From a bacterium (lineage in GTDB: Bacteria > BMS3Abin14), in contig JARGFV010000018.1 in the NCBI GenBank assembly GCA_029210545.1, forward strand, positions 1-32,762: a DNA stretch of 32,762 nt, given 5' to 3'. The position numbers were made by a program, and so were the translations under genes. Below the pieces are notes generated by a model. The model ran no database searches, was not told the origin of the DNA, and saw only the letters and a program-made list of their open reading frames with translations. Shown one piece after another: positions 1-32,762 of the stretch. Position 1 is the stretch's first letter. Each line of letters opens with the position of its first letter.

Positions 1-117
1 TTGGGTCTTTTCTTGAAAACAAGAGCATTAAACCGGTGAATAACTCCAGTGAATTACCAAATGTGCCATATATTTGTCCTTTTCGGTCTAAATGCTACTT
101 CCGAAAAACTATATCCA

Positions 118-148
118 GGAGCCTGCATGGGGTTCTCCGACAGGCTCC
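118..148. repeat. Short inverted repeat shared with the right end of the window
   Basis: GGAGCCTG at 118-125 pairs with CAGGCTCC at 141-148. The right half, 131-148, matches the reverse complement of 32586-32603 at 17 of 18 positions. I see no gene in the 231 bases left of the cytochrome, and the short open frame there has no coding features. Confidence 0.4.
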
Positions 149-210
149 CAGAACTGGACGGAGCCTGAGTTTTTGACCTTTAACCAGATCCAAGACCAGG
201 TCTACGACTG

Positions 211-247
211 GGAATATTTGAGATATTCCTTTCATCTCAAATATTCC
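211..247 (-). terminator. Hairpin at the 3' end of the cytochrome gene
   Basis: A perfect 14-bp inverted repeat (211-224 with 234-247, 9-base loop) straddles the stop codon of the multihaem cytochrome. It is AT-rich and has no long U tract, so it may protect the mRNA 3' end rather than act as a classical intrinsic terminator. Confidence 0.4.
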
Positions 248-2604
248 TTCACGGTGTGGCAGTTGGTCCTGCACTCTCCGCCGTTGTCAATTTTTTTAAA
301 TTCGATCTTGAGGTTGTAGGCTGTGTTGAAGGGCACCTCCCGGTTGAGTAGGTGGGCCTGGTCCGATGAGTGAGAATCGTGGCAGACCCAGCAGGAAAAA
401 CCGCGCTCACCATCGCGTACGACGTGGAGGTTGTGAAGGTTCCACCGGTTCTGCCGGAAACCGGTGTCGGTCTCGGTGTACTTGACCTGGACCAGACCTG
501 GGGAGTGGCATGAAAAACAGAGCTCGTAGGACTCAGGATCGTAAGGGACATACTTCGTGTTCGAGAAAACCTGTTTGGTGAAGGGCGGCTCACCGGAGTG
601 GTTGGTGTGGCACACGGTGCATTCATCCCCTGAGACGGGGGCGTGGATCGTCCTCTCCCTTTCGAGTTTTCGCGCGATGTCCCGGTGACATTCCAGGCAG
701 TCATCACGCCCTGTCGATTCTTCGTGCTGGACCGATGCTATCGATCCGGCACTGTGGGGATCGTGACACTCCAGGCACCTGCCCAGGGAGGGGGTGCCGT
801 GGGAGACGCTCCTGTCAGATATGTCCGGGTGACACGATTGGCAGGCGAGGGGAGGCATCACGGGGGGATCTGCGTGGGGATCGTGGCAATGGCCGCACTC
901 AAACTCACTGAGGGCGGAGTGGACATAGGGCCCGGAGCGCTTTTCCGAATGGCAGCTGGGGCAGCTCCTGTCCCCTAGGACCCTCAGGAGACCTTTCCTG
1001 GAAGATGCATGGGGTTCATGGCATGAGCCGCACTCTTCGTCAAGTACCGTATCCCCGTGTTTTCCCCAACGTTTTTCATCGTGGCATTGAAGGCAAAGGT
1101 CGGGGATCCCTGTCGTCAGGAGGTTGCCCTGCCCGCTGGTGTGAGTGTCGTGGCAGGCGTCGCACCCTTCCTCCAGGGCGGCGTGCCGGAACAGGCCTTC
1201 TGTGGTGCCTCCTGTGATATCCGTGTGACAATCGGTGCACTGCGTCGTCGGTACCGGCGGTTCGACGTGGGGGGCATGGCACTGGTCACAGCCGGCGGAT
1301 CTGACCGGTGTGTGGACAACCTTTCCCTCGGATTGTGAACGGTGACAGGTACTGCAGCTGGCCTTTTCCTTCAGCATGGTGAGCAGTTTGGGCTGCAGGG
1401 CGCTGTGAGGATCGTGGCAGCTCCCGCATTCCGTCGACAGGAGTATATCCCCGTGACGCCCGCCCTCCATCTCCCCGTGACAGTCGGTGCACAGTTCCGG
1501 GACCAGGGCCGTGAGGTTGTCGGGGAGGCTGGAACCGTGGGCGTCGTGACAGTTGCCGCACCCTTCCAGGGCTGCTTCATGATCGTACCGTCCGTCCAGG
1601 ATCCCCCCGTGACAGTCTTGGCACAGGGCTATGGGCACAGGGGGCCGGGTATGGGGATCGTGGCACCGCTGACACCTGTTGGTGCTCACCGGAGTGTGGG
1701 GAACCTCCTTGAGGACGATCTCCACGTGACATGCAGCGCATTGTCCCCGACGAACCGAATCGGTGAGGAGGCCGGGCGCCTCCGAGGAATGAGGCGTGTG
1801 ACACCGGGTGCAGCCCAGGCCAACCGACATCTTCCCGTGCCTGCCGGCGGACATCTCGTCATGACACCCGAGACACAGGTCCGGGAGGCTCTCATTGAGC
1901 TGCATCGGCTCCTGGCCGGAGTGTGACATGTGACAGGCAGCGCACCCCTCTTCCATCGCTTCGTGGACCAGAGCGCCACCCAGGAGATCCGAGTGACACT
2001 GGAGGCAGGGGAGGGTGGCTAAGGGAGGCGAGGAGTGGGGGTTGTGGCACTCAGGACACCCGCTCTCCTTCACGGCCGTGTGAACGAATGCCTCTTCCGT
2101 GATCACCTGGTGACAGGTCACGCAATCTCCCTTGGCAACTCCTTTAAGCAGGTATTTTACCCCGGATGCGTGGGGATCGTGGCACCGTGTGCAATCACCC
2201 TCGAAGACAGCCTCTCCGTGCCGGCCGCCCTCTTTCTTCTTATGGCAGCCGGTACACAGCGGCACCGTGGAACGCTTCGTAAGGCCGGGCCGGGAGGAAG
2301 AGTGCGGATAGTGGCACGCCATGCACTGACCTTCACCTGCCGGGCTGTGGAGGTAGGGTTTGCCGGAGGCAGGGTTATCGTGACATTCGAAACAGAGAAG
2401 GGGGACCGGTTGGGCCAGCTGCCCGGGAGCCTCGGGGAAGTGCATCCCGTGGCAAACCGTACACTCCCCGGTGGCAACGGGTTCGTGAACATATCGGTCC
2501 TCGAAGAGCTTTTTGTGGCGATACTGGGCCCACGACGTCACAGCAAGGGACAGGATCAGGAGGATCAGGACGGGGATGATGGAAAACTTTTTAGCCGAAA
2601 ACAT
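232..2604 (-). CDS. Exported 32-haem c-type cytochrome made of hexahaem repeats
   Basis: This is a very large multihaem cytochrome c, probably periplasmic or extracellular, for long-range electron transfer. From the chosen ATG it is 790 residues with an N-terminal signal sequence (about residues 1-27, hydrophobic core then SWAQ). I count 31 CXXCH motifs plus a final C-X3-CH, CRTNCH. Many are followed by DPH or a similar Asp-X-His, which would supply distal haem ligands. Hexahaem units of about 127-132 residues start at each GG-RHG or KHG signature (about residues 128, 255, 383 and 515). They are preceded by a four-haem partial unit and followed by a four-haem C-terminal module. There is no C-terminal membrane anchor. 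A GTG start lies 24 bases upstream, but it overlaps a good promoter-like sequence, so I prefer the ATG at 2604. The haem count is read directly; the cellular role is inference. Confidence 0.93.
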   Translation of the reverse strand: MFSAKKFSIIPVLILLILSLAVTSWAQYRHKKLFEDRYVHEPVATGECTVCHGMHFPEAPGQLAQPVPLLCFECHDNPASGKPYLHSPAGEGQCMACHYPHSSSRPGLTKRSTVPLCTGCHKKKEGGRHGEAVFEGDCTRCHDPHASGVKYLLKGVAKGDCVTCHQVITEEAFVHTAVKESGCPECHNPHSSPPLATLPCLQCHSDLLGGALVHEAMEEGCAACHMSHSGQEPMQLNESLPDLCLGCHDEMSAGRHGKMSVGLGCTRCHTPHSSEAPGLLTDSVRRGQCAACHVEIVLKEVPHTPVSTNRCQRCHDPHTRPPVPIALCQDCHGGILDGRYDHEAALEGCGNCHDAHGSSLPDNLTALVPELCTDCHGEMEGGRHGDILLSTECGSCHDPHSALQPKLLTMLKEKASCSTCHRSQSEGKVVHTPVRSAGCDQCHAPHVEPPVPTTQCTDCHTDITGGTTEGLFRHAALEEGCDACHDTHTSGQGNLLTTGIPDLCLQCHDEKRWGKHGDTVLDEECGSCHEPHASSRKGLLRVLGDRSCPSCHSEKRSGPYVHSALSEFECGHCHDPHADPPVMPPLACQSCHPDISDRSVSHGTPSLGRCLECHDPHSAGSIASVQHEESTGRDDCLECHRDIARKLERERTIHAPVSGDECTVCHTNHSGEPPFTKQVFSNTKYVPYDPESYELCFSCHSPGLVQVKYTETDTGFRQNRWNLHNLHVVRDGERGFSCWVCHDSHSSDQAHLLNREVPFNTAYNLKIEFKKIDNGGECRTNCHTVKEYLR

Positions 2605-2651
2605 CCAGGTATCTCTATAACGACACACCCGGCGGTGTCAACCGTTGATGG
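2605..2651 (-). promoter_or_regulatory. Sigma-70-like promoter of the cytochrome gene
   Basis: On the minus strand TTGACA is followed after 16 bases by TATAGA. Only 9 bases separate the -10 box from the ATG at 2604, which would give an almost leaderless transcript. No convincing Shine-Dalgarno sequence precedes that ATG, only a GAG about 8 bases upstream. Confidence 0.45.
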
Positions 2652-2670
2652 ACTTAATCCTTAAGGAAAT

Positions 2671-2689
2671 CCCCCGGCTTTGCCGGGGG
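2671..2689 (-). terminator. GC-rich hairpin downstream of the penicillin-binding protein gene
   Basis: CCCCCGGC and GCCGGGGG form a perfect 8-bp stem around a 3-base loop. On the minus strand it is followed by ATTTCCTT, a weak U-rich tail. Its position between the PBP stop and the cytochrome promoter fits a terminator for the PBP transcript. Confidence 0.5.
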
Positions 2690-2758
2690 TACGTGACAGT
2701 ACGTTGCTCAGGCTGCATGCATGGCTGAATCCCATTCTCAACCAGCTATTTCCCCGTG

Positions 2759-4747
2759 TCACCGTGGCTCTGCGTCGCCGCGTCTGCCATGTACCCGGCA
2801 AGTTTCCTCCGGTTCCGTCCCTTCCAGGAAGACCTCCACCGCCCTTTCTGAGCACTCAGGGGAAGCCAGAAGGCCGGTTGCGGGGTCGATCTCCACGACG
2901 ATGATCCGAGTGGGGATGGGAAACTCCTCGGCCGGTTTCCCTTCAAGGGCTCTTTCCATGAACCGGGTCCAGATAGGCAGGGCCGCCCTGGAGCCCGTCT
3001 CTCCGTAACCGAGGGAGGCGGGAGTGTCGTATCCAACCCACGCTCCGGCAGCCAGATCCGGCGCGAACCCCACGAACCAGGCGTCCTTGTAGCTGTCGGT
3101 GGTGCCGGTCTTACCGGCAAGGGGCCGGTCCAGAGCGAGCGCCTGGCGTCCTGTGCCATGCTGAACCACCCCCTCGAGGAGGTTGGTGATGAGAAAGGCC
3201 GACTGCGGTGAAAGAGCATCCGTAAGCTCCAGGGGAGGCTCATAGATCACCTGCCCCTGGCGGTCCAGGACCCGCCTGATCACCCTTGGGCGGACGTAGA
3301 TCCCCCTGTTGGCAAAGGCGCTGTAGGCGGCGACAATCTCCATCAGGCTCACATCGAAGACTCCCAGCGCCAGGGTCGGATAAGGCTTCAGACCCGTATC
3401 GATGCCCAGGCGGCCGGCCATGTCGAGGACCGGCTGGTAGCCCAGCTTGAGCAGCAGGTCCACAGAGGCCGCGTTAAGAGAGTTTTCCAGGGCGTACCGT
3501 ATGGTCACGGGCCCCAGGTACCGTCCGGAATAGTTCACCGGGATGTACGGTGCGGATCCTTTCAGTTTCACCTCGAAGGGTTCGTCCAGTAGCACCTTTG
3601 TGGGCGGGAAGCCGTTCGCCAGGGCTGCGGCGTAAAGAATCGGTTTGAAAGCGGACCCCGGCTGCCTGCGGGCCTGGACGGCCCGGTTATAGGGTGAGGA
3701 GGCAAAATCCCGGCCTCCTACCATGGCCTTGACCTCGCCGGTTCCGGGATCCAGGGCGAGAAGCGCCCCCTGGGCGCGCGGTCCGTCCGGTTTTGGAGGC
3801 TGCCTGGTTTCATAGCGGGTAAGCCCGGAGGCAACGGCCTGAACTGCGGCCCTTTGGAGGTCCAGGTTCAGGGTCGATTCAATGGTGATGCCGCCCCGGT
3901 AAAGGAGGTTGGCTCCGATCCTCTCTTCAAGTTCCCTCCTGATGACTTCGGTGAAATACGGTGCCGGATCCTCGGGCGCCGGGGCCGGAGAGACGGCGAA
4001 CCCGGTTCGGACCGCTTCGTCGTGCTGCAGCTGAGTGATGTACCCTTCGGCAAGGAGCCGTCTCAGGACGATATTCATGCGGGTAATGGCCAGGTCCGGG
4101 TTGGTGATCGGTGAATAGCGGGAGGGGGATCGGGGGAGGGCGGCGATCATGGCGCACTCAGGCAGGCTGAGCTCTGACGCGTGTTTGCCGAAGTAGATCC
4201 TGGAAGCCGCTTCAACGCCGTATGCGCCTTCCCCGAGGTAGACCTGGTTGAGATAGAGGGTGAGGATCTCGTCTTTCGAATAACGGCGTTCGATGTTGAT
4301 GGCGAGGATGGCTTCCCGGACCTTTCTCATCAGGGTTTTTTCCGGCGTCAGGAAAAGGACCTTTGAAAGCTGCTGGGTCAGGGTGCTCCCGCCTTCCACG
4401 ACCCGCATTGAGACGAGATCCCGCCACAGGGCTCGCAAGATGCCCCGTATGTCCAGACCGAAATGCTGGTAAAAACGGGAATCTTCAACGGCGACGATGG
4501 CGTTTACCATGTGGTCGGGAACACCGCTGAGCGCCACAGGGATGCGCTGCTCCACGAACAGGGCTCTGACTGCGCGTCCATCGTCTGCCACGATCCTCGT
4601 TATTGATGAGGGTTCGTAGGTCTGGAGGTCTTCGACCTGGGGCAGGTCCTGGGTGATGGCCATAAGAACCCCGAGGCTGACGCCGATGACGGCGGCAGCG
4701 GCCAGGGGGAGAGCGATCAATAGGAGTTTTTTTCTCAACGGGAGCAA
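2759..4747 (-). CDS. Class A penicillin-binding protein (PBP1A family)
   Basis: This is a bifunctional peptidoglycan synthase anchored in the inner membrane, with glycosyltransferase and transpeptidase activities on lipid II. The single N-terminal membrane helix covers about residues 8-31. The GT51 domain shows the catalytic Glu88 in VEDSRFYQHFGLD, then GGSTLTQQLSK (119-129) and ERRYSKDEILTLYLNQVYLG. The transpeptidase domain has SAFK (Ser365, Lys368), SLN (423-425) and KTGT (546-549), so all catalytic motifs are present. At 662 residues it is somewhat short for the family. The C-terminal tail contains two cysteines (PECSE and EETC). The start is a TTG. No ATG precedes the membrane helix, and a GGAAAGG lies about 12 bases upstream, so the exact start is uncertain. 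It is transcribed alone; a GC-rich hairpin follows. Confidence 0.95.
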   Translation of the reverse strand: MLPLRKKLLLIALPLAAAAVIGVSLGVLMAITQDLPQVEDLQTYEPSSITRIVADDGRAVRALFVEQRIPVALSGVPDHMVNAIVAVEDSRFYQHFGLDIRGILRALWRDLVSMRVVEGGSTLTQQLSKVLFLTPEKTLMRKVREAILAINIERRYSKDEILTLYLNQVYLGEGAYGVEAASRIYFGKHASELSLPECAMIAALPRSPSRYSPITNPDLAITRMNIVLRRLLAEGYITQLQHDEAVRTGFAVSPAPAPEDPAPYFTEVIRRELEERIGANLLYRGGITIESTLNLDLQRAAVQAVASGLTRYETRQPPKPDGPRAQGALLALDPGTGEVKAMVGGRDFASSPYNRAVQARRQPGSAFKPILYAAALANGFPPTKVLLDEPFEVKLKGSAPYIPVNYSGRYLGPVTIRYALENSLNAASVDLLLKLGYQPVLDMAGRLGIDTGLKPYPTLALGVFDVSLMEIVAAYSAFANRGIYVRPRVIRRVLDRQGQVIYEPPLELTDALSPQSAFLITNLLEGVVQHGTGRQALALDRPLAGKTGTTDSYKDAWFVGFAPDLAAGAWVGYDTPASLGYGETGSRAALPIWTRFMERALEGKPAEEFPIPTRIIVVEIDPATGLLASPECSERAVEVFLEGTEPEETCRVHGRRGDAEPR

Positions 4748-4762
4748 AATACGATCAGGCCT

Positions 4763-4811
4763 TTCCAGATTCCAGACTACTGGCTAATGATTACTGATTA
4801 CTGCTATCTGA
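4763..4811. repeat. Array with 7-bp period (seven units)
   Basis: The array has seven consecutive heptamers: TTCCAGA twice, then CTACTGG, CTAATGA, TTACTGA, TTACTGC and TATCTGA. It sits immediately upstream of the PBP start in the 231-base gap before the HD gene. It shares its wording (TTACTGA) with the arrays at 6209 and 11500. Confidence 0.7.
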
Positions 4812-4978
4812 ATCTACCATGTCCTCCCCTTCCTGAAAACACCGGCTCAAGAAATGGATCTGTCAGGGTGTGGAGATTCAGGCACTTTCTGTGTACAATG
4901 CGTCTGCTCGGGCTGCCCTGGAAAGCGGGCCTTTGATCATCAGGTTGTCGAGACAGGTCCAAAAGGAGGTTAACCATC

Positions 4979-5524
4979 ATGGATCGCCAGGAAGCGTTCG
5001 ATCTGGTTATGGAAAAGGTTACGGAACCCAGTCTTCAGAACCATATGCTGGCCACCGAAGCGGTGATGCGGGCGCTGGCCGGGCGTTTCGGTGAGAATAT
5101 CGACAAGTGGGGTCTGGCCGGCCTTCTCCACGACCTGGATTACCATGAGACCATCGACAACTTCCCCCGGCATGGATATATCGCTTCCGAGATCTTGAGG
5201 GAAAAAGGGATCGACGAGGAGATCCTCGACGCCATCGTGGCCCATGCCGGCCACCGGGAGAGAGTGACACTTCTGGACAAGGCTCTTTACGCCGCCGATC
5301 CGGTGACGGGCCTCATCGTGGCCGCCGCTCTCATACGGCCGGAAAAGAAACTTGAACCGGTCAAGCTCAAGAGCGTGCGGAAGCGTTTCAAGGAGAAACA
5401 GTTCGCCAGGGGCGCCGACAGGGACCAGATCCGCTCCTGCGAGGAGATGGGTGTGCCCCTGGATGAGTTTCTCGAACTGAGCCTGGACGCCATGAAGGGG
5501 ATCGCGGAGGAGATCGGTTTGTAG
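4979..5524 (+). CDS. HD-domain phosphohydrolase
   Basis: This is a predicted cytoplasmic metal-dependent phosphohydrolase of the HD superfamily; the substrate cannot be told from the sequence. The metal-binding pattern is visible as His22, His51-Asp52 (in LLHDLDY), His65, His89 and an Asp near 107. At 181 residues it is a stand-alone HD domain of the HDIG type often seen in bacteria and archaea. The start is secure: AAAGGAGG lies about 9 bases upstream of the ATG. The gene begins a run of three unrelated plus-strand genes separated by 90-115 base gaps. Confidence 0.88.
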   Translation: MDRQEAFDLVMEKVTEPSLQNHMLATEAVMRALAGRFGENIDKWGLAGLLHDLDYHETIDNFPRHGYIASEILREKGIDEEILDAIVAHAGHRERVTLLDKALYAADPVTGLIVAAALIRPEKKLEPVKLKSVRKRFKEKQFARGADRDQIRSCEEMGVPLDEFLELSLDAMKGIAEEIGL

Positions 5525-5530
5525 AGGACA

Positions 5531-5604
5531 AAGTGGAAGGTGAAATGGAAAAACGCGTCGTTTGTCATGACTGCAACTTCAAACCTCAAACTTCAAACGG
5601 GTTT
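5531..5604. repeat. Degenerate 7-bp periodic sequence
   Basis: After the HD gene stop, AAGTGGA, AGGTGAA and ATGGAAA (5531-5551) run in 7-base steps. Then CTTCAAA, CCTCAAA and CTTCAAA (5577-5597) do the same just before the next ATG. The next gene therefore has no visible Shine-Dalgarno sequence. Confidence 0.5.
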
Positions 5605-5613
5605 TAACCGACA

Positions 5614-6132
5614 ATGAGTTCTTTTCCTTTCTTCGAAAAAGAACCGACCATCGGAAAAGATGTTTTTATCGCACCGACGGCAACGGTCATCGGTGACGTC
5701 ACAGTCGGAGACGATGCCGGTATCTGGTTCGGAACAGTGGTGCGGGGTGACGTCAACTGGATCCGGATCGGCAGCAGGACCAACATCCAGGACGGATCTA
5801 TCCTCCATGTGACCACGGACAGGTTCCCGCTTGAGATCGGTGACAGGGTCTCGGTAGGCCACGGGGCGGTCGTTCACGGCTGCACCATCCACGAGGAGTG
5901 CCTGATCGGCCTGGGGTCGCGGATACTGGATGGGGCGACCATCGGCACCGGTTCCATCGTCGGCGCCGGAGCCCTTGTAACCGAAGGGCAGGAGGTACCG
6001 CCGGGCCAACTGGTTCTGGGGGTTCCCTCCAGGGTCATCCGCACGGTGAGTGAAAAGGAAAGAGATCGTATCCTGCGTACGGCAGCACACTATGTAAAGC
6101 TGAAAGATACCTATATAAACAGTGGTTTATAG
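5614..6132 (+). CDS. Gamma-carbonic-anhydrase-like hexapeptide-repeat protein
   Basis: This is a left-handed beta-helix protein of the gamma-class carbonic anhydrase/YrdA/PaaY group, expected to form a trimer with metal at the subunit interfaces. The three metal-binding histidines are present (His65 in GSILHVT, His83 and His88 in VGHGAVVHGC), with the family residues Arg44-Gly-Asp46 and NIQDG (57-61). Hexapeptide repeats run from about residue 12 to 145. Length 172 matches the family. Whether it hydrates CO2 is uncertain, since many members are inactive or act on acyl-CoA compounds. The ATG at 5614 has no clear ribosome-binding site. Confidence 0.92.
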   Translation: MSSFPFFEKEPTIGKDVFIAPTATVIGDVTVGDDAGIWFGTVVRGDVNWIRIGSRTNIQDGSILHVTTDRFPLEIGDRVSVGHGAVVHGCTIHEECLIGLGSRILDGATIGTGSIVGAGALVTEGQEVPPGQLVLGVPSRVIRTVSEKERDRILRTAAHYVKLKDTYINSGL

Positions 6133-6181
6133 GGTAAAGATGATGTTGTTTGTCAAGGCAGTTCGCAGCGCTCATTTAGGG

Positions 6182-6210
6182 TTCAAGGTGATCCTCGGTT
6201 AGGTTATACT
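6182..6210 (+). promoter_or_regulatory. Possible promoter of the cyclic-nucleotide-binding-like gene
   Basis: TTCAAG and TATACT are separated by 17 bases, 37 bases upstream of the ATG at 6248. The -10 box is good and the -35 box is weak. Confidence 0.3.
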
Positions 6211-6236
6211 CCTATCTGATTACTGATTACTGATTA
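6209..6236. repeat. Heptamer array with CTGATTA repeated three times
   Basis: CTCCTAT is followed by three exact CTGATTA units (6216-6236), ending 11 bases before the next ATG. The array therefore lies in the 5' untranslated region, between the possible promoter and the ribosome-binding region. Confidence 0.75.
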
Positions 6237-6247
6237 CTGGAGTCCCC

Positions 6248-6691
6248 ATGGCCAAGATCAAACCACTCAGGCAGAGCAAGATCTTTTCCTCTCTCACCGA
6301 CAGGGAGCTGGCGCTCTTTTCCAGGATCGTCAGTGAAGAGAAGTACATCCAGGATACGGTTCTCGTGGCGGAGAACATGAGATCGGACAAGTTTTATCTC
6401 ATCGAGAAGGGGCAGATCAGCGTCGATACGGGAGGGATCGAAGCGGGTTGTCAACTGGTCCTTGGCGATGGCGATTCCTTCGGTGAATGGTCCCTGCTGG
6501 CACCGCCCCACCTGACTTCGGTGTCAGCCAGAGTCACCCGGGAATCGCAGGTCCTCGTGCTGGAAAAAGAGGACTTCGACAAGTTTGCCGAAGGGGAGCC
6601 GGCCATAGCCCTGAAGATCCTGCGGGGTATAGTCGGCAGCGTCTGGTCTTCCATAAAGGATGTGGAGAGGATTTTAAAAGAAAGTCTGTAA
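6248..6691 (+). CDS. Stand-alone cyclic-nucleotide-binding-like (Crp-type sensor) domain protein
   Basis: The 147-residue protein is a cNMP-binding beta-roll with C-terminal helices and no DNA-binding helix-turn-helix. The fold signature is clear: SLTDRELALFSRIVSEEKY, then FYLIEKGQISV, GDGDSFGEWSLL and a closing KILRGIVGSVWSSI helix. The phosphate-binding cassette is altered. After FGEWSLL comes PPHLTSV, where cyclic-nucleotide binders normally have Arg followed by Ser or Thr and Ala. Binding of cAMP or cGMP is therefore doubtful, and the domain may sense another ligand or act as a partner module. GGAG lies 5-8 bases before the ATG. It converges on the HEAT-repeat gene. Confidence 0.85.
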   Translation: MAKIKPLRQSKIFSSLTDRELALFSRIVSEEKYIQDTVLVAENMRSDKFYLIEKGQISVDTGGIEAGCQLVLGDGDSFGEWSLLAPPHLTSVSARVTRESQVLVLEKEDFDKFAEGEPAIALKILRGIVGSVWSSIKDVERILKESL

Positions 6692-6695
6692 CATC

Positions 6696-6709
6696 CGTGA
6701 TTCGTGATT
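6696..6709. repeat. Two heptamers CGTGATT
   Basis: An exact doublet begins 5 bases after the stop of the cyclic-nucleotide-like gene, another instance of 7-bp periodicity at a gene end. Confidence 0.4.
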
Positions 6710-6720
6710 GGCAGAAACAT

Positions 6721-6879
6721 TCATAGATTCGCAAAAAGTCCAATCCGGGACTTTTCGCTCCACGGAAAGGGAAAAGCGTCGTTTTCCCTTTCCTTACAAA
6801 TCAATGACTTACGGTGTGAGTCATTGATTTGGGCGCCCCGCGCGGGGCGCGTTGATGGACTTTTTGCGAGTCCATCAAC
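6721..6879 (-). repeat. Hairpin-rich dispersed element, copy A
   Basis: This about 160-bp element lies in the gap between two convergent genes, in reverse orientation to the copies at 22047 and 24943. Read on the minus strand it has five modules. The first is a hairpin (TTGATGGACT with AGTCCATCAA), followed by the palindrome GCGCCCCGCGCGGGGCGC. The third is a stem of CAAATCAATGAC with GTCATTGATTTG. The fourth is an A/T-flanked purine stem (GGAAAGGGAAAA with its complement), and the last is a GACTTTTTGC hairpin. Both ends carry TCGCAAAAAGTCCA in inverted orientation, like a terminal inverted repeat. No transposase is present, which suggests a MITE- or REP-like sequence. Confidence 0.8.
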
Positions 6880-6903
6880 ATTAAAGCTGTGGGTTTGAAG
6901 TAG

Positions 6904-6931
6904 CGAGTCACGAATTACGAGTCACCAGTCA
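6904..6931. repeat. Array with 7-bp period (four units)
   Basis: CGAGTCA, CGAATTA, CGAGTCA and CCAGTCA follow one another without gaps, ending 5 bases from the stop codon of the HEAT-repeat gene. Confidence 0.65.
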
Positions 6932-6936
6932 CGGTT

Positions 6937-7938
6937 TTATTCTACGAGTCGATACCGATCCCCGATGCGTTCCATCACGATGCCCCGTCTGCTCAGCGCC
7001 TGATGAGCCAGTTCCCGGATCCCTCTCCTGTCGTCGGCAAGCAGTTCGGCTACCGCCCCGGCATCGTTTTTTTTCAGATGGTTCGAAAGGGCCTTCATGC
7101 ACTCGAACCTCACCCTCTTGTCCGGATCCTTCAGTCCGTCGATAAATGCCTGGTAGATGGCAGTCGTGAGCCGCAGGTTCGCCAGGGCCTCGGCACTGCG
7201 GTACCGGACGATATCCGAATCATCGAACAAAAGGGTGCGGACCAGGGCATCTTCCCCGCTCTGGGAACCGATACGGCCCAGGGCCCTGGCGGCCAATGAG
7301 CGGACGGTGTCATCCGGGTCGCCTTCCAGGGTCGAGATGAGCTTTGCAGAGGCTTTTTCATCGGCCATGAGCCCGAGGGCTTCGGCCGCCGTTCCGCGCA
7401 CCTCGTCGGGATATTTGTGAGCTAAAAACTTCATCACCGTCGTGGTGGAGGAGTGGTCCTGGAGCCGTCCCAGGCTTCGGATACATCGCGCCAGCAGCAT
7501 CATGTCCTTTGTGGACTGGATGGTGTTGGCGAGGAAGATGGACGAGGTGGATTTGATGCCGACGTCGCCCAGTGCGCCGGCGCTGGCAAGGCGTACCTCC
7601 CTGTCCTTGTCGAGAACGAGGGTTTTTTCAAGGATTTTTGAGGCTCGTGAGTCCCCGCGATACCACAGGGCGCCAACTGCCTGCAGACGGATGAGGGGGT
7701 TGGGGTCTTCCTCCACCATTTTGAGAAGGATATTCAGCGATTCCGATTCCTTGTAAGGCTTGATCGCCTGGACTGCGGAAAGCCGCACGGACTCATCTCC
7801 GGACTGGAGGTCGTCCAGGAGGCTTTCGGGGTAGGGGAGAGCGGCGAGGCCATTCGAGGCGGCCATTGCATGGTGCAAGGGGTGCAAAAATGCGCAGATT
7901 GCCGCGATAATAATTGTTAGTTTGATCAGGTTTCTCAT
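6937..7938 (-). CDS. Exported HEAT-repeat protein, last gene of the envelope-machine cluster
   Basis: The 333-residue protein has a signal peptide (MRNLIKLTIIIAAICAFLHP, cleavage near AMA) followed by about eight HEAT/PBS-lyase-like repeats of 30-36 residues. A typical unit is VRLQAVGAL or VRLASAGALGDVG with a preceding D. HEAT solenoids are protein-binding scaffolds and show no catalytic motif here. The product should be periplasmic. The frame stays open upstream to an ATG at 8004 (with GGAG 5 bases before it) and a TTG at 8019. That extension would put 22 or more odd residues before the signal peptide and is made of direct-repeat-like noncoding sequence, so I chose the ATG at 7938. It is preceded 92 bases upstream by the AgmX-like gene on the same strand. 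Confidence 0.85.
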   Translation of the reverse strand: MRNLIKLTIIIAAICAFLHPLHHAMAASNGLAALPYPESLLDDLQSGDESVRLSAVQAIKPYKESESLNILLKMVEEDPNPLIRLQAVGALWYRGDSRASKILEKTLVLDKDREVRLASAGALGDVGIKSTSSIFLANTIQSTKDMMLLARCIRSLGRLQDHSSTTTVMKFLAHKYPDEVRGTAAEALGLMADEKASAKLISTLEGDPDDTVRSLAARALGRIGSQSGEDALVRTLLFDDSDIVRYRSAEALANLRLTTAIYQAFIDGLKDPDKRVRFECMKALSNHLKKNDAGAVAELLADDRRGIRELAHQALSRRGIVMERIGDRYRLVE

Positions 7939-8030
7939 GGCCTCGCTTCGTATGTCCGTACGTCCGTAAAGCGTATATGCGAAAGACCTTACGCACCTAC
8001 GCATGCACTCTCCACGCAACCACGTGCTCC

Positions 8031-9464
8031 TTACATGCTCGGGAAAAATACTAACGGGTAGCTCACCGTCACAACACCCTCCGGGATTTCCGGGAACTTC
8101 CAGGTTTTGACCATCTTCACGAGGGATTCCTCGAGGGGCGGCCAGTCCATGGCAGACTCTTCAATGCGGCATTCGGTTACCTGACCCTCCGGGGAGATTG
8201 TAAAGGTGAGCACCACCTTGCCCCGCAGGGAGGGGTTCTTGCGAAGCTCCCTGTTGTAGGCGTAGCGGATGGCACCTGTGTGGGCGGCCACGATCCTTGC
8301 AATGGCCCTGTTGGAACGCTCTTCTCTGAGCTCGGGCGGGACATATTCCTCTCCTGCTCCCGTCCCGGTACCGTCTCCAGAACCGTCACCGATGCCGGGA
8401 GGCCCTTCCGGCACTCTCCCTATGCTGGAGACCTGCACCGGTCCGGAGACCCCGGAATCACTGATCTGTCCGTCGATACCGATAAGCCCGCTCCCCGGCT
8501 CGGCCCTTCCGAACCCCGCGCCGGCCCCGGTCCCGGCGATAGCCGCGCTGGTCGTAATCCCGCTGATCTCCCCCAGGACACTGTCGAGTTCCTGCTGCAG
8601 TTCGGCGTCAAGCTGCAGGACCGAAATGCCCCTCCCGGCAGTGGTCCTGCCGGCGGTGCCCCGCCCGGTGAGAACGCCCAGCACTCCCATCCTGGTTACC
8701 TGGCTGCGGATAGCCTCCCGTGTCGCCGGGGCGGGAGTTCCTCCTGGCGGAGGCGTTTTAGCCGGAGTTTCTTCAGCTGCGGCTTGCTCTGTGCGCTCAG
8801 GTTCCGGGGTTTTTTCCTCGGCGCCTGGCCCGCTTTTATCACCCGCCTTCGTGATCCGGGATGGCTGCGGGACAGTCGGCTCAAGGATCAGCCGCGATAT
8901 GCGTCTGGGCATTTCCCGCAAGGTGCTGACATCCGGGATGTGGTAGTCCCGAAGGCCTCTTACAGCGAGGACCTGGGCTATCAGGATCACGGTGAGCAGG
9001 GTCAGGAAGGTGAAATCGGAGGTGTGAGGCATCTGGAGACGATATTTGACTGGTACGTGACCCGTGGATACCGTTTCCGTAAACGGCATCGGCTTGCTGA
9101 TCTCGGCCTGGTCGAAAACGAGGGTGGCGTTTCTGGTGAAGACCCTGCCGGTCATCCCCTTGCGGTAGCGGATCCGGTAACCGTTTTTCGATCTGGAGAG
9201 GACCCCCCAGACGGCCATGTCGCTGATGGAAAGTGTGGCCCCCTTGTAGGTGAAAGTCCCCTCCGCGTCCGGCGGAAGATAGATATGGGTCCGGAAAAGG
9301 GAGCGGACCAGGAGACGGGACCTGTTTTTTTCACTTCCCGGATCCACGATCTGGCACTTCCAGTCGTGACCCATGTATACGGTGCGGCCGGTCATCGGCG
9401 CGATGGTTTCCGGGTGACCTTCCCTGAGGAGCCTTATGACGAGGGACTTGCGGGCCAAAGTCAC
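8031..9464 (-). CDS. AgmX/GltG-like TonB-type transducer
   Basis: The 477-residue protein spans the inner membrane once (about residues 151-169, FTFLTLLTVILIAQVL). The N-terminal 145 residues form a cytoplasmic beta-rich domain, with GMTGRVFTRNATLVFDQ resembling the end of the N-terminal domain of AgmX-type proteins. A Pro/Gly/Ala/Glu-rich periplasmic linker follows (about 180-380). The C-terminal 90 residues match the AgmX/PglI (TonB-like) domain: RIVAAHTGAIRYAYNREL, then GKVVLTFTISPEGQVTEC and MVKTWKFPE. By analogy it couples the ExbB/ExbD motor to periplasmic or outer-membrane partners. The cysteines usual in this domain (as in RxCYE) are not at the expected places. The GTG start overlaps the preceding exbD stop; a TTG at 9458 has better spacing from AAGGAG and is an alternative. 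Confidence 0.85.
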   Translation of the reverse strand: MTLARKSLVIRLLREGHPETIAPMTGRTVYMGHDWKCQIVDPGSEKNRSRLLVRSLFRTHIYLPPDAEGTFTYKGATLSISDMAVWGVLSRSKNGYRIRYRKGMTGRVFTRNATLVFDQAEISKPMPFTETVSTGHVPVKYRLQMPHTSDFTFLTLLTVILIAQVLAVRGLRDYHIPDVSTLREMPRRISRLILEPTVPQPSRITKAGDKSGPGAEEKTPEPERTEQAAAEETPAKTPPPGGTPAPATREAIRSQVTRMGVLGVLTGRGTAGRTTAGRGISVLQLDAELQQELDSVLGEISGITTSAAIAGTGAGAGFGRAEPGSGLIGIDGQISDSGVSGPVQVSSIGRVPEGPPGIGDGSGDGTGTGAGEEYVPPELREERSNRAIARIVAAHTGAIRYAYNRELRKNPSLRGKVVLTFTISPEGQVTECRIEESAMDWPPLEESLVKMVKTWKFPEIPEGVVTVSYPLVFFPSM

Positions 9465-9961
9465 TCCTTCTGGTAGACGGCCAGTGACTGGTTGATGAAC
9501 CCGGCCTGGCCGCAGGTGTACAGGATCTTTTTCAGGAACCGGAACGGAACGTCCCTGTCACCCTCCAGGACCAGCTGCCCCGTGAATCCGGCGTTGGGGT
9601 TCAGCGACGATATCTGTTCATACTGCGCGGCCTTGATCATGAGATACTCGTAAAGTTCCTCGATGAGAAGCTCATCCGAGCGCTGAACCGACTTCAGGTC
9701 AACGTCCAGGAAACGACCGTCCACCACCAGACTGTTCATGGACACCTCAACAACGAGACCGGGCTCGGGAGCGTTCCGGGTTGTCGAGTAGGGGATGTGA
9801 AGCTCAGCCGGTATGGGGAGAATGATCCCCTCCGCGGAATAGCTTTTGAGGAGAAAGATGATGAGAATGGTGAACATGTCCAGCATGGAGGTGATGTTCA
9901 GGACCAGGAGGGAGGGCCTGCGGCTCCGCTGCATCCTTCTTTTCGTTGGGGCGTAAGCCAC
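9461..9961 (-). CDS. ExbD/TolR-type stator protein 1 (with conserved Asp)
   Basis: This inner-membrane biopolymer-transport protein has a short cytoplasmic basic N-terminus (KRRMQRSRRP). One membrane helix (about 20-40) carries Asp28 in NITSMLDMFTILIIFLL, the position that carries the proton in ExbD/TolR/MotB relatives. A 125-residue periplasmic domain follows, with QLVLEGDRDVPFRFLKKIL typical of the ExbD fold. Length 166 is slightly above the family's usual 135-145. The GTG start lies 2 bases after the second exbD gene, with GGAGG about 9 bases upstream. It is translationally coupled to both neighbours. Confidence 0.92.
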   Translation of the reverse strand: MAYAPTKRRMQRSRRPSLLVLNITSMLDMFTILIIFLLKSYSAEGIILPIPAELHIPYSTTRNAPEPGLVVEVSMNSLVVDGRFLDVDLKSVQRSDELLIEELYEYLMIKAAQYEQISSLNPNAGFTGQLVLEGDRDVPFRFLKKILYTCGQAGFINQSLAVYQKE

Positions 9962-9963
9962 GG

Positions 9964-10452
9964 TCAGCCTTCCTCCACGATCCGGTCAGCGAGGGAGATG
10001 TCGGGGAAAAGCTCCTCTTCGTCCAGGATCCGGATAGCATCCATGATTTCGATGATGATCTCGTAACGTATCTGGCTGTCGAGGAGCAGCACGGCGTCCC
10101 GCTTTTCCGGCACCTCTTTTTTCAGCTCGGCCAGCTTCCCGGTCAGCTTTGTGAGCTTGAGCCCCCCCTCGATATTTTCGGTAAGGAGAACCTCATCGTC
10201 CCTCAGGAGGGAGATCTCGGTGGTTGTGACGGCCACGGCGAGGGTGAAATCGGTATCTGGATCTTCCTGACTATCCTGGAGCAGGGCCTCCTCCATGGTG
10301 GGCAGGTACAGGTTGATGATAACCACCTGCTGGAACATGGCCGTGAGCAGCAGCATGGGGATAAGGGCGACGAAAAGGCTCAACAAGGGCGCCAGGTTGA
10401 GGTCCAGGATGTAGCTGGGCCTCGTTCGCCTCTGGGAGGGACGAAAGGCCAC
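9964..10452 (-). CDS. ExbD/TolR-type stator protein 2 (Asp replaced by Ser)
   Basis: This second, divergent ExbD-like protein has 162 residues. It has a basic N-terminus, one membrane helix (about 17-40, LDLNLAPLLSLFVALIPMLLL), a periplasmic domain and the family signature near the C-terminus (AVLLLDSQIRYEIIIEIMDAI). Aligning N-x-x-P-x-x-D of the family to NLAPLLS puts Ser25 where the proton-carrying Asp should be; the only nearby acid is Asp17 at the membrane edge. It may therefore be a structural partner to the Asp-bearing paralogue. The GTG start abuts the stop codon of the ExbB-like gene with no gap. Confidence 0.88.
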   Translation of the reverse strand: MAFRPSQRRTRPSYILDLNLAPLLSLFVALIPMLLLTAMFQQVVIINLYLPTMEEALLQDSQEDPDTDFTLAVAVTTTEISLLRDDEVLLTENIEGGLKLTKLTGKLAELKKEVPEKRDAVLLLDSQIRYEIIIEIMDAIRILDEEELFPDISLADRIVEEG

Positions 10453-11079
10453 CTAGACAACCTTGACGTCGGTGGAAACCATGTTCACCATCTTGACGGC
10501 CACCCTGTCCACCTGCTCCACGAGGTTGTTGGCTCTGGACTGGATGAACGCGTAGAAAAAAAGACAGGGGATGGCCACGGTCAGGCCGTAAGCGGTGGTG
10601 TTCAGGGCGATGGCGATACCTTTGGCCAGGATGGCCCCTTTCTGTGCTGCCTCTGCCCCGGCCACGGCGTTGAATGATTGCATGAGGCCGATGATGGTTC
10701 CCAGGAGGCCCAGGAGGGTGGCCACGTTGGCTGCCATGGCAAGGTAATGGACCCTTCGCTCCACCAGGGGGAGAACCTCCATGGCGGCCTCGTCGACGGC
10801 GTTCTGGACCTCCCTGACTGAACTGCCGAAGCTTTTCAGGGCCGCCTTGACGACCTTGGGAACCGGAGTTTCGTCACACAGTTTGATGGCGCCGTCCACA
10901 TCACCGCCGTGCACCAGGTCAACGATCTTCCCGAGAAAGGCTCTGTCGTTGATGCCATAACGGATTGCGAGGAAATAGATCCTCTCGATGATGATGGCGA
11001 AGGCGAAAACAGAGGTGGCAAGGATGGGGTACATAAAAGGTCCGCCGTCCCTGAATGCCTGTGCGATCAAAGCGATCAT
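10453..11079 (-). CDS. ExbB/TolQ/AglR-type proton-channel protein
   Basis: This is the inner-membrane channel subunit that works with ExbD-type proteins to convert proton flow into motion or pulling force. The 208 residues contain three membrane helices at about 14-36, 113-135 (LAMAANVATLLGLLGTIIGL) and 155-180 (AIALNTTAYGLTVAIPCLFF). The Thr161-Thr162 region and the GLLGTIIG motif are hallmark residues. The frame is open for another 92 codons upstream, but that stretch is Arg/His/Pro-rich shadow over the next gene. The ATG at 11079 has a strong GGGAGG 8 bases upstream, so it is the true start. It leads the motor part of the cluster. Confidence 0.94.
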   Translation of the reverse strand: MIALIAQAFRDGGPFMYPILATSVFAFAIIIERIYFLAIRYGINDRAFLGKIVDLVHGGDVDGAIKLCDETPVPKVVKAALKSFGSSVREVQNAVDEAAMEVLPLVERRVHYLAMAANVATLLGLLGTIIGLMQSFNAVAGAEAAQKGAILAKGIAIALNTTAYGLTVAIPCLFFYAFIQSRANNLVEQVDRVAVKMVNMVSTDVKVV

Positions 11080-11099
11080 GATGGATACCTCCCGCGGCC

Positions 11100-11381
11100 T
11101 CAGGGGCCGACGATGAGGGCCCTGGTCCTTACTTCGCGTTCCAGGGCCATGGGGTTCGTGTACTGTGTCGCTTCTCCGGAAAAATCCCGTTCCAGGGGGA
11201 TCTGGCTGAACCGGATCCTCGTCTTGGGGATGATATACGTGATCTCGGGATGCTCCACGACCCCGATGATCTCGGTCTCTTCCATCCTGATATATGTTCT
11301 GGGCCTGGCATCCTCTGCGATGACGGGTGCGGCCGGAAACAGCAATATCAGGCATATCATGGGAAAGGTCAATGTTCGCAT
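11100..11381 (-). CDS. Small exported protein of unknown function
   Basis: The 93-residue product has a clear signal peptide (cleavage near VIAEDA, about residue 22) and a 70-residue mature part with no domain I can name. It contains EETEIIGVVEHPEITYIIPKT and a mixed charged tail. The ATG has GGGAG 6 bases upstream, and the gene ends 20 bases before the ExbB start, so it belongs to the motor operon. Its position directly ahead of the channel gene suggests a periplasmic accessory of the machine. No function is claimed. Confidence 0.75.
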   Translation of the reverse strand: MRTLTFPMICLILLFPAAPVIAEDARPRTYIRMEETEIIGVVEHPEITYIIPKTRIRFSQIPLERDFSGEATQYTNPMALEREVRTRALIVGP

Positions 11382-11402
11382 GGAGAACTCCCTATTACTA
11401 AA

Positions 11403-11466
11403 GTAACCGGTAACCAGATATTTCTTGAGCGCCGTTTATTTAAATTTACCCGTTTTTCACGATCCT
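11403..11466 (-). promoter_or_regulatory. Gap that may hold an internal promoter for the motor genes
   Basis: The 185-base gap splits the cluster into a TPR half and a motor half. On the minus strand it holds an AT-rich stretch (AAATTTAAATAAA, about 11432-11446) that could supply a -10 region, but I see no good -35 box. Two GTAACC-type heptamers lie at 11403-11416. Confidence 0.25.
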
Positions 11467-11499
11467 CGATCGGTACTCAAAAGGTCCTGGTACCGGGTC

Positions 11500-12696
<1,197 letters not shown>

Positions 12697-12700
<4 letters not shown>

Positions 12701-15645
12701 TCCAGGCGCTCCCCCACGGGCCGGACCTCTGTGACAGCGCCGCCTTTATAGCCGCCGGTTTTAAGCTCCCCGGCCGGCATGGGGAGTTGCAGGGGTGGCG
12801 GTGAGATCAGGGTAGAGGGATAGGCCACGGCCTCGTCACGCTGGTAGGCCCACGGGGCCAGTTCCGCCATCCTCTCGTAGGTCTTCTCGATCCATGGGTC
12901 CAGCATCTCGAGAGTCACGGAGCGCTTGATGTTCACACGGTAGGCGTTCAGAGCCTTCTCCTCGAAGGGGAACGCCATCTCCTGGAGCAGAAGATCATAT
13001 TCTTCCCGCGCCTCCTGGTCCAGGCCAGGTGGAACAGGGGAGGCCAGGATATCTTCCTTGAATAGTTCGAGAGCCCGTCCGATGAAGAAGTTGGAGGCGG
13101 TGATGACATCGGAGGTCCTGTAGTTTCCGGCTGCCACGAACTCACGGATCACTGCCTGGAGCAGCTCCCGTTTCCTGACGACGGTATCCTCCACCGGCGG
13201 GCCGATATGGTAGGCATCGTACTCCTCGAAGGAACGCTCGGCGATACGAAGCTGGCTTCTGGCCGCAAAGGCGGTGACGTCCTGCTCACCGGGGTTGTCC
13301 TTCTGAAGCTGAACGTTGTCAAGGTATGCGGTCTTCGCGTCTGCCCACATGCCGAGGGTTTCGAGATCCCGCCCCAGGAGGTAAAGTTCCCGGGACCGTT
13401 CGCCGACAGGCTCGGGGTAAAGGGTCAGGTATTCGGATCGGGCCGACGCGGCCCTGGCTGGATCGTTGCCTCCCGAGTACAGCTGGGCTGCCTTGAGGAG
13501 TGCCGCGGCCTTTTCCTTCCCCTCCGAGCGTGCCGCCAGGGCCATGCTGTCCTCGGCCGCCTTGAGGGGGTCTCCCAGGGCTTCCAGGATGAGTACTGAC
13601 ATCTGGAGAGCTTCACTGGCGAACTCCGACTCGGTGTAGCTGGCTGCCAGGGTCTCGAACAGGTTGGTGGCTTTCCTTTCAAGCCCCATGTTCCGGTAGA
13701 GCTTGCCGGCGTTATAAAGGGATACCTGGGCAACATCCGAATCGGGGAACTGCCGGTGGATGGCTTCAAACCTCTCGGCGGCCTCGGTGAACTCTCCCTT
13801 TTCCGACAGCTCCTCGGCATATTTGAAGAGGCTGTACACGTGCAGACGACGGGCCTCGGCCCCTTCACCCGTGTCAGGTGACTTTCGCCACGATTCGCGG
13901 AACCAGGCTGCCGCCTGCCTGTAATCCGCGGCCTTGAAGAAGGTGCGGGCGATGTGGAGCCTGGCTTTCCCCGACTCTTCGGATTCCGGATAATCCCTGA
14001 TGACTCTGGAAAAGTGCGACCTCGCACCGGTCAGATCCCCCGTGTTGAGAGTGATCTCTCCCAGGGCGAGAATCGCCCTGGAGGTCGCGGGGTTCTCGGG
14101 TGCCACCCCGGAAAGGATGTCCACCGACCTTCCGAAAAGGGGCAGTTCAACGATCCCGGACTCCTCGAAAGCGGATATCTGGAAAGCCACCGAGGCGAGG
14201 ATGGCGCCCTGAGCCATATCACCGCACTCACCGTCCTCGGCGATCTCGTTCAGTGTCAGGGGGGCGTCAGGAAAACGATCCAGTTCCGTGAGAACGGTAC
14301 CTTTCAGATACCGGACCAGGCAAGGGACCCCCGCGGGGCCAGCGACCCGTTCGTAGGCGACGAGGTCGTCGAGGGCTGTATCCAGTTCTGCCTCCCGGCC
14401 CCCGGTCTGGGCCCTTGCCCGTCGTCTCCGGGCGGACGTCTCCAGGTTGCTCAGAATGGTGGTCCGAATCTGGCTGCGGCGTTCATCCCGGGCGCTGACG
14501 TACCAGGCGGTCCCGGGACCCACATATTCGAGGAGCGCTTCGGAAAGTTCCAGGGAGGCAAGGGTATCCCCGCGTATGTGGTAGGTTTCCCTGAGGTGGC
14601 CCAGGACCTCGGGGAGGTCCGAACCGGCGGGGTAAAGGTCCACGTAGGTCCGGTAGGTTCCCACTGCCTCGGGGAAGAAGGACCTCTCCCGGTAAAGATC
14701 GGCGAGTTTCTTGAGCAGGAGGGGGGAATAGGAATCCTCGCTCCGCTTCTGGATCCGGCGCACGAGCCCCGGTGTGCCGCCGCTTTCCGAAAAGGATCTG
14801 ACGATGATGTCCATGCTCTCGTTGACAAGGCTGTCCGCCGAGATTCTCCCGCCGCTGTTGAGGTCGAGGACCTTGAAAAAGGCGTCGATGCCCGCCTGGT
14901 AATTATCCAGGTTGTAGTAGCACCATCCAAGTTTATAAAGTGCCTTCTCGACGTACTCGGGCTCTCCTGTCGCGACGACGTATCCGTAATGGGTGATGGC
15001 CTGCTGCAGGTCCTCCATTGTGAAAAAATATTCCCCGAGGCGCATGTGGATCTCCACGGAATACCGGGTAGCCGGGTATGCCTCGATAAGCCTGGAATAT
15101 CCTTCAGCTGCTTCATCGGGGTAACCCTGCTCCGTGTAGCAGTAGGCTATTCCGTAGAGAGCGTCCTCGGTGAGGGGATGGTTCGGGAAACTCTCGATCA
15201 TCCGGCGGTAGGCCGCGATCGCCTGGGTAAAGTCGGGTACGATGGCTGTCGTTTCCCCCTGAGTCTCGAGGACCATGCGGATCCGCTCCCGTTCGTTCTC
15301 GAAGAGGAGTTCAGCGAGGCGGAAGGCTGCCTCGGCCATGAAATCGTTGTGGCTGTCCGGGAACTGCTCGAGGAGGGAACGGTACAGTTCCACGGATCGA
15401 AGCCGCGATTCGGTCTCCTGTCGCACCAGGAATTCCCGTCCCCCCTTCTGGGCCTGTCTGACGAGCCGTGAAAGCTGGGTCTTGTCCTGCTTTTTCATGC
15501 GGTCCATCTCCAGGAGGAGACGGGCTTCCCGCTCCCTTGGAGAAAGATGGGGGCCTGTTTCACGAGGGGCAGGAGATGAAACGCATCCACCCAGGTGCGT
15601 CCCAAAAAGCAACAGGCCCGAGATCAGGAGAACAGCCTTTTTCAC
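12697..15645 (-). CDS. Large TPR-repeat lipoprotein
   Basis: The 982-residue lipoprotein has a canonical lipobox LGGC (Cys21). Almost the whole mature protein is a chain of TPR or TPR-like helical hairpins. Examples are EDALYGIAYCYTEQGYPDEA, YKLGWCYYNLDNYQAGIDAF and ARLHIARTFFKAADYRQAA, with BamD/YbgF-like spacing. It should form a long superhelical scaffold anchored to a membrane. The tail is Pro/Gly-rich. Comparable large TPR proteins occur in myxobacterial Glt/Nfs clusters, but I cannot assign orthology. Start and stop overlap both neighbours by 4 bases, so it is cotranslated with them. Confidence 0.9.
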
Positions 15646-17627
15646 TGGACGGCCTCCTGCAGTGCCTGGACTGTGCTCTCCATTCTCGATATCTCGATGT
15701 TCGCCGCTGTGTAAATGGTCCGTGCCTCTGCTTCATTCAGTTCCCGGGCCTTGGCGGATGCGAGCAGGAGCAGCTTTTCGGCTCTCATGGTGGCGATGCG
15801 GCCAGAAAACCGGTCGATCTTCTCCTGCAGGGTCCCGGTCAGGCTGCTCCGACCCTCCTCCAGTCTGGCTGCCAACTCCTCCAGCCTGTTGCGATGCTCC
15901 TCCAGAAGCCCCCGTGCCTTCGTCGATTCGGCGAGGGCCTGTCCCGCACGGGTCTGGGCCGAGGTGGTTCGCAGGAAGGTTCTTTTCTCGAGCCTGTTCG
16001 CCTCGTTCTTGAGGGCGAGCCAGACCTGCCCCTGGAGCCCCACCAGGGATTCCCGGTGATCGCGCAGGTTGCGGCGTGATGAGATGAGTCCTTCGTACGC
16101 CTGCTGCCGGACCTTGTTCAGCTGGCCTTCCTTCGGTGAAGTGGTCACCGCATCGGACAGGCTGCTGACGAGAGAAGAGAATCCTTCCGCCTTTTTAACG
16201 GAGTTTTCCATTATGGAGAGTCGTTCGATCAACCCTTCGATCCTGGTGAGCAGGGCGGAACTGGATTCGGAGCCGAAGCGGCTCAGGGAAGAGTTTTGAA
16301 GGGAACGTCCCGTCTCCTGGTTCAGTGCCGGCAGCCGCTCCCGGATCCTCTCGAGGCGTGCGGTCCTGGCCCGGTTGAGTGCCAGATCCTCATCTGTCCG
16401 ATCGAGCTCTTTCCGGACGAGGACGCTGTCGGCCTCGAACCGCTGAGCAAGTTTGTCAGCCTTGCGAGAAGCGATTCGGGCCCCTTCCAGCAACGCTGTG
16501 GTCTGAACGACGTAGGGGTCGCTTGTGACCTCCTGCAGCCAGAACCTCGCAAAGGCCGGAGTCCTGGAGAGCAGGTCCGGTTCGACCTGGCGACCGTCGA
16601 GGAGATGTTCCAGAAGAACGGTGAGGTCGCGGTCACGGAGCAGATCCTTTTCATTGAGGCTGGTAAGCCAGTTCCTGACCTCGCGCAACTTTCTGACCTG
16701 CCGGTCCAGTAGGGCGCCGGCCCTGTCGTAGAGTCCGAGATCCCGGTAACAAAGGGCCAGATCCAGCGCCCCCTCGACGGCGGCGTGGCTGTCACCATGA
16801 AGGTCGACAAGCTCTTCCAGCCTTAAAGTGGCGCCCTGGATATCGTCCAGGCGGATGAGTGACCAGGCGTGCCCGAAAAGGGATTCGGGCGCGTATGGGC
16901 TCGAGGGAGGAACGGCCAGAAACGCCTCCTTGGCTGCGCCGTATTTGCCGGCCTGAAGGTTGTGATAGCCCTTGACCAGGGAAAGCATGTCCGTGAGGGG
17001 AGATGTTTCATCAAGACGGATGCGGGAAACCTTCTTTGCCGAAAGCTCCCAACCCGCCGAGGATGCCAGATAACTTGCAGAAGCGATGGCGGAAAGGACT
17101 TTCAGCTCAGGATCTTCGATTTTTGTACCGCCGAGCAGCTTGAAAGCCAGTTCACGGTCGCCGCTATCACCAAGGAAACCTGCCAGATCCAACAGGGTCT
17201 GTTCATCGAGGCCGGCAAGGGGGACGCCGGTGATGTCAGGTATCGGTGCTTCCGGCAAATATGGAGAAACGCTGACGTACTGGCGCAGGGCAAGCTGCCA
17301 CAGACTCGAGCCGGGTTGGCTCAGCTCCAACGCCCTGAGGAACGACCGGCCTGCCTGATGGAAGCGCCCCACCGACCGGAGGGCTGTCCCCAACAAGTAC
17401 TGGTCATGGGCACCGGCGGCGTCCCCGGCGGGGACGAGGGCGATCACGGAAAGGGGGTCCTGGAGGATAAAATGGGTGGTCAGAAGCCGTTCCCTGAGGT
17501 GTTGATCGGACGTACGGACGAGCCTGTCCGGCCAAAGGTCGGCGCAGCGGGCGTGGCCGGGGATGAAAATTATGCTAACCGACAGGACCGCAGCGAAAAC
17601 GCTCGATCCCTTCAGCAGGCGTCTCAT
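15642..17627 (-). CDS. Exported TPR plus coiled-coil protein
   Basis: The 661-residue protein has a signal peptide (cleavage near ARCAD, about residue 28). A helical TPR-like part covers about 70-330 (for example YLLGTALRSVGRFHQAGRSF and GHAWSLIRLDDIQGA). A long charged coiled-coil region follows, about 390-661 (KADKLAQRFEADSVLVRKEL, EEHRNRLEELAARLEEGRSS). It has no catalytic motif and no membrane anchor apart from the signal. It could span or line the periplasm as a rod between the inner-membrane motor and the outer-membrane lipoproteins. GGGAG precedes the ATG by 9 bases, and the gap to the upstream gene is 3 bases. Confidence 0.82.
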   Translation of the reverse strand: MRRLLKGSSVFAAVLSVSIIFIPGHARCADLWPDRLVRTSDQHLRERLLTTHFILQDPLSVIALVPAGDAAGAHDQYLLGTALRSVGRFHQAGRSFLRALELSQPGSSLWQLALRQYVSVSPYLPEAPIPDITGVPLAGLDEQTLLDLAGFLGDSGDRELAFKLLGGTKIEDPELKVLSAIASASYLASSAGWELSAKKVSRIRLDETSPLTDMLSLVKGYHNLQAGKYGAAKEAFLAVPPSSPYAPESLFGHAWSLIRLDDIQGATLRLEELVDLHGDSHAAVEGALDLALCYRDLGLYDRAGALLDRQVRKLREVRNWLTSLNEKDLLRDRDLTVLLEHLLDGRQVEPDLLSRTPAFARFWLQEVTSDPYVVQTTALLEGARIASRKADKLAQRFEADSVLVRKELDRTDEDLALNRARTARLERIRERLPALNQETGRSLQNSSLSRFGSESSSALLTRIEGLIERLSIMENSVKKAEGFSSLVSSLSDAVTTSPKEGQLNKVRQQAYEGLISSRRNLRDHRESLVGLQGQVWLALKNEANRLEKRTFLRTTSAQTRAGQALAESTKARGLLEEHRNRLEELAARLEEGRSSLTGTLQEKIDRFSGRIATMRAEKLLLLASAKARELNEAEARTIYTAANIEISRMESTVQALQEAVQ

Positions 17628-17630
17628 CGA

Positions 17631-18209
17631 TCAGGGCTCCCTGGACCAGGAACGGGCGTTCATCCTGTAACCGGTCGGTTTTTTGGACAACTCTTCCGAC
17701 AGGGTGATCTCGAGGAAATTGGCGGCGGCACGCATGGCATCGAACTTGAAGCTTGTTTTCCCGGTACTCACAACCTCCTGGACGGGTGTGCTTAAGACCA
17801 GGAAACACTCCACAGTGATGATGTGGGAGGAAGGGTCGACGATGCCGGCGTGCACCTCTAAAGCACCCCCGCGAACGAGGACGAGCCTGTCTGTTTCCTC
17901 GAATTCACGGCTTGCGAGAGGGTTGCCGTCCAGTGTCAACTGGATGGAGGCCGGGACCTTGCCCCTGAGCGGCTGGGAGGCGAAGAAAACGGAAAGAGAG
18001 GTGAGCTTGGGATCGACCAGGTCCTCCAGCATGACGTCGATCTGCTTTTCTAGAACGGACAGGTCCTTCTCGATATCTGCCAGCTCTCCTTCGAGTTCCT
18101 CAACCGGGGCTGGAGCCCCGCCGGTATCATCCGGGTGGGCTTCCGGTACCAGACCTGCAGACAGCAGGAGTATTATGAAAGAGCAGATCGCAACAGTTTT
18201 TCTGAACAT
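17631..18209 (-). CDS. Small exported protein with coiled coil and beta domain
   Basis: The 192-residue protein has a signal peptide (about residues 1-26). An acidic coiled coil follows (about 36-64, EELEGELADIEKDLSVLEKQ), then a beta-rich domain from about 70 to 170 (KLTSLSVFFASQPLRGKVPA onward). I do not recognise the family. The ATG has GGAGGG about 4 bases upstream, and the gene starts 13 bases after the OmpA-like gene ends. The coiled coil may pair with the long coiled coil of the next gene product; this is inference. Confidence 0.75.
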   Translation of the reverse strand: MFRKTVAICSFIILLLSAGLVPEAHPDDTGGAPAPVEELEGELADIEKDLSVLEKQIDVMLEDLVDPKLTSLSVFFASQPLRGKVPASIQLTLDGNPLASREFEETDRLVLVRGGALEVHAGIVDPSSHIITVECFLVLSTPVQEVVSTGKTSFKFDAMRAAANFLEITLSEELSKKPTGYRMNARSWSREP

Positions 18210-18222
18210 GCTTCCCTCCGCT

Positions 18223-19650
18223 TCAATCGGGCAGGAACGCTCCCTCCGGCAGACTGATACGCGCTACAAACCAGTCTTCTACAGCACCTGGTCCCATCTC
18301 CATGGGACCGAACACGCGGGTGATCCTTCTGGCCGGTTCGGTCGGGTAGAGAACAACGGTCAACTGGGCCTGTGCCGCCTTGCTCTCGGGAGAATGATGG
18401 TAACGAGCAACAATATCATAGATGCCCTGCGAGACCCTCGTCATACTGAAGACCTCCGGGCCAAAACCGTCCTTGTCGTCCAGGTCCAGGGCGCCTTCCG
18501 GGATGGCTTCACTGCTCTCGGGAGGGTCAAGCGCCCCGTAATAGGTGTGTTGATCGTCGGGACCGTAGATGTGCAGGTCCAGGTCGACACCCGGCTGGTC
18601 CCATATCAGGTAGACCACCATTTCCTTGGGTGCGAGATTGATCGTTGAAACGGTGATGTCCTCGCTGGTATCCGTTGTTCCGTAGATATCGACCGCTTCG
18701 ACACGGATCCGGTTGTTCCTGCGAATGAGGACCACCGGTTGGGAGAAGTTACCCTCTTCGTCCACTTCGATCCTGTGCGGGGCTCCGTTGAGGAAAAGGA
18801 AGGTTTCCGACAGGGTGGTCTGGGCCTCGATCTTGCCCGTCACGCCGATCACCGGTGAATGGGTGGTATCGAAAACCTGGCCGTCCCTTGGGGTGTTGAT
18901 CCTGATCTCCGGCGGCGGTGGAACGTAACTGACCGCGACCTCATCCTTTCCGAAGGCGCCGCTGTCATCCCATGCCATGACCTCTATGGTGTTATCGCCC
19001 CGTTCGAGGACCACCTCCGTATCGATCCTCGATTCCTGGACGGCGATGAGGCTGGATATGCCGTTGATGGTCAGGAGGGCCGTCTGGGAACTCCCCTCTA
19101 CGATGGCCTTGACCTTCTGATATGCACGGTCGACCGTACCGGGGGCAGGTTCGAGGATGAGGACGTTCTTACCCAGGACCTTTCTCGGTGCCTGGGTCTG
19201 GACCTTGGCGGCAGCGGGATCGCCGATTCCGACGAGAACACGGCGGTTGGGGGCCTGGCTTTCGAAGCTGCCCGCGGAAACCACCGGGGTTGTCTCGCCC
19301 CTGGAATCCACGAGGAGACGCTCGCGGGGAAAACCGAACCTGTCCACCAGGTGGTCGGCGATCCGGGAAGCGTAGAAAAAACCGATGGCGAAGTTTTCCT
19401 GCTCGATTCCGAAGGTATCCGTGTGCCCCGTTACCGTGACTGTGACGGAAAGGTCCTTTTTCAGCTGTTGAACCATCTGTTGAAGGGTGGATTTTTCCTC
19501 CATCGAGACCTTGTCGGGATCCCAGTCAGCGGAAAGGGTGAGTGCGATCTGGATGGGGGCTGCGGCTGCCGGGACGAGGGAAAACTGTATCAACAGGATC
19601 AGGACGACTGGTATGATCAGGATGAGATGTACGGGGGCTTTTTGAAACAT
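18223..19650 (-). CDS. OmpA-like, Ig-like and YfaP/DUF2135-like surface-anchoring protein
   Basis: The 475-residue protein is the first gene of the cluster. An N-terminal signal or anchor helix covers about 8-30. A compact OmpA-C-like peptidoglycan-binding domain follows (about 32-142), with GHTD (75-78) and NRRV (135-138), the positions that bind diaminopimelate in OmpA. Two Ig-like beta-sandwich segments come next (about 165-355), with PPPPEIRINTPRDGQV between them. The C-terminal domain (from about 365) has VYLIWDQPGVDLDLHIYGPD, typical of the YfaP/DUF2135 group. It could tie the machine to the cell wall. On the minus strand TTGCCA, 17 bases and TAGAAA precede the ATG by only 6 bases, and no Shine-Dalgarno sequence is visible. 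Confidence 0.85.
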   Translation of the reverse strand: MFQKAPVHLILIIPVVLILLIQFSLVPAAAAPIQIALTLSADWDPDKVSMEEKSTLQQMVQQLKKDLSVTVTVTGHTDTFGIEQENFAIGFFYASRIADHLVDRFGFPRERLLVDSRGETTPVVSAGSFESQAPNRRVLVGIGDPAAAKVQTQAPRKVLGKNVLILEPAPGTVDRAYQKVKAIVEGSSQTALLTINGISSLIAVQESRIDTEVVLERGDNTIEVMAWDDSGAFGKDEVAVSYVPPPPEIRINTPRDGQVFDTTHSPVIGVTGKIEAQTTLSETFLFLNGAPHRIEVDEEGNFSQPVVLIRRNNRIRVEAVDIYGTTDTSEDITVSTINLAPKEMVVYLIWDQPGVDLDLHIYGPDDQHTYYGALDPPESSEAIPEGALDLDDKDGFGPEVFSMTRVSQGIYDIVARYHHSPESKAAQAQLTVVLYPTEPARRITRVFGPMEMGPGAVEDWFVARISLPEGAFLPD

Positions 19651-19656
19651 CAGAGC

Positions 19657-19685
19657 TTTCTATCACGGGCACCGGTGGGTGGCAA
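19657..19685 (-). promoter_or_regulatory. Possible near-leaderless promoter of the envelope-machine cluster
   Basis: TTGCCA is separated by 17 bases from TAGAAA, which ends 6 bases before the ATG of the OmpA-like gene. It is a moderate sigma-70 match. Confidence 0.3.
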
Positions 19686-19717
19686 GAAAGGATTCATTCC
19701 CCCAGAATGAACCAGGT

Positions 19718-19787
19718 CACGGTATACAGTTCACGGTTTACAGTGAAATCGTTTTTACTGTGAACTGTAAACTGTAAACGGTAAACT
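19718..19787. repeat. Array with 7-bp period (ten units) between divergent genes
   Basis: Ten successive heptamers fill the gap, including CACGGTA, TACAGTT, CACGGTT, TACAGTG and, after two irregular units, GTGAACT, GTAAACT, GTAAACG and GTAAACT. The left half is roughly complementary to the right half (TTTACAGT against ACTGTAAA), so it could also fold. It lies between the divergent OmpA-like and Ppx/GppA genes and ends 6 bases before the latter's ATG. Confidence 0.75.
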
Positions 19788-19793
19788 ACTCCC

Positions 19794-20729
19794 ATGCTTG
19801 TCGCCTCTATCGATATAGGAACCAACACCGTACGCTGCCTCATCGGGACCTGCGAAGAAGGCATTCTTGAACCGATCATCATACGTCGTGAGATCGTCAG
19901 GCTTGGTTCCGGTCTGCGATCCACCGGGAAGGTCAAGCCGCCGGTCCTCGCCCGGCTTGAAGATGTGCTGGAAAGTTTTGGCGGATCTGTCCGGGAGTCA
20001 GGCTGCCGGAACGTTCTGGCGGTCGGGACCAGCGCCCTTCGCGACATGGCGATGGACGGTGACGAGCCTGTCGAAAAGCTGGCCAGGCGCCTGGGCTTCC
20101 CGATCCGCCTCATCTCCGGCGAAGAAGAGGCAGCTCTTACCTCTGCCGGCGTTCGGGCGGGGATCGGTGACCTCGACGAGGGACTGGTCGTTGATATCGG
20201 GGGAGGCAGTACCGAACTGGTTTGCCTGTCCGGAGGATCGATCTCCTGGTGGCAAAGCCTTCCGGAGGGGGTGGTTCACCTCACGGAACAGTTCCTCCTG
20301 AGTGACCCTCCTACCGGGGAGCAGGCCCTCGCGGTCCGCGGGCGGTTAAGGTCTCTTCTGGACGACCTGCCGGAAGGCGGCGGAGAGGTTGTGGCGGGAA
20401 CGGCGGGGACGCCGACAACGCTGGCCGCACTCGATTTGGGCATTGACGATTACGATCCTACTCTGGTAAATGGTCACGTCCTTTCCCGGGAGACGGTAGA
20501 AATGCTGGCAGGAAAACTTCTTGCCATGTCGGCCCGGCAAAGACTGGAGCTGGCAGGGATGGAAAAGGGGAGGGAAGATCTCATCGCCGCCGGTGTCATC
20601 ATGGTTGAGGAGGTCATGGATCGCTGGGGGTTCCACGAAATGATCGTCAGCGACTGGGGGCTTCTGGAGGGGGTGGCGCTAAAGGCAGCTGAGAGCTGCC
20701 TGGAAGGAGGAAGGAGGAAGGAAGAATAG
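19794..20729 (+). CDS. Ppx/GppA-family exopolyphosphatase or pppGpp phosphatase
   Basis: This is a cytoplasmic ASKHA-fold phosphohydrolase acting on polyphosphate or pppGpp. The motifs are ASIDIGTNTVRCLI (4-17), VGTSALRD (77-84), SGEEEAALT around the catalytic Glu (108-116), VVDIGGGSTEL (132-142) and a C-terminal adenosine-type loop GTAGTPTTLAAL. At 311 residues it is the short form with only the two ASKHA domains and no HD extension. No Shine-Dalgarno sequence is visible before the ATG, which sits next to a heptamer array. The 3' end of the gene is itself made of GGAAGGA units, so the C-terminus (LEGGRRKEE) is repeat-derived. Confidence 0.92.
   Translation: MLVASIDIGTNTVRCLIGTCEEGILEPIIIRREIVRLGSGLRSTGKVKPPVLARLEDVLESFGGSVRESGCRNVLAVGTSALRDMAMDGDEPVEKLARRLGFPIRLISGEEEAALTSAGVRAGIGDLDEGLVVDIGGGSTELVCLSGGSISWWQSLPEGVVHLTEQFLLSDPPTGEQALAVRGRLRSLLDDLPEGGGEVVAGTAGTPTTLAALDLGIDDYDPTLVNGHVLSRETVEMLAGKLLAMSARQRLELAGMEKGREDLIAAGVIMVEEVMDRWGFHEMIVSDWGLLEGVALKAAESCLEGGRRKEE
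20702..20722. repeat. Three heptamers GGAAGGA inside a gene end
   Basis: Three exact GGAAGGA units encode the last residues of the Ppx/GppA protein, just before its stop at 20727-20729. Confidence 0.65.
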
Positions 20730-20794
20730 GGAAGTTAAACGACCTACTACCTCCTTCATCCTCCGCCCTTCTTAAACGGAGTTAGAGAAAAACC

Positions 20795-22015
20795 ATGAAC
20801 AAAAAAGCTGAACTCAAACGCCAGATGGAGATCATTGCCCGCGGCACCGTGGACCTGATATCGGCCGAGGAACTGGAGAGGAAGATCACCCGTAGTCTGG
20901 AGGGTGGTGAGCCGCTCCGCGTCAAGGCCGGTTTCGATCCCACCGCGCCGGATCTTCACCTTGGGCATACCGTCCTCATGCAGAAGATGAGGCACTTTCA
21001 GGACCTGGGACACCAGGTGATCTTTCTCATCGGTGATTTTACAGGGATGATCGGAGATCCCACCGGCCGGTCGGAGACCCGGATCGCCTTGACGGAAGAC
21101 CAGGTAAAATCCAATGCGGTGACCTACCAGGAACAGACGTTCAAGATCCTGGACCCCGACAGGACGGAAGTCGCTTTCAACAGCCGCTGGATGAAAAAAC
21201 TGACAGCCCAGGACCTCATTGAGCTGGCGGCCCACTATAACGTGGCCCGGATGCTGGAAAGGGATGACTTCCGGAAGCGGTACACTGAGCAGCGGCCCAT
21301 CACCATCCACGAATTCCTTTACCCCCTTGTCCAGGGATACGACTCGGTGGAGCTGAAGGCTGACGTGGAGCTTGGAGGCACAGATCAGAAGTTCAACCTG
21401 CTCGTTGGAAGAGACCTCCAGCGTGCCTATGGCCATGAGCCACAGGTTGTGATCACCATGCCCCTTCTGGAAGGAACGGACGGGGTCCAGAAGATGAGCA
21501 AATCGTACAACAACTATATCGGGGTCACGGAACCGGCCGGAGAGATCTACGGGAAGGTCATGTCCATCTCCGACGAACTCATGCTCCGGTATTATGAGCT
21601 GCTGAGCAGGATCTCCATCGAGGAGCTCGGGAAACTGAAAAGTGAGATGGCATCCGGTGCGGCCCACCCCATGGAAATCAAGAGAGCGCTGGCGCGGGAG
21701 ATCGTCGCCAGATACCACGACGAAAGCGCCGCCAAGAAAGCCGAACAGCAGTTCAACGCACGTTTTTCAGAGCGGAAATCACTGGAAGCGATGGCGGATG
21801 ATGAATCGATGGATGTTTTTGGCATGACGGAGCCGATGCCGCTTTTCAAGGTCGTTGCCGAGTTCAGAGGTATCAGCAGCTCGGAAGCTATCAGGATGAT
21901 CAAGGGTGGCGCAGTTCGGAGCATGGATGAAAAAATATCTGACACGAAGTACATGGTCACTCCGGGTAAAGACAAGGTGATCCGGGTAGGGAAAAAGTTT
22001 TTCAGGGTAAAATAA
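20795..22015 (+). CDS. tyrS: Tyrosyl-tRNA synthetase
   Basis: This enzyme charges tRNA-Tyr with tyrosine in the cytoplasm. It is a class I synthetase with the HIGH-type signature HLGH (55-58), the tyrosine-binding region [17 protein letters not shown] (190-206) and KMSKS (233-237). A C-terminal S4-like RNA-binding domain follows, with [15 protein letters not shown]. The 406-residue length and the HLGH/KMSKS pair fit the TyrZ-like branch of bacterial enzymes. The ATG follows a purine-rich region without a textbook ribosome-binding site. It is separated from the Ppx/GppA gene by 65 bases on the same strand. Confidence 0.97.
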
Positions 22016-22018
22016 CTT

Positions 22019-22053
22019 GTGAACAGTGAAGCGTGAATGGTGAAAGGTGATGG
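22019..22053. repeat. Array with 7-bp period (five units)
   Basis: GTGAACA, GTGAAGC, GTGAATG, GTGAAAG and GTGATGG start 3 bases after the tyrS stop codon. The array runs directly into dispersed element copy B. Confidence 0.75.
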
Positions 22054-22322
22054 ACTCGCAAAAAGTCCATCAACGCGCCCCGCGTGGGGCGCCCAAATCA
22101 ATGACAAGCCGCGCCTGGGAAGGGCGCCCGGATCGATGACCGGTAAATATGTCAGCGATCCGTGAGGGAAGGGAAAACCACGCTTTTCCCTTCCCGTTGA
22201 GCCAAAGTCTCGCACAGACTTTGGTGATCTATCAGCAGTCATTGTAAGGAAAGGGAAAACGACGCTTTTCCCTTTCCGTGGAGCGAAAAGTCCCGGATTG
22301 GACTTTTTGCGACTCTATCATA
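22047..22322 (+). repeat. Hairpin-rich dispersed element, copy B (enlarged)
   Basis: This copy has the same module order as copies A and C: the opening hairpin, a GC palindrome with one change and CAAATCAATGAC. It then carries extra internal sequence, including a second, diverged purine stem (GGAAGGGAAAACC version) and a CCAAAGTCT hairpin, before the standard closing modules. It reads as two tails in tandem, or a nested copy. It fills most of the 491-base gap between the convergent tyrS and ispG genes. Confidence 0.8.
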
Positions 22323-22452
22323 ATTGGGCTCGCGAAGACAAGCATTACCCCAGTTCCTGGCCTTTCTCCGTGTCCTCTGCCTGTCACGCCAGAGGCGTGA
22401 TGAGCTCTGTGGTGAATCCGCTCTTGCCGCCTTTACAGGAACCGCGTTTTCT

Positions 22453-22486
22453 GAGATTGCGTCACGCGGTAACGGTTCGCAATGAC
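22453..22486. repeat. Imperfect palindrome of the GTCATTGCGA type
   Basis: Read on the minus strand, GTCATTGCGAACCG leads to CGCAATCTC with a partly complementary core. The ends ATTGCG and CGCAAT pair exactly. It resembles the short dispersed CATTGCGA...GCAATCTC palindromes common in environmental proteobacterial genomes. It lies just downstream of ispG. Confidence 0.35.
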
Positions 22487-22506
22487 AGCGTTTTAACCCA
22501 TGCCGT

Positions 22507-23598
22507 TTATTCAGCACCCGCGCCCTCCTCCGCAAGAAGGCGATCCACTTCGCTCATGAGCGCGTCCACCGCCTCATCCAGCCCGACTTTACCAACAACC
22601 TTCCCCCTGGCGAACAGGATGGCGTGGCCCTTCCCGCCGGCCAGGCCGGCGTCCGCTTCCCGGGCTTCCCCGGGGCCGTTGACGGGGCACCCCATCACCG
22701 CGATACGCAAGGGAACCTTGATGTTCCGGACCCTTGCCTCCACCTCGGAGGCCCACCGGGCGACGTCGATCTCGGCCCGGGCGCAGGTGGGGCAGGCCAC
22801 GACCCTGGCGCCGGTGCGCAGCCCGAGAGCCCCCAGCAGCTCGAACCCGGCATGAACCTCCGGGACCGGGTCCCCTGAAAGGGAGACCCGCAGGGTGTCA
22901 CCGATACCATCCGCCAGAAGCAGGGACAGGGCGGCTGCCGTGCGCACCGAGCCGCTCAGCACGGTGCCGGCCTCGGTTACGCCCAGGTGCAGGGGGTAAT
23001 CCACATCCTCGGAAAGGAGGCGGTAAGCCTTGACCGTCTCCATGGGGTCGGAGGTCTTCACCGACAGCTTCATGTCGAAAAACCCCATCCCCTCCACGAA
23101 CTGGACGGATCGAAGGGCGCTTTGAACCAGGGCTGCCGGCGTCGGGCGGCCGTATTCTTTAACGATATCCCTTTCCAGGGAACCCGCGTTGACCCCGATA
23201 CGAATGGAAGCCCCGTTTGCTAAAGCCGCCTGGACCACCTCCCTCACCTTCCACGCCGCGCCGATGTTGCCCGGGTTGATGCGCACCGCGTCCGCCCCGG
23301 CCTCCAGGGAGCCCACCGCCAGTTCGTGATCGAAGTGGATGTCCGCCACAAGAGGCAGGCGGACATTTTTCCTCAGGACCGCAAAACCCTTCAGGGCGCT
23401 CTCGTCGGGTACGGAAACCCTGACGATCTCGCACCCCGCAGCGGCAAGCTCCCGCACCTGGGCAAGGGTAGCCTCGATGTCAGCGGTTGGAGTGTTGGTC
23501 ATGGACTGGACCGAAACGGGTGCGGTACCGCCCACGGTGAGGGACCCGACCTGGATCGGGCGTGTGGGCCTTCGTCCCATTAAAACAGGAGAGGTCAT
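22507..23598 (-). CDS. ispG: 4-hydroxy-3-methylbut-2-enyl diphosphate synthase (flavodoxin/ferredoxin)
   Basis: This is the penultimate step of the MEP pathway, reductively converting MEcPP to HMBPP with a [4Fe-4S] cluster. From the chosen ATG it has 363 residues. The TIM barrel is marked by SVQSMTNTPT and DIHFDHELAV. The cluster ligands are Cys269 and Cys272 (ACPTCAR), Cys304 (MGCPVNGPGEA) and Glu311, all present. It is the short two-domain bacterial form. A TTG at 23613 would overlap the rseP stop. The ATG at 23598, 4 bases after that stop and next to GGTAAGG, is more likely. It forms an operon with rseP, an arrangement common in deltaproteobacteria. Confidence 0.96.
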   Translation of the reverse strand: MTSPVLMGRRPTRPIQVGSLTVGGTAPVSVQSMTNTPTADIEATLAQVRELAAAGCEIVRVSVPDESALKGFAVLRKNVRLPLVADIHFDHELAVGSLEAGADAVRINPGNIGAAWKVREVVQAALANGASIRIGVNAGSLERDIVKEYGRPTPAALVQSALRSVQFVEGMGFFDMKLSVKTSDPMETVKAYRLLSEDVDYPLHLGVTEAGTVLSGSVRTAAALSLLLADGIGDTLRVSLSGDPVPEVHAGFELLGALGLRTGARVVACPTCARAEIDVARWASEVEARVRNIKVPLRIAVMGCPVNGPGEAREADAGLAGGKGHAILFARGKVVGKVGLDEAVDALMSEVDRLLAEEGAGAE

Positions 23599-23602
23599 CA
23601 CC

Positions 23603-24895
23603 TTACCTGCCAAGGAGACGAATGATATCGTTGTAGGAGATGACGATGATCAGGGTAATGAGAAGAAAGAATCCGACCTTTTGCGCCACAACCTGTGTCC
23701 TGATATCAAGAGGTCTTTTCAGAAGGCCCTCGGCGGTGAGGAAGACAAGGTGTCCGCCATCCAGGACAGGAATGGGAAGCAGGTTGAGCACCCCGAGCTG
23801 AAGGCTCAGGAACGCCATGAAGGCGAGAAACTCGGCGAGACCGGCTTTGGCCGCCTGGCCGGTGACCTGGAAGATCATGATCGGGCCGCCGAGGTTCTTG
23901 ATGGAGGATTGGCCGCTCACAAGTTCCCACAGGAAGGAAAAGGTCATCCCCAGGAGCTCCAGGTTCTTCTCGGCTCCCATCTTCAGTGATTCCATGGGTC
24001 CGTAACGGCGTACCACCGTATCGGACATGGGAGAGATGCCCATGAGTCCCCGGCCGCTCTTCTCGTCCAGTTGCGGAATCACCTCGAGACTGACCACACC
24101 CTCGCCACGCTTCACCACGACGGTGATCTTTTTGTCGGCGCTGCCGTGGATGATGCGTGCCATCTCGCTCCAGTGGGAGACAGGGACGCCGCCGAGGGAA
24201 AGGATGAGGTCCCCTTTTTCCAAACCGGCTTCCTGAGCCGGGTAGCCCGGGGTCAGGGAGCCGATGGCCGGATCCATGGGAGGCAGGATGCCGTAACCTC
24301 CCTCCTCCCCGGGAGAGTCAAGAGTCAAGGTGCGGCGGCCGCCCCTTCCCTCGACGAGAACGTTCTGGGGACCAGTGGAACCTGCGGCCATGATCTCGAA
24401 AACATCCTCCCAGTCGGCGACTTCGGTACCGCCGACGGATACGATCTTCTCTCCCACGATGAACCCGGCCCTGTCGGCAGGCGAACCCGGCTCGACCCAA
24501 CCCGCCACCGGTACGTCGTCGAGGTAGGCGGGGACCGACATCCCGACCATGAAAACCATGGGCATGACGATAAAAGCGAGGACGAGGTTCATGATGGGAC
24601 CGGCCAGGATGACCGCTCCCCTCTGGTGCGGCGGCCTGGTGCTGTAAAGAGCCGGGTCGTCCGGATCGGCCTCCTCATCCGGATCCTCGCCCCTGAGCTT
24701 CACATAGCCCCCGAGGGGGATCCACGAGACGCAGTACTCGGTCTCTCCGCGGGTGAACCCGAACATCTTCGGGGGGAAACCGATGGAAAAACGGTCCACA
24801 CCGATGCCCTGGAGCTTGGCGACGATGAAGTGGCCAAGCTCGTGGACGGTAACGAGGATTCCGAGAACGACGATGAAAGATAATGTTGTAGTCAT
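23603..24895 (-). CDS. rseP: RIP-family site-2 zinc protease RseP
   Basis: This intramembrane metalloprotease cleaves membrane-bound anti-sigma factors and remnant signal peptides. The zinc site HELGH (18-22) lies in the first membrane helix, and the third ligand motif LDG is at about 378-380 in NLLPIPVLDGGH. Two PDZ domains lie between them in the periplasm (GWVEPGSPADRAGFIVGEKI; GSLTPGYPAQEAGLEKGDLI). Length 430 is close to that of E. coli RseP. GGAG lies about 10 bases before the ATG. In many relatives it follows dxr; here it is preceded by repeat copy C. Confidence 0.96.
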   Translation of the reverse strand: MTTTLSFIVVLGILVTVHELGHFIVAKLQGIGVDRFSIGFPPKMFGFTRGETEYCVSWIPLGGYVKLRGEDPDEEADPDDPALYSTRPPHQRGAVILAGPIMNLVLAFIVMPMVFMVGMSVPAYLDDVPVAGWVEPGSPADRAGFIVGEKIVSVGGTEVADWEDVFEIMAAGSTGPQNVLVEGRGGRRTLTLDSPGEEGGYGILPPMDPAIGSLTPGYPAQEAGLEKGDLILSLGGVPVSHWSEMARIIHGSADKKITVVVKRGEGVVSLEVIPQLDEKSGRGLMGISPMSDTVVRRYGPMESLKMGAEKNLELLGMTFSFLWELVSGQSSIKNLGGPIMIFQVTGQAAKAGLAEFLAFMAFLSLQLGVLNLLPIPVLDGGHLVFLTAEGLLKRPLDIRTQVVAQKVGFFLLITLIIVISYNDIIRLLGR

Positions 24896-24942
24896 GTTTC
24901 AATAACTCCGAATAATTGGTCGTTATCAGCGCGAAGAGCAAA

Positions 24943-25124
24943 GTTGATGGACTCGCAAAAAGTCCATCAACGCGCCCCGCGCGGGGCGCCCAAATCAATG
25001 ACCCGTCCCGCAAGTCATTAATTTGCGGGATAAGTCATTGATTTGTGAGGAAAGGGAAAACGACGCTTTTCCCTTTCCGTTGAGCGAAAAGTCCCGGATT
25101 GGACTTTTCGCGACCCTGTCATAG
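24943..25124 (+). repeat. Hairpin-rich dispersed element, copy C
   Basis: This is the most regular copy. It holds, in order, the GTTGATGGACT hairpin, the perfect palindrome GCGCCCCGCGCGGGGCGC and CAAATCAATGAC paired with GTCATTGATTTG across a nested TTAATTT-containing loop. The GGAAAGGGAAAA stem and a GCGAAAAGTC/GACTTTTCGC hairpin follow. It lies directly upstream of rseP (start 24895, minus). A further small TTCAAGC/GCTTGAA hairpin follows at 25125-25141. Confidence 0.85.
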
Positions 25125-25164
25125 TTCAAGCTTCGCTTGAATGGATGATCGCGAAGGGTAAACA

Positions 25165-25263
25165 ATGCCTTTGAAAGAGCAACAGCTGTACCAAAACAGG
25201 CTGCCACGGCAAATTGTGCGTAACAGCCTGTTTTATATATTTAATACAGGTACTGGAAAATAA
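25165..25263 (+). CDS. Possible 32-residue small ORF
   Basis: An ATG with AAGGG 7 bases upstream opens a 32-codon frame (MPLKEQQLYQNRL...) ending in TAA before the greA-side terminator. It has no recognisable domain. It overlaps a perfect 11-bp inverted repeat (25193-25203 with 25224-25234), so it may instead be an untranslated RNA structure or chance. Apart from it, repeat copy C and the terminator, I see nothing else in the 481 bases between rseP and greA. Confidence 0.2.
   Translation: MPLKEQQLYQNRLPRQIVRNSLFYIFNTGTGK
25193..25234. repeat. Perfect 11-bp inverted repeat
   Basis: AAAACAGGCTG pairs with CAGCCTGTTTT across a 20-base loop, followed on the plus strand by ATATATTTAAT. It could be a weak plus-strand terminator or a structured RNA element. 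Confidence 0.4.
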
Positions 25264-25294
25264 TGGAATGGTCCGGGGCACGGTCATGATGCAT

Positions 25295-25330
25295 AAAAAA
25301 CCGGCACACTTAAAAGGTGTGCCGGTTTTT
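25295..25330 (-). terminator. Intrinsic terminator downstream of greA
   Basis: ACCGGCACAC pairs with GTGTGCCGGT, flanked by A6 on the left and T5 on the right. Read on the minus strand, the GC stem is followed by TTTTTT, a classical rho-independent terminator for greA. It can also work on the plus strand. Confidence 0.85.
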
Positions 25331-25376
25331 CGAACAAAGAAATTAAATGTGGCAGGTGCAAACCATCACATTTAAT

Positions 25377-25850
25377 TTATGGATTTGAGATATCCAGAAC
25401 CTCAAGTTCCCTCAGGCCGCGGGGGATCTGGACCTGGACAACATCTCCCACCCTTTTCCCGATGAGAGCCCTGGCCACGGGGGAACTCACACTGATGCGC
25501 TGGGCCGAAATATCGGCCTCGTCCACACCCACGATCTGGTAGGAGACCTCCTCGCCCGAATCCAGGTCCTGCACGGTGACCTGCAGGCCGAAAACGACCC
25601 GGTCCGTGCTCATGGCAGACGGGTCTACCACGTTGGCGTTGGCGACCTTGTTCTCGATATCCCTGATCCGTTTCTCCAGGAACGCCTGCTGCTCCTTGGC
25701 AGCATCGTACTCGGCGTTTTCAGAAATATCGCCGTGGCCCCTCGCCACCGCGATGGCTTCGATCACCTTGGGTCGATCTTTCGACTTGAGTTTCTTGAGT
25801 TCCTGCTGAAGCTTCTTCAGACCCTCGGGTGTGATGGGGTACCTGATCAT
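25377..25850 (-). CDS. greA: Transcription elongation factor GreA
   Basis: GreA enters the secondary channel of RNA polymerase and stimulates cleavage of backtracked transcripts. The 157 residues comprise the N-terminal coiled coil with the acidic tip residues Asp41 and Glu44 (GHGDISENAEYDAAKEQQ), and the C-terminal FKBP-like domain (SVSSPVARALIGKRVGDVVQ). The frame stays open 77 codons further upstream, but that stretch includes the dinG-side terminator and repeats. The ATG at 25850 has GGGAGAG about 9 bases upstream, so it is the start. It is a single-gene unit with its own terminator. Confidence 0.97.
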   Translation of the reverse strand: MIRYPITPEGLKKLQQELKKLKSKDRPKVIEAIAVARGHGDISENAEYDAAKEQQAFLEKRIRDIENKVANANVVDPSAMSTDRVVFGLQVTVQDLDSGEEVSYQIVGVDEADISAQRISVSSPVARALIGKRVGDVVQVQIPRGLRELEVLDISNP

Positions 25851-25896
25851 CTGCTTTACTCTCCCGGTTATCAGAATTTCGCCCCTACAAAGGGGC

Positions 25897-25928
25897 AAAA
25901 AAAAAGCAACCACCCGCCGTGCGGGTGG
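25897..25928 (-). terminator. Intrinsic terminator downstream of the DinG-like gene
   Basis: CCACCCGC pairs with GCGGGTGG around a 3-base loop. On the minus strand the stem is followed by TTGC and nine T residues, giving a strong rho-independent terminator upstream of greA. A GCCCC/GGGGC stem (25881-25896) lies just beyond it. Confidence 0.85.
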
Positions 25929-25970
25929 AAACGTATCCATCAAGTAACCCGAATGAACCGCAATGTCAAC

Positions 25971-26018
25971 ACCCGAAATCCGTCTCGCGAAAATACTTTC
26001 ATGAGACGGATTTCGGGT
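25971..26018. repeat. Perfect 16-bp inverted repeat between dinG and greA
   Basis: ACCCGAAATCCGTCTC (25971-25986) is exactly complementary to 26003-26018 across a 16-base loop. The arm ACCCGAAATCC recurs at about 28898-28908. There is no U tract, so it is not an obvious terminator. Confidence 0.6.
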
Positions 26019-26071
26019 ATGAGGATTTACCTCGACACGTTGATACCTCGACACTTCGATACAGTTATTAC

Positions 26072-26106
26072 CCTTCCCCATTCCCTATTCCCTATTCCTT
26101 TTTCCT
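26072..26106. repeat. Array with 7-bp period (five units) at the 3' end of the helicase gene
   Basis: CCTTCCC, CATTCCC, TATTCCC, TATTCCT and TTTTCCT run without gaps across the helicase stop codon (26092-26094). Just left of it, 26030-26061 has an 8-base pattern (CCTCGACA, CGTTGATA, CCTCGACA, CTTCGATA). Confidence 0.65.
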
Positions 26107-28773
26107 GTCCTTCTGAAACAAAAACCCCTCCACGTCGCGCTTTAAAGTTTCCAGGTTCTTCCGGGTGAGTTGTACGTCGCCCAGGGAGGAGATGATGACC
26201 CGGCCGTAGGAACGCCGGATGATGCGGCCGTCGCAGATCACGGCGTACCCGTGGTCATCACGGTGCCTGATGAGCCTCCCGATACCCTGCCTCAACCTGA
26301 TGATCGCCCTGGGAATGGAATCTTCATAGAAAGGGTCCCTGCCCTGCTGGATCAGGGCCTGCCCACGCGCTTCGGTGACCGGATCGGTGGGAACAGGGAA
26401 GGGCAGCCGCGCAAGGATCACCAGCCTGAGGGAACTGCCCACCACGTCCACCCCCTCCCAAAAGCTGTCGGTGGCGAAAAGGACGGAGTCCGGATCGGCA
26501 CGGAACGCCTCCAGGAGGGCACTGCGCTGGGCTTCCCCCTGCCTGAGGACCCGGATGCCGTTATTCTCCAGGAAGCCCGCACACTCCCCGTGAACCCGGT
26601 CCAGGGTGCGGTACGATGTGAACAGGACCAGAGCCCCTCCCCCCGAAGCGGCCACCAGTTCCCTGACCGCCTCGGACAAACCTTCCGTGAACCCCTGTTT
26701 GCCGGGATCGGGTATACCGTCGAGGACCGCCAGGCGCATCTGGCTTCCCATGTCGAAGGGGGATGGATAGACCGCGTGGATGAGTTTCCTGCCCTCGAGA
26801 TGGCTGATACCCAGCTGCCGGTCGAAAAAATCAAAACTCTGTCCTACCGTCAGGGTCGCCGAGGTCATCACCACCGGTCCGACCTGTGAAAAGAGGGTGT
26901 GCTGAAGGATGGGGGCCACATCCAGGGGGGTCAGGTGGAGACTGACCTGCCGGCCTGTGCTGTGGCTTCTCACCTCCACCCAGAAAACCTCCTGCGCCTC
27001 TTCCCCCTCCAGGACCCTTTTCAGGAAATGGACGCAGCCGTCCAGGCGGCTGGAAACAGCGGCCAGGTCACTCCACAGGTGATCCAGGTCATCGAACCCG
27101 GCATCCACCAGTTCCCGGAGGGAGCTGTTTATTCTCCTCAGGGGTGTCAAGGCCCCGGCGATGAGCATGACCATCTCTTCGATGAGATCGTTTACTCCCT
27201 GCCACTGGACCTCATTCCGCCGCTCAAGGGGGACCCGCCACCGGAATTCCCTTCCTTCGGCGCCTCCACCTTTAAAGGTTTTACCTGAGCTTCCCCGGGA
27301 ATTCCGGTGTGCGGTTCTTTCTGAGATCTGAGATCTGAGATCTGAGATATTCTTGCCTTCCTCAAGCCACGTCAGGAAAGCGTCCCCCAGGTCATCGAAG
27401 AGATGGTCGAGATCCCGCCGGACCTGGCCTGTTCTCTCCCCGAGTTTGGCGATGAGTTCCACCAGGTTGTCGCGATCGCGGGCCTTCAACCCTTTATGCC
27501 CCTTGACACGCTGCCTGAGGAACGGGACCAGCCCCCTCTCGGCCCTGCGCCTGCTCACGAGCCTTCCCAGGTGGGCCATGAGCCCTCGCCTGGTAATTCC
27601 AGCGTCAAAGTAGGACAGGGCCACATCCTCCACGTTGTGGGCCTCGTCCAGGATCACCGCATCGTAGCGGGGCATGATGGCCGCACTCTCGTGACCATCG
27701 CCTCTCAGGGAGAGATCGGCGAACAGGACGTGGTGGTTCGCCAATAGAAGCTGGGCCGACGCGGCCTCGAGGCGGGCACGGTAGAAAAAGCAGCTGGAAA
27801 AATGGAAGCACCGCGCCCTTGTGCAGGAATCAGACTCGGCCCTTATGAGGGACCAGTTGGCGTCGGTGGGGACGAAAGGCAGGTCCGAAAGACTCCCGTC
27901 CCGGGTGGCCCTGCTCCAGGACATGAGCTGCTGCACCTCCCCGAGATCATCGAAATCCAGGAGGATGTTCCCGCCGTCACCTTCCAGCAGATCCCGTTTC
28001 CTGAGGCAGCAGTAGTTGCCGCGCCCCTTGACGAGCACAGCCTTGACCGGTCTCCCGAGGGCCGCCTCCAATACCGGCAGATCCTGGTTCAGGATCTGTT
28101 CCTGGAGGTTGATCGTACGGGTTGCGATGGCAACCCGGCGGTTTTGCCGAAGTGCCCAGAGAGCCGCCGGAACGAGGTAAGCGAGGCTCTTTCCCGTTCC
28201 CGTTCCCGCCTCCAGGACACCCACGGCCGACGAATCGAGAACCATTGTCACATCCCGGGCCATACGCTCCTGGGAGGGGCGCTCTTCGTAGTTGGGGTGA
28301 GCGGCGTTCAGAGGGCCGTCCGGGGCGAAGATGGAGGCTACCTCGTCGGGATCGAGGGGGTCGGCGCTGTCGGCAGCCCGCTGGGGTTCCACAACAACGT
28401 AGACCCTGCTGCAGGCGTTATCTACGATGTAAAACCCGATTCCCTGGCTTCCCAGGCTGGATGCGATGGAAAGGTCCGCTTCGGACGGGACCAGGATGCC
28501 CCCTGGATGGTTATGGATGACAACATCGCCCTGCCGTGCGGGCAAGGCGTTGGCGGGGACTGCTTTCGCGTTCCCCCGGGCCAGGATCTGAACGTCACGG
28601 ACCAGACCGTCATCGTCCAGGCGGCCGAGGAGGAAAAGTTCGTTGCCTCCCGAATCCTCGATCTCCCAGGCGATCATTTCCCGGATTTCGCCCGAGATCC
28701 TTTCTTCTATTGGTGTTCCCGGTCCCTTGGCCATTTGGTGAACGATACTATCCCAAAGGTTCAAAAGAGACAC
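26092..28773 (-). CDS. DinG/XPD-family helicase fused to an N-terminal JAMM (JAB/MPN+) domain
   Basis: The protein has 893 residues. The N-terminal 130 carry a complete JAMM metal site: Glu45, His87-x-His89 in VVIHNHPGG, Ser97 and Asp100 (PSEADLSIA). The helicase part has Walker A EAGTGTGKS (188-196), candidate Fe-S cysteines near 255/256, 317, 322 and 328, DEAH at 376-379, and C-terminal motifs FATDSFWEGVDV and RLRQGIGRLIRH. It is a 5'-3' DNA helicase of the DinG/XPD type, probably for repair or R-loop removal; the JAMM domain could be a metalloprotease or an inactive binding module. Residues about 475-484 are encoded by a heptamer array. The GTG start has no clear ribosome-binding site, and the ATG at 28734 is an alternative. 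Confidence 0.92.
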   Translation of the reverse strand: MSLLNLWDSIVHQMAKGPGTPIEERISGEIREMIAWEIEDSGGNELFLLGRLDDDGLVRDVQILARGNAKAVPANALPARQGDVVIHNHPGGILVPSEADLSIASSLGSQGIGFYIVDNACSRVYVVVEPQRAADSADPLDPDEVASIFAPDGPLNAAHPNYEERPSQERMARDVTMVLDSSAVGVLEAGTGTGKSLAYLVPAALWALRQNRRVAIATRTINLQEQILNQDLPVLEAALGRPVKAVLVKGRGNYCCLRKRDLLEGDGGNILLDFDDLGEVQQLMSWSRATRDGSLSDLPFVPTDANWSLIRAESDSCTRARCFHFSSCFFYRARLEAASAQLLLANHHVLFADLSLRGDGHESAAIMPRYDAVILDEAHNVEDVALSYFDAGITRRGLMAHLGRLVSRRRAERGLVPFLRQRVKGHKGLKARDRDNLVELIAKLGERTGQVRRDLDHLFDDLGDAFLTWLEEGKNISDLRSQISERTAHRNSRGSSGKTFKGGGAEGREFRWRVPLERRNEVQWQGVNDLIEEMVMLIAGALTPLRRINSSLRELVDAGFDDLDHLWSDLAAVSSRLDGCVHFLKRVLEGEEAQEVFWVEVRSHSTGRQVSLHLTPLDVAPILQHTLFSQVGPVVMTSATLTVGQSFDFFDRQLGISHLEGRKLIHAVYPSPFDMGSQMRLAVLDGIPDPGKQGFTEGLSEAVRELVAASGGGALVLFTSYRTLDRVHGECAGFLENNGIRVLRQGEAQRSALLEAFRADPDSVLFATDSFWEGVDVVGSSLRLVILARLPFPVPTDPVTEARGQALIQQGRDPFYEDSIPRAIIRLRQGIGRLIRHRDDHGYAVICDGRIIRRSYGRVIISSLGDVQLTRKNLETLKRDVEGFLFQKDRKKE
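27321..27348. repeat. Four exact CTGAGAT heptamers inside the helicase coding region
   Basis: Four units of CTGAGAT are read in frame (minus strand) as NISDLRSQIS, between the conserved FLTWLEEG segment and the EFRWRVP segment. The same family of heptamers occurs in noncoding DNA at 30936-30963. Confidence 0.9.
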
Positions 28774-28914
28774 GGAGAAAAGCGCCAGGGCCCGGATTTC
28801 ACCACGGCTACTCTACCGTGCTTGAGTGAGCGCCAGCGAACGGGCGGTTAATACCAATGGCCTTTTAGCGCCACAGCGCCGGGATTTACCGCCAAGCACC
28901 CGAAATCCAATATC

Positions 28915-28931
28915 CGGGGTCTGATACCCCG
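28915..28931. repeat. Small hairpin upstream of the helicase gene
   Basis: CGGGGT pairs with ACCCCG around CTGAT. Nothing else is evident between the helicase start and the hsp20 terminator. Confidence 0.3.
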
Positions 28932-28940
28932 ACAGCTCAG

Positions 28941-28980
28941 AAAAGGGCAGCGTGCCGGAATACCATGGACACGCTGCCGG
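28941..28980 (-). terminator. Terminator of the small heat-shock gene
   Basis: GGCAGCGTG (28946-28954) pairs with CACGCTGCC (28970-28978). On the minus strand the stem is followed by CTTTTCTG, a short U-rich tail. Confidence 0.6.
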
Positions 28981-29015
28981 ACATACAATTCTCCCCCAGG
29001 AGAATAAACCCTGAT

Positions 29016-29477
29016 TTATCCCACCTGGACCTTGATCTCCTTCGCCTTGGCCTCCTCGGCCTTGGGGAGGTCTATGGTGAGGACCCCGTCCTTGTAGGAC
29101 GCCTTGATCTTGTCCTCCTTGACCCTGGCCGGGAGGGTGACCGCCCTGGCAAAGGACCCGTAGGACCTCTCCATGTAATACCGGTTCTCGGTTTTCTCCT
29201 CCTTCTCCTCCTTCTTCTCGCCCTTGATGATGAGGACGTCGTCCTTCAGGGAGATCTCCACCTCATCCTTCCTGACACCGGGGAGCTCCACCCTTACCTG
29301 AATGGCGTCCCTGGTCTCCACCAGGTCAAGGGCGGGCGTCATTGCTGCCATACCCTTTTCCGACGTCTCACCGAAGAAGTCGGTGAAAAGGCGGTTCATC
29401 TCGTCCTGGAGTCCCCTCAGCCCGAAGAAAGGTCCCCAGTAGGCGGGATGCCTGCCGCTGTAACGCTCGATCGACAT
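29016..29477 (-). CDS. Small heat-shock protein (Hsp20/alpha-crystallin family)
   Basis: This ATP-independent holdase chaperone forms cytoplasmic oligomers. In its 153 residues the alpha-crystallin domain runs from about 45 to 140 (ALDLVETRDAIQVRVELPGV; SFARAVTLPARVKEDKIKAS; YKDGVLTIDLPK). It has the hallmark A-x-x-x-n-G-v-L motif as ASYKDGVLTI and a Lys/Glu-rich loop (EKKEEKEEKTE). AAGGAGGTGAAA before the ATG is a strong ribosome-binding site. No CIRCE element is seen. The promoter-like TTGACA (29533-29538) is sigma-70 type rather than a clear sigma-32 site. Confidence 0.96.
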   Translation of the reverse strand: MSIERYSGRHPAYWGPFFGLRGLQDEMNRLFTDFFGETSEKGMAAMTPALDLVETRDAIQVRVELPGVRKDEVEISLKDDVLIIKGEKKEEKEEKTENRYYMERSYGSFARAVTLPARVKEDKIKASYKDGVLTIDLPKAEEAKAKEIKVQVG

Positions 29478-29510
29478 GATCTTTCACCTCCTTTTCTGTT
29501 TTATATTGGA

Positions 29511-29538
29511 AATTTATCTCCGCTTTTCGTTTTGTCAA
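29511..29538 (-). promoter_or_regulatory. Sigma-70-like promoter for the small heat-shock gene
   Basis: On the minus strand TTGACA is followed after 16 bases by TAAATT, with the ATG 33 bases further on. It sits in the 123-base gap shared with the divergent AEC transporter. Confidence 0.45.
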
Positions 29539-29600
29539 GCGCACGGTCAAGTGCACCGTACTTGCCCGATTTGCCAGGCATAAAGTATAGTCGTCTGGCC

Positions 29601-30518
29601 ATGGCAGCTATCCTCGAGAACATATCGCCGGTCTTTATCGTCATTGCCCTGGGCTTCCTCTCCAGGAGGCTGGGGTTCCTCCCGGACACTTTCATCGGTT
29701 CCGCCAACCGGCTGGTCTACTTCGTCGCCATCCCGATCCTCGTTTACAGCGAGATCTCCAGGGGATCCTTTTCCGAGAGCTTCAACATCGTTCAGATAGC
29801 GGATGTCTTCGCCGCCCTGGCCATGACGGCCGTAGTGGTCCTGATCCTCGCCAGGGCCCTTGCCCTCAGCCCTGGAGGGGCGGCCACCTTTGCCCAGGCC
29901 TCCTTTCACAGCAACCTGGGATACGTCGGTCTCGCCGTGGTGTTCTATTCCCTGGGAACCGAGGGCAGGGCAGCTGCCAGCGTCCTGGCGGGCTTTATCA
30001 TGCTTTTCCAGAACTTCCTCGCCATCGGGATCTACACCTTCGTGGCGCGCGAACACCGAAAGCTGGACATGAGGACGGCGGGCCGGTTCGTGGGAAACCC
30101 CATCATCCTGGCAACTCTGCTGGGGCTGGGCTCCTCGGCCGCCGAAATCAGGCTGCCCGGGTTCGTCGACCGGTCCTTCGATATCGTGGCCCACATGGCC
30201 CTGCCCCTGGCCCTCCTCATCATCGGGGGGTCCCTGAAAACCGCCCCTGCCAAGAGGATCCAGCTGGTGGCCGTCACCACCGTGTTCAAGCTCATTGTCC
30301 TGCCACTGACGGGTCTTCTCCTTTTCAGGGCTTCGGGTCTGGACGTGGGAGCGACCCTCATCGGCGTCATCCTGCTTTCAAGCCCATCGGCCACGCTTTC
30401 CTACGTCATGGCGTCCGAGATGGGCGGGAAACCCGACTTCGCTGCCGCCGCTGTCACCACCAGCACGGTCCTGTCCCTGCTCTCCTATACATTGTGGATA
30501 TCGGTGATAGGGGGATAA
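29601..30518 (+). CDS. AEC-family (auxin efflux carrier-like) transporter
   Basis: The 305-residue inner-membrane permease has about ten hydrophobic helices, arranged as two five-helix halves typical of the AEC/Mem_trans family. Landmarks are SPVFIVIALGFLSRRLGF, NRLVYFVAIPILVYSEISRG, HSNLGYVGLAVVFYSLG, LPLALLIIGGSLK and a C-terminal LSSPSATLSYVMASEMGG. Family members export malate or other organic acids, but the substrate is unknown here. The frame is open in front of this start to 28965, but that part is antisense to the hsp20 gene and nonsense-like, so the ATG at 29601 is used, although no Shine-Dalgarno sequence is visible. Confidence 0.92.
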   Translation: MAAILENISPVFIVIALGFLSRRLGFLPDTFIGSANRLVYFVAIPILVYSEISRGSFSESFNIVQIADVFAALAMTAVVVLILARALALSPGGAATFAQASFHSNLGYVGLAVVFYSLGTEGRAAASVLAGFIMLFQNFLAIGIYTFVAREHRKLDMRTAGRFVGNPIILATLLGLGSSAAEIRLPGFVDRSFDIVAHMALPLALLIIGGSLKTAPAKRIQLVAVTTVFKLIVLPLTGLLLFRASGLDVGATLIGVILLSSPSATLSYVMASEMGGKPDFAAAAVTTSTVLSLLSYTLWISVIGG

Positions 30519-30661
30519 ACAGGGAGGAGCCCCTTCGATCCCGCCAGGGCAGGACTCGGGACCGGGCAGGAGGGAGAAGGGGGAAAACAGGGTGGAGAGG
30601 AACCTGATACCCCCGGAAGCTGTAACTTGATACCCTTTTTGGAGAAAAACATGAAACTTGA

Positions 30662-30820
30662 GTGGGACGGGTTTGTGAACGAATCGCTATCGACAACCGG
30701 ATCATGTTCAGCGCGGGCAAGGCGGCCATCGAGCTGGGCCTTTTCCCCCACCCGGTGACCGTGGCCTACGGCATTCCCCTGTCGGCCACGGGGAAGAACC
30801 CGTTTTTTGACCGAAAATAG
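30662..30820 (+). pseudogene. C-terminal remnant of a DUF2148 (ferredoxin-domain-like) gene
   Basis: A short frame ending at TAG (30818-30820) reads RIAIDNRIMFSAGKAAIELG, then VAYGIPLSATGKNPFFDRK. From memory this is the conserved C-terminal end of DUF2148 proteins, which are normally about 180 residues with several upstream Cys. Those parts are missing. An ATG at 30651 with TGGAG upstream is in another frame and stops after 35 codons, so the original start may survive next to an internal deletion. The rest of the 432-base gap has a G/A-rich stretch (30560-30600) with no gene. Confidence 0.6.
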
Positions 30821-30856
30821 AAAATGGAGGATGAAAAGATCCTCGCCTCCATTTTC
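30820..30856 (+). terminator. Hairpin after the DUF2148 remnant
   Basis: GAAAATGGAGG pairs with CCTCCATTTTC (11 bp, 15-base loop), followed by TTCATATT. It probably was the terminator of the decayed gene. Confidence 0.5.
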
Positions 30857-30935
30857 TTCATATTAGTTCCCTTTATGATAAAAACTGTACCCGACACACT
30901 GAAGAGCGTTCAATTCGGAGAACCACAGGAAAATC

Positions 30936-30963
30936 TTTGAGATCTGAGATATGAGATTTGAGA
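30936..30963. repeat. Four heptamers spanning the glycosyltransferase start codon
   Basis: TTTGAGA, TCTGAGA, TATGAGA and TTTGAGA run in exact 7-base steps. The ATG used for the next gene (30951) lies in the third unit, and the repeated GAGA stretches may stand in for a ribosome-binding site. Confidence 0.75.
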
Positions 30964-32444
30964 TTAAAGCCACCCTGACCAGGGTCTTCTGGGCCGTCTT
31001 TTTCATCACCACCCTGCTGCGCCTCATCTATGCCGTCTCCCTGCCACTTTCCGGCGACGAGGCCTATTTCTGGGAATGGGCAAGGCACCCGGCCCTTTGC
31101 TACTACGATCATCCCCCCGTGGCCGGGTGGATCCTTTGGGTCACGAGACACCTTTTCGGTGACACGGTCCTGGCCGTACGCATCGTTGCTGTTATGACAG
31201 GGTCCCTCGTGACAGCTGTCGTTTACAGGTACACTCTGGACATCACCGGATTAGCCCGATCGGCGGCGTGGACGGGCCTTCTGGCCATGGGCATCCCCGT
31301 TCTGGCGGGCCTCGGAGTCCTCTACACCACGGACACGCCCGTGCTGGCCGCGGGAACCCTGGGCGGGTACCTTTTTCACCGGGCCGTTAACCGGGGAGAC
31401 CGGAAGAGCTGGCCGCTGGCCGGGCTGTGTTTCGCGGTCCTTTACGGAAGCAAGTTCCTGGGCGTACCGATCATCGCCGCCAGCTTCCTGTACCTTATCG
31501 CCAGACCCGACAAAAGACCGCTCCTGAAGACCCCCGGGCCGTACACGGCCTGGGGACTGTCCCTGCTGGGCCTCATCCCTGTCCTCATCTGGAACGCTCA
31601 AAACGGCTGGGCGACCTTCATCTTCAATTTCGGGTCCCGCCACGCCTCCTCTTCCCTGAGCCCGGGGAACGTATTTGATTACCTCGTGGGGCAGGCGGCA
31701 GGACTGAGCCCGCTCCTGCTCGTCATCGGCATCCCTGTCCTGGCTCGAGCCGGTTTCCCGTGGAGGGGCAGGGACGGCGACCGGGCGACTGCCGGATTCC
31801 TGGCACTGGTCCCCCTGGGAGGTTTCCTGGCGCTCAGCCTGGCAACGAAAGTCGGGATCCACTGGCCCGCCGTCGGAGTCCCGTTCCTTGCCGTTTCCGT
31901 TGGCGCTGCCCTGACCGCGGACAGGAAACCGGGCCGGTGGTTCTTCGGGACCCTGGCCCTCGCGTGGATCATGACAGCCCTCCTCTTTGCCGTCCCCCTG
32001 GCCGCGAAACTGCTCCCTGCCGATTGGGAGTATCCCCGGGCTGAACGGATCAACACCGGGCAGCTCAGGAAAATGGTGGACGATCCCGGACAGGTGGGGG
32101 CACAGATCGATGCCGAACTGGCTGCCCTGAAAGGGGAAAAGGACGCCTTCGCATTTACAAGATCCTACGCCCTGTCTTCCCTGGCGGCATTCTATATCCC
32201 GAGCCACCCCCAGGTCACCGTCCTGGGCGAAGGCAGCGTTCACGGCAGGAACCACCGCTACTGGTTCGATCCCGCACGACACGTTGGACTCAACGCCCTT
32301 TACGTGTCGTACCGCCCGGCGGAAAAGGAGGTCCCCTTCGTCGAGCGATTCTTCGAAAGGTCGGAGGTAGTATCCGATTCGGCGGGGTCGGGGGAGATAC
32401 CGCTCACGGTGATCAGGGGGTATGGGTATAACGGTTTAAGGTAA
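30951..32444 (+). CDS. ArnT/PMT-type membrane glycosyltransferase
   Basis: The 497-residue polytopic protein belongs to the GT-C fold (PMT_2/ArnT-like) group, which transfers sugars from polyprenyl-phosphate donors to proteins or lipids on the periplasmic side. The first helix is RVFWAVFFITTLLRLIYAVS. The first periplasmic loop carries SGDEAYFWEWARHP and CYYDHPPVAGW, the usual Asp-Glu and D-H-P-P signatures. About ten further helices and a C-terminal soluble domain (from about 370) follow. Acceptor and donor are unknown; lipid A and surface glycoprotein are both possible. The ATG lies inside a heptamer array and has only GAGAT as a possible ribosome-binding site. No alternative start retains the first helix. 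Confidence 0.9.
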   Translation: MRFEIKATLTRVFWAVFFITTLLRLIYAVSLPLSGDEAYFWEWARHPALCYYDHPPVAGWILWVTRHLFGDTVLAVRIVAVMTGSLVTAVVYRYTLDITGLARSAAWTGLLAMGIPVLAGLGVLYTTDTPVLAAGTLGGYLFHRAVNRGDRKSWPLAGLCFAVLYGSKFLGVPIIAASFLYLIARPDKRPLLKTPGPYTAWGLSLLGLIPVLIWNAQNGWATFIFNFGSRHASSSLSPGNVFDYLVGQAAGLSPLLLVIGIPVLARAGFPWRGRDGDRATAGFLALVPLGGFLALSLATKVGIHWPAVGVPFLAVSVGAALTADRKPGRWFFGTLALAWIMTALLFAVPLAAKLLPADWEYPRAERINTGQLRKMVDDPGQVGAQIDAELAALKGEKDAFAFTRSYALSSLAAFYIPSHPQVTVLGEGSVHGRNHRYWFDPARHVGLNALYVSYRPAEKEVPFVERFFERSEVVSDSAGSGEIPLTVIRGYGYNGLR

Positions 32445-32452
32445 CCAGAGCA

Positions 32453-32487
32453 GGGAGAAGGGAGAAGGTGGAAAGTGGAAGGTGGAA
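32453..32487. repeat. Array with 7-bp period (five units) after the glycosyltransferase gene
   Basis: GGGAGAA twice, then GGTGGAA, AGTGGAA and GGTGGAA follow one another, starting 8 bases after the stop codon. Confidence 0.7.
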
Positions 32488-32582
32488 AGTGTGATTACAC
32501 CAGACGCGGGGAAAGACTGTATCGAGATGTCCAGGTATCTATGTGTCGAAGCGGCTATTGTATTGACATAAAACATCGTTAC

Positions 32583-32641
32583 CTAGGAGTCTGTCGGAGA
32601 ACCTGCCTGTCTGGTTAGACAGGCAGGGCACAGACTCCTAG
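32583..32641. repeat. Nested inverted repeat near the right end
   Basis: An outer 12-bp stem (CTAGGAGTCTGT with ACAGACTCCTAG) encloses an inner 10-bp stem (CTGCCTGTCT with AGACAGGCAG, 4-base loop). The outer left arm (32586-32603) matches 131-148 in reverse complement. A partial direct copy (GAGTTTGTCGGAAGATG) follows at about 32645-32661. The remaining sequence to the window end shows no gene. Confidence 0.7.
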
Positions 32642-32762
32642 ATAGAGTTTGTCGGAAGATGTGATCTTGGTCCAGTATTTTATAGAATACATTGTGTTAA
32701 CAGTGACTTACCATCTTCACCGACTACTTTATCATCGGTTGATATGAAGAAAAAATATTATA

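What the first reader, a model, noticed from the sequence alone, without database searches (positions are those of the whole stretch)
6937..19650. Eleven-gene Agl/Glt-like trans-envelope machine of unknown purpose
Seen: one strand carries, in order, an OmpA-like/Ig-like/YfaP-like protein, two exported coiled-coil or TPR proteins, two TPR lipoproteins, a small exported protein, ExbB-type, two ExbD-type, AgmX-like TonB-type and HEAT-repeat proteins, mostly with overlapping or near-touching ends. Known: in Myxococcus, AglR/AglQ/AglS (one TolQ-like, two TolR-like) with Glt proteins (AgmX-type transducers, TPR proteins) drive gliding, and with Nfs proteins they assemble the spore coat. Inference: this is a complete single-locus relative with its own set of outer parts, possibly for polymer transport, surface motility or envelope maintenance. 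The full set, including the OmpA/YfaP hybrid and the HEAT protein, does not match any arrangement I know.
Basis: partly seen in the sequence, partly recalled or inferred. Interest (0 to 1): 0.85.

Follow-up and report, generated by a model that had tools for sequence, protein, structure and literature searches.

The report
Eleven-gene Agl/Glt-type envelope motor operon
This is an eleven-gene proton-driven machine spanning the cell envelope of an uncultivated bacterium, built on the same core that powers gliding and spore-coat building in Myxococcus but with its own outer parts, and most likely used to move or arrange surface sugar polymers rather than to glide.

Summary
In detail: eleven collinear minus-strand genes at 6937-19650, tightly packed, with the block conserved in order in other genera of the same small phylum. 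It is neither Tol-Pal, which lies intact on another contig, nor an ordinary TonB set. Nine of the eleven genes form the 'core complex' of Agl/Glt/Nfs machines. Seven were described in 2011, function unknown (GltC, D, E, G and AglR/Q/S types); I add a GltF-family protein, formerly thought restricted to myxobacteria and Bdellovibrio, and a coiled-coil protein encoded just before GltC. GltG folds as FHA domain, membrane helix, flexible linker and TonB-type C-terminus. The OmpA/Ig/YfaP and HEAT proteins are additions of this phylum. Two results stand out. In core-type motors one of the two ExbDs has lost the proton-carrying aspartate (Ser or Asn in 13 families), while myxobacterial relatives keep both. 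In ten of 99 surveyed clusters a Wza-type exporter gene lies about 2-2.5 kb away (0.75 expected by chance), pointing to surface polysaccharide as cargo; the window's genome has such an exporter, but unlinked. Verdict: a new variant of a known kind; function inferred.

The parts
18223..19650 (-). OmpA-like domain, two Ig-like domains and a YfaP-like C-terminal domain, exported (475 aa); first gene of the operon; full-length relatives only in this phylum
   Evidence: PF00691 2.6e-12, PF09136 4.8e-10; orthologues 50-62% identical; genome-contig scan finds full-length relatives only in bin582, bin47 and SZUA-204; model with OprF/OmpA-like and tandem Ig folds; the arginine conserved in the genome's own Pal is Tyr here in all seven orthologues
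17631..18209 (-). exported coiled-coil plus beta-domain protein (192 aa), a widely conserved partner encoded just before GltC
   Evidence: orthologues in the phylum; homologues just before GltC in L067, L068, L069 (by synteny and alignment), L114 (E 2.5e-25), L117 (1.9e-6) and L149 (4.9e-6)
15642..17627 (-). GltC-type exported TPR/coiled-coil protein (661 aa)
   Evidence: GltC-type profile hits in myxobacterial-type clusters L111 (7.8e-29), L112, L126; same gene position; length as GltC (673 aa, PMC3169522)
12697..15645 (-). GltD-type TPR lipoprotein (982 aa)
   Evidence: profile matches GltD of the bona fide glt cluster L110 at 3.0e-151; lipobox-like LGGC near residue 21
11567..12700 (-). GltE-type TPR lipoprotein (377 aa)
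   Evidence: NF033758 gliding_GltE 7.6e-14, below the curated cut-off; profile matches GltE in L110 at 7.0e-64
11100..11381 (-). GltF-family small exported protein (93 aa)
   Evidence: profile finds the small ORF between GltE and GltG in the myxobacterial glt cluster L110 (5.0e-9) and in many other clusters; hhalign phylum vs core 97.6% and core vs myxobacterial GltF 96.9% probability
10453..11079 (-). ExbB/TolQ-type motor subunit, AglR type (208 aa)
   Evidence: PF01618 9.9e-29; in the tree the seven phylum rows form one group (99/99), apart from the genome's own TolQ and other ExbB
9964..10452 (-). ExbD-type subunit 1 (162 aa), with Ser in place of the proton-carrying Asp
   Evidence: PF02472 1.7e-7; alignment of 20 ExbD1 rows
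9461..9961 (-). ExbD-type subunit 2 (166 aa), with the transmembrane Asp
   Evidence: PF02472 4.3e-11; Asp invariant in all 19 aligned rows
8031..9464 (-). GltG-type force transducer (477 aa): FHA-fold N-terminus, one TM helix, Pro/Gly-rich linker, TonB/AgmX C-terminus
   Evidence: NF033768 3.1e-28; NF033760 gliding_GltG 1.2e-26, below its cut-off; AlphaFold model plus Foldseek: FHA (1r21, prob 1.00) and TonB CTD (6sly, prob 1.00)
6937..7938 (-). exported HEAT-repeat protein (333 aa), last gene
   Evidence: PF13646 2.1e-41; follows GltG in G002, G003 and G011

Best explanation
The locus encodes an Agl/Glt/Nfs-type trans-envelope machine. An ExbB ring around a pair of ExbD helices uses the proton gradient; GltG takes up the force with its membrane helix and carries it through a flexible periplasmic linker to a TonB-like tip; GltF, GltC, the coiled-coil protein and the TPR lipoproteins GltD and GltE relay it to the outer membrane. 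In place of the outer-membrane beta-barrel gene that accompanies many related clusters, this one has an OmpA/Ig/YfaP protein that probably touches the wall or surface material, and a HEAT protein acts as an extra periplasmic scaffold. The most likely job is to move, align or pack exported polysaccharide at the cell surface, as Agl-Nfs does for the Myxococcus spore coat. Shown: gene set, homology, predicted fold of GltG, conservation as a unit, loss of the Asp in one ExbD. Inferred: assembly, force path, cargo. That it is an Agl/Glt core-type machine I hold at about 0.92; that it handles surface polysaccharide at about 0.55, which is the confidence given.
For: Nine genes match the core complex by profile and order; GltG has FHA, TM and TonB folds; Luciano 2011 shows an AglR-GltG interaction by two-hybrid and describes the core (PMC3169522); Wartel 2013 shows Agl-Nfs-driven movement at the spore surface (PMC3858216). 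In 10 of 99 clusters, in seven families, a Poly_export (Wza-type) gene lies 1.9-2.5 kb from the cluster against 0.75 expected; in L122, L127 and L129 it sits with a Wzc-type tyrosine kinase gene, and in L122 and L127 also an outer-membrane beta-barrel gene. The window's genome has a Wza, beta-barrel, Wzc set on contig C58.
Against: The exporter is not linked to the locus in this phylum. G011 (98% complete) has the locus but no Poly_export gene, and G278 (one contig, 100% complete) has a related cluster and none. The Ig/YfaP domains have no known ligand.
Confidence: 0.55

Rival explanations
1. An envelope-maintenance or lipid-handling machine working like Tol-Pal: the motor pulls through GltG on outer-membrane lipoproteins to keep the outer membrane tied to the wall, with the OmpA-like protein as anchor.
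For: OmpA-like domain, TPR lipoproteins and a TonB-type tip resemble Tol-Pal parts; a second, diverged cluster in G008 carries a Pal-like protein next to the motor; no exporter gene in the 98% complete genome G011.
Against: The genome has a complete Tol-Pal set on contig C89 (TolQ, TolR, TolA, TolB, Pal); the OmpA-like domain has Tyr where Pal has the conserved Arg; in several other families the core is linked to polysaccharide export.
Confidence: 0.25
2. A surface gliding machine like that of Myxococcus.
For: Shares GltC, D, E, F, G families and an AglRQS-type motor with the gliding machine.
Against: No GltJ over cut-off in four genomes of the phylum, whereas the myxobacterial control scores 906 bits; no GltH, GltI, GltA, GltB or GltK candidates seen in the locus; the motor lacks the second Asp that the myxobacterial relatives keep; Luciano 2011 concluded that the core genes are not sufficient for motility (PMC3169522).
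Confidence: 0.12
3. An ordinary TonB or Tol system of the organism.
For: ExbB, ExbD and a TonB-type C-terminus are present.
Against: Tol-Pal is elsewhere (C89) and another ExbB/ExbD pair is on C4; the ExbB groups with AglR/core-type rows and apart from these two in the tree, though those two branches are long; GltG has an FHA domain and a long linker.
Confidence: 0.02

Closest known systems
Agl/Glt/Nfs 'core complex' (GltC, D, E, G and AglR, Q, S) of Geobacter and Gammaproteobacteria, Luciano et al. 2011 (PMC3169522)
   Same: Same seven gene families in one operon; no gliding-specific genes in the locus; function unknown in both.
   Different: Here with GltF, the coiled-coil protein, the OmpA/Ig/YfaP protein and the HEAT protein; in a phylum not among the groups named there. 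I could not read their supplementary figure, so whether their unnamed extra core gene equals the coiled-coil protein is not known.
Myxococcus Agl-Glt gliding machine
   Same: GltC-G families, AglRQS-type motor, FHA-TM-TonB GltG architecture.
   Different: No GltJ, no GltA/B/H/I/K seen; one ExbD lacks the Asp; the GltG N-terminus is of core type (hhalign 98.7% to core, 3% to myxobacterial N-termini).
Myxococcus Agl-Nfs spore-coat machine (PMC3858216)
   Same: Single-locus outer parts with an Agl-type motor, acting on exported polysaccharide; best functional analogy.
   Different: Nfs borrows its motor from elsewhere in the genome; here the motor is in the operon.
Tol-Pal
   Same: ExbB/ExbD-type motor, TonB/TolA-like transducer, OmpA-like protein.
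   Different: Separate, intact Tol-Pal in the same genome; two ExbDs; TPR proteins; no TolB in the locus.

Membership tests
Agl/Glt/Nfs core complex | GltD, GltE and GltC TPR proteins next to each other | tested here: met
   profile hits to the bona fide glt and related clusters, same order
Agl/Glt/Nfs core complex | one ExbB and two ExbD (AglRQS) in the unit | tested here: met
Agl/Glt/Nfs core complex | GltG: cytosolic FHA, TM, periplasmic linker, TonB-type end | tested here: met
   AlphaFold model and Foldseek; NCBIfam GltG model matched at 93.5 bits, below its 650-bit equivalog cut-off
Agl/Glt/Nfs core complex | physical complex driven by the proton gradient | not testable with these tools
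   needs an experiment
Myxococcus gliding machine (Agl-Glt) | GltJ (AgmX) equivalog | tested here: not met
   no hit over 450 bits in G000, G002, G003, G008; control G039 905.8 bits
Myxococcus gliding machine (Agl-Glt) | proton-carrying Asp in both ExbD-type subunits (AglQ and AglS) | tested here: not met
   Ser in ExbD1 of all phylum loci; Asp in both in G039, G186, G384 motors; the both-Asp statement for AglQ/S is in PMC9389320
Myxococcus gliding machine (Agl-Glt) | MglA-type GTPase control | tested here: inconclusive
   Pfam Arf is not specific enough
Tol-Pal | TolB, TolA and Pal with the motor genes | tested here: not met
   these are on contig C89 with their own TolQ/TolR

The most novel reading that the evidence does not exclude
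The core-type Agl machines run on an obligatorily asymmetric motor: ExbB around a heterodimer of ExbD1 and ExbD2 in which only ExbD2 can carry protons, so the motor has one proton-binding site where others have two, while the gliding machines of myxobacteria have both. In this phylum that motor drives an outer part without a beta-barrel gene, made of the OmpA/Ig/YfaP protein.
Probability: 0.35. Interest if true: 0.75.

Novelty: new variant of a known kind. Interest (0 to 1): 0.52.

Why it matters
The core complex has been known since 2011 without a function. This locus and its relatives give three handles on it: a fuller parts list (GltF and the coiled-coil protein belong to the core, against the 2011 view that GltF is restricted to Myxococcales and Bdellovibrionales), a statistical link to polysaccharide export, and a natural asymmetry in the motor. 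A 2022 review states that it is not known whether AglQ and AglS form hetero- or homodimers (PMC9389320); a subunit that has lost its proton residue in 13 families argues for a heterodimer and can be tested directly.

Tried and rejected
Tol-Pal or TonB identity: rejected by own-genome search. Full-length OmpA/Ig/YfaP relatives outside the phylum: none in the pattern-based genome-contig scan; the three weak hits (Gemmatimonadota, Thiotrichaceae, Flavobacteriaceae contigs) show no core genes in the DNA held. Naming the phylum: SZUA-204 is absent from the taxonomy copy and from the papers; left unnamed. MglA search with Pfam Arf: not specific. Direct hhalign of the GltG N-terminus with the myxobacterial FHA domain: 3% probability, no support; the structure search gave the FHA fold. 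Foldseek on the OmpA/Ig/YfaP model gave OmpA and Ig folds but nothing clear for the last domain; model confidence moderate, pLDDT 70. Promoter and terminator scan: too near chance to use.

Full report
What is there. On the minus strand of the window, between 19650 and 6937, lie eleven genes: an OmpA/Ig-like/YfaP-like protein, an exported coiled-coil protein, a GltC-type TPR/coiled-coil protein, GltD- and GltE-type TPR lipoproteins, a 93-residue exported protein, ExbB, two ExbDs, a TonB-type transducer and an exported HEAT-repeat protein. The longest ORFs in the mechanical list give wrong starts for ExbB (true start 11079) and HEAT (7938); the small gene is 11100-11381, in another frame than the ExbB over-extension. 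The genes on both sides run in the opposite direction (19794 onwards, and 6248-6691), so the block stands alone. The 185-bp gap before the small gene holds a 7-bp repeat array.

Is it a unit. The genome (G000, 2.72 Mb, 97.5% complete) belongs to a phylum with 12 genomes held, all in one family. All eleven genes in the same order occur in G002 and G003; G008 has ten up to its contig end; G011 has all eleven split over two contigs; G004 and G010 are partial. In G001, G006 and G004 the block is cut: in G001 parts of GltC, GltG and HEAT are joined, in G006 and G004 the front genes lie far from the rest. These may be losses, rearrangements or assembly errors; I could not tell.

What it is not. The genome's Tol-Pal set (TolQ, TolR, TolA, TolB, Pal) is on contig C89, and another ExbB/ExbD pair on C4. 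The window's ExbB falls among AglR/core-type sequences and apart from both (those two branches are long, so the exact placing is unsure).

What it is. Luciano et al. 2011 (PMC3169522) described a 'core complex' of GltC, GltD, GltE, GltG and AglR, Q, S, clustered in one region in Geobacter and in the non-Deltaproteobacteria that have it, of unknown function, with one more unnamed gene; Wartel et al. 2013 (PMC3858216) called it a basal transport machinery. Profiles built from the phylum's proteins and extended with distant relatives find the same gene string in many other families and in the bona fide myxobacterial glt cluster (L110, whose GltG scores 1033 bits on the NCBIfam GltG model): GltD 3.0e-151, GltE 7.0e-64, GltG 1.5e-62, and the small protein at 5.0e-9 exactly between GltE and GltG, the place of GltF. 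These E-values are for a nominal set of 1000 ORFs. Profile-profile comparison agrees: phylum to core 97.6%, core to myxobacterial GltF 96.9%, phylum directly to myxobacterial 85%. So the small protein is of the GltF family, which Luciano et al. had placed in the group restricted to Myxococcales and Bdellovibrionales. The coiled-coil protein has homologues directly before GltC in at least six other clusters.

GltG. Its N-terminal 120 residues match no Pfam family and align poorly with the myxobacterial FHA domain by sequence (3%), but well with the N-termini of other core-type GltGs (98.7%). The AlphaFold model (pLDDT about 90 for most of this part and for the C-terminus) matches FHA domains (Ki67 FHA, probability 1.00) and TonB C-terminal domains (probability 1.00), though Foldseek E-values are only 0.0017 and 0.0037. 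One helix at 148-172 is the membrane segment. This is the GltG architecture.

The motor. ExbD2 has the transmembrane Asp in all 19 aligned rows. ExbD1 has Ser in its place in every aligned locus of this phylum, and Asn in twelve further families and in the second, diverged cluster of G008; it has Asp in f21, f212 and in the myxobacterial-type motors of G039, G186 and G384. PMC9389320 says that AglQ and AglS are both predicted to have the Asp and that it is unknown whether they form hetero- or homodimers. The asymmetry is shown by sequence; that the pair forms a heterodimer with one proton site is my inference.

Cargo. In L122, L127 and L129 the genes after GltG encode a Wza-type outer-membrane export protein and a Wzc-type tyrosine kinase, with an outer-membrane beta-barrel between GltG and Wza in L122 and L127. 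Over 66 genomes with 99 clusters, ten clusters have a Poly_export gene within 5 kb, all at 1.9-2.5 kb, against 0.75 expected from uniform placement. The ten come from seven families, so they are not all independent. The link between capsule export and this motility machine is the subject of a 2015 review that I could see only as a citation (Agrebi et al., Nat Rev Microbiol 13:318), so I do not claim the link as new. In the window's genome a Wza, beta-barrel, Wzc set with a sugar-transferase gene is on contig C58, unlinked. Against a strict dependence: G011 and the one-contig genome G278 have the cluster and no Poly_export gene.

The lineage-specific parts. The OmpA/Ig/YfaP protein has full-length relatives only in this phylum in the scan made. 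Its OmpA-like domain fits OprF and OmpA structures, but the Arg that the genome's own Pal keeps is Tyr in all seven orthologues, while the Asp is kept; from general knowledge these two residues bind peptidoglycan in OmpA, so wall binding of the usual kind is doubtful. The tandem Ig domains resemble adhesin and glycan-enzyme Ig modules, which is weak evidence as Ig folds are common. The HEAT protein follows GltG in G002, G003 and G011; no other lineage examined has it there.

Verdict. A real, conserved operon; a variant of the known Agl/Glt/Nfs core complex with two phylum-specific parts. It probably works like Agl-Nfs, but it is not a member of the gliding machine: GltJ is absent and the motor differs. 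Function in polymer handling about 0.55, envelope maintenance 0.25, gliding 0.12.

Noticed in passing
window 11500-11572: Ten copies of a 7-bp repeat (CTGTCTA) in the gap between the GltE- and GltF-type genes; not found in the five relatives' loci checked.
   Followed up: partly
L144 (G008 contig C30) 4496-19998: A second, diverged complete cluster in a genome of the same phylum: large OmpA-containing protein, coiled-coil protein, GltC, D, E, F, ExbB, two ExbDs, GltG, then a second ExbB and a Pal-like protein.
   Followed up: partly
L034 (G006), L036 (G001), L039/L071 (G004): The operon is cut or internally deleted in three genomes of the phylum, at different points; true losses or assembly faults.
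   Followed up: partly
L114 and L127 (G371 contig C2): Two clusters directly side by side in one genome: one without motor genes, one with motor and Wza/Wzc.
   Followed up: partly
window 232-2628: Exported multihaem protein with many CXXCH motifs (Paired_CXXCH_1, 14 stretches); another such gene lies beside the ExbB/ExbD pair on contig C4 (L131 341-2344).
   Followed up: no
L145 (G000 contig C58) 6329-13369: Wza-type protein, outer-membrane beta-barrel, Wzc and CpsD-type proteins, a NusG-like protein and a sugar transferase: the likely exopolysaccharide locus of the window's genome.
   Followed up: partly
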